DNA of 64,000 nucleotides from Hyphomicrobiales bacterium (GTDB lineage Bacteria > Pseudomonadota > Alphaproteobacteria > JAPOUT01). This document shows positions 1 to 64,000 of this stretch, piece after piece (positions within the stretch are counted from its first letter, which is position 1; every line of letters starts with the position of its first letter). Under the pieces are notes generated by a model. The model did not search any database and had not been told where the DNA came from. It was given only the letters and a program-made list of their open reading frames with translations. The position numbers were made by a program, and so were the translations under genes. Location of the stretch: NCBI GenBank assembly GCA_026708505.1, contig JAPOUU010000108.1, positions 1 to 64,000 of the forward strand. Direction: 5' to 3'.

Positions 1-7
1 AAAAAGA

Positions 8-292
8 TGGTGCCGCCGGAGTGAATCGGACACTCGACCTCACCCTTCACACCAGCTACCGCTTTCACGGCCGCAAATATCCATTCGCGTTTGTGGTCCG
101 GACCATCCCTTGACCCCGAAGGGGTCCCGCCCGTCTGGTCTCTACACCTTCCTCGAAAGAGGCTTGGCTCGGGATTGCCGTAGGCCGAATGCCCGTAGGA
201 TTCCCCGAATTTGAGCAGTTAACACCCGCCCGTTTCCAAGCGGGGAGGCAAATCACTACCAAGGGTGCGCTCTACCACTGAGCTACGGCGGC
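8..292 (-). tRNA. tRNA-Thr(GGU), split by a group I intron
   Basis: Read on the minus strand, exon 1 is 292-258 and exon 2 is 47-8. The joined exons make a full cloverleaf: acceptor GCCGCCG/CGGCGGC, D-arm GCTC/GAGC, anticodon stem CACCC/GGGTG with loop TTGGTAA (anticodon GGU, threonine), T-stem GAGTG/CACTC, discriminator A and an encoded CCA at 10-8. The exon boundaries were placed by the group I rule that the 5' exon ends in U and the intron ends in G, which puts the insertion between anticodon position 36 and position 37. One oddity is the T-loop TCCGATT, with C where the nearly universal U55 should be. Without removal of the intron no functional anticodon arm can form. Confidence 0.93.
48..257 (-). 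ncRNA. Group I self-splicing intron (tRNA type, IC3-like), 210 nt
   Basis: The RNA runs from 257 down to 48. Near the 5' end, GCC (249-247) can pair with exon GGU as a minimal P1 with the required U·G at the splice site. P2 is an 8-bp stem (CCCGCUUG/CGGGCGGG) capped by a GAAA tetraloop. The core contains AAAUUCGGGGAA, GGCAAUCCCGAGCCAAGCC and AAGGUGUAGAGACCAGACGG, which I recognise from the Azoarcus tRNA-Ile and Anabaena tRNA-Leu introns. P7 reads ACCA/UGGU where, from memory, Azoarcus has ACUA/UAGU: a compensatory change. A second GAAA hairpin near the 3' end fits P9. The length is close to the roughly 205-nt Azoarcus intron. It encodes no homing endonuclease. Confidence 0.9.
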
Positions 293-309
293 AGAACCAT
301 CATCAGCGC

Positions 310-338
310 ATATTACGGGATGCCCCCATAGTTTTCAA
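310..338 (-). promoter_or_regulatory. Probable sigma-70 promoter of tRNA-Thr
   Basis: On the minus strand a -35 box TTGAAA (338-333) and a -10 box TAATAT (315-310) are separated by 17 nt. Transcription would start near 303, about 11 nt before the mature tRNA 5' end. The site lies in the short divergent gap between the tRNA and murA. Called by eye only. Confidence 0.45.
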
Positions 339-372
339 CGACAAAAGCCTCAAAAAATAGTATTTTCTTCTT

Positions 373-1770
373 ATGAAACACTCCACGGCTACCCTCCCCA
401 ATCGAGAGCAACGCCTCGCAAAGGCGCTACGGAGCAATTTGCGCAGGCGAAAGCAGGGCGTGTCCCCGGACAAGAGAATCGAGGAAGCGGGCGAGGGGGG
501 CGACATCCTTTCCATCAAGGGGGGCGCCCGATTGGTCGGAGAGATTCCCGTCAGCGGGGCAAAAAACGCGGCACTCCCGCTGCTCGTGGCGAGTTTGTTG
601 ACCGACGGGGAAATGCACTTCGATAACATCCCGGAAGTCAGCGATGTCCGCGTGTTGCTTGAACTTCTCAATATGCTCGGCTGTCGTAGCGAAAACCTAA
701 ACGGCACGTGGAAACTCCAAGCCGAAAACATCGCGCAAACCACCGCGCCTTACGAAATCGTATCCAAAATGCGCGCCGGCTTCTGGGTTGTCGCGCCGCT
801 GCTTGCTCGATGCGGCCAGGCGTTCGTCTCGCTTCCCGGCGGCTGCGCCATCGGTGCGCGTCCCGTTGATCTTTATATCAAAGCCCTGGAAGCCATGGGC
901 GCGACCATTTCGCTGGAGGAGGGATGCATCCGCGCCAACGCCCAAGACGGGCTTTCCGGCGCGCACATTCATCTGCCGTTCGTGTCCGTCGGTGTAACGC
1001 ACGTCGTTGCAATGGCGGCCTCGTTGGCAAAAGGCGAGACTGTTCTTGAGAACGCCGCCCGCGAGCCCGAAGTTGTCACCCTCCTCGAGTGTCTCAAAAA
1101 AATGGGGGCGAACATCAAGGGCATCGGAACGTCACGCATAACCATTGAAGGCGTTGGCGGGCTTCTGCGCGGCACGCGCCACGCCGCTCCGCCCGACCGG
1201 ATCGAGGCCGGCACCTACGCTATCGCCGTTGCGATTACCGGAGGGGAGGCGGTTTTGAAAGGCGTGGGCGTCGATATGCTTGAAAGCCTGCGGGACGTCC
1301 TCGTTGCCGCGGGCGTGGATATCACCGAAAGCGCCGAAGGGCTGCTCGTTGCGCGACGCACGCCCCGATGCAGTGCCGTATCCATCGAAACCGCGCCTTA
1401 TCCGGGATTTCCGACGGACCTGCAGGCGCAATTCATGGCAATGATGTGCCTTGCGGACGGAACCAGCACGATTACCGAAACCATCTTTGAAAACCGCTTC
1501 ATGCATGTTCCCGAACTCATCCGCATGGGCGCAAAAATCAATCTCCGGCGCGACAAGGCCGTTGTGCGCGGCGTGACCAAACTCACCGGTGCAAGCGTCG
1601 AGGCAACCGACCTGCGCGCCTCCGTCTGCCTCGTGCTCGCAGGGCTCGCCGCGCAGGGCGAAACCCGCGTGCGGCACATTCACCACCTCGACAGGGGCTT
1701 CGAAGGCCTCGAAGACAAACTCTCGGCATGCGGCGCGGACATTCGGCGCCTGAAGGAGACGCCCGCATGA
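373..1770 (+). CDS. murA: UDP-N-acetylglucosamine 1-carboxyvinyltransferase, N-terminally extended
   Basis: MurA transfers enolpyruvate from PEP to UDP-GlcNAc, the first committed step of peptidoglycan synthesis, in the cytoplasm. The protein has 465 aa. Conserved features are SGAKNA with catalytic Lys64 and the mobile loop GGCAIGARPVDLY with Cys159, the fosfomycin target. Family members have about 420 residues and start close to ILSIKGG; here about 44 extra residues precede that point without a stop. The extension includes ALRSNLRRRK, which resembles a small alphaproteobacterial peptide that I recall being encoded separately just upstream of murA. A GTG at 460 could give a shorter protein. 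No Shine-Dalgarno sequence is visible before 373. The stop overlaps the next ATG, so this is the first gene of a coupled operon. Confidence 0.93.
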   Translation: MKHSTATLPNREQRLAKALRSNLRRRKQGVSPDKRIEEAGEGGDILSIKGGARLVGEIPVSGAKNAALPLLVASLLTDGEMHFDNIPEVSDVRVLLELLNMLGCRSENLNGTWKLQAENIAQTTAPYEIVSKMRAGFWVVAPLLARCGQAFVSLPGGCAIGARPVDLYIKALEAMGATISLEEGCIRANAQDGLSGAHIHLPFVSVGVTHVVAMAASLAKGETVLENAAREPEVVTLLECLKKMGANIKGIGTSRITIEGVGGLLRGTRHAAPPDRIEAGTYAIAVAITGGEAVLKGVGVDMLESLRDVLVAAGVDITESAEGLLVARRTPRCSAVSIETAPYPGFPTDLQAQFMAMMCLADGTSTITETIFENRFMHVPELIRMGAKINLRRDKAVVRGVTKLTGASVEATDLRASVCLVLAGLAAQGETRVRHIHHLDRGFEGLEDKLSACGADIRRLKETPA

Positions 1771-2228
1771 ACAAGCCGCTCAAACTTCGAGGACAGGACA
1801 GCGAGGATGTTGCCATCATCGCATCCTGCTTGCAGGAATCCACCGGACAACTCGGCAACATGGTTTATCAGCCAAGACGCCGGAGCTTCTACTGCCTTCT
1901 CAATCGCTTTGCCCGGGAACGGCAAACCGAAGCGGGCGGGGACGCCGCCGAGAGCGTCGGCTGCCTGCTGTATTTCCACTGCGTTCTCGGGGCGCACAGG
2001 CGCAATCTCGACAAACTCGAGCGCGACGACTCGCTCTGTCTCATCACCCTGTATTTCCACGAGGGCGAGCCGCCCGGCGGAATGGTGCGCATGTTGTTTG
2101 CAAACGAAGGCGAAATCTGCCTGGACGTCGAGGCTCTCGACGTCTATCTCCTTGATATCGGCAAGCCGTGGTCTTCCATTGTCAAACCCGGCGATGCCTT
2201 GCTTAACATGGAGGCCTTACGCTCGTGA
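1767..2228 (+). CDS. DUF2948 family protein
   Basis: This 153-aa cytoplasmic protein of unknown function belongs to DUF2948, recognised from its N-terminus (LKLRGQDSEDVAIIASCLQ), its internal block YQPRRRSFYCLLNRF and its position between murA and hisD, where this family sits in many alphaproteobacteria. The start is the ATG that overlaps the murA stop as ATGA; an upstream ATG at 1728 would run 42 nt into murA. It ends in a GTGA overlap with hisD. No catalytic motif or membrane segment is visible. The conserved position suggests a housekeeping role, but none can be assigned from sequence. Confidence 0.85.
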   Translation: MNKPLKLRGQDSEDVAIIASCLQESTGQLGNMVYQPRRRSFYCLLNRFARERQTEAGGDAAESVGCLLYFHCVLGAHRRNLDKLERDDSLCLITLYFHEGEPPGGMVRMLFANEGEICLDVEALDVYLLDIGKPWSSIVKPGDALLNMEALRS

Positions 2229-3745
2229 GTCACCGATTCGATACAGCGCAAAAAGATTTTGATTCCCGGTTTCTCGAATTCCTGGGACGCCGGCGCGAAG
2301 CCGAAGGGGATGTTTCGCGCCAGGTGGCCGGCATACTCGAGCGCGTGCGACTCGAGGGCGACGCCGCCCTGCGCGAATACACCAAAAAGTTCGACCATTT
2401 CGAACTGCCCCACAATGAAGCCTTCGCCATTCCCGAAGAGGCGATCATCACCGCCTTTGAGATGTGCGAGCCCGAGACCATTGATGCCCTGCGCCTCGCC
2501 GCCGAGCGCATTGAGGCCTTCCACCGCCGGCAACTGCCCGAAGACCTCTTCTTTACCGATGACATAGGCGTCGGGCTCGGGTATCGCTGGAAACCCCTGC
2601 AATCCGTCGGACTCTACGTCCCCGGCGGGACCGCGAGCTATCCGAGTTCCGTCCTCATGAATGCGATTCCCGCCCGCATCGCCGGCGTCCCGCGCATTGC
2701 CATCGCAACGCCGACGCCGCAGGGCGCTATCCAGCCGCTCGTGCTCGCCGCCGCGCATATCGCCGGCATCACGGAGATTTACCGCCTCGGCGGAGCCCAC
2801 GCCATCGCTGCGCTAGCCTTCGGCTGCGACGGCATCGAGCGAGTCGATAAAATCATAGGACCGGGCAACGCATTCGTTGCCGAAGCCAAACGGCAAGTCT
2901 TCGGCATATGCGGCATTGATGCCATTGCGGGGCCGTCCGAAATCGTCGTGCTTGCCGAGGGGGACAACAACGCCGGGAGAGCCGAACCGGGCGGGAGGGC
3001 TACCGTGGGTCTCCTCTCGAAAGCCGAACCGGCCGGGCAGGCCGAGCAGGTCAAACAGGCCGAACAAACCGAACAGGCCAAATCGGCCGAACAGGCCGGG
3101 TGGGCCGAACAGACCGAGCAGGCCGGACAGGTCAAGCAGGTCAAACCGGCCGAACAAACCGAACAAGCCAAACCGGCCGAACAAGCCGGGTGGGCCGAGT
3201 GGATTGCCGCGGATCTCCTCTCGCAGGCCGAACACGATACATCGGCACGCGCCATCCTTATCACCGATAATGCCGCGCTTGGCGACGAGGTCGCCAAGGC
3301 CGTCGAGGCGCAACTCGCAAGCCTTCCGCGCAAAGACATCGCGGGGGAAAGCTGGAAAAACTTCGGCGCGATCATCCTGGTCAAGTCCATGGGGGAGGGG
3401 GCCGAAATCGTTGACCGGCTCGCCCCCGAGCATCTGGAAATCTTCTCGGAAAATGCCGGGCAAATCGCCGAAACCATCCACAACGCCGGTGCCATCTTCC
3501 TCGGCGCCCACACGCCGGAAACCATCGGCGATTATCTCGGCGGTTCAAATCACGTGCTGCCCACCAACGCGACCGCGCGTTTTGCCTCCGGCCTGTCGAC
3601 TCTCGATTTTCTCAAGCGGACTTCGCTGCTGCAATGTCCTCCCGAAGCGCTTGCGAAACTCGCCCCCGCGGCCGTCACCCTCGCACAAGCCGAAGGACTG
3701 GACGCCCACGCACGGGCCGTGAAACTGCGCATGAAAAAACCATGA
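2225..3745 (+). CDS. hisD: Histidinol dehydrogenase with a repeat insertion
   Basis: HisD performs the last two oxidations of histidine synthesis, L-histidinol to L-histidine, with NAD and zinc. Conserved blocks are YVPGGTASYPSS, GPGNAFVAEAKR, GPSEIVVLA, LLSQAEHD (zinc ligands Gln334 and His337 by family knowledge) and GDYLGGSNHVLPT. The protein is 506 aa against about 430 in the family. The excess is one insertion of about 75 residues (roughly 250-324), rich in Ala, Glu, Gln and Lys, directly before the zinc motif. The reading frame is intact and all recognisable catalytic blocks remain, so the enzyme is probably active. The GTG start overlaps the DUF2948 stop and the gene ends in ATGA with the next one. 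A hisN-type phosphatase lies at the other end of the window. Confidence 0.95.
   Translation: MSHRFDTAQKDFDSRFLEFLGRRREAEGDVSRQVAGILERVRLEGDAALREYTKKFDHFELPHNEAFAIPEEAIITAFEMCEPETIDALRLAAERIEAFHRRQLPEDLFFTDDIGVGLGYRWKPLQSVGLYVPGGTASYPSSVLMNAIPARIAGVPRIAIATPTPQGAIQPLVLAAAHIAGITEIYRLGGAHAIAALAFGCDGIERVDKIIGPGNAFVAEAKRQVFGICGIDAIAGPSEIVVLAEGDNNAGRAEPGGRATVGLLSKAEPAGQAEQVKQAEQTEQAKSAEQAGWAEQTEQAGQVKQVKPAEQTEQAKPAEQAGWAEWIAADLLSQAEHDTSARAILITDNAALGDEVAKAVEAQLASLPRKDIAGESWKNFGAIILVKSMGEGAEIVDRLAPEHLEIFSENAGQIAETIHNAGAIFLGAHTPETIGDYLGGSNHVLPTNATARFASGLSTLDFLKRTSLLQCPPEALAKLAPAAVTLAQAEGLDAHARAVKLRMKKP
3031..3210. repeat. 90-bp tandem repeat inside hisD
   Basis: Two 90-bp copies, 3031-3120 and 3121-3210, line up without gaps until the second copy passes into normal hisD sequence near 3198. 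Matching points are CAGGTCAAACAGGCCGAACA and CAGGTCAAACCGGCCGAACA, then GGCCGGGTGGGCCGA in both copies. Within each copy, 9-12-bp units built on GCCGAACA(G/A) recur. The period is a multiple of three and therefore preserves the frame, encoding KxAEQTEQAKxAEQAGWAE twice. Confidence 0.9.
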
Positions 3746-4230
3746 ATCCCGATAAACGCAAGGGAGACTTTTTCCTCGTTAGCGTTGATCTGGACGATAC
3801 AACCGCTTTTCAGCGCTCCGAAACCGTAGAGCATGAATGCAAGGTCGCCATCTACGATTTGCTCGAGAGCAACTATTTTGCCCCGGTTCAAAGCAAGGGG
3901 GGGCCGTACCGGTTGCGCCTCGGAGTTGAGGACAACCGGCTCCTTTTCGATATCGCGACAAAGGACAACGATCCGCACGGGCGGCTTCTTCTCTCGCTCT
4001 CGCCGTTTCAGAAACTGCTGAAGGATTATTTTCTTATCTGCCAAAGCTATTGGAAAGCCATGCAGGCGGGATCGTCCGCGCATATTGAGGCCATCGATAT
4101 GGGACGGCGGGGGCTGCATGACGATGGCTCAAGGCTGCTGCAGGAACGGCTCGCCGGCAAAATTGACGTCGATTGGGAGACATCCAGGCGGCTCTTCACC
4201 CTTATCTGTGCATTGCACATCAACGAATGA
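3742..4230 (+). CDS. UPF0262 family protein
   Basis: This 162-aa conserved protein of unknown function was assigned to UPF0262 from its block FDIATKDNDPHGRLLLSLSPFQKLLKDYFLICQ (key residues around FDI, HGRL and SPFQ) and its place after hisD in the usual alphaproteobacterial order. The start is the ATG overlapping the hisD stop; the same frame is open further upstream, but only as a shadow of hisD. No signal peptide, membrane segment or known catalytic motif is seen. The 3' end overlaps a possible start of the phosphatase gene. Confidence 0.85.
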   Translation: MNPDKRKGDFFLVSVDLDDTTAFQRSETVEHECKVAIYDLLESNYFAPVQSKGGPYRLRLGVEDNRLLFDIATKDNDPHGRLLLSLSPFQKLLKDYFLICQSYWKAMQAGSSAHIEAIDMGRRGLHDDGSRLLQERLAGKIDVDWETSRRLFTLICALHINE

Positions 4231-4238
4231 GAGGCAAA

Positions 4239-4721
4239 ATGGGCAAAAAACAACAACTCCCCGACGCCGTATTGTTTGCCTGCAACCAAAACGCCATCCG
4301 CTCGCCAATGGCGGAGGGCATCCTTAAGCATATCCTGGGCGATAAAATCTATGTCGACTCGTGCGGACTCGTCGCAAGCGAAATCGATCCCTTCGTTCTT
4401 GCCGTCATGAATGAAATCAACATCGACCTCTCCAGGCACAAAGCCAAAAGTTTTGACAACCTGGCGGATACGTCCTTCAGCCTTATCGTCGCACTCACGC
4501 CGGAGTCGCTCGAGTGCGCAAATGAATTCACCCGCGCAATTTCGGTTGCGGTGGAGTATTGGCCGACCCCGGACCCGTCCGACACCACCGGCAGCCGCGA
4601 GCACAAGCTCGAAGCCTATCGGCGCGTGCGAGACGATCTTGTCAAACAAATCCGGCAACGCTTTGAGGCACACGCCGAAACATTGTTGGAGCCCGCAAAA
4701 CATGTTAAACAGAAACCATGA
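4239..4721 (+). CDS. Low-molecular-weight protein-tyrosine-phosphatase / ArsC-like protein
   Basis: The N-terminus VLFACNQNAIRSPMAEG carries the CX5RS phosphate-binding loop of low-molecular-weight tyrosine phosphatases and of the arsenate reductases that share the fold, and WPTPDPSD supplies the conserved DP acid motif. The protein is 160 aa. I chose the ATG at 4239 because GAGAGG (4229-4234) lies before it; an in-frame ATG at 4227 overlaps the UPF0262 stop and is the alternative. The family sits after UPF0262 in related genomes, usually followed by infA and maf; here those two lie near 59 kb instead. The natural substrate is unknown. The stop overlaps the aminotransferase ATG. Confidence 0.87.
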   Translation: MGKKQQLPDAVLFACNQNAIRSPMAEGILKHILGDKIYVDSCGLVASEIDPFVLAVMNEINIDLSRHKAKSFDNLADTSFSLIVALTPESLECANEFTRAISVAVEYWPTPDPSDTTGSREHKLEAYRRVRDDLVKQIRQRFEAHAETLLEPAKHVKQKP

Positions 4722-6103
4722 ATAAAACACGCTCCAACACGGCAGCAATGCTCACCGAGTATGACAATCGCCACTATCTCCATCCGTGGGAGGCGATGGA
4801 GTCCTATGGCAACGCCAACCGGCTCATCGCCACAAAGGCCGAGGGCATCTATATCTACGACCAGCATGGACGCAAGCTCATTGACGGCCCGGGAGGCATG
4901 TGGTGCGTGCAAATCGGCCATGGACGCAAGGAAATCGCGGACGCAATCGTCGAACAGATAGACACGCTCTCCTATTGCTCGCCGTGGTTCATGACATCCG
5001 CTCCCGGCGCAACTCTCGCGCAAACACTTGCGGAAATGGCGCCCGGAGACCTCAACAATGTTTTCTTCACAACCGGGGGCTCAACCGCCGTCGACACCGC
5101 CATTCGGGCTATGCATTTCTATAATAACCGGCTCGGACGGCCCAATAAAAAAATCATGATCGCGCGGGAGAAAGGCTACCACGGCTCAACCTTCCTGGCG
5201 GCAAGCGTTTCGGGAAAAGAGCGCGACAAAAGCTGGTTCGACATCGACAGCCCTCTCGTGCGCATCCTCCCCAATGTTAATCCGAACTTGCGCCCCGAAG
5301 GCACGAGCCTTGAGGAGTGGTGCGATGCAAAAGTCAAAGATCTTGAGGACACCATTCTCGAAGCCGGTGCGGAGAACGTGGGCGGATTTATCGCTGAGCC
5401 GGTGCTCGCTTCCGGTGGAGTTATCATCCCGCCGCCGGACTACCACCGGAAAACGCTCGAAATCTGCCGCAAATATGACGTGCTGTACATCTCCGATGAA
5501 GTCGTCTGTGCGTTCGGAAGACTCGGGCATTGGTTCTCGTCGCAGGAGGTTTTCGGCATCACGCCCGATATCATCACTTGCGCCAAAGGGCTTACCTCGG
5601 GATATCAACCCCTCGGAGCGTGCATTATTTCCGATCGCATCATCAATGCCATCAGCGGCGCCGGGCAGGAAGACGTTCTCTTTTCCAACGGTTATACCTA
5701 TTCCGGCCACCCCATTCCTTGCGCCGCCGCACTTAAAAACATTGAAATCATGCAGCGCGAAAACATCCTCGAGCATGTGCGCGAAATCTCCCCTTACTTC
5801 CTCGAGCGTCTTGAAGCCCTCAAGCGCTACCCCGTTGTCGGAGATGCCCGGGCCATCGGGCTCGTCGGGTGCATTGAGGGGCGTATCCAATCACAAAACG
5901 ACTCCGAGCCCGAGCGCCTCCAACTGGATAGGGATATCGGATATCAAATCGACCAGGCTTGCGAGGAAAAGGGGCTCATCGTGCGCCCCCTGATCAATAT
6001 GTGCGTGTTTTCACCGCCGCTGGTTATCACCCGCAACGAACTCTCCAATATGATGGATATCCTCGAAAGCACTGTCGCGGAGCTATCCGAAAAATCAGCA
6101 TAA
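4718..6103 (+). CDS. Class III (omega) aminotransferase, possibly polyamine-pyruvate
   Basis: This PLP-dependent aminotransferase has 461 aa, a typical length for the family. Visible landmarks are the substrate-proximal GPGGMWCVQIGHG, the PLP phosphate region TTGGSTAVDTAIR, the aspartate in YISDEVVCAFGR and the Schiff-base lysine in TCAKGLTSGY. The subgroup includes putrescine-pyruvate and beta-alanine-pyruvate aminotransferases. A polyamine-type importer begins 1.7 kb downstream, which favours an amine-catabolic role, but substrate cannot be read from sequence. The start overlaps the phosphatase stop as ATGA, so it is coupled to the murA–hisD operon. Confidence 0.9.
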   Translation: MNKTRSNTAAMLTEYDNRHYLHPWEAMESYGNANRLIATKAEGIYIYDQHGRKLIDGPGGMWCVQIGHGRKEIADAIVEQIDTLSYCSPWFMTSAPGATLAQTLAEMAPGDLNNVFFTTGGSTAVDTAIRAMHFYNNRLGRPNKKIMIAREKGYHGSTFLAASVSGKERDKSWFDIDSPLVRILPNVNPNLRPEGTSLEEWCDAKVKDLEDTILEAGAENVGGFIAEPVLASGGVIIPPPDYHRKTLEICRKYDVLYISDEVVCAFGRLGHWFSSQEVFGITPDIITCAKGLTSGYQPLGACIISDRIINAISGAGQEDVLFSNGYTYSGHPIPCAAALKNIEIMQRENILEHVREISPYFLERLEALKRYPVVGDARAIGLVGCIEGRIQSQNDSEPERLQLDRDIGYQIDQACEEKGLIVRPLINMCVFSPPLVITRNELSNMMDILESTVAELSEKSA

Positions 6104-6122
6104 TTGCCAAAAAAATTGGGAA

Positions 6123-6159
6123 TTTACCGGGTTTTACGTTCTGTTGATTTGGCGGTAAA
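6123..6159. repeat. Inverted repeat after the aminotransferase gene
   Basis: TTTACCG (6123-6129) and CGGTAAA (6153-6159) form 7-bp perfect arms around a 23-nt loop. It could be a weak terminator or a boundary element. No T-run follows. Confidence 0.35.
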
Positions 6160-6516
6160 ATGGGGCGGAGAATCGTTCTAGGAAGTAATTCGGATTTTTG
6201 CAGCGTTTCTGGAGGATTTTGCTGTATCACGGATACCGAGACGGAGAAGAAACTGGCTGAACAACAACATCAAATTGACTTGTTGAGGAACAATGTGGAG
6301 GCGAATATGAAAGTTATGAAAGCTGATAATGAATCTGCTCTTTCCAAGACCGAAGCCGCTATTGAGCGACTTCGTGCAAGTAACGAGGAATATCGTGCCG
6401 ATAACGAGAAACTTCGTACGGATATGGAGAAAAGTTTCAATGCCCATACTACGAAGATGATGATTTTTATAGGCGTTGCTGTCGGTGTTATAACTTTGAT
6501 ACTCAGATTTCTATAA
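6160..6516 (+). CDS. Small coiled-coil protein with C-terminal membrane segment, copy 1
   Basis: I do not recognise a named family. The ORF has 118 codons. From about residue 23 onward it is heptad-like and charged (ETEKKLAEQQHQIDLL, ALSKTEAAIERLRASNEE), then MMIFIGVAVGVITLILRFL forms a C-terminal transmembrane segment. The first 22 residues look unlike the rest. Better-supported starts are the internal ATG at 6307, with GGAGG at 6297-6301, which matches the MK starts of copies 2 and 3, or a rare ATC at 6226 behind GGAGG (6211-6215), which would keep the whole coiled coil. The region is visibly richer in A+T than its neighbours. The topology suggests an oligomer anchored by its C-terminus. 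Confidence 0.6.
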   Translation: MGRRIVLGSNSDFCSVSGGFCCITDTETEKKLAEQQHQIDLLRNNVEANMKVMKADNESALSKTEAAIERLRASNEEYRADNEKLRTDMEKSFNAHTTKMMIFIGVAVGVITLILRFL

Positions 6517-6620
6517 ACGCCACTGACAGAATTCAATTGTCTTTTGCTGAATGATTCAGGAGTTCTATCGTCAGCAACCGCGATATCAAATCGAAATGTT
6601 GGACTAATGTGGAGCCGAAC

Positions 6621-6848
6621 ATGAAAACCATGGAATCTAACAACAAAGTAGCCCATACCGGTAATGAATCTGCCGCTGAACGGATTCGTATGGATTTTGA
6701 AAAACTTCGAACGGATATAGAGAAAGCTTTTGAGGAGCTCCGCACGACCACAGAAAAAAACTCCAGAATTCTTCTCTTGGAGATAGCAGTTGTGGTTGGT
6801 CTTGGCGTTGTTGTTATGAGTTTGATAGCCGGCTTGATAGTCAGCTAA
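6621..6848 (+). CDS. Small coiled-coil protein with C-terminal membrane segment, copy 2
   Basis: This 75-aa paralogue of copies 1 and 3 was recognised from its MKTMESNNK start, the DFEKLRTDIEKAFEELRTTTEK coiled coil and the C-terminal membrane helix LLLEIAVVVGLGVVVMSLI. The ATG at 6621 has GGAG (6611-6614) at good spacing; an in-frame GTG at 6609 is an alternative. DNA just upstream (6583-6620) still resembles the longer N-terminal part of copy 1, but a stop and a frame change separate it from this ORF, so copy 2 looks 5'-truncated. No function is known. Confidence 0.55.
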   Translation: MKTMESNNKVAHTGNESAAERIRMDFEKLRTDIEKAFEELRTTTEKNSRILLLEIAVVVGLGVVVMSLIAGLIVS

Positions 6849-6913
6849 TAAATATCTGTAATATTTCTCATTTTCAAATAAGCGCGAGGATTTTCCTTTT
6901 CATAGCTTGATGG

Positions 6914-7141
6914 ATGAAAACCGTGGAAGCCAACAACAAAACAGCCCATGCCGATAATGAATCTGCTCTTTCCAAGAATCAAGCCGCTGTCGAAGGACTT
7001 CGAACGGACGTAGAAAAAGCCCTTGGAGAGTTGCGCGCGATATCAGAGAAAAACTCCAGAGTTTTTCTCTTGGAGATAGCAGTTGTGGTTGGTCTTGGCG
7101 TTGCTGTTATGAGTTTGATAGTCGGATTGATAGTCAGCTAA
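6914..7141 (+). CDS. Small coiled-coil protein with C-terminal membrane segment, copy 3
   Basis: This 75-aa protein is nearly identical in layout to copy 2: MKTVEANNKTAHADNES, a short coiled coil (AAVEGLRTDVEKALGELR) and the membrane helix LLEIAVVVGLGVAVMSLIVGL. The last 60 bases of copies 2 and 3 are almost the same, including the TAATAAA stop region, so one arose by recent duplication (offset 293 bp). Its N-terminal half is closer to copy 1 (NESALSK), which suggests mosaic descent. There is no strong Shine-Dalgarno sequence before the ATG. Confidence 0.55.
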   Translation: MKTVEANNKTAHADNESALSKNQAAVEGLRTDVEKALGELRAISEKNSRVFLLEIAVVVGLGVAVMSLIVGLIVS

Positions 7142-7371
7142 TAAACATCTGCAATGGTTCTCAATTTTGCCGCCGTCTTAAAAACTCGGCAAAATCACCT
7201 TCATCATCCAACTAATCCTCCCCCGCGATAGAAAAACTTTTAGGAAGTACGCAACCCCCGCTACCGGCTTGGGAGCAGGGGCTGTGTAGGTTCGTTATTG
7301 GCCGCTGGTTATTGTGCCCGTGCTGCCGGTATCATCCTTTCCTATTTTGTCGCTAGTGTCATCACTAACTC
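7142..7371. other. Non-coding gap with two inverted repeats
   Basis: No credible gene lies in these 230 bases. ATTTTGCCG (7164-7172) and CGGCAAAAT (7187-7195) form a perfect 9-bp inverted repeat with a 14-nt loop, 22 bases after coiled-coil ORF 3. CCCCCGCT (7255-7262) and AGCAGGGG (7274-7281) form a second stem with one mismatch. Neither is followed by a T-run, so a terminator role for the convergent genes on either side is only a guess. Confidence 0.4.
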
Positions 7372-7590
7372 TTATTCGTTAGTGCCTCCTTCTGATGCTG
7401 CCGACGTGGAAGCTTCATTGCCGGAATCGGCAACGCCTCGTTCATTCCCGGTTTCATCCGGATCTTGCACCTCGTCCACCTGCGGCTTGGAGGCCCAGAT
7501 GCCATCGCCGCCGAACGCCATAACAGGATTTGTGTTGAACGCAAACACCATCAAGGCAATTGCGAAAGTCGTTGTCAGTGTTATTTTCAT
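7372..7590 (-). CDS. Small secreted protein of unknown function (72 aa)
   Basis: The start ATG is preceded by AAGGAG at 7604-7599 (minus strand), a near-ideal ribosome binding site. The first 25 or so residues form a signal peptide (MKITLTTTFAIALMVFAFNT, then NPVMA|FGG as a likely cleavage site). The mature part of about 47 residues is acidic, rich in Ser, Gly, Glu and Asp, and has no cysteine or membrane segment (DEVQDPDETGNERG, EASTSAASEGG). It matches no family I know. A convincing promoter lies directly upstream. The opposite-strand ORF over the same bases (7298-7612) lacks these signals. Confidence 0.65.
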   Translation of the reverse strand: MKITLTTTFAIALMVFAFNTNPVMAFGGDGIWASKPQVDEVQDPDETGNERGVADSGNEASTSAASEGGTNE

Positions 7591-7632
7591 GATTTTTACT
7601 CCTTGTTGCTGATTCGATTCATTGACTATTTC

Positions 7633-7660
7633 AATATATCACAAATTCGTGACTTATCAA
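7633..7660 (-). promoter_or_regulatory. Promoter with an operator-like dyad for the small secreted protein
   Basis: On the minus strand the -35 box is TTGATA (7660-7655), the spacer is 16 nt and the -10 box is TATATT (7638-7633). The spacer contains TCACGAATTTGTGA (7652-7639), which is symmetric at 12 of 14 positions. A protein bound there would block RNA polymerase, so this looks like a repressed gene. The regulator is unknown. Confidence 0.55.
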
Positions 7661-7710
7661 CAATCACGGGAATCGGCGCCCGGAAGCCATTCGAACGCAC
7701 AAACGGCCAA

Positions 7711-7739
7711 TTTCCAAAAAAGCGCCCGCGTGCTAGAAT
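7711..7739 (+). promoter_or_regulatory. Probable promoter of the pot operon
   Basis: TTTCCA (7711-7716), a 17-nt spacer and TAGAAT (7734-7739) preceded by TGC form an extended -10 type promoter. The start would be near 7746, about 30 bases before the potD ATG, which has AAGGAG as its ribosome binding site. Confidence 0.45.
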
Positions 7740-7776
7740 ATCCGCTTTGTAACACTTATGCACAAGGAGCAACCCC

Positions 7777-8853
7777 ATGAATAAAACACTTCAAACTTTT
7801 GCTGTTGGCTTTGCCTCTGTCTGTCTGCTGTCCAACCTTGCACTCAACAACGCAATCGCGGCAGACGATGAGCTCGTCGTCTTCGATTGGGCGGGATACG
7901 AAGAGCCAAACTTTCATCAAGACTATGTCACGAAGCACGGAGACTCTCCGACTTTCTCCTTCTTTGGCGACGAAGAAGAGGCTTTTCAAAAACTTCGCGC
8001 CGGATTTAAGGCGGACGTAGCACACCCTTGCGCGCAGTCAATTCCCAAGTGGCGCGACGCGGACCTCCTTCAACCCTGGGACACCTCCCGCATTCCCGCT
8101 TTTGCAACCCTTGTTGCCGGAATGGAGAACATCCCCGGGCTCTCCGGTGCGGACGGCCAATACATGATACCGCTCGATTGGGGAAACACTGCGCTGACCT
8201 ATCGAACCGACAAGGTTAACGCCGCCGACGTGCGTTCGCTGCAAGCTTTCATCAACCCCAAATTCCAGGGACAAACCTCCATTGGCGACAATGTTGATGA
8301 CGCCTACGCTCTCGCTTTCTTGGCAACCGGAGTCCTGGATTGGACCACCGCTACGGACGCGCAGTTCGAAACCGCATCCGAATGGCTTCGAAAGGCCCAC
8401 GAGAATGTCCGCGCCTACTGGTCGGATCCCGCCGCGCTTGCACAACTGATGGCATCGGGCGAGGTCAACGTTGCATGGGCGTGGAACGAAACCGCCACAC
8501 GGCTCTCCGACGAAGGCCATCCTGTCATTATGGCTCGCGACACCGACGAGGGGATCAGCACCTGGGTGTGCGGATATGTCCTGCTCAAAGGAGGCGAGGG
8601 CAACGAGGCAAAAGCCTATGACTTCATGAACGCTTTCCTCTCCGACGACACGGCCGAGCACCTCGTCTACGACTGGGGATACGGGCACTCCAACCAGGCG
8701 GCCCTCGATAAGCTGGACCAGGAAGTTCTAGCGAGCATGGGATACACCAACCTCGATAGTTTCAAGGACAAAACCTTCTGGCAGTCTCCGGTCTCAAGCG
8801 GATTGCGCGAGCGCATGATCGCCGAGTTCGAGAAAATCAAAGCCGGATTCTAG
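7777..8853 (+). CDS. potD: Periplasmic polyamine-type substrate-binding protein (PotD/PotF-like)
   Basis: This 358-aa extracellular solute-binding protein captures substrate for the downstream ABC importer. A signal peptide covers about residues 1-29 (ends NNAIAA). The mature protein starts with the family pattern ELVVFDWAGYE and has PLDWGNTALTYRTDKV, VAWAWNETA and the C-terminal hinge region typical of spermidine/putrescine-binding proteins. The fold is shared with binders of other cationic amines, so the substrate is not certain. An AAGGAG ribosome binding site and an extended -10 promoter precede it. The next gene encodes a Rieske oxygenase rather than a permease, an order that suggests uptake and oxidation of the same compound. 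Confidence 0.88.
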   Translation: MNKTLQTFAVGFASVCLLSNLALNNAIAADDELVVFDWAGYEEPNFHQDYVTKHGDSPTFSFFGDEEEAFQKLRAGFKADVAHPCAQSIPKWRDADLLQPWDTSRIPAFATLVAGMENIPGLSGADGQYMIPLDWGNTALTYRTDKVNAADVRSLQAFINPKFQGQTSIGDNVDDAYALAFLATGVLDWTTATDAQFETASEWLRKAHENVRAYWSDPAALAQLMASGEVNVAWAWNETATRLSDEGHPVIMARDTDEGISTWVCGYVLLKGGEGNEAKAYDFMNAFLSDDTAEHLVYDWGYGHSNQAALDKLDQEVLASMGYTNLDSFKDKTFWQSPVSSGLRERMIAEFEKIKAGF

Positions 8854-8876
8854 GGTTCCAATCAACGGCGATTCGC

Positions 8877-10103
8877 ATGCTCGCGAGAGAATCCATCTGG
8901 AGACAAGCACAGCCCCGCGTCGAGACTCCCCCCAACCAATGGGACCGGCGCGGGCTGCCCGGATGGAGTTACTTCAGCGAAGAACTTACACAGCTCGAAC
9001 AGGAAGAACTCTTTCGGAAGACCTGGCAGCTGGCCGGGCACGAAAGCGACATCCCGGAAGCAGGGGATTATTTCTGCTTCGATATGCTCGGCGAGCGCGG
9101 GGTTCTCCTGCGCGGGCGCGACGGGGTTGTCCGCGCCTTTCATAATGTCTGCCCGCACCGGGGCTCCCGGGTCTTCGACAAGCCCGCGGGCCGCGTCGGC
9201 GCGGTCATTTCTTGTCCGTTCCACGGCTGGTGCTTCAATCACGATGGAACGTTGCGTTCTCCCGCACAGCCCGATAGTTTTCCGCCCCTCGAAGATTTGC
9301 GGCGCACGCTTCCGCCGCTGGAAATGGAAGAGTGGTTCGGCTTCTTGTTTGTGCGCTTCAAGCCCAGCTCGCAACCATCGATTGCGGACATCATGGCGCC
9401 CCACAAAAGCGAACTGGAGCCTTACTTTTCCCGGCCGCTGCGTTCGCCGGGAAGTTTTTGGCATGTCGAAACAGACGTCAACTGGAAAGCCGTGCGCGAT
9501 GTTGATAACGAGGGATACCACGTGGAACGCGCGCACCCGGCCCTCAACGACCTTTATGGCGGTCTCTATCAAGACGGCGCCTATATCGGCGGAACTTCGC
9601 GCACGGTCGGACGCTTCAACAAAAAAGAGGGCGGGCTGTGGTCGGTGCGAAACTACAAGCGCATCCTTCCCGATATGCCCCATCTTCCCGAAAGCCACCA
9701 AAAGCTCTGGATTTATCTCGGTATTTTCCCCAACGCCGTGCTCACTTTCTATCCCGATTCCATCGGCTTCTATCAAGAATTTCCGCTCTCGGCGCGGCGC
9801 TCCTACCAGCGCGGCGCCGTCTATGGCTATGCCGATGAAGACCGTGCAACTCGTGTCGCGCGGTATCTCTCCTCGCGCATCGACCGCGATACCATCGAAG
9901 AGGACATACAACTAACCATTTGGTCATGTGAAGCCGCGCTCTCGTCCGCCTATCAGGGCGTGTGCCTCTCCGACCTTGAGTATGGCGTACGAAGCCATCA
10001 CGACCATTTGCGCGCCGTCTTGCCGGTGCTTGACCTGGACAAAGAGCCGCCCGCGGGTTTGCTCGAGAAAGCCAATCAGGACCTCGCCGTAAAGGCCGGC
10101 TAA
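8877..10103 (+). CDS. Rieske non-heme iron oxygenase, alpha subunit
   Basis: This 408-aa oxygenase has a Rieske [2Fe-2S] domain with CPHRGS (Cys92, His94) and CPFHGW (Cys113, His116), followed by the catalytic domain with the mononuclear iron pair His215 and His220 (EGYHVERAHP) and probably Asp366 (LSDLEYG). The residue three before His215 is Glu212, where most ring-hydroxylating dioxygenases have the bridging Asp; from family knowledge this Glu is found in the CntA/YeaW carnitine oxygenase group. With its place between potD and potB, this favours an amine or quaternary ammonium substrate over an aromatic one. No reductase gene is adjacent. No clear ribosome binding site precedes the ATG. Confidence 0.88.
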   Translation: MLARESIWRQAQPRVETPPNQWDRRGLPGWSYFSEELTQLEQEELFRKTWQLAGHESDIPEAGDYFCFDMLGERGVLLRGRDGVVRAFHNVCPHRGSRVFDKPAGRVGAVISCPFHGWCFNHDGTLRSPAQPDSFPPLEDLRRTLPPLEMEEWFGFLFVRFKPSSQPSIADIMAPHKSELEPYFSRPLRSPGSFWHVETDVNWKAVRDVDNEGYHVERAHPALNDLYGGLYQDGAYIGGTSRTVGRFNKKEGGLWSVRNYKRILPDMPHLPESHQKLWIYLGIFPNAVLTFYPDSIGFYQEFPLSARRSYQRGAVYGYADEDRATRVARYLSSRIDRDTIEEDIQLTIWSCEAALSSAYQGVCLSDLEYGVRSHHDHLRAVLPVLDLDKEPPAGLLEKANQDLAVKAG

Positions 10104-10105
10104 AC

Positions 10106-10975
10106 ATGTCCGCCGAGGGAGAAGCAAACGGCAAACGCGCTACGTTGCTTATTGGCGCTCCCTTCATCTACGCCGCCGCGATGCTGGTGGTGCCGATTTT
10201 TACGATCATCACCTTCAGCTTCTGGACGCAAAACTATCTCGACATCGATAAAAACTTTACATGGGCAAACTACATCGCCGCGTGGAGCGAGCCCATCTAT
10301 ACAACCCTCATGTGGCGCTCGCTGGGGATCTCCGCGGTCGTGACCTTCTTCACGGTGACTCTTGCCTATCCGCTTGCATATTACATCTCCTTCCATGTGC
10401 CCCAGGAGCGCAAAACCCTTTGGCTGTTCCTCATCACCATACCTTTCTGGACAAGCTACCTGCTTCGGGTTTTTGCCTGGAAAATCATGCTCGGATACAA
10501 CGGCGTGCTTAACTCCGGACTCATCGGACTTGGAATCATTGATGAACCCATCCGCGCAATGCTCTACAACGTCAACGCCGTCGTCATTACGCTTACACAC
10601 GCATGGGGACCTTTTGCCATACTTCCCATTTTCGTATCACTCGAGAAAATCGACCGCTCGCTCATCAACGCCGCGCGCGACCTCGGCGATGCCGCATGGC
10701 GGCGTTTCTACAGGGTCATTCTGCCGCTCTCCATGCCCGGAGTCATTGCGGCCCTGCTCATTGTTTTCATACCGACTGTCGGCGACTACATCACTCCCGG
10801 ACTTGTCGGCGGCAAGGACGGCGTCATGATCGCGAACATGATACGCCTCCAGGTCTCCAAGGCGAACAACTGGCCCCTCGGTGCCGCGCTCGCGGTTAAC
10901 GCCATGATCATCGTTGCCATCCTTTCGGTAACGATGGTCGTGTGCCTGCGTGCATTCATCAAACGGATAAGGTGA
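10106..10975 (+). CDS. potB: ABC transporter permease, PotB-like
   Basis: This 289-aa inner-membrane permease is the first of two subunits of the polyamine-type importer. About six transmembrane helices are evident, the first at roughly residues 13-37 (LLIGAPFIYAAAMLVVPIFT). The ATPase-contacting EAA loop is present as INAARDLGDAAWRRFYRVILP. The block PFWTSYLLRVFAWKIMLG is characteristic of the PotB side. It starts two bases after the Rieske stop codon and is followed by potC after five bases, so all five genes appear to form one operon. Confidence 0.92.
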   Translation: MSAEGEANGKRATLLIGAPFIYAAAMLVVPIFTIITFSFWTQNYLDIDKNFTWANYIAAWSEPIYTTLMWRSLGISAVVTFFTVTLAYPLAYYISFHVPQERKTLWLFLITIPFWTSYLLRVFAWKIMLGYNGVLNSGLIGLGIIDEPIRAMLYNVNAVVITLTHAWGPFAILPIFVSLEKIDRSLINAARDLGDAAWRRFYRVILPLSMPGVIAALLIVFIPTVGDYITPGLVGGKDGVMIANMIRLQVSKANNWPLGAALAVNAMIIVAILSVTMVVCLRAFIKRIR

Positions 10976-10980
10976 CGGGA

Positions 10981-11772
10981 ATGGGAAAGAAATCTCTCGG
11001 CATCTACGCGCTCGCATACATACTCTTTCTATACCTGCCGGTGCTGCTGATACCCATTTTTTCTTTTAATGCGTCGCCGATAGTCTCCTTTCCCATCGAG
11101 GAACTCACGACGCAATGGTATAAGAACCTGCTTGGTGAAGCCGTTCTGCACAGCGCCCTGCAAAACAGCCTCAAGGTCGGAATCGTCGCCGCGCTTACGA
11201 GCACGCTGCTCGGAATGCTTGCCGCGCGCGCAATCACAAATTACAACTTCCTTGGCCGCGCTCCCATTACCGCACTCATTATGTCGCCGCTTGTGCTTCC
11301 GGAAATCATTGTCGGAATCTCGCTGTTGATAGTGTTACAGCAGCTCGGACTCAATTTGTCGCTCTTCACCGTCGCGCTCGGACACATCCTGCTATGCCTG
11401 CCGTTTGCGATTATCGTGCTGCGATCGAGCTTCGAGGGACTCGATAAGAGCCTGGAATACGCCGCACAAGACCTCGGGGAGACGCCTTTCTGGGTGTTTT
11501 TGCGCGTAACGCTTCCGCTCATCCTGCCGGGCGTGCTGGCGAGCTTGCTCATCACCTTTACAATTTCGTTTGACGAATTCCTGGTTGCCTTCTTCCTTGC
11601 CGGAAACGAGCCGACCCTGCCGGTATACATATGGAGCCAGTTGCGCTTTATCGCAAAACTCCCCAACATTCTTGCGCTTGGAAGCCTGATACTTTTATTC
11701 TCATTTCTGCTATTATGGGGCGCGGACTTGTTGCGCCGACATGCGGAAAAACGAATGCAAACGGTAAAATAA
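10981..11772 (+). CDS. potC: ABC transporter permease, PotC-like
   Basis: This 263-aa second permease subunit has several membrane helices, starting with the segment after MGKKSLGIYALAYILFLYLP, and an EAA loop as LEYAAQDLGETPFWVFLRVTLP. FTISFDEFLVAFFLAG is typical of PotC. The chosen ATG at 10981 follows the potB stop by five bases; an upstream in-frame ATG at 10942 would run back into potB. Confidence 0.92.
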   Translation: MGKKSLGIYALAYILFLYLPVLLIPIFSFNASPIVSFPIEELTTQWYKNLLGEAVLHSALQNSLKVGIVAALTSTLLGMLAARAITNYNFLGRAPITALIMSPLVLPEIIVGISLLIVLQQLGLNLSLFTVALGHILLCLPFAIIVLRSSFEGLDKSLEYAAQDLGETPFWVFLRVTLPLILPGVLASLLITFTISFDEFLVAFFLAGNEPTLPVYIWSQLRFIAKLPNILALGSLILLFSFLLLWGADLLRRHAEKRMQTVK

Positions 11773-11789
11773 AAAGAGGGAGATTCATC

Positions 11790-12881
11790 ATGCAGCAGCA
11801 CGCCCCCATCATCCGGGCCGAGGGAATCAGCAAAAGATACGGCGACTTTCATGCGATCGACAATGTCGACCTTGAAGTGCGTCGGGGTGAATTCTTTTCT
11901 CTGCTGGGACCGTCCGGATGCGGGAAAACCTCCCTGCTTTCATGCATTGCCGGACTCATCGAGCCGAGCGAGGGCAAGATCTTCATCGATGAACAAGACA
12001 TGACCGGCGTGCCCGCGAACTTGCGGCCTTCGAACATGGTGTTTCAAAATTATGCAATTTTCCCGCACTTGAACGTTGTCGACAATGTCGGTTTCGGGCT
12101 GCGCTCGCTCCGCCTCGACAAGAGCGAACATATCAGGCGGGTTCACGAAGCGCTCGCGATGGTCGGACTCGAAGGTTACGACCAACGTCGCCCGCAGGAG
12201 CTTTCCGGCGGGCAAAAGCAGCGCGTCGCCCTTGCACGCGCGCTCGTGTTGCGCCCGAAAGTCCTGCTCTTGGACGAGCCTCTTTCCGCGCTTGATAAAA
12301 AGCTGCGCGAACAAATGCAACTCGAACTTCGGCGCTTGCAACTCCAGGTCGGCATCACTTTCATTCTTGTCACCCACGACCAGGAAGAAGCTCTCACCAT
12401 GTCCGACCGCATCGCCGTGATGTTCGAGGGCAAAATCGCCCAACTCGCGACTCCGCAGGAAGTCTATGACCGTCCCGTTAACCTGCGTGTCGCCGATTTT
12501 ATCGGCGGCATGAACTTCCTCAATGGGCGGCTGCGCGAATCTCCCGGGCAAACCCTTCGCGTCGACATCCCCGCGTTCGGGGAGGTGGAGGTGGAGCGCC
12601 CCGAAGGTTTCGCGCCCAAATCGGGCGATATCACGCTGGGAATGCGGCCCGAGCATATGTCGCTGTTGCTGGAGGCGAACCTGCCGGCAGAGCGCAGCGT
12701 TCCGGCAAAAGTCGCCAATGTGGCATATTACGGCGATATGACCTATTATTACATGGAATTAGACGCTATAGAGGAACCCATTGTTGTAACCATGCGTAAC
12801 ACCACAGGCAGACCCATTCTCTCCGCCGGGGAGCAGACGAGCATCGGCTGGTCGCCGTCAGCATTAAGGCCGCTCTCATGA
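11790..12881 (+). CDS. potA: ABC transporter ATP-binding protein, PotA-like
   Basis: This 363-aa ATPase drives the importer from the cytoplasmic face. It shows Walker A GPSGCGKT (40-47), the Q-loop in VFQNYAIFPHL, the signature LSGGQKQR (138-145), Walker B LLLDEP and the switch histidine in LVTHDQEEA. After about residue 240 comes a regulatory TOBE-type domain (GDITLGMRPEHMS). The start was set at ATG 11790, with GAGGGAG seven bases upstream. The stop overlaps the rlpA start as ATGA, tying the transport operon to the cell-wall genes downstream. Confidence 0.93.
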   Translation: MQQHAPIIRAEGISKRYGDFHAIDNVDLEVRRGEFFSLLGPSGCGKTSLLSCIAGLIEPSEGKIFIDEQDMTGVPANLRPSNMVFQNYAIFPHLNVVDNVGFGLRSLRLDKSEHIRRVHEALAMVGLEGYDQRRPQELSGGQKQRVALARALVLRPKVLLLDEPLSALDKKLREQMQLELRRLQLQVGITFILVTHDQEEALTMSDRIAVMFEGKIAQLATPQEVYDRPVNLRVADFIGGMNFLNGRLRESPGQTLRVDIPAFGEVEVERPEGFAPKSGDITLGMRPEHMSLLLEANLPAERSVPAKVANVAYYGDMTYYYMELDAIEEPIVVTMRNTTGRPILSAGEQTSIGWSPSALRPLS

Positions 12882-13654
12882 CATTTGCACGCGTTAACAT
12901 CCTTGTCTTTGCGATGCTGATGCTTTCGGCCTGCTCGCTGGGCCCGCTATGGGATGATCACCCGCCGCTTACGGGCAAGTATAAAATCGGCAAACCGTAC
13001 CAGATTAAGGGGCAGTGGTATTACCCGGAACATGACCCCAACTATGATGAAATCGGGCTTGCCTCGTGGTACGGCCCCGGCTTCCACGGCAATAAGACCG
13101 CCAACGGCGAAATTTTCGACCAAGACGCGCTCACGGCCGCGCATACGACCTTGCCGATGCCCACGCTTGTGCGCGTGACCAATCTCGATAACGGGCGCTC
13201 CCTGGTCTTGCGCGTGAATGACCGCGGTCCCTTTGTGAAGGATCGTATTATAGACGTATCGCGTCGTGCGGCGGAGGACTTGGGATTTCGACACCAGGGC
13301 GTTGCCAGGGTTCGGGTGAAATATCTCGCCGGCGGTCCGGACAAAGGGCAGCCTGTAGCGAAGGCGCCGAGCAGGACGGCGCCCAAAGTCTCTCGGCGGG
13401 ATTTATTCGTGCAGGCCGGGGCGCTGCAGAACTATGAAAACGCTGTAAGTTTGCGTGACATCTTGAGCCGCTTTGGAAATTCTCACATCAACACGATTGC
13501 CACGAACAACGGGACTGTCTATCGCATTCGCTTGGGGCCTTGGAGAGATTGGAATGCAGCGAGCCTCACCCTGCAGAAAGTCCGCGACAGCGGCTTTTCC
13601 CGTGCGCAGATTATCGAGGTTGAGGAGCGCACCTTTGGAACCGGGGGCTCCTGA
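12878..13654 (+). CDS. rlpA: Septal-ring lipoprotein RlpA (lytic transglycosylase-like)
   Basis: This 258-aa protein carries a lipoprotein signal with lipobox LSAC, lipidated at Cys19. Next is the double-psi beta-barrel domain (LASWYGPGFHGNKTANGE, VRVNDRGPF with the conserved Asp), then a linker and a C-terminal SPOR domain of about 75 residues (DLFVQAGALQNYENA to the end) that binds denuded glycan strands at the division site. In related bacteria RlpA cleaves such glycans. It is followed by dacA, as in many proteobacteria, so both act on periplasmic peptidoglycan. Confidence 0.92.
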   Translation: MTFARVNILVFAMLMLSACSLGPLWDDHPPLTGKYKIGKPYQIKGQWYYPEHDPNYDEIGLASWYGPGFHGNKTANGEIFDQDALTAAHTTLPMPTLVRVTNLDNGRSLVLRVNDRGPFVKDRIIDVSRRAAEDLGFRHQGVARVRVKYLAGGPDKGQPVAKAPSRTAPKVSRRDLFVQAGALQNYENAVSLRDILSRFGNSHINTIATNNGTVYRIRLGPWRDWNAASLTLQKVRDSGFSRAQIIEVEERTFGTGGS

Positions 13655-13684
13655 TCCGCAGTTAATGGAAAGAGAAAAAAGAAC

Positions 13685-14842
13685 ATGAACCGAAAGTTAT
13701 ATTTCCTCGCCGCTGTTGTTTTTGTGTTTGCGCTTGCGCCTTTTCGTTTGGCTGTGGCGCAACAGGACACTTCCGCCTCTTATGCGGTTTTGATGGATGC
13801 GGAAAGCGGAGCGGTTTTATTCGAAAAGAACGGCGATGCCCGAATGATGCCGGCAAGCATGAGTAAATTGATGTCGATGCTGCTGCTGTTTGACAAGATT
13901 AAGGCGGGGGAAATTTCGCTGGAGGATGAATTGCTAGTGAGCGAGGATGCCTGGAAGAGGGGAGGGGCGAAGTCGGGCTCGTCGACGATGTTTGCTGACC
14001 CGAATTCCTTGATTCGCCTGGAAGACCTGGTTCGAGGGGTTATCGTGCAGTCGGCAAATGATGCATCCATTGCCATCGCCGAGGGCATTGCCGGCTCGGA
14101 AAGCGCCTTTGCCTTGCAAATGAATCACCGTGCAAAGGAGCTGGGAATGGAGAACTCAAACTTCGTCAATTCGAGCGGCTGGCCCGATCCGCAACATTAC
14201 ACTTCGGCGATGGACCTTGCCCGAGTGGCGCGCTACATCGTGCTCGAGCAGCCCGACCATCATGCCTACTATGCGGAGAGGGAATTCGAATGGAACGGCA
14301 TCAGGCAGTTTAATCGAAACCCGCTACTGGGCTCCGGGATGGGAGTGGATGGATTAAAAACCGGACACACGGAGGAATCCGGATACGGACTGGTTGCTTC
14401 CGCCAGAAAAGACGGGCAACGGCTCATTCTTGTTGTAAACGGGCTCGAATCAAAACAAAAGCGGTCGCAAGAGGCGCGCCGGTTGTTGCGCTGGGGGTTT
14501 TCGGCATTTCGCCCTTATCGTTTGATCAACGCGGGAGAAACGGTTGCCAAGGTTCCCGTGTGGCACGGAGAGCATCGTCATGCCGATCTCGTTGTGCGCG
14601 AACCGGTCGAGGTCGTTTGGACTCCGGGACAGCGAAGCCAGCTTGAAGCGAAGGTGGTTTACGAGAATCCCCTGTATGCTCCCATTGACACAGAAACGCC
14701 CGTTGCGCGTCTGATATTCAGCGCGCCGCAGACAAAGAGTGTTGAGGTTCCGTTGTGGAGCAAGCATGCGATAAAACGTTCGGGAATGTTCGCGCGGGCG
14801 CTTGCTACGCTTGAATCGATGATTTATCCGCCCGTTCCTTGA
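13685..14842 (+). CDS. dacA: D-alanyl-D-alanine carboxypeptidase (PBP5/6 family)
   Basis: This periplasmic serine peptidase trims the terminal D-alanine of peptidoglycan pentapeptides. It has 385 aa with a signal peptide ending near residue 25 (LAVAQ). The three active-site motifs are SMSK (58-61, Ser58 nucleophile), SAN (123-125) and KTG (225-227). A C-terminal beta-rich domain follows, and the last residues (KRSGMFARALATLESMIYP) could form the amphipathic membrane anchor of the family. The spacing from rlpA is 30 bases. The stop overlaps the tmk start by one base. Confidence 0.94.
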   Translation: MNRKLYFLAAVVFVFALAPFRLAVAQQDTSASYAVLMDAESGAVLFEKNGDARMMPASMSKLMSMLLLFDKIKAGEISLEDELLVSEDAWKRGGAKSGSSTMFADPNSLIRLEDLVRGVIVQSANDASIAIAEGIAGSESAFALQMNHRAKELGMENSNFVNSSGWPDPQHYTSAMDLARVARYIVLEQPDHHAYYAEREFEWNGIRQFNRNPLLGSGMGVDGLKTGHTEESGYGLVASARKDGQRLILVVNGLESKQKRSQEARRLLRWGFSAFRPYRLINAGETVAKVPVWHGEHRHADLVVREPVEVVWTPGQRSQLEAKVVYENPLYAPIDTETPVARLIFSAPQTKSVEVPLWSKHAIKRSGMFARALATLESMIYPPVP

Positions 14843-15492
14843 TGGGAGAAGCACGCGGATATTTTCTTTCCTTCGAGGGGGGGGAGGGCACGGGTAAATC
14901 AACCCAGGTTGAACGATTGCACCGCCGACTCGGGAAGTCGGATATTGCGAGTAGGACGACGCGCGAGCCGGGCGGCACGAAGGCCGGCCGGCAGGTGCGG
15001 GAAGTTCTTCTTCATACAAACGATGAATCGATGCGGCTTTCTCCGATGAGCGAAGCTTTGCTTTTCGGGCTTGACCGCCTCGAGCATTTGGAAAAAGTCA
15101 TCCGTCCGGCTTTGGGGGAGGGGAGGTGGGTGCTGTGCGACCGGTTCGCCGACTCAACGCTCGCCTACCAGGGATATGCGCTCGGAGGGGACATTAAGGA
15201 TATAAAGGCGCTGAATGCCCTGGTGGTCGGAAAAACGCAACCCGACCTGACTTTTGTGCTGGATGTCGCGGCGGAGAAATCCCTGGAGCGGGTGCGTGCG
15301 CGCGACGGAGAACTCTCTTACTATGACGGCAAGATGATTGAATTTCACGAAAAGATCCGCGCGGCGTTCTTGGAGATCGCCAAGGATGACCCCGAACGCT
15401 GCGTTGTCATTGATGCCGACGCGCCCGAGGAGAAAGTCGCCGAGCGCATCGAAACAATCTGCCGGGAGCGTCTGGGCGTAAAATTCCCATGA
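14842..15492 (+). CDS. tmk: Thymidylate kinase
   Basis: Tmk phosphorylates dTMP to dTDP for DNA synthesis. The 216-aa protein has the P-loop FEGGEGTGKST, the dTMP-binding TREPGGT, and the conserved DRFADSTLAYQG. I chose ATG 14842, which shares one base with the dacA stop; TTG 14839 is the alternative. The gene is followed by holB with a 4-base overlap, a common pairing in proteobacteria. Confidence 0.95.
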   Translation: MGEARGYFLSFEGGEGTGKSTQVERLHRRLGKSDIASRTTREPGGTKAGRQVREVLLHTNDESMRLSPMSEALLFGLDRLEHLEKVIRPALGEGRWVLCDRFADSTLAYQGYALGGDIKDIKALNALVVGKTQPDLTFVLDVAAEKSLERVRARDGELSYYDGKMIEFHEKIRAAFLEIAKDDPERCVVIDADAPEEKVAERIETICRERLGVKFP

Positions 15493-16475
15493 GCGAAATA
15501 CGCGGGCATGATTCGGCAATTGCGCTTTGGGATTCGGCCCTGCAGGGAGGACGGATGCACCACGCCTGGCTGCTGTGCGGACGAAGGGGAATCGGCAAGG
15601 CGAGTCTCGCGCGCGATTTCATAGGGCATCTGCTCGACATTCCCGGGGGCGAGGACGCCGCCTTCGCGCATCCCGACCTGCTCGTGCTGGAGCGTGAATG
15701 GGACGACAAGCGTAAGCGGCACAAATCCTTCATCTCGGTGGAAAATGTCCGACGCGTCTCGGATTTCTTTTCCAAGAGCGCCGCGCGCGACGGCTGGCGC
15801 GCCTGCATCATCGATAGCGCCGACGAGATGAATCTCAATGCCGCGAACGCCTTATTGAAGATTTTGGAGGAACCGCCTCGACAAAGCCTGTTTCTGCTGG
15901 TGTCCCACCAGCCGGAACGTCTGCTGCCGACGCTGCTTTCGCGTTGCAGGCGTCTTCGGCTCAGCCCTTTGGGCAGGGACGAGATGCTTGGGCTGTTGCG
16001 GCAAAACTACCCCGATCTGACCGCCGAACAGCATGAAACGCTGCTGCTGTTGTCGGAGGGAAGCCCCGGGCGCGCTTTTGCGCTGGTGGAAAACGGCGGA
16101 TTGGAGCTTTATGCTGATATGATGTCCCTGTTTGAAGGGCTGCCGGATCGTTTCGATATGTCCGCCGCGCATGCCTTTGCCGACCGTTTAAGCGCGCTGG
16201 ACCAGGAAAAGCTCTATCGCGAGTTTATGGAATTGCTCCGGGGTTTTTTGGAGCGTTTTATTCGTGCATCGGCAGGGGGAGGGGCCTTCCCGGCAGGAGA
16301 GGCCCGTTTGTTGGAGCATCTTGCATCCGACTGTATGATTGATTTATGGATTGGTGTGTGGGAAAAGATTGATGGCTGGCTCGATGGCGTCGAACGTTTG
16401 CAGATGAATCGCAAACAGACGCTGTTGCTTGCTTTCGCGCAAATAGAGGCGGCCGCACAGAAAAGAGAGATTTGA
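15489..16475 (+). CDS. holB: DNA polymerase III subunit delta prime
   Basis: HolB is part of the clamp-loader complex. The 328-aa protein has the AAA+ fold: HHAWLLCGRRGIGKASLAR with the degenerate P-loop, AFAHPDLLVLERE, and the helix INDS-type segment ADEMNLNAANALLKILEEPP ahead of sensor 1 (LPTLLSRCRRLRL). The four zinc-binding cysteines of the enterobacterial protein are not visible. It lies between tmk and metG, the standard order. Confidence 0.93.
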   Translation: MSEIRGHDSAIALWDSALQGGRMHHAWLLCGRRGIGKASLARDFIGHLLDIPGGEDAAFAHPDLLVLEREWDDKRKRHKSFISVENVRRVSDFFSKSAARDGWRACIIDSADEMNLNAANALLKILEEPPRQSLFLLVSHQPERLLPTLLSRCRRLRLSPLGRDEMLGLLRQNYPDLTAEQHETLLLLSEGSPGRAFALVENGGLELYADMMSLFEGLPDRFDMSAAHAFADRLSALDQEKLYREFMELLRGFLERFIRASAGGGAFPAGEARLLEHLASDCMIDLWIGVWEKIDGWLDGVERLQMNRKQTLLLAFAQIEAAAQKREI

Positions 16476-18016
16476 TGGAACGTTTTTACATAACCACCGC
16501 AATTTCATATCCGAACGGGCCGCCGCATATCGGCCATGCCTACGAGGTGATTGCAACCGATGTGATAGCCCGTTTTTGGCGTCTGGACGGTCGGAAAGTG
16601 TGGTTCCTGACCGGCACGGACGACCACGGGCAAAAGATGTATCAAACCGCTCGCGAGCAGGGAATATCGCCCCAGGAAGTCGCCGATGCGATAGTTCCGC
16701 GTTTTGTTGAAATGACCCGCTGCCTGAATATCTCGAACGATGACTTCATTCGCACCTCGGAACAGCGGCACCATCTCGGCGTCCAGGAGTTGTGGCGCCT
16801 CATGGAAGCCAACGGGGATATCTACCTGGGCTCGTACAATGGATGGTATTCGGTTCGCGACGAGCAGTTCTTTACCAAGGACGAACTGGAGGAGGACGGG
16901 AAGGGGGGCTTTCAAACAAAGGACGGCGCGAAAGTCGAGTGGCTCGAGGAGGAGAGTTACTTTTTCCGCCTGTCGAAATACCAAGAGCCGCTGTTGAAGC
17001 ATTTCCGGGACAATCCCGGCTTTGTCGCGCCGGAATCCCGCCGCAACGAGATGATGCGTTTTATTGAATCCGGTCTGCACGACCTGTCGCTTTCACGCAC
17101 GAGTTTTTCGTGGGGCGTTCCGGTTCCGGGCAACCCCAAGCACATTGTGTATGTATGGGCGGACGCCCTGGCGAATTACATCACCGCATTGGGCTATCCC
17201 GATGCAAGCGACGACCGCTACGAAAGTTTTTGGCCCGCGGATATTCATCTCATCGGCAAAGACATCGTGCGGTTTCACTCGATCTACTGGCCTGCATTTT
17301 TGATGTCCGCGGGATTGCCTTTGCCGAAACGAATTTTCTCCCACGGGTTTTTACTGGCCCGGGGCGAGAAGATGTCAAAATCCCTGGGCAATGTTGTTGA
17401 CCCGTTTGCGATGGCGAAGACATACGGCGTCGATGCGATGCGTTACTTTTTCCTGCGCGAGGTTCCCTTCGGCGAAGACGGCAGTTACGACCATGATACG
17501 ATGGTTCGCCGGATAGAATCGGAACTTTCAAACGACTTCGGTAATTTGGCGCAACGTTCTTTGTCCATGATTGCCAAGAATTGCGAGGGCAGGGTGCCGG
17601 AACCCTCGAAGCTGCAAGGGGAGGACGAGGCATTGCTTGCGAAGGCGGACGGCCTTGTTGAAAGGTCGCGCGCGCATGTACACGAACAGCGATTGCATTT
17701 GCTGGCTGCGGAGATTATCGAGTTGATAGGCGAAGCCAACCGTTATTTTTCCGCCCAGGAGCCCTGGGTTCTCAGAAAGACGGATCCCGTCCGCATGTCG
17801 ACCGTGTTGTATGTAACGGCCGAGATTGTGCGCCAGACGGCGTTGCTCGGACAGGCGCTGATGCCGGTCTCGTGCGAGAAGATGCTGAACCTGCTGGGTG
17901 TTGCGGACAATGCCCGCGATTTCACCTTTGCGGGCGCGCGGGGAAGGCTGGTGCCGGGAACGGCTTTGCCGGAACCCGAAGTCGTTTTCCCGCGCCTTAC
18001 CGGGAGGAAAGACTGA
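16475..18016 (+). CDS. metG: Methionyl-tRNA synthetase
   Basis: MetG charges tRNA-Met. The 513-aa enzyme has the class I signatures PPHIGHAYE (HIGH at 18-21) and KMSKS (299-303), plus the methionine-binding WVWADAL-like block YVWADALANYITALG. It belongs to the short form without the C-terminal dimerisation domain. No zinc-knuckle cysteines are seen in the connective peptide, as is usual in alphaproteobacteria. I chose ATG 16475, overlapping the holB stop by one base; a TTG one codon earlier is possible. Confidence 0.95.
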   Translation: MERFYITTAISYPNGPPHIGHAYEVIATDVIARFWRLDGRKVWFLTGTDDHGQKMYQTAREQGISPQEVADAIVPRFVEMTRCLNISNDDFIRTSEQRHHLGVQELWRLMEANGDIYLGSYNGWYSVRDEQFFTKDELEEDGKGGFQTKDGAKVEWLEEESYFFRLSKYQEPLLKHFRDNPGFVAPESRRNEMMRFIESGLHDLSLSRTSFSWGVPVPGNPKHIVYVWADALANYITALGYPDASDDRYESFWPADIHLIGKDIVRFHSIYWPAFLMSAGLPLPKRIFSHGFLLARGEKMSKSLGNVVDPFAMAKTYGVDAMRYFFLREVPFGEDGSYDHDTMVRRIESELSNDFGNLAQRSLSMIAKNCEGRVPEPSKLQGEDEALLAKADGLVERSRAHVHEQRLHLLAAEIIELIGEANRYFSAQEPWVLRKTDPVRMSTVLYVTAEIVRQTALLGQALMPVSCEKMLNLLGVADNARDFTFAGARGRLVPGTALPEPEVVFPRLTGRKD

Positions 18017-18796
18017 ATGCTGGTCGATAGTCACTGCCATTTAAACATGGAGGCCTTCGCCGATGATGTCGAAACGGTTGTCTCCCGGGCCCACGCGGCG
18101 GGGGTGGAGCGGCTCGTTACGATATGCACGCGACTGGACGAGTATCCCCAGGTGTCTGCAATTGCCGAACGGTTTGAGGGAGTCTATTGTTCCGTGGGCA
18201 TCCATCCCCACGAGGTTGCCCGCGAGGAGGCGGTCACCGCTGATCGTCTTCTGGAGCTTGCGCGCCATCCCAAGACCGTTGCCATCGGCGAAACCGGACT
18301 CGATTATTATTATGAACATTCGCCGCGCGAGGCGCAGCAGCGAAGTTTCCGCGCCCACATCGACGCCGCGCGCCGAAGCGGATTGCCGCTTGTCATCCAC
18401 AGCCGGCAGGCCGATGAGGACATGGAGGCGATATTGCGGGAGGAAACCGGCAAGGGGGCGTTTCCCGCGGTGCTGCATTGCTTCAGTTCCGGAAAACAGC
18501 TTGCCCATGCCGCTATTGAGCTGGGGATATATGTATCGCTTTCGGGCATCGTGACTTTTTCCAAGGCGGAAGAGTTGCGCGACATTATCACCGGGCTTCC
18601 TGCCGAATATATCCTCGTTGAGACCGATTCACCCTATCTTGCGCCGATGCCGCACCGGGGAAAACGCAACGAACCCGCTTTTGTCGTCCATACCGCCGCG
18701 AGGGGAGCGCAATTGCTGGGAATGGAGGAGGGGGCGTTCGCCCGGCAGACCAGCGATAATTTCTACCGTTTGTTTTCGAAGGTTGCGCGGGCATGA
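18017..18796 (+). CDS. tatD: TatD family metal-dependent hydrolase (DNase)
   Basis: This 259-aa TIM-barrel hydrolase has metal ligands in DSHCHL (His6, His8), the conserved GIHPHE, AIGETGLDYYY, VIHSRQA and the aspartate in LVETDSPYL. Family members are divalent-metal nucleases or deoxyribonucleases. It starts directly after the metG stop and precedes the MBL hydrolase, the conserved metG–tatD–MBL trio of alphaproteobacteria. Confidence 0.93.
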   Translation: MLVDSHCHLNMEAFADDVETVVSRAHAAGVERLVTICTRLDEYPQVSAIAERFEGVYCSVGIHPHEVAREEAVTADRLLELARHPKTVAIGETGLDYYYEHSPREAQQRSFRAHIDAARRSGLPLVIHSRQADEDMEAILREETGKGAFPAVLHCFSSGKQLAHAAIELGIYVSLSGIVTFSKAEELRDIITGLPAEYILVETDSPYLAPMPHRGKRNEPAFVVHTAARGAQLLGMEEGAFARQTSDNFYRLFSKVARA

Positions 18797-18803
18797 GGCC
18801 GGC

Positions 18804-19607
18804 ATGAGCCTGCGCGTGCGGATTTTAGGCTGTGGTTCGTCCGGGGGAGTTCCGAGAATAGGGGGAGACTGGGGGGTTTGCGATCCGGACGAGCGGCGCA
18901 ACCGAAGGCGTCGCTGCTCCATATTGCTGGAGAGGGCCGGCACGCACGGCAAGACCACCGTTCTCATCGATACTTCTCCGGATCTGCGGATGCAGTTGCT
19001 GGACGCGGATGTCACCCGCCTGGACGCCGTTGTTTATACGCACGACCACGCCGACCAGACCCACGGCATTGATGATTTGCGCGCGTTATATCTGCGTAAC
19101 GGCGAGGTGATGGATGCATATATGGACGGCGCCACACGCGAGCGGCTTTTCACGCGCTTTGCCTATTGTTTCGAGAAAATTGAAAAAAGCGATTATCGTC
19201 CCATTTTGAAGGCGCATGAAATTCGCGCGGATGAAAAGTGGGACATCCAAGGGGCCGGGGGCGCCGTCACATTGCAGGCATTTGACCAAATTCACGGCAA
19301 AATCCATTCCCTCGGGTTCCGCTGCGGACCGGTTGCCTATAGCAGCGATGTGAACGCGCTGCCGGAGGAGAGCTTCCGCGCCCTGGAAGGCGTGGATACC
19401 TGGATTGTTGATGCTCTCCGGCACACTCCGCATCCGACCCATGCCAACGTTGAGACCGCCCTCGAGTGGCTCGGGAGGATCCGGCCGCGCCGGGGCATTC
19501 TCACCAACCTGCATGTGGACCTCGATTACGCGGCGCTCGCGCGTTCGCTTCCCGAGGGTGTTGAGCCGGCATATGACGGAATGGAGCTCGTTTTCGAGGG
19601 GATTTAG
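18804..19607 (+). CDS. MBL-fold metallo-hydrolase, PhnP-like
   Basis: This 267-aa protein opens with RILGCGSSGGVPRIGG and has the metal-binding motif THDHADQTHGIDDLR (His80, His82, Asp84, with Gln85 where many relatives have His, and His87). PhnP-type enzymes hydrolyse cyclic phosphodiesters, but this housekeeping group beside metG and tatD has no firm substrate. The start at 18804 follows the tatD stop by seven bases; the long upstream extension in the same frame overlaps tatD and is not credible. Confidence 0.88.
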   Translation: MSLRVRILGCGSSGGVPRIGGDWGVCDPDERRNRRRRCSILLERAGTHGKTTVLIDTSPDLRMQLLDADVTRLDAVVYTHDHADQTHGIDDLRALYLRNGEVMDAYMDGATRERLFTRFAYCFEKIEKSDYRPILKAHEIRADEKWDIQGAGGAVTLQAFDQIHGKIHSLGFRCGPVAYSSDVNALPEESFRALEGVDTWIVDALRHTPHPTHANVETALEWLGRIRPRRGILTNLHVDLDYAALARSLPEGVEPAYDGMELVFEGI

Positions 19608-19756
19608 GCGGCGGGGACGGGCGTCGGCGCGCCGGATTTTCGCCGCATTTCCGGCAATTTTTGGCCTCTATTTAGCCGGAAACAGGTATTATGCGAAATT
19701 TTTGATATGTCCTTTTGCGCCCGTGTGAAGTTTTGCTTGCAACCTCCTGAAAACAA

Positions 19757-21082
19757 TCAATTTTCTTCCAATCTTCCCGCCACGCCGGGAAACCTCTTGG
19801 AGAAGCTTCCCAGCGCCGCGGATGTCAGCGCCACGCGCAAGCGAACCCGTCCGCGAGCATCGCGTTCCTGCGACTCAATATGCCCGTGGCGATAAAGCCA
19901 TGCCCGGCAAGCCTCCTCTTCAGGCTCCAATAACAGCGCAAGGACATCCCTGGACAAGCGGGAAATTCGCTCTCCCAGCAGCCGCGACAAAGCCTCGAAT
20001 CCCTCGCCCGTCCGCGCCGAGACCAAACAGGCGTTGCCTTCGCGCCTCGCCCGGTTTTCCAGCAAAACGCGCGTTTCCTCGTCCGCCGCGTCCATCTTGT
20101 TATAGACATGGATAATCCGCTCCTCCCAATCCTCGCCGATGCCGAGGCTGCACAGAATCTCCTCAACGTTCTCCCCCTGGCGGCAACGCTCCTCCTCGCT
20201 TTGAGAAGCATCATGAACATGCAGCAGAATATCGGCCTCAACAATCTCCTCCAGTGTCGCGCGAAAGGACAGCACCAAATCCGTCGGCAGGTTGCGAATG
20301 AAGCCGACCGTGTCCGACAAGAGAAACCTGCCTGCCCCGTCCATCTCAACGCCCCGAACGGTCGGATCCAGCGTCGCAAACAGCATGTTGCGCGCCAAAA
20401 CATTCGAAGCGCTTAGCCGGTTGAATAATGTGGACTTTCCGCAGTTGGTATAACCGACCAGGGACAATAACGGCAAATCCTTCTTGTTTCGCCTCTTGCG
20501 ATGCTCCCGGCGCGTGCGCCGGACATTTTCCAATTGCCGGGACAATCTCGAAATCCGTTGCTGCAACAAGCGGCGGTCCGCTTCTATCTGGGTCTCTCCC
20601 GGGCCGCCGACAAAACCCAATCCGCCACGCTGCCTCTCCAAATGGGTCCATCCGCGAACCAACCGGGTTCTTTGATAAGTCAGCCGCGCCAGTTCAACCT
20701 GCAAACGTCCTTCGCGCGAACGCGCACGAGCCGCAAATATCTCCAGTATCAGTCCGGTTCGATCGAGCACCTTAACCCCCCAGGCGCGTTCAAGATTGCG
20801 CTGTTGTATCGGCGATAAATCCGCATCCACAACCGCCAACGCAATTCTCTCCTGTGAAAATTGCGCTTTCAATTCCGCAACCTTGCCCGATCCCAGTAAG
20901 GTCGCCGAACGTGCCGCGGCGATCCTCACGCGCTCGGCGCAAACGATATTGAGGTCGATTGCGCGAGCCAGCGCTACGCTCTCTTCCATCTCCCCTCCTC
21001 CCTGCCGCTTGCCCGTAAACACGCAGGAGAGAATATGCGTGCGGGTTCCCTCTTCCTCGTACTTAACGCCGTCCGCCTTCAT
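19757..21082 (-). CDS. hflX: Ribosome-associated GTPase HflX
   Basis: This 441-aa GTPase has the N-terminal HflX domain (LLGSGKVAEL, VLDRTGLILEIFA), the glycine-rich GLGFVGGPGETQIEADRR, and the G domain with G1 GYTNCGKST (210-218), G3 DTVGFI and G4 NKMD. HflX splits stalled or stressed 70S ribosomes. I chose the ATG at 21082 because it overlaps the trkH stop as ATGA; an ATG at 21091 is three codons longer. In most alphaproteobacteria hfq is immediately upstream of hflX, but here trkH occupies that place. Confidence 0.93.
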   Translation of the reverse strand: MKADGVKYEEEGTRTHILSCVFTGKRQGGGEMEESVALARAIDLNIVCAERVRIAAARSATLLGSGKVAELKAQFSQERIALAVVDADLSPIQQRNLERAWGVKVLDRTGLILEIFAARARSREGRLQVELARLTYQRTRLVRGWTHLERQRGGLGFVGGPGETQIEADRRLLQQRISRLSRQLENVRRTRREHRKRRNKKDLPLLSLVGYTNCGKSTLFNRLSASNVLARNMLFATLDPTVRGVEMDGAGRFLLSDTVGFIRNLPTDLVLSFRATLEEIVEADILLHVHDASQSEEERCRQGENVEEILCSLGIGEDWEERIIHVYNKMDAADEETRVLLENRARREGNACLVSARTGEGFEALSRLLGERISRLSRDVLALLLEPEEEACRAWLYRHGHIESQERDARGRVRLRVALTSAALGSFSKRFPGVAGRLEEN

Positions 21083-22509
21083 GTGCGCCAATACGCCGGC
21101 AAAAACAATCCCAGCAGCAGCAATATCTCGACACGGCCGGCAACCATCAAAAATATCAGCGCGCCCTTGCCCAGCAAGCCAACATCATCATAGGAATGCC
21201 CCCCCAGCGCGGCAGGATCCAGATAATGCAGCATTGCTCCCGCATTGCTCAAGGCGCCAACCGCGGAAGTCAATGCCGGCAAAAACGGAACTCCCGAAAA
21301 AGAAAGCAGGCTTGCACCAATCCCCAAACATACGAAAAATGCCCCGAAATAGGCCCAAATCGTGCGCATCCCCCGCGCATCGATGTCACCGCGCACCGGA
21401 ACGACACTGCTGGGATGTATCAATTTTTCCAGTTCGCGCCAACTATGGCGCGTGACCAAGAGAATTCTTGCAAGTTTAATTCCGCCCGCGGTAGAAAAAC
21501 AACAGCCCCCCATTACAGGCAGCAGCAGCAACAGAGGCACCGGCACGGAGTAATCCGCGCCAACATCGAAGGATGTCATTGCCGTCGTGCTCAACAGCGA
21601 GGCTGCCGCAAACAAACCCGCGCCCGCGGACTCCATCCATCCGCCCGTGCCGTTGTCGTAAAAAGAAACGCTCAACAGCAGCGCCGCAAACAGCCAAAGG
21701 CACAGCAGCAAGCGCAATTCCGATGCGGTGCGTGAGAGACGGAAATTGCCGCGGGAAATTGCACATAGATAAGAGAAATTTACCGCGCCCAGCAACATAA
21801 ACAACATCATTATTATCCTGCCGAAAAGATTCGGCTCAAGCGTATCGGACGAAATAAACCCTCCCGTCGAAATCAAGCTCAAGCTCATGCACAGCGCATG
21901 AAATGCGGATAAATTGGAGGCAAGCAATGCCATGAAACACACGAGCGTCAGCCCGCCATAGGGCACAAGCAGCATTAACGTGATATGTTCCAACGATATG
22001 CTCGTATCGCCCTTGTTGGGCAATACCGGCGTGCCCTCCCCCATCTCGATGAGTTTTAGCGGCAATAAAAACGCCGCAATGATAATCAGGCTTGATAGGC
22101 CTCCCAGCCATTGCAATACGGCGCGCCACAACAATATCGAGCGCGCGCTTCGGTCGGGATCGTCAAGGACGCTTGCGCCCGTGGTCGTAAAACCCGAGAT
22201 CGCCTCGAAATAAGCGCTTGCCACATCCATCTCGCCGCTCATCACAAACGGGATGGCCGCAAATATCGGCAATGAAAACCAAAAAGCGGCCAACCGCAAA
22301 AAAACCGCGCCCCGGCCTTTGCGTCCAATGTTGTCGTTTTTGTTTTGTAATGCGAGCAATACGATGACGGCATAAAAAGCCGCAATCAGCATCGCAATCA
22401 AAAAACCGATAAGGGCATCCTGCTCATCGAGAAAAAACGCACATGACAACGGCGCCAGCATGGCCGTCGCAAGAATGCCGACGGGAAGCCCGAAGAAACG
22501 TCCAATCAT
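21079..22509 (-). CDS. trkH: Trk potassium uptake system membrane protein
   Basis: This 476-aa integral membrane K+ translocator has about ten hydrophobic segments. Pore-loop signatures are visible as SGFTTTGAS, LSLISTGGF, LLSTTAMTSF and VGALSNAGAML, the four quasi-repeated selectivity-filter loops. The start was set at ATG 22509, ten bases after trkA; the open frame continues further upstream only as a shadow of trkA. With trkA it forms a complete potassium uptake pair. Confidence 0.93.
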   Translation of the reverse strand: MIGRFFGLPVGILATAMLAPLSCAFFLDEQDALIGFLIAMLIAAFYAVIVLLALQNKNDNIGRKGRGAVFLRLAAFWFSLPIFAAIPFVMSGEMDVASAYFEAISGFTTTGASVLDDPDRSARSILLWRAVLQWLGGLSSLIIIAAFLLPLKLIEMGEGTPVLPNKGDTSISLEHITLMLLVPYGGLTLVCFMALLASNLSAFHALCMSLSLISTGGFISSDTLEPNLFGRIIMMLFMLLGAVNFSYLCAISRGNFRLSRTASELRLLLCLWLFAALLLSVSFYDNGTGGWMESAGAGLFAAASLLSTTAMTSFDVGADYSVPVPLLLLLPVMGGCCFSTAGGIKLARILLVTRHSWRELEKLIHPSSVVPVRGDIDARGMRTIWAYFGAFFVCLGIGASLLSFSGVPFLPALTSAVGALSNAGAMLHYLDPAALGGHSYDDVGLLGKGALIFLMVAGRVEILLLLGLFLPAYWRT

Positions 22510-22519
22510 CTCGCAACGA

Positions 22520-23896
22520 TTAGAAAAATCCGGCGCTAACACGGAACAATTGCTCCGCACTGCGCAGTTGGTCGGCACGCGCAAGAACGATAATGCGGTC
22601 GCCTGCGAGAATGCGAGTGTCCCCGTGAGGCTTGAGCACCTCGCCATCGCGCACAACCGCTCCGATGATGATGCCGTCGGGCAGGCTTGCCTCGCGCAAG
22701 GGCTGGCCGAGCAAAGGGGAAGTCTGCAGGGCTTCTGCATCAATAACCTCGGCCGCACCATCATGCAGCGAGTAGAGTCCCTTCACCCTGCCCCGTCGAA
22801 CATGCTGCAATACCGACGAGACCGTCGTTGCACGCGGGTTGATGTAAACATCCACGCCAAAACTGTGCGCCAAATGTCGATAGTCGTGATTATTAACCAA
22901 GCACATCGATCGCTGTGCGCCTTCCTGCTTGCCGAGCACGGCCGCGAGCAGGTTGACCTGGTCGTCGTTGCTTAATGCAAGGATGGTCTCGCTGTTGGCT
23001 ATGCCGGCCTCGCGCAAGAGTTCCGGTGAAAGAGCGTCTCCATGCAGTACCAACGTGCGCTTTAATCTCGAGGCAATATGCATGGCGCGCTCGCGATTGG
23101 CTTCGATGATCTTAATGCGCATATCGGGATGCTCGCGTTCCAATTGCTCGGCAACATAAAGACCGATGTTTCCGCCGCCGACAATCACGACACGGCGGTT
23201 TTTCTTCTCTCCATAACCGAATATATCGAGAGTGCGCCTTAAATCCTCGCTGGAAATCACCAGATAAACATCGTCGCCTACAAGAAGGTGATCCGTTGCT
23301 TTGGGAACGAAAAAGTCCCCGTTACGCGAAACGCCCACAACAATCGCCTCAAGATTCGGAAACAAGCCTGTGAGCTGGCGTAAAGGCGTATCGATTAACG
23401 GACAGTCCTCACCCATTGAAATTCCCGTGAGATTGACCTTGCCGTCGGCAAACGCGATGCTCTCGAAAGCGCCATGCAGTGACAATCGCGTCATAATCGT
23501 GCGGCCGACCTCCAACTCCGGCGAGATGATGACATCAATGGGCATGTTCTCCCGCGTATACAGGTTTTGCCATTCCGGCTGCAGGTAGCTCTGGTTGCGC
23601 ACGCGCGCAATTTTCGTGGGAACATCGAAGAGAGAATGCGCCATCTGGCAGGCAATCATGTTGACCTCGTCGGCGTAGGTCACCGCTATCAGCATGTCCG
23701 CCTCGCGTATATTTGCCTTCTCTAAAACGTCCGGATGCGAGCCATGTCCGAGAACCGCGGTGACATCAAGATTGCTCTCGATGCGGCTTATCAGTTCGGG
23801 AGAGTTATCGATAACGGTGACATCGTTGCGTTCTTTTGCCAACTGCGAGGCGATGCCCGTGCCAACCTGCCCTGCTCCACAAATAACAACTTTCAT
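22520..23896 (-). CDS. trkA: Trk potassium uptake regulatory protein
   Basis: This 458-aa cytoplasmic regulator is built as two RCK units. The first begins MKVVICGAGQVGTGIASQLA with the Rossmann GxGxxG and later Asp of VIDNS; the second Rossmann motif is VVIVGGGNIGLYVAEQL. Each is followed by a TrkA-C domain (for example DGIIIGAVVRDGEVLKP). It binds NAD(H) and nucleotides and gates TrkH. It lies three bases after ntrX, as in related genomes. Confidence 0.94.
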   Translation of the reverse strand: MKVVICGAGQVGTGIASQLAKERNDVTVIDNSPELISRIESNLDVTAVLGHGSHPDVLEKANIREADMLIAVTYADEVNMIACQMAHSLFDVPTKIARVRNQSYLQPEWQNLYTRENMPIDVIISPELEVGRTIMTRLSLHGAFESIAFADGKVNLTGISMGEDCPLIDTPLRQLTGLFPNLEAIVVGVSRNGDFFVPKATDHLLVGDDVYLVISSEDLRRTLDIFGYGEKKNRRVVIVGGGNIGLYVAEQLEREHPDMRIKIIEANRERAMHIASRLKRTLVLHGDALSPELLREAGIANSETILALSNDDQVNLLAAVLGKQEGAQRSMCLVNNHDYRHLAHSFGVDVYINPRATTVSSVLQHVRRGRVKGLYSLHDGAAEVIDAEALQTSPLLGQPLREASLPDGIIIGAVVRDGEVLKPHGDTRILAGDRIIVLARADQLRSAEQLFRVSAGFF

Positions 23897-23899
23897 ATG

Positions 23900-25273
23900 T
23901 TAACTTTCCGACTCCACACCAAGCAATTTAATTTTTCGATGTAAAGCGGAACGCTCCATGCCAATGAAATTCGCCGTTCTCGAAACATTGCCCTCAAAAC
24001 GACTCATTTGCGTCAAAAGATATTCACGCTCAAAAGCCTGGCGGGCCTCGCGCAGAGGCAAAGTCATCAAACGTTCGCCCGTGGATTTATCCGGCAGCAG
24101 CGTTCCGGAGTCGATCACCTCCGCAGGCAGCATTGATGCGGTTATCGGCGAGCCCGGCGCTCCTCCTGCCATAATAATGATGCGCTCAACATTGTTGCGA
24201 AGCTGCCGGATGTTTCCCGGCCAATCGTGCGCTTGCAGCAAGGCGATGGCATCGGGCGCAAGCGGACGATAGGGAATCATGGACGCCATGGAAAACTGCC
24301 GCGCCATATATTCCGCCAATTCGGGAATGTCCTCGCGACGCTCGCACAGCGGCGGCAATCGCACCGGCACGACATTCAAGCGGTGAAACAAGTCGCTGCG
24401 CAAGCGCCCCTCTTCGATCTCTTCTTCAATATTGCGACTCGAAGACGACATCACCCGAACATCCACCTGCACCTGCGAGTTTCCTCCAACGCGCTCAAAT
24501 GTCTGCTCGACCAGCACCCGCAAAATTTTTCCTTGTGTTCCCAACGGCATATCGGCAATTTCGTCCAAGAACAACGTGCCCCCGTCGGCTTGCTCGAAGG
24601 CGCCTGTTTTCCCCTCGCCCTCGATGCCGAAAAGTTCCGTTTCCATGCGCTTGGGCGTCATCGCCGCGGCATTGAGGGCAACAAAAGGGCCCTCCGAGCG
24701 TTTCGAGTGCATGTGTATCAATCGCGCGGTCACCTCCTTGCCCGTGCCGGACGGCCCTGTTATCAACACACGCGAACTCGTCGGCGCGACTTTCTCAATT
24801 GTCTGGCGCAATTGGTTCATTGCGTTGGAAACCCCCAGCACCCTATCGATACTGCCCAGGCGCAACCGCAACTCCTGGTTTTCGCGCCTTAGGTTTATCG
24901 CTTCGATGGCCCGGCGCGTCAGCAACAGCAATTTCGCCGCGTTGAAAGGCTTTTCAATGAACTCGTACGCGCCCTTCTTAATCGCAGAGACAGCCGTCTC
25001 AATGGTTCCATGCCCGCTAATCATAATCACCGGAATGTTCGGATGCGTGTGTTTGACGGAATTAAGCACCTCCAAGCCGTTAGAATGATCTTTGCCGAGC
25101 CAAATATCGAGCAACATCAGTGTTGGCGGGTGTTCTTCAATGATTTTAAGCGCTTTTTCGCCGTCCACAGCCGTTTTAACGCGATAGCCCTCTTCGGTAA
25201 GGATATCGCGGACCAGGTTGAGGATATCCACCTCGTCATCCACAATCAAAATATCACAGCGTGCCGGATTCAT
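23900..25273 (-). CDS. ntrX: Nitrogen-regulation response regulator NtrX
   Basis: This 457-aa regulator has a receiver domain (acidic pair Asp12/Asp13, phosphoacceptor Asp56 in LMLLDIWLG, Lys in FIEKPF), a sigma-54-type AAA+ domain (Walker A TGPSGTGKE at 171-179, Walker B GGTLFLDEIADMP) and a C-terminal Fis-type helix-turn-helix (VSRTANFIGMERSALHRKIK). The GAFTGA sigma-54 contact loop is absent: the segment reads GEGKTGAFEQADGG. That is a known feature of NtrX in this class and suggests it does not remodel sigma-54. It overlaps its kinase gene ntrY by four bases. Confidence 0.94.
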   Translation of the reverse strand: MNPARCDILIVDDEVDILNLVRDILTEEGYRVKTAVDGEKALKIIEEHPPTLMLLDIWLGKDHSNGLEVLNSVKHTHPNIPVIMISGHGTIETAVSAIKKGAYEFIEKPFNAAKLLLLTRRAIEAINLRRENQELRLRLGSIDRVLGVSNAMNQLRQTIEKVAPTSSRVLITGPSGTGKEVTARLIHMHSKRSEGPFVALNAAAMTPKRMETELFGIEGEGKTGAFEQADGGTLFLDEIADMPLGTQGKILRVLVEQTFERVGGNSQVQVDVRVMSSSSRNIEEEIEEGRLRSDLFHRLNVVPVRLPPLCERREDIPELAEYMARQFSMASMIPYRPLAPDAIALLQAHDWPGNIRQLRNNVERIIIMAGGAPGSPITASMLPAEVIDSGTLLPDKSTGERLMTLPLREARQAFEREYLLTQMSRFEGNVSRTANFIGMERSALHRKIKLLGVESES

Positions 25274-27522
25274 TCGCTGGTTTCTCCTTCGTTCGTTGTT
25301 TTGTTTGCCGGCAACCTAAGGTTTGCGAGCGCGCCATCCAAGCCTGCTTCGCCCTGGGCGTTGGCCAGCACCAGCGCGCCGCCGTGATCTTGTGCAATCT
25401 TGCGCACAATCGCAAGGCCCAGGCCGTTGCCTTTTTCACGGGTGGTATAGTAGGGCTCCAAGAGATTCTCGGGGTTCCCTGCCGGCAATCCCGGGCCGTT
25501 ATCAATAATCTCAATGGTAATCTCCTCCCCGCTCGTGCGCAAGCGCGCCAGGATGACGCCTCCCTTGCCATCGGCATGCTTTGCATCCACCGCCTCGAGA
25601 GCATTCTTGAGAAGGTTGCCGAGCGCCTGGCGTAAAAGCCCCCTGTCGCCGTGGAAGTGCACGGGATCATCCGGAATCTCGGTTCGATAGTCGATGTCTT
25701 CACGCGCCAACTGCTGCAAGAACACCGCCTGTCGAACCAATTCGACAAGGTCGAGGTGCTGCATTCGCGGCGCGGGCATTCGCGCAAAGGACGAAAATTC
25801 ATCAATCATCCGGCCGATATCACCGACGTGCCGGATGATGGTATCGGTGTACTGCTTGTAAAGCTGCTTGTCGGAGCGAACTTCATCATGATATTTACTC
25901 CACAATCTTTCCGCCGCCAGTTGAATTGGCGTGAGCGGATTTTTGATTTCGTGAGCTATGCGCCTGGCAATATCCGACCACGCCGCCCGTCGTTGTGCGG
26001 CGACAAGTTCACTGATGTCATCGAAAGTAACGACATACCCCATATTGTCGTTGTTTTCACGTTCGGCCGCAACGCGCACGAGGAGAGTTCGCGGGACACC
26101 TCCGTCATCAAGGGTAATTTGTTCTTCCGCACGCTCTTGCGGAACCGCCATCACCAGCCTGACCAGCGGAGCCATCTCCGGAATTGCCTGCTCAATAGGG
26201 TGCCCGAGAAGAAAATGCCCGTCCCCTCCGATTAAATGCCGTGCGGACTTGTTGATATGGTTGATGCGGCCTTCGCTGTCCAAACCAACAACGCCGGCAC
26301 TAACACCCGAGAGAACCGCTTCGGTGAAACGTCTGCGCGCATCCATTTCAATGTTTGCCTGCACAAGTTCATCTCGCTGGGATTGAACTTGTTCGGTCAT
26401 TCGGTTGAATGTTCGTCCCAATATGGAGATTTCGTCTTTGCTTTCATCGAGGTCAACACGGGCGGACAAATCGCCTTTGCGGACGCGCTCGGCGGCAGAC
26501 GCCAACGCTCCCAAGGGCGTCATCATCCGGTTGGCAAGCCACAAGCCCAGCCATATAGCCGAAAGCAGCACGATAAGCGTCATCGCAATGTAAACCAGGG
26601 CAAAGGTGATTTCGACCTCGAATCGCCTGTCTTTGAGGCTGTCGTACTCGTCTCGGGCGCGGGACGCACCATCGAGATGTTCCAGCACTCTCGGGTCGAC
26701 AAAACGCGAAACATGGAGATAAAACCCCGGCAACGCATTCAACGACGCCAACGCCCGGACCCGGTTGTTTTCGCGATCGCGGATCAGGATGACTTCGTGG
26801 CGGTCGGCGGCATCATACATTCCCGAGGTCGGCGGAACGGCGGCAATATCGGCGGTATTTGTAGAAAGGGCGGCGTTTGTAAGCCCTGCCGCACGAACAC
26901 TGCCGTTACGCTCGATAACATATACATCCGCGAGCGAGCGTAACGCTGATTGCGTGGTAAGGAAGTGGGTGAATCCAACCCTGTCGTTGCGGAGCGAGAA
27001 GGCGGCACGCTCCAGGTCCTGTCGCATAGCGTGGACATCGGCGCGCAAAAGATACGCGTGTTCGTTGAGATAGCTTTGTGCAATGATGAGAGAATTTTCA
27101 ATGATGGTGCGATTTCGCTTGGAGAACCAACTTTCGAGCTCTTGATGCAATGTCACGAACGCGAACACCCCGACGAGCAATGCCGGTATAACCGCGATGC
27201 CGGAGAAGAGCATCACGAGTCTTGAATGCAATTTTGCACCCGCCAGACCGCTTCGCCGTGCACGATAGAGTCGCAGCACCCGGCTGCCGATGAGCCCCAC
27301 CAACACCGATACCACCGCTAAATTTGCGAGCAGCAATATGATAACAATGGTATAGTTGAGGGACACGGGAGCGAGTCCGGTGAGGATCCCGTATGTTACA
27401 ATTCCGAGCATCATGGAGGTTGGGACGAGCCCAACCGACAGCCACGCGCTCGGTGAGAATTTTTTCTTCTGCAACCACTCGAGGATGGAATATCTCTGGC
27501 TGAGTGGGTAGGATATGCTCAT
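25270..27522 (-). CDS. ntrY: Nitrogen-regulation sensor histidine kinase NtrY
   Basis: This 750-aa membrane kinase has several N-terminal transmembrane segments, a periplasmic loop of about 200 residues, a further membrane helix (ITFALVYIAMTLIVLLSAIW), HAMP, a PAS domain (ADGVVGLDSEG-like segment VSAGVVGLDSEGRINHINKS), HisKA with phosphoacceptor His524 (RRIAHEIKNPLTPIQ) and an ATPase domain (DNGPGLP, EKGNGLGLAIV). It signals to NtrX. In many relatives ntrBC precede it; here ispDF lies divergently upstream instead. Confidence 0.94.
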   Translation of the reverse strand: MSISYPLSQRYSILEWLQKKKFSPSAWLSVGLVPTSMMLGIVTYGILTGLAPVSLNYTIVIILLLANLAVVSVLVGLIGSRVLRLYRARRSGLAGAKLHSRLVMLFSGIAVIPALLVGVFAFVTLHQELESWFSKRNRTIIENSLIIAQSYLNEHAYLLRADVHAMRQDLERAAFSLRNDRVGFTHFLTTQSALRSLADVYVIERNGSVRAAGLTNAALSTNTADIAAVPPTSGMYDAADRHEVILIRDRENNRVRALASLNALPGFYLHVSRFVDPRVLEHLDGASRARDEYDSLKDRRFEVEITFALVYIAMTLIVLLSAIWLGLWLANRMMTPLGALASAAERVRKGDLSARVDLDESKDEISILGRTFNRMTEQVQSQRDELVQANIEMDARRRFTEAVLSGVSAGVVGLDSEGRINHINKSARHLIGGDGHFLLGHPIEQAIPEMAPLVRLVMAVPQERAEEQITLDDGGVPRTLLVRVAAERENNDNMGYVVTFDDISELVAAQRRAAWSDIARRIAHEIKNPLTPIQLAAERLWSKYHDEVRSDKQLYKQYTDTIIRHVGDIGRMIDEFSSFARMPAPRMQHLDLVELVRQAVFLQQLAREDIDYRTEIPDDPVHFHGDRGLLRQALGNLLKNALEAVDAKHADGKGGVILARLRTSGEEITIEIIDNGPGLPAGNPENLLEPYYTTREKGNGLGLAIVRKIAQDHGGALVLANAQGEAGLDGALANLRLPANKTTNEGETSE

Positions 27523-27601
27523 ATGCTTGCGGTATTATTGAGGTTTAGGGAGATTGTGGGCTATTATTGGTTTTTTTACAACAGGGTTGCGATAAGGCAA
27601 C

Positions 27602-28795
27602 ATGACGACCAAGGATTCTAGCACGAAATTTGCGAGAATTGCTTTGATTCTTGCCGCCGGATACGGCGAGCGTATCGGAAAAAACGGGCTTCCCAAGCAA
27701 TATCGGCGGCTTGGCGGGAGGCCTTTGCTTTGCCATTCGTTACAGTGCTTTCTGACGCATGAGAGAATCGATGCGATACGCGTGGTGCTAAATCCTTCGC
27801 AACGCCCTCTATATGAGGAAGCCTTGGAGCATCTTCAATCGCAAGAAAACCTGCTTGATCCGGTGGAGGGCGGAGCAACCCGGCAGCAGAGTGCCCGGGC
27901 CGGTTTAGAGTCTCTCGAATCTCTTGCCCCCGATGTTGTGCTGATCCACGATGCCGCCCGCCCGTTTGTCACCCATGAGGATATTGACGCGTGCCTCGAA
28001 GCGCTTGCTCATTCGAAGGCCGTGACTCCGAGCATTCCACTCGCCGATTCCCTCAAACAATATGACGACGGCGTTCTTCGCCATACCCCCCGGGATTCTT
28101 ATCGACTTGCGCTCACGCCTCAAGGGTTCAACTTTGCCGACTTGCTGCAGGCGCATCGAGACCTTGCCGACAGCTCTTTCTCCGACGATGCCGCGTTGAT
28201 CGAGTGCGCAGGCATTCCGGTAACGTCCATCGAAGGTAGGCGTGATAACTTTAAAATCACCTTCGTTGAAGACCACCTTCGTGCCGAAATTATGCTCAAC
28301 TCGCAGGCGCATCCGCGAACAGGATTCGGCTATGACGTCCACCGCTTCACATCGGGCGCTTGCATTCGCCTGTGCGGCGTTGACATTCCTTTTGAGAAAA
28401 GCCTGGCCGGGCATTCGGATGCCGATGTCGGGTTGCACGCGCTTACCGATGCCGTTCTTGGCGCCGTTTCTGCCGGGGATATAGGCATGCATTTCCCTCC
28501 GAGCGACCCGCGCTGGCAGAATTCGGACTCGGGCATATTCCTCAAGCACGCCGTTCATCTCGCCGATCAAGAAGGTTTTTGCATTCATCATGTCGACATC
28601 ACTTTGATATGCGAGGCGCCAAGTCTTGCGCCCCATCGAGATGCGATGCGGGAAGCCGTTGCCGGTATTTTGAACATTGATGTCTCCGCTGTGAGCATCA
28701 AAGCAACGACGACCGAGGGATTGGGGTTTCTGGGACGCGGTGAAGGCATCGCCGCCCAAGCGGTTGCGAATCTATCGCCAAAGGCTGTGCCGTGA
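27602..28795 (+). CDS. ispDF: Bifunctional IspD/IspF enzyme of the MEP isoprenoid pathway
   Basis: This 397-aa fusion combines two MEP-pathway enzymes. The N-terminal IspD (to about residue 235) couples CTP to methylerythritol phosphate: LILAAGYGERIG, GLPKQY, VLIHDAARPFV. The C-terminal IspF makes the cyclodiphosphate: TGFGYDVHRF with metal-binding Asp and His, GHSDADVGLHALTDAVLGA, and KATTTEGLGFLGRGEGIAA. The fusion is typical of alphaproteobacteria. IspE, the step between these two, is encoded 1.4 kb downstream on the other strand. The stop overlaps the pgpA GTG. Confidence 0.96.
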   Translation: MTTKDSSTKFARIALILAAGYGERIGKNGLPKQYRRLGGRPLLCHSLQCFLTHERIDAIRVVLNPSQRPLYEEALEHLQSQENLLDPVEGGATRQQSARAGLESLESLAPDVVLIHDAARPFVTHEDIDACLEALAHSKAVTPSIPLADSLKQYDDGVLRHTPRDSYRLALTPQGFNFADLLQAHRDLADSSFSDDAALIECAGIPVTSIEGRRDNFKITFVEDHLRAEIMLNSQAHPRTGFGYDVHRFTSGACIRLCGVDIPFEKSLAGHSDADVGLHALTDAVLGAVSAGDIGMHFPPSDPRWQNSDSGIFLKHAVHLADQEGFCIHHVDITLICEAPSLAPHRDAMREAVAGILNIDVSAVSIKATTTEGLGFLGRGEGIAAQAVANLSPKAVP

Positions 28796-29286
28796 GAACC
28801 GCTTTCGCCCCCCTGCCCTCCGGGCTGCGTTGGTATAACGGCGTGGTCTTGCTGGCGACATGGTTTGGATGCGGACGTGTTCCCTTCGCGCCGGGAACCG
28901 TCGGCGCACTGGGCGCGTTACCGATAGCACTGCTGGCATTGCAATGGGGCGCCGTTATTGGCGTTGCTGTGACGTTTGTAATTTTCCTTATCGGTGTGCG
29001 GGTGTCGACGAATTACTCTCGCGCCGCAAATAAAAAAGATCCAAGCGAAATCGTCATTGATGAAACTGCCGGACAATGCTTGTGTCTGTGCTTCGCGCCT
29101 TTGACGCTTTCCGGCGTGATTGCCGCTTTTTTACTGTTTCGTCTGTTTGATATTGCCAAGCCTGTTCCCATCCGCTGGATCGAAAACCGCTTCCCTGACG
29201 GCTGGGGCATCATGCTTGATGATATTATGGCCGCGATTTACGCCGGAGCTGTTTTACTATTGTTACGTTTTATCGAATTGTTGTAG
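28792..29286 (+). CDS. pgpA: Phosphatidylglycerophosphatase A
   Basis: This 164-aa membrane phosphatase makes phosphatidylglycerol from its phosphate. Motifs are WFGCGRVPFAPGTVGAL near the N-terminus and EIVIDETAGQ, with several hydrophobic helices. The GTG start overlaps the ispDF stop as GTGA. Its 3' end overlaps that of the convergent ispE by 17 bases. Confidence 0.9.
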   Translation: MRTAFAPLPSGLRWYNGVVLLATWFGCGRVPFAPGTVGALGALPIALLALQWGAVIGVAVTFVIFLIGVRVSTNYSRAANKKDPSEIVIDETAGQCLCLCFAPLTLSGVIAAFLLFRLFDIAKPVPIRWIENRFPDGWGIMLDDIMAAIYAGAVLLLLRFIELL

Positions 29287-30148
29287 CGCACAGCCACCAA
29301 TCGGGATGGTCGCGCGCAAGCATCGCCCTCGCCTGCTCAACGGCATCCGAATTTTCATAGATTCCAAAGCAAGCCGGACCGCTTCCGCTCATGCGCGCCA
29401 GCAAACAATCGCGGCTCTCTTTCAACGAATCGAGAACGGCCTGAACTTCCGGCAACAAGGAAATCGCCGCTGTTTCCAGATCATTTCTCCGCACCCGGCA
29501 CCATGACACCAATTCCTTAAGAGTTATATCTTCGGCGGGCATGTCATTGAGGGCGCCTTTTTCTTCCTCGCCGAGTTCATCCCAGCGGCGATAAACCTCC
29601 CCTGCCGACAGCGCGCCCGGGGGTTTTACCAGCAGCAGGGATATCTGCGGCAGAGAATTGATGGCATGGATATTTTCACCCCGCCCGCTCATGATGCAAG
29701 CGCGCATTTCCTTTTGCGATCGAAAGCAGGCAAGAACGTCGGCTCCAATATCCAGCGCCAACGCCTCGAGTTCCCCGCCGGCATTTTCTTCTCCCAATGC
29801 GTCCAGCATAGCGGCGGCATCACTTGATCCTCCTCCCAACCCCGCCGCCGCGGGAATGCGTTTTTCCAAGCTAACATGACCGCCTAAAGAAATCCCGTAG
29901 CGTCGTGCAAACAGGTCCGCCGCCCGAAGGATTGAATTCTCTTCTCCGGCAGGCGTATCTCCGGCAAAATCCCCGCTTAATTGTAATGTGAGTCCGTCGA
30001 TATCGGCTTGCCGACTCCATTCCAATCGATCGGCGAGGCGCACAAACACAACCAAAGACTCGATATCATGATAACCGTCGGCGCGTTTTCGCAGTACACG
30101 TAAAGTCAGGTTCACCTTCGCGAACGCATCGCGCACGCGCAATCTCAA
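29270..30148 (-). CDS. ispE: 4-diphosphocytidyl-2-C-methyl-D-erythritol kinase
   Basis: IspE phosphorylates CDP-methylerythritol, the step between IspD and IspF. The 292-aa GHMP kinase has AFAKVNLTLRVLRKRADGYH at its N-terminus, the ATP loop PAAAGLGGGSSDAAAML and a C-terminal GSGPACFGI. The TTG start at 30148 overlaps the preceding TPR gene's stop as TTGA, matching the coupling style of this genome; a second TTG at 30142 is close by. No ATG is available near the conserved N-terminus. Confidence 0.94.
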   Translation of the reverse strand: MRLRVRDAFAKVNLTLRVLRKRADGYHDIESLVVFVRLADRLEWSRQADIDGLTLQLSGDFAGDTPAGEENSILRAADLFARRYGISLGGHVSLEKRIPAAAGLGGGSSDAAAMLDALGEENAGGELEALALDIGADVLACFRSQKEMRACIMSGRGENIHAINSLPQISLLLVKPPGALSAGEVYRRWDELGEEEKGALNDMPAEDITLKELVSWCRVRRNDLETAAISLLPEVQAVLDSLKESRDCLLARMSGSGPACFGIYENSDAVEQARAMLARDHPDWWLCATTIR

Positions 30149-31824
30149 GGAGACAATCCACGCAGGAGTTTTTTCTCAATGACAACGACTTCCTCTTCTT
30201 CGGGGTCGAGCGAGAGGGCCCGGCGCCATTGGAACCGCGCTTCCAATTTTCGACCGCTCTGCCAGAAGGAATCCCCTAAATGGTCATTGATGATAGGATC
30301 GCCCGGTTCCAACTCGACGGCGCGCTCGAGATAGTAATTCGCTCTGTCAAAATCACCGAGTTTGTAATATGCCCAACCGAGACTGTCGACGATAAATCCG
30401 TTTCGCGGACGTTCCTGTGTTGCTTTTTTTAGCATGTCGAGCGCAAGGGTCAATCGTTCCCCTTGTTCGACCCACGAGTAACCCAGATAATTCAACACGT
30501 AAGGATTCTCGTCGGAAAGACGCATAGCGAGTTTTAAATCTTCCTCCGCCTCGCTCCATCTGTCGGAACGCTCGTATGCAATCGCACGGCCGTAGAAAAT
30601 ATTCCAATCGCGCTGGCTTGGAGATTCCAACGCATCAATCACAGAAGAGTAAGTTGTAATCGCTTCATCGTAACGTTCGTTAATTCGATAGAACGTCGCC
30701 AATGCCAAAGTTGCAACCCTGGATTCGGGGCGTTCTTCGCTTAGACGAAATAGAACCTCAAACGCTTCATCCGTCTTTTCCATCTTTTCGTAAATTTGAG
30801 CGATGTGCGCCTGTGCATTAATATAATACGGCGAGGTTTTCGGAATTGCGTTGTAACTCTCCAATGCCGAATCGAAGAATTCGATTTGTTCGTATCGCTC
30901 GCCAAGCAACAAGCGCGCCTCGTGCAATTCAGGGTGAAGGAAAAGTGCAAAACGCAAATAAGGAAGGTAAGCCAATGCAATATCGTCACCGCCCTCGAAC
31001 GACAATAATGTGAATATCTCGTAGAACAATTCCGCGCTTCCTTCAAAACCGTCGCGCACTAAAGGTTCGGGAATTTCACCGCGTTTAATTGCTTCACGCC
31101 GGGTCTCCCACAGCCCCTGCGCGAAACCATCGGTTTGCAGATTCTCTTTGTAAAAGTATCGCGCTTCATACTTACGCCCCTGGCGCTCGAGGAAATTTCC
31201 ATAACCTTCGATGAAACGCAGAACCGAACCGTCAACCGCTTCAATTGCGAGAAGATATTGTTTTTCCGCCCGCCGGGCATTCCCCTCCAAATCCGACATC
31301 AACGCTTCGTGAAAGTAACGAAATCCGACAAGCGAATCACTCTCTTCTATTGAGGCGAGCAAATTCGCGGCCTCTTCATATTGTTGCCTCTGTTGGAGAA
31401 TCCACGCTGAAACTATTGGACTAATCCATCTTCCCGCCGGCACGGTTTCCAATGATTTGAATGCCGCCAATGCCGTATCGTAATCGTAGCTCTTGAAAGC
31501 GCTCAACCCTGAAAACATCGAGGCGGATGCAGTGTCGGGATCGACTTCCAGCAGTTTCGCCGCAAGCGAACGGGCACTAGAGAAATCTCCTGATGTTACG
31601 TATAGCAGGAATAGATGCCTGAGAATTTCGGGGTTGTTTTCCTGCTCGAACACATCGGCGAAATGCTCGGCTGCAATGCGCATGTTGCCTTCGTTTTCGG
31701 CGTGCTGGCCGATGAGGTATTTACCGAAGGGCGACTCTCCGATTGTTGAAAATTCGTTCGCGGCGCTCGGCGTCAATAGAACCGCCGAAATCAAGATATT
31801 TAAGAAAAAGACCCGTGCAAACAT
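30145..31824 (-). CDS. Exported tetratricopeptide-repeat protein
   Basis: This 559-aa protein has a signal peptide (MFARVFFLNILISAVLLTPS, cleavage near residue 22), so it acts in the periplasm or at a membrane. The rest is a chain of TPR helices, clearest in the C-terminal third (NPYVLNYLGYSWVEQG, NGFIVDSLGWAYYKLG, DPIINDHLGDSFWQSG). Such proteins scaffold complexes. A similar TPR protein precedes ispE in other alphaproteobacteria, but the partner is unknown. It directly abuts the ppk stop codon. Confidence 0.85.
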   Translation of the reverse strand: MFARVFFLNILISAVLLTPSAANEFSTIGESPFGKYLIGQHAENEGNMRIAAEHFADVFEQENNPEILRHLFLLYVTSGDFSSARSLAAKLLEVDPDTASASMFSGLSAFKSYDYDTALAAFKSLETVPAGRWISPIVSAWILQQRQQYEEAANLLASIEESDSLVGFRYFHEALMSDLEGNARRAEKQYLLAIEAVDGSVLRFIEGYGNFLERQGRKYEARYFYKENLQTDGFAQGLWETRREAIKRGEIPEPLVRDGFEGSAELFYEIFTLLSFEGGDDIALAYLPYLRFALFLHPELHEARLLLGERYEQIEFFDSALESYNAIPKTSPYYINAQAHIAQIYEKMEKTDEAFEVLFRLSEERPESRVATLALATFYRINERYDEAITTYSSVIDALESPSQRDWNIFYGRAIAYERSDRWSEAEEDLKLAMRLSDENPYVLNYLGYSWVEQGERLTLALDMLKKATQERPRNGFIVDSLGWAYYKLGDFDRANYYLERAVELEPGDPIINDHLGDSFWQSGRKLEARFQWRRALSLDPEEEEVVVIEKKLLRGLSP

Positions 31825-34056
31825 CTAGAAGCGAAATTTGAAATCCGGCGGTTTGGATGCGGCAAGCGACTTACCTCGACCGGAGAGGCTTGGGTTGTTC
31901 ATGAAATATTCGTGCGCGGAAAAGGGCGAAGCGCCCTCGAGAGACTGGATGCGCTGGTAGGAACCGTCTGCATTCATATTCCAGCTCTGCCGGTTGTCCG
32001 CAAGGCAGGCGAGCATGATTTGGTCAAGGATTTGGTTGTGAACGGTCGGGTCGGTGATGGGCATAAGAGCTTCAACCCGGTGGTCAAAATTTCGCGTCAT
32101 CCAATCAGCGGACGAAATGAACACCTTTGCGTTATCGGATGGAAGCTCGTGCCCGTTTCCAAAGCAGACGATGCGGGAGTGTTCGAGGAACCGGCCGATG
32201 ATGCTTTTGACTTGAATATTCTCGGAGAGTCCCGGCACACCCGGACGCAAGCAGCAGATTCCCCGGACGATAAGCCGGATGCGCACACCGTCTTGCGAGG
32301 CCTTGTAAAGCGTTTCGATGATTTGGTCATCAACAAGAGAATTCATTTTTGCCCAAATATGCGCGGGCCGCCCGGCTTTTGCGTTCGCGCGCTCAACGTT
32401 AATCAGATCAATCAGACGGGAGCGCAGATTAAACGGCGAGCTTGCCATGTGATTTAATCGGGCGGGCTCAATATACCCGGTGATGTAGTTGAAGATACAG
32501 GCAATGTCCTCGGCGAATTCCGAGTTGGCGGAGAAGAGCGAAAGGTCCGTGTAGATGCGAGCGGTGATGGGATGGTAATTGCCCGTACCGCAATGGATGT
32601 AGGAGCGCAGGGAATCGCCCTCGCGCCGAACGACAAGACTCAACTTGGCGTGCGTCTTGAGTTCCATGACTCCGTATACGACTTGCGCGCCTGCGCGTTC
32701 GAGGTCTCTCGCCCATTTGATATTGGCGGCTTCATCGAAGCGGGCCTTAAGTTCAACGACAGCGGTGACGGATTTACCTGCTTCGGCGGCATCTATCAAT
32801 GCGCTGACAATCGGGGAGTCGTTTGAAGTGCGGTAAAGAGTCTGCTTAATCAAAATCACGTCAGGGTCTCGTGCGGCCTGGCGCAAGAATTGCACGACCG
32901 TGTCGAAGGATTCATACGGGTGGTGCACGAGAATGTCCTTGGAACGTATGGCCGCGAAGCAATCACCGTTGTATTCCCTGATGCGTTCCGGGAATCGCGG
33001 CGTGTATGTCGGAAAGCGGAGCTCGGTGCCTTTACAGGCGAGCATTTGCGTGAGTCTCTGGAGTCCGACAAGTTCGCTGGAAACAACGATGTCCCGGTCT
33101 TTGATGCGTAGCTGGGCTGTAATCCAGTTACGCAATTCGGAGGGCATATTGGTGGAGACTTCGAGCCGGATGATGCTGCCCCGACGCCTGCGCTTGAGCG
33201 CGCTGCCGAGAGTTTGGACAAGGTCCTCGGCCTCTTCCTCGATTTCGAGGTCGCTGTCCCTAACGGCCCGGAACGCTCCGGCGGCTTGCGCATGGTAGCC
33301 GGGGAAAAAGCTTTCGATAAAAAGGCAAATAAGGTTTTCGATGCTGATAAACCGAAGATTTCCGCCATTTGCGGCGGAGGGCGCAATCTCGATAAAGCCG
33401 TCGAGTTTTCCGGGAATTGGCAGGAGTGCATGTTTGACGTCCCCCTCAAGTTTGTGCCGAAGCGGCAGCGCGAGGGCAAAACCGAGGTTGGGAATGAAAG
33501 GAAACGGGTGCGTAGGGTCGATTGCGAGAGGCGTAAGCAAAGGGAAAATATGCTTAAGAAAATGCCTTTCCAGCCAATCACGCTCATGTTCACGCACTTC
33601 ATCGGGTTCGATGATGGAGATGCCGGCATCATGGAGTTCCCGGCGCAGCCGCAGCCAATGTCTTTGCTGCAAATGCATGAGAGCCCTGGCAGAGCGTTGG
33701 ACTCGAACAAGTTGTTGCTGCACCGTTAAACCGTCCAGCGAGAACGACTCGATTCCCGCGGATCTCTGCCCCCTTAAGCCTGCGAGGCGCACCATGTAAA
33801 ATTCGTCCAGATTGGTTGCGGAAATCGTAAGGAATCGCAAACGTTCCAGCAACGGGTGTGCCTGGTTGTTGCACTCTTCGAGAACCCGCCGATTGAATTC
33901 GAGCCAGGAGAGTTCGCGATTGAGGAAATGCTCGGAGACGGGCGCGTAAGTTTCGAGGCTTGCCCCTTCCATCGAAAGTGACTCGCGCTTCGCCCGTTCT
34001 TCATTCAGGGAGATAGGTTTGTTAACCGTTGCTTTTGGTTCACTCGAGGCGTTCAC
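31825..34056 (-). CDS. ppk: Polyphosphate kinase 1
   Basis: PPK1 reversibly makes polyphosphate from ATP. The 743-aa protein starts its conserved part at [18 protein letters not shown], followed by [15 protein letters not shown]. The expected phosphoacceptor is His488 in [10 protein letters not shown], with the second PLD-like half after it. I chose the GTG at 34056, which overlaps the hdaA stop as GTGA; the open frame continues about 75 codons further upstream, but only antiphase to hdaA. The hdaA–ppk neighbourhood is conserved in the class. Confidence 0.95.
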
Positions 34057-34760
34057 AGTGTATTTTTCTCTCTCTCCTCCTTGCCTGTGTTTCCTTGTTG
34101 CAGAAGCTCTCGCGCGAGGGCAACGCCGACGCGGCGCCGACCGGAAAGAGACGCATAGTCGAGCATTTCGACCATTTTCTCCGCCGCCTTCCAAGATCTC
34201 TCCATACGTTTGGAAAGGTAAGGTATAAGTCCGTCTTCGGCCGGGATGTGCCTGTCCGCGAGTAGCTTCTCCAGCACCCATCCTAATAATACATCATCAG
34301 GGGAGTGAAGCGCAACCAGCGGCATAGCCCGCAGGCGGGAGCGCAGATCCGGGAGCATATAGTCGTGATTGGCGGGGGGTTCCCGCATGGTCGCAAGGAG
34401 AAAGGATTGCTCTTCGTTGACAAGATTAAGCAAATGGAAGAGTGCGGTTTCGGCGGGCGTTTCGAGGGTATCAAGCCCTTCGAGGACGACCGCGCCGTTG
34501 CGCAGGAGTTCCGGCAGGCGCGATTCATCCAACTCGTTTGCATGGATGAGGGTTGCGTTGGAGCGCAATTGCCAAACGGCGGCCAAGTGCGACTTGCCGC
34601 ATCGTTCAGGACCGACGAGTCCAACGATTTTATTGTCCCACTGAGGCCATAAGTCAATAAATTTGGCGGCATCTTCGTTGGAAACCGTGACACGGAAATC
34701 GTCGCGTTCGAGAGCAGGACGGAACTGCAAATCGAGAGGCATCTGCGGCGTTTGGTTCAT
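34053..34760 (-). CDS. hdaA: DnaA regulatory inactivator HdaA
   Basis: This 235-aa DnaA-related AAA+ protein begins [19 protein letters not shown] (6-11) fits the sliding-clamp binding motif through which Hda proteins stimulate ATP hydrolysis by DnaA. The P-loop is GPERCGKSH. It has the AAA+ domain but not the DnaA DNA-binding domain. ATG 34760 overlaps the DUF2066 stop as ATGA; an ATG ten codons earlier is less likely. It should limit re-initiation of replication. Confidence 0.92.
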
Positions 34761-35833
34761 GGGGAGGATTCGAGAAGCCGGAGCGTCCAAATGCTGTTTT
34801 CCTGGGAGACGAGGAATCCGTTGCGACGCAGTCCGTCCACGAGGGTTTTGCCCTTGCCGTTAAAGCCGAGTTGCAGCCAGGCATTACGAACATTTATTTC
34901 TTCAATTTGCAGGGTGCGTATGTACGGGGCGGTTTCGAGTTGTTTGCGCATTTTTGTCCACTCTTGGATGTTTTTGAAATTCGCGCGCAACCGGAAAGTT
35001 GAAGGAGCGTCTTGTATTTGAATGGATTGTTTTTTCCAATTATTTTCGATTTGAGTTGTGATGTCCGTGACGGCTTTGTTCATATTTGTTGTGACAAAAT
35101 TGAATTGCGCGAAATGCCGGGCTTTGAAATTTTCGGTAAGGATCTTGTATATGGAGACATCCACATCGACTTGCGAGTTATCGGGACGTATTCGCGCGAG
35201 CAGGATTCTGTCCACTTCGTAACGTTGTGCGAGTTGCTCGAGTCGATCGAGTCGCGAAATATCGTCAATGGCGTCCGCCGGAAGAATAAGCCTATCCTCC
35301 AAATCGGCCAAAGGCAGGAGATAGGGGATGGAAAGAAGGTTCGGATTGAGGTCCCTCCAGGCGTTCCACCACGGGTTTGAATCGCGCCAGAGCGACCATC
35401 CCGTTTCGTCAAAATAGAGGGGTAGAACCAGGGTTGTGGGCGGCGAGACTTCGAGAAAACCGATATCGCTGCCGGAAAAGAAATCGCGCAACGCATCCTG
35501 GATGAAACTGACAGTAATGCTTGCAATGTATCGTGTTGAGCTGGTTTTTTCATATTCGATTTCGATGGAATTAATCATGGGCTGAATATCTTCGAAGCTA
35601 AGCCTGGGAAGCTTGCTGCGATCCTCTTTAAGCGTGATGCGTCGAAGCAGCCTGTAAAATCCGAGGATTTGCGCTTCTTGTATGGCTTTTTGCCGCGCGG
35701 TAACGGCGGATATATCAGAGACGTCAACGCTGATATCCCGAACAATGTAAAGTTCGTCGGCCCGGACCGGAGTCCATGCAGACCCCGCCGCAAATATTGC
35801 CGTCCATACAAGAAGGAAAAATAATCGTCTCAC
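34757..35833 (-). CDS. DUF2066 domain protein, exported
   Basis: This 358-aa protein of unknown function was assigned to DUF2066 from its N-terminal half (DISVDVSDISAVTARQKAI, AQILGFYRLLRRITL) and its position upstream of hdaA and ppk. A signal peptide covers about residues 1-25 (ends VRADE), so the mature protein is periplasmic. The central block VLPLYFDETGWSLWRDSNPW is typical of the family in alphaproteobacteria. It overlaps the preceding gene by four bases. Confidence 0.85.
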   Translation of the reverse strand: MRRLFFLLVWTAIFAAGSAWTPVRADELYIVRDISVDVSDISAVTARQKAIQEAQILGFYRLLRRITLKEDRSKLPRLSFEDIQPMINSIEIEYEKTSSTRYIASITVSFIQDALRDFFSGSDIGFLEVSPPTTLVLPLYFDETGWSLWRDSNPWWNAWRDLNPNLLSIPYLLPLADLEDRLILPADAIDDISRLDRLEQLAQRYEVDRILLARIRPDNSQVDVDVSIYKILTENFKARHFAQFNFVTTNMNKAVTDITTQIENNWKKQSIQIQDAPSTFRLRANFKNIQEWTKMRKQLETAPYIRTLQIEEINVRNAWLQLGFNGKGKTLVDGLRRNGFLVSQENSIWTLRLLESSP

Positions 35834-36105
35834 CGGTCACTTCTCTTTGAGAACGAGCCAAGCGGGAAAGGCTTGTCGTCTTTTGCAAAAATGATGTATT
35901 CGAGGCACTCGTAGGCATAGTCGGCGAATAGATTGCCGGAGGCTTGGAGTCCGCCGTGTCGCCCGCCCCGCACCCACAGCACAATCAGTTGTGCAAGTCC
36001 CAGCAGCCCCGCGATTGAGAAAGCGATGCTCCCAAGCAGCCAGTATCCGAGCATGAAGAGCAGTCTTGCCCAGAGAGGATCGTTGCTAGTTTCTTTGTGT
36101 TCCAT
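35830..36105 (-). CDS. Small membrane protein, DUF4389-like
   Basis: This 91-aa protein has a long hydrophobic stretch (LLFMLGYWLLGSIAFSIAGL and onward) that could form two helices, then an amphipathic part ending in DKPFPLGSF. The final PFP-type motif and layout fit DUF4389. Its stop overlaps the DUF2066 start, so the two may work together in the envelope. Function unknown. Confidence 0.75.
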   Translation of the reverse strand: MEHKETSNDPLWARLLFMLGYWLLGSIAFSIAGLLGLAQLIVLWVRGGRHGGLQASGNLFADYAYECLEYIIFAKDDKPFPLGSFSKRSDR

Positions 36106-36135
36106 GGTTTTCTCCTGTGATTGTATTGTTTAAGA

Positions 36136-36825
36136 TTATCGCCATTCTCCGTAGTTGAGATTTCCCGGCCCTCCGGATATTGAACGTGTCGGCGGCGCAA
36201 ACAGCCCGAAGCAAACGAATCCGGCAATGAAGCCTCCGATGTGCGCTTCCCATGCGATCATGCCGGTGCCTAGGATGCCGCTTACGGCCGCGAATAACAA
36301 ATCGATTCCGATGATGACGGCAATAATAGCGAATGTTTGGCGATTTCGCAGGGTTTTCTCGATAGATTGCGGCTGTGTTGCCAGGATGCCCCCCTGCGGG
36401 GGAAATAGAAAACGCGTGAGGGCGCCAAGCATGCCAAAAACGGCGCCGGACGCCCCGATAGCGGGAAAGTTGCTGCCGATGTGGAGGATCGTGTAGCCGG
36501 CCCCGGCCAAGACGGCGCAGAAAGCGAAGAAGAGGAAAAATCTTACGCTGCCCAGGTGTTTCGCGATAGTGCTGCCGAAGATGACAAGCCATGCCAGGTT
36601 GAAGATCAGGTGCTCCCATCCATCGTGAAGAAGAGCATACGAGACGAGAGTCCACGGGGCATAGAAGACGTTTTCGGGAATGAGAGCGAAGCGCTCCACA
36701 ACGGCATTGTATTGACGCGGAGCGAGAGAATCGGAAGCGAGAAAACACAGGACGAGCAGAGCGCCTAAAAGCAAAATTTGAGATGGGATGTTGGAGGCCG
36801 GAGGCGGTGTTCTCGACGCGGACAT
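36136..36825 (-). CDS. Rhomboid family intramembrane serine protease
   Basis: This 229-aa membrane protein has about six helices. The catalytic serine lies in GASGAVFGMLGA (GxSG motif) and the catalytic histidine in WEAHIGGFIAGF; HDGWEHLIFN supplies the conserved N-terminal HxxxN-type helix. Rhomboids cleave transmembrane substrates within the bilayer. It lies 30 bases upstream of the DUF4389-like gene and probably shares its transcript. The substrate is not predictable. Confidence 0.91.
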   Translation of the reverse strand: MSASRTPPPASNIPSQILLLGALLVLCFLASDSLAPRQYNAVVERFALIPENVFYAPWTLVSYALLHDGWEHLIFNLAWLVIFGSTIAKHLGSVRFFLFFAFCAVLAGAGYTILHIGSNFPAIGASGAVFGMLGALTRFLFPPQGGILATQPQSIEKTLRNRQTFAIIAVIIGIDLLFAAVSGILGTGMIAWEAHIGGFIAGFVCFGLFAPPTRSISGGPGNLNYGEWR

Positions 36826-36898
36826 AAAGACAAGTATAAGAGAGCGGATTTTTCAAAACAAGGGCTATTTAGCGCGCCGCTTTTGAGACTCGTTTTGG

Positions 36899-37864
36899 TT
36901 AAAGGGCGAGAATGGCAAGCACTCCCCCGACCAAGATCCACGCACGAAGATAGAGTCGAAGAGAAAGACGGATATCCGCAGCGGTGAGGTTTGCACGCCC
37001 CTCCCCCATCCAGGCGGCATAACGCTCTCCGCCGCTGGAACGTCTCGGTCCGGCGATGGCGATGCGCAGGGCTCCGGCGAAAGCGGCTTCGGGGTAACCT
37101 GCATTCCAGGAAGTGTGGCGGCGGGCATCCCGCACAACCGCCCCGAGGGCGCCGCGCCAAGAGGCCTCCGTCATTGTCGCGGCCGCAAGGCAAACGAGCA
37201 ACGCGCTCAATCGGGCGGGTATGAAATTGAGCACATCATCCAGTCGCGCGGCGAACTTGCCGAACCAAAAATACCGGGAATCCGTATAGCCGAGCATGCT
37301 GTCGAGAGTGTTGACGGTTTTATACACCAGCAATCCGGGAAGCCCGAACAACATTCCCCAAAACAGGGGGGCGACAACCGCATCGGAAAAATTTTCTCCC
37401 AGCGATTCAATTGCGGCTTTGGCAACCCCGGATTCATCGAGGAACTGCGGATCGCGCCCCACCAAAGACACCAGCGCTTCCCGTCCCGCCTCCGGGCCCG
37501 CTTTGAGAGAATCGGCACAGAGGGCAACCTGGTCGTAAAGCCCCCTCCCCGCCAACAATGTGCTCGCTATCAGCGCTTCCAATATCCAGCCTCCCGGAAA
37601 GCCAAGCAGCCCCGCGAGCAGTCCTCCGAGCAGGAAGGCGGCGGCAATCAGCGCGAGGCTTGCCCCCATGCCCAGCAGGAATTTCACGCCCGGGGCGTGC
37701 GAATCCCGATTCAGGCGCCCTTCGAGCCATCCGACGGCCCGGCCAAGCAGGGCTACCGGATGGGGAACAATCCGATACAAACGCGGCGGGTCGGCAAAAA
37801 TTCCGTCCAAAACCACCGCCAGCAGCAGCATAAACGCAAGGGTTTCCGTATCTTCAAAAATCAT
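36899..37864 (-). CDS. cbiB: Adenosylcobinamide-phosphate synthase
   Basis: CbiB (also called CobD) attaches the aminopropanol arm to adenosylcobyric acid. The 321-aa integral membrane protein has DGIFADPPRLYRIVPHPVALLG at the N-terminus and the conserved ESLGENFSDAVVAPLFW and YKTVNTLDSMLGY blocks. It is separated from the main corrin cluster by about 10 kb and reads away from hemB, with only 42 bases between their starts. Confidence 0.94.
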   Translation of the reverse strand: MIFEDTETLAFMLLLAVVLDGIFADPPRLYRIVPHPVALLGRAVGWLEGRLNRDSHAPGVKFLLGMGASLALIAAAFLLGGLLAGLLGFPGGWILEALIASTLLAGRGLYDQVALCADSLKAGPEAGREALVSLVGRDPQFLDESGVAKAAIESLGENFSDAVVAPLFWGMLFGLPGLLVYKTVNTLDSMLGYTDSRYFWFGKFAARLDDVLNFIPARLSALLVCLAAATMTEASWRGALGAVVRDARRHTSWNAGYPEAAFAGALRIAIAGPRRSSGGERYAAWMGEGRANLTAADIRLSLRLYLRAWILVGGVLAILAL

Positions 37865-37865
37865 T

Positions 37866-37894
37866 TTGTTGTCTCATCCGTGCCTAGATAATAA
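37866..37894 (+). promoter_or_regulatory. Candidate promoter of hemB
   Basis: TTGTTG (37866-37871), a 17-nt spacer and TAATAA (37889-37894) lie just before the hemB ATG at 37907, leaving a leader of only a few bases. No ribosome binding site is visible before that ATG. A weak match, called by eye. Confidence 0.3.
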
Positions 37895-37906
37895 AGTGTA
37901 TCAACA

Positions 37907-38929
37907 ATGAATAGAGATTTTTTTACACGCTCCTATCCCGCAACGCGAATGCGGCGGTTGCGCTCGCGCGCACCGCTACGCAGGCTGGTCGCAGAGCATC
38001 ATATCAGGGCGGAGGATCTGATCCTGCCCATATTCCTCTGCGAGGGCGCAAATGTGCGCAGTGCCATAACCTCCATGCCCGGAATCGAGCGGCTCGGCAT
38101 TGATGTCGCCGTGGACGCGGTACGCGAAGCCGCCGACTTGGGCATTCCCGCCGTTGCGCTCTTTCCCCAAGTTGAAGCGTCCCTGCGCGATGACGAAGGC
38201 TCGCTTGCAACCGACGGCAATAATCTTGTTTGTCGCGCGCTTCGAGAAATACGCGCAAGCAACATCGACGTCTCCGTTATGTGCGATGTCGCCCTCGATC
38301 CCTACACAAGTCACGGTCACGACGGCGTTCTCCGCGACGGCCGCATCCACAATGATGAAACCATCGAGATACTCGTGCGTCAAGCTCTCGTCCAGGCCGA
38401 ATCCGGCTGCGACATCATTGCACCCTCCGATATGATGGACGGACGAATCGGACGCATCCGCAACGCTCTTGAGGAGCACGGACACCACGATGTCTGCATC
38501 ATGTCTTATGCGGCGAAATACGCCTCGGCGCTTTATGCGCCCTTCCGCGAAGCCATCGGCTCCGATACGCACCTGCGCGGCGACAAGCGAACCTATCAAA
38601 TGGATTTTGCCAACGGCGATGAAGCGCTCTGGGAAGTCGCCCTCGACATCCAGGAGGGCGCCGACATGGTGATGGTCAAGCCCGGAATATTGTATCTTGA
38701 TATCGTGCGTCGCGTGCGTGAGCAATTCGGCATGCCGACCTTCGCCTACCAGGTTTCGGGGGAGTATGCCATGATACGCAACGGCATTGACGCCGGCTAT
38801 GTCAGCGAATCCGTTATTGAGGAGAGTTTGCTTGCTTTCAAACGTGCAGGCGCCGACGGCATCCTGACCTACTTCGCCAAGGATATCGCACGGGGGCTGA
38901 GTTCCACATCAACGATCAAGGGGAAATGA
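37907..38929 (+). CDS. hemB: Delta-aminolevulinic acid dehydratase (porphobilinogen synthase)
   Basis: HemB joins two 5-aminolevulinates into porphobilinogen, feeding haem and the corrin ring made by genes in this window. The 340-aa enzyme has the Schiff-base lysines in MSYAAKYAS and MVMVKPGILYLDIV. The metal region reads DVALDPYTSHGHDG, lacking the three zinc cysteines of the animal type, so it belongs to the magnesium-dependent, cysteine-free group usual in alphaproteobacteria. Its 3' end overlaps the convergent nuclease-fold gene by 61 bases. Confidence 0.95.
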   Translation: MNRDFFTRSYPATRMRRLRSRAPLRRLVAEHHIRAEDLILPIFLCEGANVRSAITSMPGIERLGIDVAVDAVREAADLGIPAVALFPQVEASLRDDEGSLATDGNNLVCRALREIRASNIDVSVMCDVALDPYTSHGHDGVLRDGRIHNDETIEILVRQALVQAESGCDIIAPSDMMDGRIGRIRNALEEHGHHDVCIMSYAAKYASALYAPFREAIGSDTHLRGDKRTYQMDFANGDEALWEVALDIQEGADMVMVKPGILYLDIVRRVREQFGMPTFAYQVSGEYAMIRNGIDAGYVSESVIEESLLAFKRAGADGILTYFAKDIARGLSSTSTIKGK

Positions 38930-39804
38930 TCCGAGCCTATCCCCTCGCCCACCCGGACCGATGCGCGTGCATCGCCGAACACAAACACTTGGTCTATCGG
39001 CAGTCCCAATATCGGAAAAGATGAATTCCAGCTTGAGCGCCATCCGTAGGAAATCCGCGCGCCTCCGCGCCCGTGCAACGAACGCAACAATCCGCTCCAC
39101 GAAACCGCGTTGAAATCGCCGACCAGCACCCCCGCCCGGCCGTTTGAAACCGATTCGCCCAGGGCGTCGGCGACGTCCAATACAATCTCGTTGCGCCGGC
39201 GGAAATTTTTCGGAAGCAGCGGCGTCGGCGTGTGAACCCCCGCAACCACAAACGCGCCATCGTTTGCCTTAGCCAAAAAGCCGCTGTTCCATTTCTCCGT
39301 CACAGGGCCGATTTCCTCCATTGGCAGGCGTGAAAACATCACAATGTTCGTGCGTGCGCCGGCGAGCTTGCCGAGAATATTGGGAAAGCCGTCGCTCTCC
39401 TGGAAAACTTCCTTTTTGGAAAGGCGCGAGGGAATTTCGCTCGCAATCACCATGTCCGCCTGTTCGCTTCGAGCCAGTTGAAACAACCGGGCAAACGCCT
39501 TTTCATCGCGTTCATTTCCCATGTTCACCCAGACGATGCGCAAATCCCCTGAATCCACGGACGCATCCGCAAAAAAGAACTGCTCGCGCGCACCTGCCAG
39601 CGCAATCACCGCCGCCGCCAGCAGCGACAAGGGCATCTTCGGCCGCCTGTATAGGAACCAGCCCAATCCTGCGAGTACGAGGGAGACGCTCGCGAGCTGC
39701 GTTAGCAGGCTTGTGAATAATTCGAAGGGCCATCCGAGCCCGCTCGACACCCCTGCGCCGATGCACGCGATAACAAACAACGAACTCCAAAAAAAGATTC
39801 GCAT
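38869..39804 (-). CDS. Membrane-anchored endonuclease/exonuclease/phosphatase-fold protein
   Basis: This 311-aa protein has two or three N-terminal hydrophobic helices (IFFWSSLFVIACIGAGVSSG, then LLAAAVIALAG), followed by an EEP domain beginning LRIVWVNMGNERDE, with GVHTPTP, LVGDFNAVSWSG and the terminal GSDHFPLIVDV. These hold the metal and catalytic residues of the fold. The substrate could be nucleic acid, phosphoinositide or another phosphodiester. The ATG lies only two bases beyond the 3' end of tRNA-Lys, so tRNA processing would leave an almost leaderless mRNA. Confidence 0.85.
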   Translation of the reverse strand: MRIFFWSSLFVIACIGAGVSSGLGWPFELFTSLLTQLASVSLVLAGLGWFLYRRPKMPLSLLAAAVIALAGAREQFFFADASVDSGDLRIVWVNMGNERDEKAFARLFQLARSEQADMVIASEIPSRLSKKEVFQESDGFPNILGKLAGARTNIVMFSRLPMEEIGPVTEKWNSGFLAKANDGAFVVAGVHTPTPLLPKNFRRRNEIVLDVADALGESVSNGRAGVLVGDFNAVSWSGLLRSLHGRGGARISYGWRSSWNSSFPILGLPIDQVFVFGDARASVRVGEGIGSDHFPLIVDVELSPRAISLAK

Positions 39805-39806
39805 AG

Positions 39807-39882
39807 TGGTGAGCCCGACAGGATTCGAACCTGTGACCTACTGATTAAAAGTCAGTTGCTCTACCAACTGAGCTACGGGCCC
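39807..39882 (-). tRNA. tRNA-Lys(UUU)
   Basis: Minus-strand cloverleaf of 76 nt: acceptor GGGCCCG/CGGGCTC with one G·U pair, D-arm GCTC/GAGC, anticodon loop CTTTTAA region with anticodon TTT, T-arm CACAG/CTGTC-type stem with loop TTCGAAT, discriminator A and encoded CCA at 39809-39807. The stems are consistent and there is no intron. Confidence 0.96.
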
Positions 39883-39911
39883 CTACCTTGTTCGACACAA
39901 GAGGTCGCCGT

Positions 39912-40460
39912 TTATTCCCCCGCATCCGAGGCAACACGAACCCGAAGCATTTTGTCGGGAGAGACAGGAGGTTCGCCGCGCGTGATCGCGTCCACGTGGT
40001 CCATTCCTTCGATCACGCGTCCCCAAACGGTGTAATTGCCATTCAGGTGGGGCGCGTCTTCAAACATGATGAAAAACTGGCTGTTTGCACTGTTCGGCGC
40101 GGCCGAGCGAGCCATTCCAACCGCTCCTCTTGTGAAAGATACGTCATTGATCTCCAAGGGGACGTCGGGGTAATCCGAACCGCCGCGGCCCGTTCCCGTC
40201 GGGTCGCCCGTTTGCGCCATAAAGCCTTCAATCACACGATGGAAGATTATTTCGTCATAAAATTTCTCACGCGCGAGTTTTTTGATGCGCTCAACATGCT
40301 GCGGCGCTTTCTCCGGCAACATTTCCACGACGACACGGCCGTCCTTTAAATCAATATATAGCAGATTTTCCTTGTTCGTCTGTGCATTCACTTGTTCAGC
40401 GTTCATTATTCCTCCGATGGCAAAAAACAGAGTAACCACAAAAATAAGAAATCGCGGCAT
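39912..40460 (-). CDS. Peptidyl-prolyl cis-trans isomerase, cyclophilin type, exported
   Basis: This 182-aa cyclophilin assists protein folding. A signal peptide of about 25 residues (MPRFLIFVVTLFFAIGGIMN, cleavage near VNAQ) sends it to the periplasm. Catalytic-domain blocks are YDEIIFHRVIEGFMAQTGDPTGTG (FHR and QTGD), and NSQFFI with the conserved Phe. I chose ATG 40460 because GGAGAG lies before it; the open frame extends 41 codons further upstream without signals. It follows coaD after 43 bases. Confidence 0.93.
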   Translation of the reverse strand: MPRFLIFVVTLFFAIGGIMNAEQVNAQTNKENLLYIDLKDGRVVVEMLPEKAPQHVERIKKLAREKFYDEIIFHRVIEGFMAQTGDPTGTGRGGSDYPDVPLEINDVSFTRGAVGMARSAAPNSANSQFFIMFEDAPHLNGNYTVWGRVIEGMDHVDAITRGEPPVSPDKMLRVRVASDAGE

Positions 40461-40503
40461 GATTCTCTCCTGAGATTGGTTTCGATGATGGCAGTCTAGC
40501 ATG

Positions 40504-41019
40504 TCATTCAGGGGAGGTCGATACATTCGAGCGCATCCGGGCCATACGCTCCCGGACGGCGGGCGAGACAAACGCGCCCACATCCCTTCCCATCGCGTGA
40601 ATCTGCCGAACCAGACTCGATGACAAAAACGCCGTTTCTCCGGATGCGGGCAGGAAGATGGTTTCCACGCCCCGCAACATCCGGTTCATCACCGCCATGC
40701 GGGACTCGTAGGCATATTCATCGCCGCCGCGGAGGCCTCGAAGAATCGCGTCCGCGCCGATTTCGGCGACAAACTCCACCAACAGCCCGTCAAAGGGCAC
40801 GGCCTCGATGGCGGCGCCGGTTTCATCGCTGAGGCGCTTTGTCTCCATGCGAACCATCTCAAGGCGTTCATCTTGGGAAAACAGCGCGCCTTTTTCCTCG
40901 CTTGACGCGACTGCGACAACAATCTTGTCCGCCAGCGAACAGGCGCGCCGCAAAATATCTACATGTCCGTTCGTAATGGGATCGAAAGTGCCGGGGTAAA
41001 GCAGCGTCGCTATTTTCAT
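40504..41019 (-). CDS. coaD: Phosphopantetheine adenylyltransferase
   Basis: CoaD makes dephospho-CoA from phosphopantetheine and ATP. The 171-aa protein has the nucleotidyltransferase signature YPGTFDPITNGHVDIL with the TxxH-type loop, RGLRGGDEYAYE and the C-terminal ISSSLVR-like FLSSSLVRQI. It overlaps the gyrA stop as ATGA, a gyrA–coaD order found in other alphaproteobacteria. Confidence 0.95.
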   Translation of the reverse strand: MKIATLLYPGTFDPITNGHVDILRRACSLADKIVVAVASSEEKGALFSQDERLEMVRMETKRLSDETGAAIEAVPFDGLLVEFVAEIGADAILRGLRGGDEYAYESRMAVMNRMLRGVETIFLPASGETAFLSSSLVRQIHAMGRDVGAFVSPAVRERMARMRSNVSTSPE

Positions 41020-43748
41020 GCGGCGGGTTCAGGGGTATCCGATACGTCGGTTTCGTCGTCCTCGCCGCCGTTGTCGGTTTCGTCAACTTGGGCGACCGAA
41101 ACGACCTTCTCGCCCTTGCCTAACCGAAACAGCGTAACTCCCTTCGTGTTGCGCCCGGCAATGCGCACGTCCTTGATGCCGCAGCGAATCAACTGGCCGC
41201 CGTTGCTGATGAGCATAATTTGATCATCCTCGGTAATCGGAAAAGAGGAAATCATCTCGTCATTGCGCTTGGTGAGTTCCATGGAGATAATTCCCTTGCC
41301 GCCGCGGTTTTTGGTGAGATAACTAATCGAAGAAGTGCGCTTGCCGAAACCGTTTGCGCTTGCCGTCAGGATAAACTGTTCCAGCGCCTCAAGTTCCTCG
41401 AAACGCTGCTTGGAAAGCTTTTTGACCTTGCCCTCGCCCACGGACTCGTCTTTGCCTCTGCCTTTTCCGGCCTGGCGGAGGAAGGCGTCACGTTCTTCCG
41501 GAGTTGCGTCAATGTGCTTGAGGATGGACATGGAGATGACTTTATCGTCTTTATCGAGTCGAATGCCTCGAACGCCCTTCGATGCACGTCCGGCAAAAAC
41601 CCGGATGCTGTCGACAGGAAAGCGGATGCATCGTCCTTTCGCGGTAGCGAGCATGACATCCTCATCCGGTTCACAGGTGGCAACCGCAACAATGGCGTCA
41701 TCCTTGGGAAGCTTCATCGCAATTTTGCCGCCGCGATGGACTTGGATGAAATCTTTCAACTTGTTGCGCCGGACATTGCCGAGGCGGGTTGCAAACATCA
41801 CATCGGTATCGGCGACGGATTCGGAATCCGATTCCGGAAGTTCCATAATCGAGGTAACGCTCTCCTCGGCTTCCAGAGGAAAGATATTCACCATCGCCTT
41901 GCCCCGTGACTGCGGCGCCCCCTGCGGCAGTCTCCAAACTTTCATCTTGTAGACGATGCCGCGCGAAGTGAAGAAGAGCATGGGCGTGTGCGTTGAGGCG
42001 GAGAAAATGCGTTCGACAAAATCCTCATCCTTGATGTTCATGCCCGAGCGTCCCTTGCCGCCGCGCTTTTGCGCCCGGTAGGTGGAAAGAGGCACCCGCT
42101 TGATATATCCTCGGTGCGAGACCGTCACCACCATCTCCTCCTGGCGAATCAGATCTTCATCGTTGAAATCGGTCTCAATCTGCGTCACTTCGGAGCGTCT
42201 CGGCGTGGCAAACTCCTCGCGCATCACGGAGAGTTCGTCGCGCACAATCTTCAACAATTTCTTCGAATCGCCGAGGATGGAGAGATATTGCTTAATCTTC
42301 TTGACCAATTCGTTGATCTCTTCGGCAATCTCCTCGCGTCCGAGGGCCGTGAGACGCTGCAGCCGTAAATCCAAAATTGCCCGTGCTTGAGTCTCGGAAA
42401 GCCTGCAGGTGTTCTTCTTCGAAATGGCGTAGTCGGGATCATCAACAAGGTTAATCAAGTCGATGACTTGCTTGGCGGGCCAGTCACGCGCCATTAGTTT
42501 CGTGCGCGCTTCGGCCGGATTTGCCGAGGCGCGTATCATCTTTACAACCTCGTCAATGTTGGCCACCGTAATTGCCAGGCCGACAAGTATGTGCGCGCGC
42601 TCGCGGGCGCGCCGGAGCTGGAAGCGGGTTCGACGCGCGACAACTTCTTTGCGGAATTTCAAAAAGGCTTCCAGAATCTCCTTGAGATTCATCAACTCCG
42701 GACGCCCCTCGTTCAGCGCCAGCATGCTTACGGAGAAACTGTTTTGCAGCGGCGTGTAGCGATACAGCTGGTTCAAGACGACCTCGGGCTCTGCATCCTT
42801 GCGCAACTCTATCACCACGCGAATTCCCTCGCGGTTGGATTCGTCGCGCATCCCCGAAATCCCCTGGATGCGCCGCTCGCCCTGCTTGCCGCTCGCCATG
42901 GCGGAAATCTTCTCGAGCATTTCGGACTTGTTAACCTGGTAGGGAATTTCGGTGATGATGAGCGCCGGGTTCTTGCCGCGCCCGGTGGTGACCTCAACTT
43001 TTCCCCGCACGCGAATAATTCCGCTGCCGGTCCGATAGGGCGCGCGCCGGTCGCCTTGGTCGATAACGACTCCGCCGGTGGGAAAGTCGGGACCGGGAAC
43101 CAATTGCATCAACTCCTCAAGGGAGGTGTCGGCGTTGTCCAGCAGGCGCAAACAGGCATCGATGACTTCGCCCAGATTGTGCGGCGGGACGTTGGTCCGC
43201 ATTCCGACCGCGATTCCGCCGGAACCGTTCACCAGCAGATTGGGAAACTCCGCCGGCAAAATCGTCGGCTCTTGCTCGGAGCTGTCATAGTTGTCACGGA
43301 AATCGACCGTTTCCTTGTCAATATCGGTCAGCAGCGCGTGGGCCGAGCGCCCCATCCGGATTTCCGTATACCGCATCGCCGCGGGCGGGTCGCCGTCGAC
43401 GGAGCCGAAATTTCCCTGTCCGTCCAGCAACGGCAGCCGCATGGAGAAATCCTGGGCCATCCGCGCGAGGGCGTCGTAGATGGCCTGGTCGCCGTGCGGG
43501 TGGTATTTACCCATGACCTCACCGACGATGCGCGCGGATTTGCGGTAAGGCTTGTTCCACGCATAATTGTTCTCGTGCATGGAGAACAGGATGCGCCGGT
43601 GCACGGGTTTAAGTCCGTCGCGAACATCCGGCAGCGCCCGCGCGACAATCACGCTCATAGCGTAATCGAGATACGACGAGCGCATCTCCTCTTCGAGGGC
43701 GATGGAGACTATCTGTTCGCTGGAAGGCGTCGTGGGCTTGTCAGTCAT
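41016..43748 (-). CDS. gyrA: DNA gyrase subunit A
   Basis: GyrA is the DNA breakage and wrapping subunit of gyrase. The 910-aa protein has the N-terminal breakage domain with the active tyrosine in AAMRYTEIRM and a C-terminal beta-pinwheel containing the GyrA-box type motif QKRGGKG. In the quinolone-determining region, KYHPHGDQAIYDALARMAQDF carries Gln88 where E. coli has Ser83; the acidic partner Asp92 (E. coli Asp87) is retained. An acidic tail ends the protein. It lies downstream of ssb, the usual order in this class. Confidence 0.96.
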   Translation of the reverse strand: MTDKPTTPSSEQIVSIALEEEMRSSYLDYAMSVIVARALPDVRDGLKPVHRRILFSMHENNYAWNKPYRKSARIVGEVMGKYHPHGDQAIYDALARMAQDFSMRLPLLDGQGNFGSVDGDPPAAMRYTEIRMGRSAHALLTDIDKETVDFRDNYDSSEQEPTILPAEFPNLLVNGSGGIAVGMRTNVPPHNLGEVIDACLRLLDNADTSLEELMQLVPGPDFPTGGVVIDQGDRRAPYRTGSGIIRVRGKVEVTTGRGKNPALIITEIPYQVNKSEMLEKISAMASGKQGERRIQGISGMRDESNREGIRVVIELRKDAEPEVVLNQLYRYTPLQNSFSVSMLALNEGRPELMNLKEILEAFLKFRKEVVARRTRFQLRRARERAHILVGLAITVANIDEVVKMIRASANPAEARTKLMARDWPAKQVIDLINLVDDPDYAISKKNTCRLSETQARAILDLRLQRLTALGREEIAEEINELVKKIKQYLSILGDSKKLLKIVRDELSVMREEFATPRRSEVTQIETDFNDEDLIRQEEMVVTVSHRGYIKRVPLSTYRAQKRGGKGRSGMNIKDEDFVERIFSASTHTPMLFFTSRGIVYKMKVWRLPQGAPQSRGKAMVNIFPLEAEESVTSIMELPESDSESVADTDVMFATRLGNVRRNKLKDFIQVHRGGKIAMKLPKDDAIVAVATCEPDEDVMLATAKGRCIRFPVDSIRVFAGRASKGVRGIRLDKDDKVISMSILKHIDATPEERDAFLRQAGKGRGKDESVGEGKVKKLSKQRFEELEALEQFILTASANGFGKRTSSISYLTKNRGGKGIISMELTKRNDEMISSFPITEDDQIMLISNGGQLIRCGIKDVRIAGRNTKGVTLFRLGKGEKVVSVAQVDETDNGGEDDETDVSDTPEPAA

Positions 43749-43773
43749 GTGGCGTTTGCAATCGCGGCATTAT

Positions 43774-44259
43774 TTAAAAGGGAATATCATCATCAAGATC
43801 GCCGCCGCCGCCCTTGGCCGAGCCGCCGCTTCCTTCGCCGCCTCCGCTCGAGCTTGAACCGGCCTCGCCGCCCCCCCCTCCGCCGCCGCCGTCACCGCCG
43901 CCGGAATCACGGCGGTCGAGAAGCGTCAAGTTGGAGTTGAAACGTTGCAAGACAACTTCGGTGCTGTATCTGTCCTGTCCGGACTGGTCCTGCCACTTTC
44001 GTGTTTGCAACTGCCCTTCGAGATAAACTTTTGATCCCTTGCGAAGATATTGCTCGGCAATCTTGCACAGCGGTTCGGAGAAGATGACGACGCGATGCCA
44101 TTCGGTTCGTTCGCGGCGGTCGCCGGTGTTGCGGTCGCGCCACGTCTCCGAGGTGGCAACCCGAAGATTGCAAACCGGATTGCCGTCTTGCGTGTGACGA
44201 ATCTCGGGGTCGGCGCCCAAATTGCCGATGAGAAGAACTTTGTTAACACTGCCAGCCAT
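43774..44259 (-). CDS. ssb: Single-stranded DNA-binding protein
   Basis: This 161-aa protein has the OB-fold ([44 protein letters not shown]), a glycine- and serine-rich linker ([20 protein letters not shown]) and the acidic tip DLDDDIPF that recruits partner proteins. It coats single-stranded DNA during replication and repair. It stands back to back with uvrA across a 262-bp divergent gap, an arrangement shared by many proteobacteria. Confidence 0.95.
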
Positions 44260-44521
44260 GATACTCCCTCGCTTTGTACGATTAAACTACGGAGGCCAGC
44301 CTACAACAATTTACAAGAAAGCGCTAGGGGAAATTCAAGGAATTTTCGCGGCGTCCAAATTCGTTATTTTTCCCTTTTTAAGCGGGAATCCAATCGGGGC
44401 GGATTGTCCCGTGCGCTATGCCGGGCTTGCCTCCAATGACCGCAAGGGGCTTCTCAAACCGCGCAAGAGGGGCTATTCTGCGGCGAGTTTATTTTTCTTT
44501 TACGCGCCTTGAGCCTACCCC
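44260..44521. other. Divergent intergenic region between ssb and uvrA
   Basis: This gap must carry both promoters. I looked for the alphaproteobacterial SOS box (GTTC-N7-GTTC) and found none, and no convincing -35/-10 pair stands out. A short ORF (44222-44512) in this gap has no coding signals. Confidence 0.4.
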
Positions 44522-47449
44522 ATGCCTGCCAAATCACAGACCAAGGCGATACGCATCCTCCACGCCAAGGAACACAACCTCAAAAATGTCAGCGTGGACA
44601 TTCCCCGCAATCGTCTGGTGCTGGTAACGGGCATATCGGGCTCGGGGAAGTCGTCGCTGGCGTTCGACACCCTTTATGCCGAGGGACAGCGTCGATATGT
44701 CGAGAGCCTCTCGGCATACGCGCGGCAGTTTCTCGAGGTCATGGGCAAGCCGGATGTCGAGAGCATTGAGGGGCTCTCGCCGGCGATATCCATCGAGCAA
44801 AAGACCGGCTCCAGGAATCCGCGCTCAACCGTCGGCACCGTCACCGAAATCCACGACTACATGCGCCTCTTGTATGCCCGCATCGGCATCCCCCACTCGC
44901 CGGCGACGGGCCTCCCCATCGAAAGTCAAAGCGTGAGCGAGATGGTCGACCGCGTGCTTGCGCTGCCAAAAGGGTCGCGTCTGTATCTGCTCGCCCCGAT
45001 TGCACGCGGACGCAAAGGGGAGTACCGCAAGGAATTCGCCGAACTGCGCAAACGGGGATTCCGTCGTGTCCGCGTGGATGGAACGTTGTACGAATTGGAG
45101 TCGCCGCCGACGCTGAATAAAAACTTCAAGCATGACATTGAGGTCGTCATCGACCGGCTGGTGCTGGACAAGGACGCCGGCGGGCGCTTGGCGGATTCTC
45201 TCGAAACCACCCTGCGCCTCGCCGACGGCATCGCGCTGGTGGAAAGCCTTGATAAAAGCGGCGCAAGCGTCGGCGAGAAGCTTTTGTTTTCGTCCCGCTT
45301 TGCCTGTCCGGTTTCGGGCTTCACCATTGAAGAGATCGAGCCGCGCCTGTTTTCGTATAACAGCCCTTTCGGAGCATGCCCGTCCTGCAGCGGCCTGGGC
45401 GTAATGTATCGCATTGACCCGGACTTGGTCGTCCCCGACGCGAATCTGTCGTTGCGCGACGGGGCCGTTGCGCCGTGGTCCCGCTCATCCTCGCCCTATT
45501 ACTTGCAAACCCTTGAGGCTCTCGTGCGCCGTTACAAAGCCTCGATGGATACGCCGTGGAAACGTCTGTCGAAAAAGATGCGCTCGGTTGTATTGAACGG
45601 CAGCGGCAATGACGAAATTGAGTTCGTCTACACCGACGGCAGACGCAAACACATAAAGAAGAAACCATTCGAAGGGCTTGTGCCGCATCTTGAGCGCCGT
45701 TACCGCGAGACGGACTCTTCGTGGGCGCGCGAGGAAATCGAACAATACCAGACCACGACGGAATGCTCGGCGTGCACGGGCTTTCGTCTCAAGCCGGAGG
45801 CGCTGGCGGTGAAGGTGGAGGGGCTGCACATCGGGGAAGTTGCGCGTTTTTCCATCCGCGACGCCCGCGAGTGGTTCGAGGGGCTTGATGCGCGCCTGCG
45901 GGGCAACCGGCGCGAGATAGCCGCGCGCATTCTCAAGGAGATATGCGACCGCCTGCAGTTCCTGGACGATGTCGGCCTGGAATATCTGAGCCTGTCGCGC
46001 TCCTCGGCGACGCTCTCGGGAGGGGAATCGCAGCGCATTCGCCTGGCTTCGCAGATAGGCTCGGGTTTGACCGGCGTGCTGTATGTGCTGGACGAGCCTT
46101 CCATCGGGCTTCACCAGCGTGACAACGCCCGTTTGCTTCGCACGCTCCGCCGTCTATGCGCGCTGGACAACACCGTGATTGTCGTTGAGCATGACGAGGA
46201 GGCGATCCTCGCCGCGGACCATATCCTGGAGATGGGGCCGGGCGCGGGCGTTCACGGCGGCGAGATTGTCGCGCAAGGCAGCCCCGCCGTGATTATGAGA
46301 AGCCGCAAAAGCCTCACCGGGCAATATCTCTCCGGGCGCAAAAGCATTCCCCTGCCCGCCTTGCGCCGCAGAAGCAATCCCAAGCGAATTCTTCGCATCA
46401 CCGGCGCGAGCGGAAACAATTTGCAAAACCTCAATGTCTCCCTGCCGTTGGGATTGTTCACTTGCGTAACGGGGGTCTCGGGCGGAGGCAAATCAACGCT
46501 GCTGCTCGATACGCTCTACCGCGCGACGGTTCGAAATCTTCACGGCGCGCGCGAGCGACCCGCCCCTTACGAGAAGATCGAGGGGCTTGATCATATCGAC
46601 AAAGTCATTGACATCAACCAGTCGCCGATAGGAAGAACCCCCCGCTCGAATCCGGCGACTTACACGGGCGCGTTCACGCCGATTCGCGAGTGGTTTGCCG
46701 AGCTTCCCGAGGCGCGCGCGCGCGGATACAAACCCGGGCGTTTCTCTTTCAATGTGTCGGGCGGGCGCTGCGAGGAGTGCCAGGGGGACGGCCTCATCCG
46801 CATTGAGATGCACTTTCTGCCGGATATCTACGTCACTTGCGACAGCTGCCGCGGCAAGCGTTACAACCGCGAAACTTTAGAGGTGCTGTTTCGGGGCAAG
46901 AGCATCGCCGATGTTCTCGACATGAGCGTTGAGGAGGCCCGCGAGTTTTTTAAGGCCGTGCCCGCCGTGCGCGACAAAATGGAAACGCTGGCGCGTGTCG
47001 GTTTGGAGTATATGCGTCTGGGCCAGCAGGCAACGACGTTATCGGGAGGCGAAGCGCAGCGGATTAAACTGGCAAAGGAATTGTCGCGCCGTGCAACCGG
47101 GCGCACGTTGTATATTCTGGACGAGCCGACAACCGGGCTGCATTTTCACGATGTCGCAAAACTGCTGGAAGTTCTGCATGCGCTGGTGGAGACCGGAAAC
47201 AGCGTCGTTGTGATTGAGCACAATCTTGAAGTCATTAAAACGGCGGACTGGATTATAGACCTGGGCCCCGAGGGCGGAGACGGCGGCGGGCGGATAGTTG
47301 CAAGCGGCACGCCCGAGGAGGTTGCAAAGGTGAAGGCCAGCCACACGGGTCATTTTTTACGGACAATGTTAAAACGCCGCGGAAACGCGAAACCGAAGGC
47401 GGCAACAAAAGTGAAGGCGGCTTCGAAGAAACGGCAAAAAGCCCGTTGA
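44522..47449 (+). CDS. uvrA: Excinuclease ABC subunit A
   Basis: UvrA recognises DNA damage in nucleotide excision repair. The 975-aa protein has two ABC ATPase modules: Walker [13 protein letters not shown] and, in the second half, [13 protein letters not shown]; two signatures [12 protein letters not shown] and [12 protein letters not shown]; and zinc modules with FGACPSCSG and [13 protein letters not shown]...CDSCRG. The C-terminus is Lys/Ala-rich. UvrB and UvrC are not in this window. Confidence 0.96.
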
Positions 47450-47464
47450 GCGTTTCGGCGTTCC

Positions 47465-47490
47465 GGGCGGGCCGGGAGCGGTGTCCGCCC
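47465..47490 (+). terminator. Possible hairpin terminator after uvrA
   Basis: GGGCGG (47465-47470) and CCGCCC (47485-47490) form a 6-bp stem with a 14-nt loop, 15 bases past the uvrA stop. No immediate T-run follows, so its strength is doubtful. Confidence 0.35.
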
Positions 47491-47579
47491 TCCGCAAACG
47501 CGGAAGATGTTTCAATTTGTTTTCCGACTCTTTTCGTGCCGTGCTACACTGCCCTCCCTTGCAACAACGGAGAGAGCCC

Positions 47580-48554
47580 ATGGGTAAGCCCGGGATAATG
47601 ATTTGCGGACACGGGAGTCGTGACGAGGATGCGGTGCGCGAGTTTCACACTTTGCAGGACGGGTTGAAACGCCTGCTTCCCGAACATGATGTGGACAGCG
47701 GGTTTTTGGAGTTTGCGCGCCCGACGATCGGCGAAGGCCTGGACGCCCTGCGCCAACGCGGCAACAAGGATGTCGTTGCGTTGCCCGCAATGTTGTTTGC
47801 CGCCGCGCATGCCAAGAACGACATTCCCGCCCTGTTGAACGATTACCGGGCGCATAACGGCATCAATATCCGTTACGGCCGGGAGTTGGGCGTCACGCCC
47901 GCCCTGCTGCAGGCGGCAAGCGGACGCATTGCGGACGCCTTGGAGGGTGCCGGCGATCACATCCCCCGCGAGGAGACGCTGCTGCTTTTGGCCGGCCGCG
48001 GGGCGTCTGATCCGGATGCCAACGCAAACGTCTCGAAGGTGATGCGTCTGCTGTGGGAGGGCCTGGGGCTGGGCTGGGGCGAAGTTTGCTACTCCGGCGT
48101 AACTTTCCCGTTGACCGCGCCGGCGCTTGATCACGCCGCCCGCATGGGCTTCAAGCGCATCGTGATATTCCCGTGGTTTTTGTTCACCGGCGTTTTGGTC
48201 AAGCGGATTTACGCGGCGGTGGATGAAGCCGCGCGTGCGCATCCCGGTGTTGAATTCGTCAAGGCGAAATATTTTTCGGACCATCCGCTTATCTTGCAAA
48301 CGTTTCTCGAGCGCGCGCAGGAGGTCGACAGCGGCGACAATGCCATGAACTGCCAGCTGTGCAAATACCGCGAAGGCATGCCGGGTTTTGAGGCGGAAGT
48401 CGGACTGCCGCAGGAGAGTCACCATCATCATGTCGAGGGTATCGGCACCGGTGCGCACGCGCATGCACACACGCATGATCACGACCATTCGCACCGCCCC
48501 GCCTACCCTCACGCCGACCACCCTCTCGGACCCGCAAGCCTGAAGAAGGAATGA
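47580..48554 (+). CDS. cbiX: Sirohydrochlorin cobaltochelatase, long form with His-rich tail
   Basis: CbiX inserts cobalt into sirohydrochlorin, the entry to the early-cobalt corrin route. The 324-aa protein has two chelatase half-domains (ICGHGSRDEDAVREF, ALPAMLFAAAHAKNDIPALL; LLAGRGASDPDANANVSK, VIFPWFLFTGVLVKRI). The C-terminus carries MNCQLCKYR (Cys258, Cys261), which resembles the cysteine motif of iron-sulfur-binding long CbiX proteins, then a tail with many histidines (about 281-312) likely to hold cobalt. I chose ATG 47580, with GGAGAG before it. It is the first gene of the corrin operon; no cobalamin riboswitch is evident upstream. Confidence 0.92.
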   Translation: MGKPGIMICGHGSRDEDAVREFHTLQDGLKRLLPEHDVDSGFLEFARPTIGEGLDALRQRGNKDVVALPAMLFAAAHAKNDIPALLNDYRAHNGINIRYGRELGVTPALLQAASGRIADALEGAGDHIPREETLLLLAGRGASDPDANANVSKVMRLLWEGLGLGWGEVCYSGVTFPLTAPALDHAARMGFKRIVIFPWFLFTGVLVKRIYAAVDEAARAHPGVEFVKAKYFSDHPLILQTFLERAQEVDSGDNAMNCQLCKYREGMPGFEAEVGLPQESHHHHVEGIGTGAHAHAHTHDHDHSHRPAYPHADHPLGPASLKKE

Positions 48555-49183
48555 AATTCTCGTATACGCGCGCGCCCGAGGAGATATTGCGCCGCTCTTT
48601 CGCGCAGGTTTCCCAGGCGTGCGATCTCGCCCGCCTGCCCGCCGACCTTCACGGCGTCGCGTTGCGCCTGGTTCATGCGTGTGCAATGCCGGAAATCGTC
48701 GACCGTCTGGCATGGCGCGGCAACGTCGGCGCAATCGGGAACGAACTGCTCTCAAGAGGCGCGCCGATACTCACCGACTGCCGCATGGCCGCGAGCGGAA
48801 TCTCCCATGCGCAACACTCCCGCATCGATTGTTTTCTTGATGCCGGCGGCTGCGACGCCCTTGCCCTCCGGGAGCATATAACGCGCTCGGCGGCGGGTGT
48901 GCGCCTCTGGCGGGAGCGCATCGGCGGCTCGATTGTTGTTTTCGGCAACGCACCGACCGCTTTGTTTCAACTGCTTGAGCTTATCGAGGAAGGCATCAAG
49001 CCCCCTGCATTATTGCTGGCGTTTCCAATCGGCTTTGTCGGCGCGGCGGAATCGAAGCAGGCCCTGGTCGAAAGCGAGGGCGATTTTCCTTTTTGCAGCC
49101 TGCTGGGACGTTTTGGCGGCAGCGCGCTGGCGGCGGCGGCGGTGAACGCCCTGGCGAACCCGCCGAAGGCATCGACAACATGA
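48551..49183 (+). CDS. cbiC: (Cobalt-)precorrin-8X methylmutase
   Basis: This 210-aa enzyme (also named CobH) moves the C11 methyl to C12 to give (cob)hydrogenobyrinate. Landmarks are RLVHACAMPE with the catalytic His42, GAPILTDCRMAASGI and FPIGFVGAAESKQAL. It overlaps cbiX by four bases and the next gene by four, so the operon is coupled. Confidence 0.94.
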   Translation: MKFSYTRAPEEILRRSFAQVSQACDLARLPADLHGVALRLVHACAMPEIVDRLAWRGNVGAIGNELLSRGAPILTDCRMAASGISHAQHSRIDCFLDAGGCDALALREHITRSAAGVRLWRERIGGSIVVFGNAPTALFQLLELIEEGIKPPALLLAFPIGFVGAAESKQALVESEGDFPFCSLLGRFGGSALAAAAVNALANPPKASTT

Positions 49184-50412
49184 CCGCATCGCAGGTTTGG
49201 CTAACGATTGTCGGCATCGGCGACGACGGCTGGGACGGCTTGAGCGTGCACGCCAGAGACGTCGTCGAGCAATCCGGGTGCATCATCGGTTCCGAGCGGC
49301 AATTGCGCCTGCTTCCGGACTCGATGGCGCGGCGCGGCGAATCCTGGAGCGGCGACATCACATCATTGCTTGAGGGACTAAAGCAAGCGCGCAAAAAGCA
49401 CGGAACGGTCTGTTTGCTGGCGAGCGGGGATCCGATGTGGCACGGCCTGGGAGCGTCTTTGTCGACTCATTTGGACAAGGAGGAGTTTTGCGTGCTGCCC
49501 GGAGTTTCTTCGCGTTCCTGGGCGGCGGCCCGCCTGGGCTGGGCTTTGCAGGAAGTGACTTGCCTAAGCCTGCATAATCGGCCGGTGAATCTTTTGCACG
49601 CGCACATTGCCCCGCGCGCCCGGCTGCTTCTGCTTTCGCGCGACGGCGACACGCCCGCGATGGTAGCGAAACTCCTGTGTGAACGCGGTTACGGATCGAG
49701 TGTCCTGCGGGTGCTGGAGCATTTGGGAGGCGAGCGTGAACGCATCCGTGAAACGAGCGCGGAAGGTTTCAATCTCGCCGACATCGCCTCCCTTAATATG
49801 GTTGCCGTCGAGGTCGGCGAACACTGCGGCAGGGACGATGCCGCCCTCTTCGGCCTTGCCGACGATTTGTTCGCCCATGACGGGAACATCACCCGCCGGG
49901 ACCTTCGCGCGATGGCGCTTGCGCGCCTGGCCTGCCTCCCGGGAGCATTGCTGTGGGATGTCGGCGCGGGGAGCGGTTCGTTGAGCGTGGAGTGGATGCG
50001 CCTGCATCACGGCAACCGCGCGATTGCAATTGAAGCGCGGGAGGACCGCTGCCGTTTGATTGAATCCAATCGCGATGTTTTCGGCGTTCCCGGGCTGGAT
50101 ATTTGCACGGGAACGGCACCGGAGGCGCTCAAAGGCTTGCCGGCTCCGGATGCAATTTTTGTCGGCGGTGGCGTTTCCACCGACGGCGTGTTGGCGGCAA
50201 GTTGGAATTCGTTGCGTGCGGGAGGATGCATGGTTGCGCATGCGGTTTCGGTGGAAGGCGAAGCGGCGCTGGTGAAATTTCGCCGGGAAGCCGGAGGCGA
50301 GTTGCTGCGCATCGGCTGCGAGCGGCTGGACGCGCTTGGCAGCATGGAGGGCTGGCGTCCGCTCCGCTCGATCGTGACATTCTCGGCGCGTAAAAACGGA
50401 GCGCAAAAATGA
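49180..50412 (+). CDS. cbiET: (Cobalt-)precorrin-6Y/7 C5,C15-methyltransferase, CbiE–CbiT fusion
   Basis: This 410-aa fusion (CobL type) has an N-terminal CbiE methyltransferase (LTIVGIGDDGWDGL, LASGDPMWHG, VLPGVSSRSWAAARLGW) and a C-terminal CbiT class I methyltransferase with decarboxylating function (GALLWDVGAGSGSLSVEW). It methylates C5 and C15 and removes the C12 acetate carboxyl. ATG 49180 overlaps the cbiC stop; the frame is open further upstream inside cbiC, which is a shadow. Confidence 0.94.
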   Translation: MTASQVWLTIVGIGDDGWDGLSVHARDVVEQSGCIIGSERQLRLLPDSMARRGESWSGDITSLLEGLKQARKKHGTVCLLASGDPMWHGLGASLSTHLDKEEFCVLPGVSSRSWAAARLGWALQEVTCLSLHNRPVNLLHAHIAPRARLLLLSRDGDTPAMVAKLLCERGYGSSVLRVLEHLGGERERIRETSAEGFNLADIASLNMVAVEVGEHCGRDDAALFGLADDLFAHDGNITRRDLRAMALARLACLPGALLWDVGAGSGSLSVEWMRLHHGNRAIAIEAREDRCRLIESNRDVFGVPGLDICTGTAPEALKGLPAPDAIFVGGGVSTDGVLAASWNSLRAGGCMVAHAVSVEGEAALVKFRREAGGELLRIGCERLDALGSMEGWRPLRSIVTFSARKNGAQK

Positions 50413-51143
50413 CCGGGGGAACGCTGTACGGCATCGGCGTCGGCCCGGGCGACCCGCAATTGATAACGCTAAAGGCTCTCGGGCTGCTGCAGCAAGCTCC
50501 GGTGATTGCGTATCCGGCACCGGAGCACGGCGAGAGTTTGACGCGCCGGATAGTCGCGCCGCACCTGGATGCCCGCGGTGATGCGTTTGAGGAGATCGCC
50601 TTGCGAATGCCGATAGAGATCGCGCGTTTTCCGGCTCAAGAAGCCTATGACCAGGCCGAGGCATTGTTGGGCAAACGTTTGCGCGAAGGAAAGGATGTTG
50701 TCGTGTTGTGCGAAGGCGACCCGTTTTTGTACGGCTCGTTCATGTATTTGTTCGCACGCATGGTGCGGGAGTTTCGTGTTGAGGTGGTCGCCGGGGTTTC
50801 ATCGATAAATGCCTGTGCGGCGGCGCTGGGGAAGCCCTTGTGCGCACGGGATGACCGCGTGAGCGTGCTGCCGGCGGGCTTGCCGGAGGCGCGTTTGCTG
50901 GAATCGTTGCATACAAGCGAAACCTGCGTGTTGATTAAGGTCGGGCGCCATCTTGGGAAACTGCGGGAGATGTTGCGCGGCGCGGGGCTGGTGGAAAACG
51001 CGAGTTATGTGGAGTATGCGACAATGAACAAGCAGCGGGTTTTGCCGTTGGGGAAGTTCGAGGGGGACGCCGCTCCGTATTTTTCGATGATATTGGTGCA
51101 TCGAGACGGTGACGCTCGCGGCTTGTGGGAGAAAAAAGCGTGA
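50409..51143 (+). CDS. cobI: (Cobalt-)precorrin-2 C20-methyltransferase
   Basis: This 244-aa SAM-dependent methyltransferase (CobI/CbiL) starts with LYGIGVGPGDPQLITLKAL and has VLCEGDPFLYGSFMYLFARM and VVAGVSSINACAAALG, the tetrapyrrole methylase landmarks. It methylates C20 of the macrocycle. It is placed as the first methylation after cobalt insertion. The sequence alone does not show whether the metal-bound or metal-free form is preferred. Confidence 0.94.
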   Translation: MTGGTLYGIGVGPGDPQLITLKALGLLQQAPVIAYPAPEHGESLTRRIVAPHLDARGDAFEEIALRMPIEIARFPAQEAYDQAEALLGKRLREGKDVVVLCEGDPFLYGSFMYLFARMVREFRVEVVAGVSSINACAAALGKPLCARDDRVSVLPAGLPEARLLESLHTSETCVLIKVGRHLGKLREMLRGAGLVENASYVEYATMNKQRVLPLGKFEGDAAPYFSMILVHRDGDARGLWEKKA

Positions 51144-52924
51144 TGACGACGCCGGCTTTGATTGCGCTAACGCAGAAAGGTGCGGCAACGGCGCAGCGTT
51201 TATTGCAAATTTTTCCGGATGCGGAGATATACGCGCGCGAAGGCCGTGTCGCAGATGCGCATAGTTATTTCTCGAGCATCAAGGAAGTGCTGCCCGTGCT
51301 GTTTGCGCGCGGCGTTCCGATAATCGCATTTTGCTCGACCGGGATTATCATCCGCACGCTCGCACCAACGCTAAATGAAAAGCATGCCGAGCCGCCGGTA
51401 TTGGCACTGAGTGAAGACGGCGAGCGGATCGTTCCTCTGCTGGGCGGGCACCGGGGCGGCCATGCGCTCGCACAGGAAATCGCCGAACATCTCGGAGGCT
51501 GGATTGCCTCGACCGGAGCGGGAGAAAACCGTTTTGGCGTGATGCTGGATGCACCGCCCGCCGGCTACCATCTTTCGAACGCTTCGGATTATCCGGCGTT
51601 TGTTGCCGAGTTGTTGCAACAAGAGGAAGTATGCCTGAAGCGGGACGATGATGCTCCCCCTCCCCCGTGGTTGACGCAATCCCGTTTGCCGTGGAAAAAG
51701 ACGGCGGAGTTGTCCATTCATGCCACCATCAAGGAAGAGCGGGGAAATTCGAAGCGGCTGGTCTATCATCCCCGCAGATTGCTCATGGGAGTTGGCTGCG
51801 AGCGCGGCGTTGATGCGAAAGAATTGCTTGCGCTGGCGGATGATGTATTGCGCCGTGAAAACTTGTCACGCGATTCAATAGCGGCGGTCGTGTCGGTGGA
51901 CGTGAAAACGGACGAGCCCGCGTTGATTCGCCTGGGGGAGACATTGAATGTTCCTGTTCGTTTTTTTTCCGCGGAGCGGTTGGAACGCGAGACTCCGCGT
52001 TTGAAGAATCCTTCGAAGGAGGTTTTTGCGGCAATTGGATGCCATGGCGTCGCCGAGGCGTCCGCGCTGGCGGGCGCGGGCGAAGATGCCGTGTTGCTGG
52101 TTGAGAAGAACAAGAGCGCCCGGGCGACTTGCGCGATTGCGCGGGCGAAGATGCCGGTGGATGTCGAAAATGTCGGTCGCGGACGCGGCAGCCTTGTGAT
52201 TGTGGGCATGGGACCGGGCGGTTCGGCGATGCGCTCCAGGGAGGCGGAGCAGTCACTGGCAACGGCAAGTGACATTGTCGGTTATCATTTGTACTTGCGC
52301 CTGCTCGGTCCTTTGGCGGAGGGCAAGCGGCTGCATGGTTTCGAGCTCGGAGAAGAACAAGCCCGCGCAAAGAAGGCGTTGGAGTTGGCCGAACGCGGCC
52401 GTGATGTTGTTCTGGTGTCCTCGGGGGATGCGGGAATTTATGCGATGGCATCGCCTTTGTTCGAGATACTGGAGGCGCACGGGAAGCATGGATTTGCATT
52501 ACGGGTCGTTCCGGGGATTTCCGCGATGCAGGCTGCGGCGGCTCGAGGCGGGGCGCCGCTCGGGCATGATTTTGCGGTGATTTCGCTTTCGGATTTGCTC
52601 ACGCCCTGGGAACAGATAGAAAAACGCTTGTCGGCGGCACTGGAAGGCGATTTTGTGATTGCCTTGTATAATCCGGTTTCGAAACGCCGGGAACATCGAT
52701 TGGCCCGTGCACTGGAATTGCTGCGCTCGATTCGCGCCCCGGCGACTCCGGTGGTGGTTGCGCGCAATCTTGGCCGCGAAAACGAGCGCGTACGCACCGT
52801 TGCATTGGAAGAAGTTAACGCAGACGAGATCGACATGATGACCCTTCTGTTAATTGGTTCGTCCAAGACCCGTTGTTTCGGCGACCGGGTTTACACGCCG
52901 AGGGGATATTCGGAGGAGAAATGA
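51143..52924 (+). CDS. CbiG–CobJ fusion: precorrin-5A hydrolase and C17-methyltransferase
   Basis: This 593-aa protein joins two corrin enzymes. Residues 1 to about 335 are CbiG, which opens the delta-lactone of cobalt-precorrin-5A with loss of acetaldehyde: PALIALTQKGAATAQRL, IIAFCSTGIIIRTLAP, PLLGGHRGGHALA and, after a linker, LLMGVGCERGVDA. From about residue 345, SLVIVGMGPGGSAMRSREAE opens the CobJ/CbiH ring-contracting C17-methyltransferase, with SSGDAGIYAMASPLFE and VVPGISAMQAAAARGGAPLG. ATG 51143 overlaps the cobI stop by one base. CbiG presence is a mark of the anaerobic route. Confidence 0.92.
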   Translation: MTTPALIALTQKGAATAQRLLQIFPDAEIYAREGRVADAHSYFSSIKEVLPVLFARGVPIIAFCSTGIIIRTLAPTLNEKHAEPPVLALSEDGERIVPLLGGHRGGHALAQEIAEHLGGWIASTGAGENRFGVMLDAPPAGYHLSNASDYPAFVAELLQQEEVCLKRDDDAPPPPWLTQSRLPWKKTAELSIHATIKEERGNSKRLVYHPRRLLMGVGCERGVDAKELLALADDVLRRENLSRDSIAAVVSVDVKTDEPALIRLGETLNVPVRFFSAERLERETPRLKNPSKEVFAAIGCHGVAEASALAGAGEDAVLLVEKNKSARATCAIARAKMPVDVENVGRGRGSLVIVGMGPGGSAMRSREAEQSLATASDIVGYHLYLRLLGPLAEGKRLHGFELGEEQARAKKALELAERGRDVVLVSSGDAGIYAMASPLFEILEAHGKHGFALRVVPGISAMQAAAARGGAPLGHDFAVISLSDLLTPWEQIEKRLSAALEGDFVIALYNPVSKRREHRLARALELLRSIRAPATPVVVARNLGRENERVRTVALEEVNADEIDMMTLLLIGSSKTRCFGDRVYTPRGYSEEK

Positions 52925-53721
52925 CGGTACATTTCATTGGAGCGGGGCCGGGGGCCGCGGATTTGCTGACTTTACGGGCGAGAGATTTGATTGCCTCTGC
53001 CGGACTGGTTTTGTATGCGGGCTCGCTGGTCCCCAAGGAAGTGCTTGCGCACGCGCGGACGGATGCGCGCATGGTCGACAGCGCGTCCTTGACGCTCGAC
53101 GAGATTATCGAGCAGATATCATCGGCGCATGCGGACGGCGAGGATGTTGCACGAGTGCATTCCGGGGATCCGTCTTTGTACGGCGCGATCGGGGAGCAGA
53201 TGCGGCGCCTCCGCGCGCTGGGGATTGATTATGACGTAACGCCCGGGGTTCCCGCATATGCAGCCGCCGCCGCGGCATTGTGCGTGGAATTGACCCTGCC
53301 GGATGTAAGCCAGAGCGTTGTGCTGACCCGCACGCAAGGCAAGGCGTCGGCGATGCCGAAACGTGAATCACTGGACGCCTTCGCCGCGACGGGAGCGACC
53401 TTGGCGATACACCTGTCCATTCGAAATTTGTCGAAAGTTTGCCGCGCTCTCGAGCCTCATTACGGAAGCGACTGTCCCGTCGTGGTTGCCTATCGCGTCG
53501 GCTGGGAGGATGAAGCCTTTGTTCGCGGAACGCTGGAATCAATAGTTTCGCTCGTCCGCCCGTTGAAGATCACGCGCACGGCGTTGATACTGGTCGGACG
53601 CGTTTTAGGCGATGCAAATTTTTCGGACAGCCGCCTGTATGACGAAACGCACGCACACGTGCTGCGACCGAAGCGGAAATCTAGCGCAACTGCCCGGTCA
53701 CCCAATCGAAAGCCTCGCTGA
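52921..53721 (+). CDS. cobM: (Cobalt-)precorrin-4 C11-methyltransferase
   Basis: This 266-aa methyltransferase (CobM/CbiF) has VHFIGAGPGAADLLTLRARD, ARVHSGDPSLYGAIGEQM and TPGVPAYAAAAAAL. It methylates C11, the step between CobJ/CbiH and CbiG. It is the last plus-strand gene of the operon. Its C-terminal tail is Arg/Ser-rich (RPKRKSSATARSPNRKPR) and overlaps the 3' end of convergent cobK by 41 bases, so the last dozen residues may have evolved as run-on. Confidence 0.94.
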   Translation: MTVHFIGAGPGAADLLTLRARDLIASAGLVLYAGSLVPKEVLAHARTDARMVDSASLTLDEIIEQISSAHADGEDVARVHSGDPSLYGAIGEQMRRLRALGIDYDVTPGVPAYAAAAAALCVELTLPDVSQSVVLTRTQGKASAMPKRESLDAFAATGATLAIHLSIRNLSKVCRALEPHYGSDCPVVVAYRVGWEDEAFVRGTLESIVSLVRPLKITRTALILVGRVLGDANFSDSRLYDETHAHVLRPKRKSSATARSPNRKPR

Positions 53722-54439
53722 CGTTTTTAACCCGCGTGCCGGGCACGGGCGGAGGCGATGCGAGCATCCATACGGGAATGTGCAATTCTCTTGCGGCATC
53801 GATTTTCGCCCGCGTCGCATCACCGCCGGAATTCTTACTCGCCAATAATTCGATTTTCCACTTTTGCAGCAAAGCACGCTCGCCCTCCAACTCGAAGGGT
53901 CCCCTCTCCAACAACAATTCCCCCGAAGGAAAATGCCGCTTGAAGTCCGATCCGTCGGAAAAATTCGGAGATTCGATGGACCTTACAAGAAAGAAGACAT
54001 CTTGCCGCATTGCGAAATCTTCCAGGCCCTGCGAGCCTACCGACACGAACACCCTGGCTTTTGCGGGCAGATCCGCCGCCATCTCTTTCAGGGAATCGAA
54101 CTCCCGCCATGTGTCACCGGGCCGCGCCGTCCAGGCTTCCCGGTGCAATTGCGCCCTGGAAATATTGCAGCGCTGCGCCGCTTCGGCGGCGTTTTTTGAG
54201 ATTTCCGCCGCATGGGGATGGGTCGCATCAAGCAGCAAATCGATATTGCTTTCGCGCAGGAAGCGTTCGAGTCCGGCAACACCGCCGAATCCCCCTCTCC
54301 TGACATTTCCGTCAACATGAACGGCTTTTTGCGTGCGTCCGGCGAGCGAGTAGAAAAGTTCGAGTCCGCGGCATTTGCGCAGATCTTGTGCAAGTTCGCG
54401 CGCCTCGATGGTTCCGCCCAGGAGGAGGAGTCGCGTCAT
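53681..54439 (-). CDS. cobK: (Cobalt-)precorrin-6A reductase
   Basis: This 252-aa NAD(P)H-dependent reductase (CobK/CbiJ) has RLLLLGGTIEARELAQDL at its N-terminus, LLLDATHPHAAEISKNAAEA and the terminal SKNSGGDATRAKIDAARE. It reduces the macrocycle after C1 methylation, which CbiD, encoded just upstream with a 4-base overlap, carries out. The two minus-strand genes thus encode consecutive steps. Confidence 0.94.
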   Translation of the reverse strand: MTRLLLLGGTIEARELAQDLRKCRGLELFYSLAGRTQKAVHVDGNVRRGGFGGVAGLERFLRESNIDLLLDATHPHAAEISKNAAEAAQRCNISRAQLHREAWTARPGDTWREFDSLKEMAADLPAKARVFVSVGSQGLEDFAMRQDVFFLVRSIESPNFSDGSDFKRHFPSGELLLERGPFELEGERALLQKWKIELLASKNSGGDATRAKIDAARELHIPVWMLASPPPVPGTRVKNVSEAFDWVTGQLR

Positions 54440-55488
54440 TCGGCGTGCCCAATGAGGGTGCCGCTGCGGTCAATGACGAGCAATTCGACCGCGACGCTTT
54501 CGGGCAGCATGGTGACAACGCGTTCGCGTGCGGCGGATGCGATGGCATTGCCGATATGGACGCCTTCGCACATAAGGAGCACCTCGCCGATGCTCCCGGC
54601 GCTTTCGATGCGCCGCAAGATGGATTCGTCCGCACCGGCGCTTTTTGCCAACCGCGCGAGAAAGCGGAAATCAATGCTTGAACGTCCCGAGTGCAAATCG
54701 TTCGCGCCGTTCGCCAGTTTGGAGATTTTGCCCGCGCCGCCGGCGATGGTGACCCGCTCGACCGGATGCTCGCGCAGGTATTTGAGGAACCCGCCGGCGA
54801 AATCGCCCATGTCGATGGTTGCGGCTTCCTCAAGTCCGCGCCGGCGCAACAACGCTTCGGAAAGTTTGCCGGTTGCGGCTCCAATGTGCCGAATGCCTGC
54901 GGCCCGTGCGACGTCAATGCCCTGCCGGATAGAATGTATCCACGCGGAGCATGAATAAGGGATGACGATTCCTGTTGTGCCCAGGATGGAGAGTCCCCCT
55001 TTAATGCCAAGTTTCGGGTTCCAGGTTTTTTGCGCGAGTTCCTCGCCTCCGGGGATAGCGACTTCGATGATGACGTCATCGCCCCCTTCCCGTTTGATTG
55101 CGTTTTGGATCATTCGACGCGGTGCCGGGTTGATGGCCGGCTCGCCGACTTCCAAGGGCAGGCCCGCGCGGGTGACGGTGCCGACGCCCTCGCCCGCCCG
55201 GAACGACACGCCCGATCCGGCCGCACCCTGTTCGACGCTCACGACCACCATGGCTTGGTGCGTAACGTCCGGATCGTCGCCTGCGTCTTTGACGATTCCC
55301 GCGGTGCAGCGTTTGCCCTCCCGTTGCTTGAGCGCAACGGCAAAAACGGGACGTTTGCCGTTGTCGAGTTCGATCTCGACGGAATCGGGGAAGTTGCCGC
55401 CCCGGAGCGCCCGGAAGGCCGCGATGGCCGCGGCGGTTGCACATGCCCCGGTGGTCCAGCCGCGGCGCAATCTTGTCTCATTTTTCAT
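54436..55488 (-). CDS. cbiD: Cobalt-precorrin-5B C1-methyltransferase
   Basis: CbiD methylates C1 in the anaerobic corrin route, replacing CobF. The 350-aa protein has LRRGWTTGACATAAAIAA, the glycine-rich GLSILGTTGIVIPYS and MCEGVHIGNA. I chose the ATG at 55488; an ATG at 55524 would add 12 residues and neither has a strong ribosome binding site. It reads divergently from cbiA, with about 60 bases between the two starts. Confidence 0.94.
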   Translation of the reverse strand: MKNETRLRRGWTTGACATAAAIAAFRALRGGNFPDSVEIELDNGKRPVFAVALKQREGKRCTAGIVKDAGDDPDVTHQAMVVVSVEQGAAGSGVSFRAGEGVGTVTRAGLPLEVGEPAINPAPRRMIQNAIKREGGDDVIIEVAIPGGEELAQKTWNPKLGIKGGLSILGTTGIVIPYSCSAWIHSIRQGIDVARAAGIRHIGAATGKLSEALLRRRGLEEAATIDMGDFAGGFLKYLREHPVERVTIAGGAGKISKLANGANDLHSGRSSIDFRFLARLAKSAGADESILRRIESAGSIGEVLLMCEGVHIGNAIASAARERVVTMLPESVAVELLVIDRSGTLIGHAE

Positions 55489-55551
55489 GTTTGCATTCTT
55501 GCATATTGTGTCCTGTCGTCCCATTCTATCACTTTATTTGTGGAGGTTAGC

Positions 55552-56913
55552 ATTAAGAGTTTTGCCCGCGGATTGATGATAGCTGCGCCGTGCTCGGGTG
55601 CCGGGAAGAGTTTGATAACTCTGTGCCTGCTGTCCGGGTTTGCGCGCCGGGGGCTGGCGCTTTCTTCCGTGAAAATCGGCCCCGATTACATTGACGCGGC
55701 CTTTCACAGGGAGGCCAGCGGAGGCGTATGCGTCAACCTGGACGGCTGGGCGATGCGCACGGATGTATTGCTCGAGACGGCCGCATTTGCGTCCGTGGAC
55801 GCGGACCTGCTGCTTGCGGAGGGTGTCATGGGCATGTTTGACGGTGCACGCGACGGTGCCGGTTCAAGCGCCGATGTTGCGGCGGCGATGGGATGGAATG
55901 TCGTGCTGGTTGTGGACGGGCGCGGCACGGGACGTTCGATTGGAGCGCTGGTAAAGGGTTTTGCAAACTTTCGCGACGATATCTGCGTGGGCGGCGTGCT
56001 GTTGAACCGCGTGCGCTCGCCGCTGCATCAAAAACTTTTGGAGGAAGGCTGCCGTGACGCCGGTGTTGAAGTTCTGGGGGCAATTCCGGAGGATGCGGGA
56101 CTCCACCTGCCCCATCGGCATTTGGGTTTGGTCCAGGCCGCCGAACACCCCGACTTGAAGGAATTGCTGCATCGAGGGGCGGAGATTGCCGAAAAACATA
56201 TCGATATGGATCGCATGCTGGCTTTGGCACGTCCGCTAAAGAACGTCCCCGCCCCGAAAGCCGGCGCACCTTTTACGCCGCCGGCACAAAACATCGCGGT
56301 TGCAAAAGACATTGCCTTTGCTTTCACGTATCCGAGCTGGTTTACCGCATGGCGCAACGCGGGAGCGGAAGTTTCCTTTTTCTCGCCTCTTTGCGATGAA
56401 GCCCCCCGGGAAGATTGCGACTTCGTTTTTCTGCCGGGCGGCTATCCCGAACTTCACGCGGAACGGCTTGCAAACGCATCGAACTTCCTGCGCGGATTGC
56501 AATCGGCGCAAAAAAGGGGCGCGATGATTTACGGCGAATGCGGCGGCTACATTGTTCTCGGCGAAGGGCTTACGGACGAACACGGCGAGCGTCACGCTTT
56601 TGCCGGACTCCTGCCGTTGGAGACCCGCTTTGGCGGCGAACGCACGCTCGGCTACCGGCGCGCCCGCTTGCTCGCGGACGGCTTTCTGGGCGCGCAGGGA
56701 GACGGTTTCCGCGGTCACGAATTCCACTTTGTCGCGGAAGTCGCTCCGGCCGGTGCGCCGCCCGCCCCTCTATTCGAGATAACCCCGCCCGATTTTGCCG
56801 GCGAGGCGGCCGCCGCCCATATCGCAGGCATGCGCACAGGAAAAGTAATGGGGTCGTTCCTGCATCTTATTGACCGCTGCGCTTCGACCTCGGCGGGTGC
56901 GACCTTGCCATAG
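55552..56913 (+). CDS. cbiA: Cobyrinic acid a,c-diamide synthase
   Basis: CbiA (CobB) amidates the a and c side chains using glutamine and ATP. The N-terminal ATPase domain has AAPCSGAGKSLITLCLLSGF and VKIGPDYIDAAFH; the C-terminal class I glutaminase domain has the nucleophile in YGECGGYIVLG and the histidine in GSFLHLID. The start is unclear. ATT at 55552 has GGAGG (55542-55546) five bases upstream and would give IKSFARGLMIAAP; the alternatives are GTG 55540 without a ribosome binding site, or ATG 55582, which begins at MIAAP. The 3' end overlaps the convergent GST gene by 47 bases. Confidence 0.93.
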   Translation: MKSFARGLMIAAPCSGAGKSLITLCLLSGFARRGLALSSVKIGPDYIDAAFHREASGGVCVNLDGWAMRTDVLLETAAFASVDADLLLAEGVMGMFDGARDGAGSSADVAAAMGWNVVLVVDGRGTGRSIGALVKGFANFRDDICVGGVLLNRVRSPLHQKLLEEGCRDAGVEVLGAIPEDAGLHLPHRHLGLVQAAEHPDLKELLHRGAEIAEKHIDMDRMLALARPLKNVPAPKAGAPFTPPAQNIAVAKDIAFAFTYPSWFTAWRNAGAEVSFFSPLCDEAPREDCDFVFLPGGYPELHAERLANASNFLRGLQSAQKRGAMIYGECGGYIVLGEGLTDEHGERHAFAGLLPLETRFGGERTLGYRRARLLADGFLGAQGDGFRGHEFHFVAEVAPAGAPPAPLFEITPPDFAGEAAAAHIAGMRTGKVMGSFLHLIDRCASTSAGATLP

Positions 56914-57574
56914 CGGAATGGAGGTCGAGGCAGCGTTCCATCCATGCATGCAAAGGCTCGTCCTGTCCGATGATATTCCTGTTTGAGACGATGCGCGCCC
57001 ACTGCAGCGATGAAAACAAAATATAATCGGCGAAGATGGGGGTTTCTCCTCCGAAAAACTTTGCACGTTCGAGGGCTTTGCTTGCGGGCATGAGAGCTTC
57101 TCGAGCGGCTTGGATGCCTGCATCGGCGTTTGAAGCGAGTTCTTCGAGCGTTTTTCCAAAACGCTTTTCCCGTGTCGTGCGGAAATATTCCACATCCCTG
57201 TCATCAAGGCACTCGAGAACTTCGCACATGAGCGTCGGCGCAAACACCCTGTGAACACTGAGCTCGACCCAGTTTTTGAAAAATCCGTTGAATTCGATTC
57301 CCCGCTCGCCGCCGAACAAGGAGGGCTCTTTCGGGAATTTTTCCTCGAGATATGTTGCGATGTGCCACGAGTCGGAGATCATCTTGCCGTCCTGTTCGAA
57401 CACGGGAACGCTCTTCCATGGCTCGCCCGTATGGGGGATGTCCGCGATTTCGCCGAAACGCACGGGAATGATTTGTGCGGTGACGCCTTTGTGTGCGAGC
57501 GCCATTCGCGCGCGCCAACCAAAAGGGCTGAAGTGGAGTCCGTCGCGTCCGACAAGGTCGTAGAGTTTAGTCAT
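56867..57574 (-). CDS. Glutathione S-transferase family protein
   Basis: This 235-aa protein has an N-terminal thioredoxin-like domain (KLYDLVGRDGLHFSPFGWRARMALAHKG, key residues SPFGWR in the active region and EPWKSVPVFEQDG with the cis-Pro) and an all-helical C-terminal domain (GGETPIFADYILFSSLQWAR). The ATG at 57574 follows AAGGAG. It sits just after gshA, so a glutathione-linked role is likely; the substrate is unknown. Etherase or beta-type GST are both possible. Confidence 0.88.
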   Translation of the reverse strand: MTKLYDLVGRDGLHFSPFGWRARMALAHKGVTAQIIPVRFGEIADIPHTGEPWKSVPVFEQDGKMISDSWHIATYLEEKFPKEPSLFGGERGIEFNGFFKNWVELSVHRVFAPTLMCEVLECLDDRDVEYFRTTREKRFGKTLEELASNADAGIQAAREALMPASKALERAKFFGGETPIFADYILFSSLQWARIVSNRNIIGQDEPLHAWMERCLDLHSAMARSHPPRSKRSGQ

Positions 57575-57585
57575 GTGTGTGCTCC

Positions 57586-58968
57586 TTAATATGCGTATTG
57601 CGTGAAGATGTTTGTGATGTTGCCGTTCCATTTGCCATGATAGCACTCGAGTAATTCTTGTGCGAGGGTTTGTTCGCTCGAGAGTATTTCCTCGACGGGA
57701 TGCAGAAAGTGGGTTTCGTCATTGCCGTCGCTGTCGAGATTGGCGCGCGCCTTGAGGCCGTTATGCGAAAGTTCGGTGAATTTCCGCGCCCATTTGATGA
57801 GGGGCTCGCCGCGCAGGGGGGTTGCGAGTCCGTCTTTGGGGACCTGTTGGCGCATTTGGTTTCGTTCGGACGCGCTCCAGTCGCGCACCATCTGCCAAGC
57901 GGCATCAAGTGAATCGTCATGGTAGAGAAGTCCCACCCAAAAAGCCGGAAGCGCGCATAGTTGCGGCTGCGGGCCGCTGTCTGCGCCGCGCATCTCAAGG
58001 AAGCGCTTGAGCCGGGCCTCGGGGAAGATGGTTGTGAGGTGGTTTCCCCAGTCGGATTCGGAGGGGCGATCGCCCTCAAGTCCGGAAAGTTTTCCGTCCA
58101 GGAAATCCCGAAAGGATTTGCCGGAGACATCAATGTAGCGACCGTCCCGGTGAACAAAATAGAGCGGAACGTCCAGGGCGTATTCCGCGTATTTTGCAAA
58201 TCCGAAATCGGGCTCGAAGGCCTGGTCGAGCATGCCGGTTCGCTGCTCGTCGGTGTGCAGCCAGAGCTGCGACCGGTAGGACTGGTATTCGGTCGGCTTG
58301 CCGTCGACAAAGGGGGAATTTGCGAAAATCGCGGTTGCCATGGGTTGGAGCGCAAGGGCGACACGAAGTTTTTTGACCATGTCGGCTTCGCTGGAGAAAT
58401 CGAGGTTGACCTGGACGGTGCAGGTTCGAAACATCATGTCCCGTCCCTGGCTTTGGATTTGCTTCATATATTTTTCGATGATGCCGTATCTTCCCTTTGG
58501 CATGCGAGGCATATCCTCGAGGGACCAGTGCGGACAAAATCCAAGCCCCAGGAATCCAATGCCGAGTTCTTGCGCGATCGTATGCACCTGCTCGAGATGG
58601 GAGCCGACCTCCTTGCAAGTTTGATGGAGGGTTTTCAACATGGCGCCGGAGAGTTCGAATTGCCCGCCGGGTTCCAGCGAGATGTTCGCGCCGCTTGTGC
58701 CGTCCGGCAGTTTTTGCTCGAGCCCGATGATATTGTCGCCTTCGTAATGGGGACTCCAGCCGAACTGCTGCAGCCGGGTCAAAAGCGCTTGAATGCCGCT
58801 CTCCCCTCCGTAGGGAACCGGCGAGAAATCCTTTTCGCGGAAGCCGAATTTTTCGTGTTCGGTTCCAATCCACCACTGCTCTTTCGGCTTGCATCCCTGC
58901 TCGAAATATTCGACCAAGGCGTCAAAGCCGTCGAGCGGTTCGCTGTTTCCTTGCGCGAGAATACTCAT
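57586..58968 (-). CDS. gshA: Glutamate-cysteine ligase
   Basis: GshA makes gamma-glutamylcysteine, the first step of glutathione synthesis. The 460-aa protein is of the plant/alphaproteobacterial type: WWIGTEHEKFGF, ISLEPGGQFELSG, FRTCTVQVNLDFSSEADM and FANSPFVDG. It overlaps maf by four bases. A GST gene follows, but gshB is not in the window. Confidence 0.95.
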   Translation of the reverse strand: MSILAQGNSEPLDGFDALVEYFEQGCKPKEQWWIGTEHEKFGFREKDFSPVPYGGESGIQALLTRLQQFGWSPHYEGDNIIGLEQKLPDGTSGANISLEPGGQFELSGAMLKTLHQTCKEVGSHLEQVHTIAQELGIGFLGLGFCPHWSLEDMPRMPKGRYGIIEKYMKQIQSQGRDMMFRTCTVQVNLDFSSEADMVKKLRVALALQPMATAIFANSPFVDGKPTEYQSYRSQLWLHTDEQRTGMLDQAFEPDFGFAKYAEYALDVPLYFVHRDGRYIDVSGKSFRDFLDGKLSGLEGDRPSESDWGNHLTTIFPEARLKRFLEMRGADSGPQPQLCALPAFWVGLLYHDDSLDAAWQMVRDWSASERNQMRQQVPKDGLATPLRGEPLIKWARKFTELSHNGLKARANLDSDGNDETHFLHPVEEILSSEQTLAQELLECYHGKWNGNITNIFTQYAY

Positions 58969-59549
58969 GCGGCGCGCCTCCGTGCGGCTTCAATGCCGGC
59001 CGCCCTGAGCAATGCGAGGGTTTCGCGTATCGGCAGGCCGGACGCTCCCGAGAAGGAACCGTCGAGTTTCCGGACAAAACGTTCGCCGGTTTTTTGTATT
59101 GCATAGGCGCCGGCGCGGTTGTTCCATTCGTTTGTGTCGAGATAGGCTTCGATCTCGTCGGGATGGAGTCGCTTGAAGAAGACGTGGGTGACGGACATCT
59201 TTGCGCCAATAGCATTTCCGTCCCGCAGGACGCACACGGCGGTATGGACCCGGTGCGTGGATCCCGAGAGGATCTTTAGAATCTCGCGCGCGTGATCCCT
59301 CCCTGCCGGCTTGGGGAGAATGCGCCGCCCTTTCGCGACCACCGTATCGGCCGCAAGAACGATTGCGCCGGCCCGGGCGTTGCTGACAGTTTCGGCTTTT
59401 GCGCGTGCCAGCCGCGCCGCCGCTTGTCTCGGTGTTTCTGCTTTCAGGGGAGCCTCGTCGATGTTTGCACCGACAACCTCGTCGGGCTTTAGGTTCAATT
59501 GTTGCAAGAGTTCAAGCCTTTGTTGTGACTCACTTGCGAGGATGAACAT
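58965..59549 (-). CDS. maf: Maf family nucleotide pyrophosphatase
   Basis: This 194-aa house-cleaning enzyme hydrolyses non-canonical or methylated nucleotides. Motifs are ILASESQQRLELLQQL, where the family usually reads SxSPRR, AADTVVAKGRRILPKP and KLDGSFSGASGLPI. It lies eight bases after infA; infA–maf is a conserved pair in this class, often with the phosphatase that here lies at 4.2 kb. Confidence 0.93.
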   Translation of the reverse strand: MFILASESQQRLELLQQLNLKPDEVVGANIDEAPLKAETPRQAAARLARAKAETVSNARAGAIVLAADTVVAKGRRILPKPAGRDHAREILKILSGSTHRVHTAVCVLRDGNAIGAKMSVTHVFFKRLHPDEIEAYLDTNEWNNRAGAYAIQKTGERFVRKLDGSFSGASGLPIRETLALLRAAGIEAARRRAA

Positions 59550-59557
59550 ATTCGAAT

Positions 59558-59776
59558 TTATTTAAATCGATATGTGATGCGTCCTTTCGTGAGGTCGTAT
59601 GGAGTCATTTCGACCAACACTTTGTCCCCGGGACGTACTCGGATGTAGTTTTTGCGCATTTTCCCTGCCATGTGAGCGATGATTTCGTGTCCGTTCTCAA
59701 GTTCGATTTTGAACATGGTGTTCGGCCGGGCTTCGATGACGATGCCGCTAAACTCGAGGAATTCTTCTTTTGCCAT
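59558..59776 (-). CDS. infA: Translation initiation factor IF-1
   Basis: This 72-aa S1-type OB-fold protein binds the ribosomal A site at initiation. The sequence from [18 protein letters not shown] through ITYRFK is the full-length standard factor. It heads the infA–maf–gshA–GST series. Confidence 0.97.
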
Positions 59777-59853
59777 GAATGTTATCAGTTGCGTTGGCGG
59801 GATATGGTTATGCTGGGTTGTAAGTCTCTAATGAGAATCGTTATTTTGCAAGC

Positions 59854-60468
59854 CTATTGCTTTCCCCTCTGGAACGGCCGGGGCGTTTCGACGGTGAAAA
59901 GCCGCTGATCGAGGGGGATGCCTTCGATGAGTTGCGAGAGTCTGATAAGGGTTCTTCTGCCTTGGGGGTCCGTGATAATCCACTGCCGCAGGGCAAGAAC
60001 GGGCTGGTCGAAGATGAGGGTGATTTCACCTTTTTGGGAGCTTTTGTTGTCGCGAAGGTGCAGGAGGATTTTGTCGTTCTCTCGAAAGAGACCGCGAATG
60101 TCCGCGTCTTTTTCAATATCGATGTTGCCGGCAAGGAGAAACGCCAGGGGCGTTTCCTCCAGAGGGTAGCGCTGGACGGAGTTCGGGAATTGCGCTTCGA
60201 CAACATTGACCCATCTTCCGTTTGCGACGACCGTGAGGGACCCCCGGGGGAAATACTCAAAACGGATGCGCCCGGGACGTTGCAGGTAGAAGATTCCGTC
60301 GCGTCGATGGCCGCTTGCATCGATTTGGGCAAACTCCCCTTGCAGATGGACGAGTTCATTGAAGTAATCGTTGATTTGCCCGATGATCTGCGCGCGTTCG
60401 GATGAATCCTGTGCGGGTGCGGGAGTCGCAAGAAAAACGAAACCCAAGACAAGCAGCAAAAGCCTCAC
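59854..60468 (-). CDS. lolA: Outer-membrane lipoprotein carrier LolA-like protein
   Basis: This 204-aa periplasmic chaperone should carry lipoproteins to the outer membrane. The signal peptide is about 19 residues (ends ATPAPAQ). The LolA pattern follows: LQGEFAQIDASGHRRDGIFYLQRPGRIRFEY, where family members bind acyl chains within a concave beta sheet. The GTG start overlaps the ftsK stop as GTGA, the usual ftsK–lolA order. Confidence 0.9.
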   Translation of the reverse strand: MRLLLLVLGFVFLATPAPAQDSSERAQIIGQINDYFNELVHLQGEFAQIDASGHRRDGIFYLQRPGRIRFEYFPRGSLTVVANGRWVNVVEAQFPNSVQRYPLEETPLAFLLAGNIDIEKDADIRGLFRENDKILLHLRDNKSSQKGEITLIFDQPVLALRQWIITDPQGRRTLIRLSQLIEGIPLDQRLFTVETPRPFQRGKQ

Positions 60469-62891
60469 GAGCTGTCGCCCTGGCGAGTGAGAACTTCACG
60501 TCTTCCCATGTGGTTTGGTTCGGAAATAATTCCCTGTTCTTGCATTTGCTCGATGATGCGGGCGGAACGGTTGTATCCGATGCGAAGCTTGCGCTGGATA
60601 TAGGATGTGGATGCGTATTTTTCATTTTGAATTAGCGCAAGCGCCCGATTGTAAAGATCCTGGTCCGGGTTGTTGTCGTCGGCCGGCGCGAAGAAATTGT
60701 CGACGCCGTCCTCGTCGTTTTGCTCGGTGACATCAAGGAGATAGTCGGGTGCGCCTTGTTGTTTGAGATAGCGCGCCACCTTCTCGACATCTTCGTCGGA
60801 AAGGAACGCGCCGTGGATGCGTTCGATGCGCCCGCCGCCGCTCATGTAAAGCATGTCGCCGCGCCCGAGGAGTTGTTCGGCACCCTGTTCTCCGAGGATG
60901 GTGCGGCTGTCGATTTTGGAGGTCATCTGGAAGGAGACGCGGTTCGGGAAGTTTGCCTTAATGGTGCCGGTGATGACATCAACGGAGGGGCGCTGTGTTG
61001 CGGTAATCATGTGGATGCCCGCGGCCCGCGCCATTTGAGCGAGGCGCTGGACGGCGATTTCGATTTCTTTGCCGGCGACAAGCATGAGGTCCGCCATTTC
61101 ATCAACAATGACAACGATGTAGGGCATGGTCTCAAGGGCGAGTTCCTCTTCTTCGTAGAGCAGTTTGCCGGTTTCGGCGTCCACGCCGGTTTGAACGGTT
61201 CTGGTCAGATGCTCGCCTTTTCTCTCGGCTTCACGGATCCGCTGGTTGTAAGTTTCGATGTTTCGCACGCCGAGCTTTGAAATCTTGCGGTATCGATTTT
61301 CCATTTCCCTCACGAGCCACTTGAGCGCGACGACGGCTTTCTTGGGGTCGGTGACGACCGGCGTCAGCAAATGGGGGATATCGTCGTAGACGGAAAGCTC
61401 GAGCATTTTGGGATCGATCATGATGAGGCGGCACTGCTCGGGAGTGAGCCGGTAGAGCAGCGACAGGAGCAGCGCGTTGATGGCAACGGATTTCCCCGAA
61501 CCGGTCGTTCCCGCGATCAGCAGGTGCGGCATTCGCGCAAGATCGACGACAATGGGCTCGCCCGTGATGCTTTTGCCGAGGATGATGGGAAGTTTCATTT
61601 TGCTGCCGGTACCGGCGAACGCGGTGCATCCGAGCAATTCGCGCAAGGCGACGAGTTCGCGGTGTTCGTTCGGCAACTCGATGCCGATGGCGTTGCGTCC
61701 GGGCACGACGGCGATGCGAGTCGAAACGGCGCTCATGGAGCGTGCGATGTCATCGGCCAGTCCGATGACGCGCGACGACTTCACCCCCGATGCCGGCTCG
61801 AGCTCGTAAAGCGTGACAACCGGACCGTTCCTTATATTGATAATTTTGCCGGAGATGCCGAAGTCGGCAAGCACGCTCTCGAGCAGCGATGTTTCCTGTA
61901 AAATCTCCTGCCTGGTTCTTTCGTGCCTGGCGGCGTCTTCGGTTGCCTCGAGGAGATCCAGGGGCGGAGCCCGGTAGCCGTCCTTTCTATTCTTCTTGTC
62001 GAATTCGAGGCCCGTTTGAACCGCCGCGCTGATTCTCGTCTTGCGGCGGATGCTTGAAGCCCGTTTGGGTTTCTCGGCAACCGATTCGCGCGATTCGCGG
62101 TTTTGTCCAATAATGTCGTTTTCTTCGAACTCCTCAAGGGCGAATTCTTCATATTTTTGCCCTTCGTCAAAAAATTTTTTCCAACCCGCAATGGTTGCAT
62201 TGGCAATGCTCCTAAGAAGCCTCCGGCCCCGACTTTGATTCGAAGCCGTAAAATCCAGTTTTTCCGCCATTTCCCCGTAGTTTTTCCCGGTTTTGGACGC
62301 GGGAGAGGAAGGAGAAGTGCGAACGGGCCAATCCATAGCGAAGGCAAGGAGCAAAATTGCGGCGCTTCCGGCGATTATTCCGATGACACCGTTGAGCAAG
62401 AGGGTGGATTCGATGTAGGGATTGAGGGCGGCTTCGAAGGAGGCGACTAGGAAGCCTCCGATGCTCCCGCCGACGCCCGCCGATGTCGCGCCCCAGTTCT
62501 CCGGCGCGAGCGCCAGGGTTGCCGCGACGAAAACCGGCGCTACGGCACAGGAAGCGATGCGCCAAAGGATTCCCTCCACCGGGTCATGGCAGAGCATTCT
62601 CCATCCCCACATTGCCAGCGGAATACAGAAGAAAAACCCCGCGTATCCGAGATATTGGTAGGACAAATCCGCCAAGACGGCCCCGCCCTGCCCTAACGGA
62701 TTTTGCACGTCCGCCGAGATGTCGTGATTCCAACTGGGATCTTGCGGCGACCATCCGATCAGCGCCACCAGCACGGCGGCGCAGACAGCCAGTAACCCCA
62801 CGCCTATCGCCTCGTTCAGGCGCTTGCGCAGAAATACCCGCACCGCTGTCGGGAGCCATTCGATTCGCGTAGAAGACTGGGTGAAAGCCAT
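60465..62891 (-). CDS. ftsK: DNA translocase FtsK
   Basis: This 808-aa septal DNA pump clears chromosome ends during division. Four or five N-terminal membrane helices lie within the first 200 residues, followed by a linker of about 130 residues, short for the family. The RecA-like motor has Walker A GTTGSGKSVAIN and Walker B IVVIVDEMADLM, plus ATQRPSVDVITG. A C-terminal winged-helix gamma domain (SYIQRKLRIGYNRSARIIEQM) should read KOPS sites. Confidence 0.95.
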   Translation of the reverse strand: MAFTQSSTRIEWLPTAVRVFLRKRLNEAIGVGLLAVCAAVLVALIGWSPQDPSWNHDISADVQNPLGQGGAVLADLSYQYLGYAGFFFCIPLAMWGWRMLCHDPVEGILWRIASCAVAPVFVAATLALAPENWGATSAGVGGSIGGFLVASFEAALNPYIESTLLLNGVIGIIAGSAAILLLAFAMDWPVRTSPSSPASKTGKNYGEMAEKLDFTASNQSRGRRLLRSIANATIAGWKKFFDEGQKYEEFALEEFEENDIIGQNRESRESVAEKPKRASSIRRKTRISAAVQTGLEFDKKNRKDGYRAPPLDLLEATEDAARHERTRQEILQETSLLESVLADFGISGKIINIRNGPVVTLYELEPASGVKSSRVIGLADDIARSMSAVSTRIAVVPGRNAIGIELPNEHRELVALRELLGCTAFAGTGSKMKLPIILGKSITGEPIVVDLARMPHLLIAGTTGSGKSVAINALLLSLLYRLTPEQCRLIMIDPKMLELSVYDDIPHLLTPVVTDPKKAVVALKWLVREMENRYRKISKLGVRNIETYNQRIREAERKGEHLTRTVQTGVDAETGKLLYEEEELALETMPYIVVIVDEMADLMLVAGKEIEIAVQRLAQMARAAGIHMITATQRPSVDVITGTIKANFPNRVSFQMTSKIDSRTILGEQGAEQLLGRGDMLYMSGGGRIERIHGAFLSDEDVEKVARYLKQQGAPDYLLDVTEQNDEDGVDNFFAPADDNNPDQDLYNRALALIQNEKYASTSYIQRKLRIGYNRSARIIEQMQEQGIISEPNHMGRREVLTRQGDSS

Positions 62892-63051
62892 CCGCCTCTC
62901 TCCGTTGATTTACCTGCGCGAACTATATGGGGAATCGATGGGTTTGTCGAGTTTTTATTTTTGAGAAATTCTATTTTGTGGAAAAGTTTATGTAAAATAT
63001 GAAATGTAATATATGAGAATTTGTATTCTATATCGTTGAAAATAAACGAAT
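62892..63051. other. AT-rich gap upstream of ftsK
   Basis: This 160-base stretch is markedly AT-rich from 62950 to 63055 and contains a small hairpin (AGAAT, four bases, ATTCT near 63017). It presumably holds the ftsK promoter and the end of the hisN transcript, but I cannot pick a clear -35/-10 pair. Confidence 0.4.
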
Positions 63052-63846
63052 TTACGAGTTCGATAATATTTCCAGGATGGCGCGATGAAGTTGAATATTG
63101 CCCGCTGCAACGGTGTTGAATTCACCTCCGGTCTCGCATGAAAGAGGATTTCCGCTCCAATCTGTAATGATTCCACCCGCGCCTGCGACGATGGGAACGA
63201 GGGGCAGCACGTCGTAGTAGCGCAGGTCGGCCTCAACGACGGCGTCCGCCCACCCTGCCGCCAGGGCGCAGTAGAGATAGCAATCGCCGCCGAACCGGCG
63301 CATTTTCGCCTGTTTGGCGAGGTTTTCGAAGGCCCTGCCGGAGAACATAGCAGGATCGGTCGCCCCCAAAACCGCCTCCCGGATATCACGGCAATCGCGT
63401 GTTTTCAGGGGCGTCCGCACGCCCTCCCTGATTCGAAAACTCCCCTGCGACGAACCTTCGAATCGCTCCCCCACGAACGGCTGGTTCATAATGCCGAGCA
63501 ACGGCGTATCGCCGTCATATAGGGCGATAAGCGTTCCCCACAAGGGCAATCCCATGACGAAGGACCTTGTCCCGTCAATGGGGTCAAGGATCCACCGCAT
63601 GGACGCCTCCGCGTTGGTGACGCCCTGCTCTTCTCCGAGAATCGCGTGGGCCGGGAAGCGCGCCCCGATCATCTCGCGCATGACGGCTTCCGATTCCCTG
63701 TCGGCTTGCGTAACAGGGTCAAAGCCCCTCTTCCCTTTGCTCTCAACCGCCGCCGCCTGCCGGAAGTATCGTTGAACGGCCTTCCCGGACGCTTCGGCGA
63801 GTTCGTGCGCGAAGGCGATGAATTCATTAATGTTCGCGTTTGTCAC
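63052..63846 (-). CDS. hisN: Histidinol-phosphatase / inositol-monophosphatase family
   Basis: This 264-aa Mg-dependent phosphatase has the family metal motifs ILGEEQG, LDPIDGTRSFVMGLPLW and a C-terminal WADAVVEADLRYYDVLPLVP. The version of the motif DGTRSFVxGLP is typical of HisN-type histidinol-phosphatases in alphaproteobacteria, which would supply the substrate for HisD at the other end of the window. An inositol-1-phosphatase role cannot be excluded by sequence. Confidence 0.88.
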   Translation of the reverse strand: MTNANINEFIAFAHELAEASGKAVQRYFRQAAAVESKGKRGFDPVTQADRESEAVMREMIGARFPAHAILGEEQGVTNAEASMRWILDPIDGTRSFVMGLPLWGTLIALYDGDTPLLGIMNQPFVGERFEGSSQGSFRIREGVRTPLKTRDCRDIREAVLGATDPAMFSGRAFENLAKQAKMRRFGGDCYLYCALAAGWADAVVEADLRYYDVLPLVPIVAGAGGIITDWSGNPLSCETGGEFNTVAAGNIQLHRAILEILSNS

Positions 63847-64000
63847 GGGAGCATTTTACGAGGGCTTCTCGTGCGCGACAATCCCTCAAATACATTCGGC
63901 AAGAAGCCTGTCGAGTCATCTGAAAGTGCGCAAAGCGTCCAACGTCACCCTTAATACTATTTAAAGCAGAGTAAAATAGATTAAATAACAAGTATAACGG
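63847..64000. other. Window end without recognisable gene
   Basis: About 150 bases upstream of hisN, AT-rich at the end. A short plus-strand ORF (63646-63954) overlaps hisN antisense and has no coding signals. Confidence 0.4.

Follow-up and report, generated by a model that had tools for sequence, protein, structure and literature searches.

A group I intron in the anticodon loop of a tRNA-Thr(GGU) gene from a Hyphomicrobiales bacterium, and its relatives in other tRNA genes

Why is a tRNA gene at the start of a Hyphomicrobiales contig broken in its anticodon loop, and can it still yield a tRNA? We examined a window of 64,000 nucleotides (the whole stretch of DNA analysed), in which positions 8–292, read on the minus strand, are a tRNA-Thr(GGU) gene split in the anticodon loop by a 210-nt insert. 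The window edge lies a few bases 3′ of the gene end. Exon 1 (258–292, minus strand) ends in CACCCUUGGU, with U36 as its last base at 258; the insert spans 48–257, with a terminal G at 48; and exon 2, together with an encoded CCA, spans 8–47 and starts at A37. Both exons are matched by a query with the spliced tRNA. The sequence-only reading had placed the cut after U36 of a tRNA-Thr gene at 8–292, and had taken the 210-nt insert for a group I intron; the first point was borne out by the boundaries, and the second by an Rfam match, homologues, covariation and a host-specific guide. Since the first base of the intron and A37 are both A, tRNA continuity would allow the splice boundaries to slide by one base. 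We chose the 258/257 boundary because group I introns have a U-G pair at the 5′ splice site and a terminal G, and with this boundary the window intron has both.

On the spliced sequence, ARAGORN called a tRNA-Thr(ggt) with a complete cloverleaf (score 119.1). On the unspliced window it missed the tRNA-Thr, its sole tRNA call being a tRNA-Lys, and Rfam at its gathering thresholds likewise reported the tRNA-Lys only and missed the intron. When E-values were used, the covariance-model check proposed earlier did return Intron_gpI (RF00028) at 264–72, with 27.9 bits and an E-value of 2.6e-5 for 400 bases (3.5e-5 for the whole genome). This is below the RF00028 gathering score of 50 bits, a bookkeeping cut-off rather than a structural feature; scores under it, such as 44.8, 35.9, 33.9 and 31.3 bits, were also obtained for related introns in Arg, Lys and Leu tRNAs. 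A fixed pattern of the core and exon end matched once in the window and in none of 100 window shuffles; it is the homologues and their covariation that exclude a chance match. We found no endonuclease reading frame in the intron, whose 210 nt hold at most 70 codons, and no open reading frame of at least 80 amino acids there. The intron is of a kind already known, the IC3-like tRNA group I introns: judged by features rather than by a subgroup classifier, it is short, lies in a tRNA anticodon loop and has no long P5 extension, P5 being a short hairpin. Taken together, the sequence comparisons indicate that the element is almost certainly a functional group I intron in tRNA-Thr(GGU). Outside the intron, the neighbouring gene (373–1770, plus strand) belongs to the EPSP synthase/MurA family (PF00275, E 3.2e-103) and is taken here as murA. 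Farther along, the histidinol dehydrogenase gene (PF00815; open reading frame 2225–3745) contains at 3023–3198 an in-frame tandem repeat of 9, 18 and 90 bp that encodes an insert rich in A, E, Q and K.

To describe the fold, we aligned 13 Thr introns with short exon flanks and placed P1 to P10 by hand on the window sequence (all coordinates on the minus strand). The internal guide sequence GCC (247–249) pairs with the exon GGU in P1, with U-G at the splice site. The alignment and a comparison with a second genome of the genus, G001, together place P2 (225–244, 8 bp with a GAAA loop), the P3 5′ strand (213–218, partner 132–127) and 3′ strand (127–132), P8 (112–126) and the P9 domain (51–97, with a GAAA-capped hairpin at 70–59). 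The alignment also places P4-P5 (169–208, P4 strands 208–203 and 174–169), P6-P6a (146–168), and P7, with GACCA as its 5′ strand (136–140) and UGGUC as its 3′ strand (101–105). The splice pair, 8-bp P2, conserved core and capped P9 hairpin noted in the sequence-only reading are thus all present. So is the P7 change it had described relative to Azoarcus: the pairs are C-G and A-U in the window and U-A and A-U in 9–10 of the 13 Thr introns.

Across the 13 introns, 96.4% of 647 cells held standard pairs, and 28 of 50 pairs showed a two-sided change. Covariation was 0.416, compared with 0.151 in shuffled alignments (none of 500 as high) and 0.052–0.104 when the structure was slid. Because the structure was derived from one of the 13 aligned sequences, the fold is favoured over the slid controls; the two-sided changes are independent of that origin. 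From P3 to P8 (helices 4–10, P7 included), pairing was 100% in all 13 introns. The weakest helices were P9 (89.2% paired), the P9 GAAA hairpin (90.0%) and P2 (91.3%), at least one pair being broken there in 7 of 13 rows, with L063 the worst. The P8 helix varies in another respect. A CUAA-type motif, which we take to be probably a tetraloop receptor, occurs exactly or with one change in seven of the 13 introns and is absent from the other six (the window, where P8 at 112–126 on the minus strand is a plain helix, G001, L089, L095, L101 and L144); where it is absent, L2 still has GAAA.

Of the 59 genomes searched, one other belongs to the genus, G001. It carries the same interrupted gene in a 150-kb contig beside the same murA-like gene (PF00275), so the split gene is not an accident of assembly. 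The 75 exon bases are identical between the two genomes, and the introns agree at 186 of 210 positions with no gaps; by simple arithmetic, the probability of no change in 75 bases at the intron's rate is about 1e-4. Of the 24 intron differences, 13 fall in helices, some of whose pairs were named for these two sequences only: six make up three two-sided compensations (P2 16/31, P8 132/146 and P9a 175/180), five keep the pair by G-U exchange, and two break one pair, at the tip (loop end) of P8. If a needed tRNA contained a working ribozyme, its exons would be expected to vary less than the intron, and the intron to change in ways that keep its fold; this is the pattern seen. These sequences directly show the anatomy, the homologues and the constraint that acts on exons and ribozyme.

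The tRNA-Thr has one unusual feature. Its T-loop (window 24–30, minus strand) reads TCCGATT, with C at position 55 in place of the near-universal U, the pseudouridine site. C55 occurs in none of the other readable T-loops among this genome's tRNAs, all of which have TTC; it is shared by the tRNA-Thr of G001 and by one of 22 intact Thr(GGU) genes, L272 (in G024).

Could the interrupted gene be a decaying or dispensable copy that is no longer spliced, with an intact Thr(GGU) gene elsewhere? A second intact gene, which the earlier reading had suggested looking for, was found in neither the window's genome (G000) nor G001, where the spliced-tRNA query gave the two halves and weak or partial matches. 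Both genomes are incomplete (93% for G000, in 121 contigs, and 90% for G001), so an intact copy could sit in the missing part. ARAGORN named 28 different tRNA genes in the best 30 of 32 tRNA matches of G000; within these, the only intact Thr gene was CGU and no Thr(UGU) was seen. About a dozen other expected tRNAs were also absent from those found, and a weak tRNA match (29.5 bits) lies at C22:47382-47490. The unusual C55 might be read as a mark of decay, yet the intact gene of L272 has it too, the spliced tRNA folds normally, and the exons have stayed unchanged between two species while the intron changed with compensation. We therefore consider a decaying copy very improbable. What we have looks like the only gene found for this essential tRNA, and from the conservation of its exons the product would be charged with threonine and used in translation.

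The site is also known in its empty state. A continuous Thr(GGU) gene was present in 22 of 29 other genomes searched, including G002 of the same order. As in G001, a murA match lay within the fetched flank (up to 1.5 kb) at 10 of these 22 continuous loci, and murA was also near the intron-bearing L050 and L084, a few hundred bases off within an 8-kb locus. Given the continuous genes in relatives and the shared murA neighbourhood, the insert sits in a resident gene.

How would the gene be expressed? With the exon end held on the guide in P1, a bound guanosine would attack after U36; the freed U36 would then attack after the terminal G of the intron and become joined to A37, giving a normal 75-nt tRNA, and the intron would be discarded. 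That these reactions occur, that they do so in the cell and that the tRNA is then charged we infer from characterised relatives and general knowledge of group I introns. In a variant of this scheme, cellular splicing would depend on a host protein, for instance a synthetase or a chaperone. The plain P8, lacking the motif that other Thr introns carry, could weaken folding; against this, all 50 named pairs form in the window intron, and a relative, the Arg(CCU) intron BbgpI of Bartonella, splices itself in vitro and also splices in vivo according to PMC7717549. We regard such a dependence as unlikely. The best overall explanation, in which we have high confidence from the sequences compared, is a group I intron that would splice itself from tRNA-Thr(GGU) and was most likely inherited in the genus.

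The proposal that the intron be sought in relatives was followed up, and it proved to be present in G001 and in other alphaproteobacteria. We searched with a pattern made of the core plus TTGGT, which gave at least 118 stretches in named genome contigs and 98 viral contigs; as the pattern favours Thr(GGU) by design, the counts are not frequencies. A first host caller required U55, which excluded the window's own gene, and a second allowed C55. The host caller required a U before the intron and a G at its end, so the survey rows do not test these two features. Among the matches listed, a host could be called for 107 of 118 genome cores (11 had no call): Leu(UAA) 34|35 in 45, Met/Ile(CAU) 36|37 in 27, Thr(GGU) 36|37 in 11, Lys(UUU) 34|35 in four, Asn(GUU) in four, and smaller groups that included some artefacts. 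The 11 listed Thr(GGU) carriers bear the labels Magnetovibrio, SAR116 (an alphaproteobacterial group), MarineAlpha10, Rhodospirillales, Rhodobacteraceae and, for two MAGs, Alphaproteobacteria; the other four are cultured species, Paracraurococcus ruber, Roseicella frigidaeris, Crenalkalicoccus roseus and Acuticoccus mangrovi.

A second survey used R1, a covariance model of the core built from 41 introns. The window intron was among these, so its own R1 score of 109.5 bits is no independent evidence. Among 385 genomes of the class, at least 49 had an R1 match, with at least 58 matches in all; these are lower bounds because filters were strict and few candidates were scored per genome. The hosts of the 58 were Leu(UAA) (17), Arg(CCU) (9), Thr(GGU) (5), Lys(UUU) 35|36 (5), Lys(CUU) (4), Leu(CAA) (4), Lys(UUU) 34|35 (2) and Thr(CGU) (2), with two doubtful calls, probably Leu, and eight uncalled. 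Two of the uncalled, G077 and G090, have a Thr(GGU) 5′ exon by eye, on contigs that end inside the intron. Thr(GGU) introns thus occur in at least 7 of the 385 genomes, including the window's own, G001, G077 and G090; in total we count 16 distinct ones, plus the Thr(CGU) and Thr(UGU) cases. The commonest host in both surveys was Leu(UAA), with the same core.

Several loci extend the range of sites. Introns inside or just before the anticodon (33|34, 34|35, 35|36) occur in tRNA-Lys(UUU) (the Lys loci being L035, L037, L338, L341 and L342), Leu(CAA) (L034, L046, L060, L166) and Asn(GUU) (L073, L130, L140). Two tRNA-Thr(CGU) genes have an intron at 36|37, L346 (G230) and L347 (G127); G127 also has a Leu(UAA) intron. 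At L353 (G239:C76), two weak core matches start about 470 bases apart in what appears to be one Leu(UAA) gene. A 5′ exon precedes the first match and a 3′ exon follows the second; the arrangement may be a twin intron or a single long one that carries an insert. Inspection by eye showed the Ser(CGA), Ala(CGC) and Arg(GCG) calls, and the Thr(CGU) call of L105 (a Leu-like gene), to be artefacts, and these were left out of the guide counts and trees. The Ile(AAU) call of L332 and the Gln(UUG) call of L333 probably represent Leu(UAA). The careful tree omits both, and also Phe(GAA) of L052, a single tentative case kept in the quick tree. In the IMG/VR viral contigs (loci L168-L265), 75 of 100 cores received a tRNA host, including Leu(UAA) 34|35 (29), Lys(UUU) 34|35 (18), Asn (6) and others, a few of them doubtful; cellular contamination of these contigs is possible. 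No Thr(GGU) host was called among the 100 viral cores (25 without a call). A 2014 review states that all phage introns observed to date lie in protein-coding genes (PMC3984707).

Comparing introns across hosts revealed that the guide follows the host. In 164 of 179 introns from ten host/site groups, viral rows included, the triplet 13 or 14 nt before the P2 GAAA matched the host exon end; 2000 shuffles of the hosts gave 59.6 matches on average and never more than 78. All 15 Thr(GGU) introns with a GAAA loop had GCC at this fixed register, and none of the 164 others did. These counts dropped the 14 of 193 rows without GAAA (one of the 16 Thr(GGU) introns among them) and left out Met(CAU) 33|34, Thr(UGU), Leu(UAA) 33|34 and single cases; in a looser count, the guide was present in 8 of 10 Met(CAU) 33|34 introns. 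For Lys(UUU) 35|36 (6 rows), the expected triplet GGA was set after seeing the data, the strict complement being GAA. Hosts were called without reference to the guide, so its agreement with them independently supports both P1 and the host calls. Counting the triplet anywhere in the first bases proved too loose, since 49 of 77 Leu(UAA) introns contain GCC in that stretch. The spacing between guide and tetraloop could be measured in 15 of 16 Thr and 79 of 81 Leu(UAA) introns, and was 13 nt in 13 and 67 of these, respectively. Because of this equal distance we rejected retargeting by deletion, in which the Thr guide UUGCC would derive from the Leu-type UUGAGUGCC minus four bases.

A tentative generalisation, which we rate at slightly below an even chance, is that bacterial anticodon-loop introns are one family re-aimed by a three-letter guide 13–14 nt from the P2 tetraloop, using any U of positions 33–36. 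Such a family would have entered Thr tRNAs at least three times (GGU and CGU at 36|37, UGU at 34|35), and its host could be read from the first 22 intron bases.

We then asked how the window intron came to its host. In a careful tree of 124 introns, it belongs to a clade made up of seven Thr introns and no others (98/87), the remaining members being those of G001, L089 and its near-copy L302, L336, G126 and Magnetovibrio. For this tree, Met(CAU) 36|37 was thinned to six rows, introns longer than 330 nt and viral rows were left out, and the bootstrap was not yet fully stable. Both Thr(CGU) introns were placed among Lys and Leu(CAA) introns (100/96), and a Leu(UAA) intron grouped with the Thr(UGU) intron from Pseudochelatococcus (98/81). 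This suggests three separate entries into Thr tRNAs; AU tests rejected neither a single clade of GGU and CGU (p 0.159) nor one of GGU and UGU (p 0.354). A quick tree scattered the Thr introns (4 changes), and we relied on the careful tree because holding them together scored far better than that scatter.

The Thr(GGU) introns themselves might have arisen several times rather than once, a Leu-, Lys- or Arg-type intron having entered separately each time. In the free careful tree the Thr(GGU) label needs 6 changes, and the Thr introns of L063 and L084 lie far off on long branches. On the other hand, a tree holding all 16 together was not rejected (p-AU 0.49, log-likelihood 1.85 higher), an earlier run holding 14 together gave a p-AU of 0.998, and the seven that include the window's form the supported Thr-only clade. 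Repeated origin is a serious contender, if a somewhat less than probable one. For the window intron, the most likely history is that it inserted into a tRNA-Thr gene already present on the chromosome of an alphaproteobacterial ancestor and was then inherited within the genus. Transfer from a similar U36|A37 site is possible; the careful tree points to no particular donor among the Arg(CCU) or Ile/Met(CAU) introns.

How does this intron compare with those already described? The Thr(GGU) introns of P. ruber, R. frigidaeris, C. roseus, A. mangrovi, the Magnetovibrio MAG and others have the same host, site and guide, with no difference in kind. The alphaproteobacterial Arg(CCU) introns (Agrobacterium and Bartonella BbgpI) share the bacterial class, the kind of core and the 36|37 site, the site being that of the Arg(CCU) introns surveyed here. 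Their gene was reportedly missed by annotation, like the window's Thr gene. They differ in host, in guide (GGG rather than GCC) and in clade, a comparison made on the Arg(CCU) introns surveyed here. The surveyed Leu(UAA) introns stand here for the cyanobacterial and plastid tRNA-Leu(UAA) intron; they share the core but differ in site (34|35) and guide (GAG). The Azoarcus intron is alike in being compact, in lying in a tRNA anticodon loop and in having GAAA loops and no long P5 extension, and unlike in its Ile host and probably in a P7 pair and P8. That tRNA-Ile(CAU) intron is described as group IC3 in PMC3984707.

The sequence-only reading had listed Leu(UAA), Arg(CCU), Ile(CAU) and initiator Met as the known bacterial hosts. 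That list was too short: PMC4853749 gives Arg(UCU) as well as Leu(UAA) as hosts in Thiomargarita, and in our surveys Lys, Asn, Leu(CAA), Thr(CGU) and Thr(UGU) tRNAs were hosts too. Inserts of 22–49 nt in cyanobacterial Arg, Gly and Lys tRNAs have been reported as ‘group I introns’ (PMC5733544); these look too short for ribozymes and were not counted. Threonine had been offered as a new host. This stands relative to the open literature searched: among the papers listed there, none was seen to report a group I intron in a bacterial tRNA-Thr. The terms tRNAThr, tRNA-Thr and tRNALys are absent from the available text of PMC3984707, and no such report appears in the available portions of PMC4033280, PMC6125680, PMC2630981 and PMC11835236. 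Uniqueness does not stand, since the 16 distinct introns make this host common to many other alphaproteobacteria. The surprise held by the single Thr gene is accordingly modest, and the guide-follows-host rule and the host range are the more interesting part.

With these findings, the known hosts of such introns come to include threonine tRNAs, in three isoacceptors. They also give a case in which a standard tRNA finder misses the apparent only gene for an essential tRNA; 36 genomes in which an fMet or Ile2 tRNA was missed owing to such introns are mentioned in PMC8450103. Since four cultured species carry the Thr(GGU) intron, its splicing can be tested in the cell. The fixed-register guide likewise makes the movement of introns between tRNAs directly testable, by asking whether a three-base change would lead to another tRNA being spliced or reverse-spliced.
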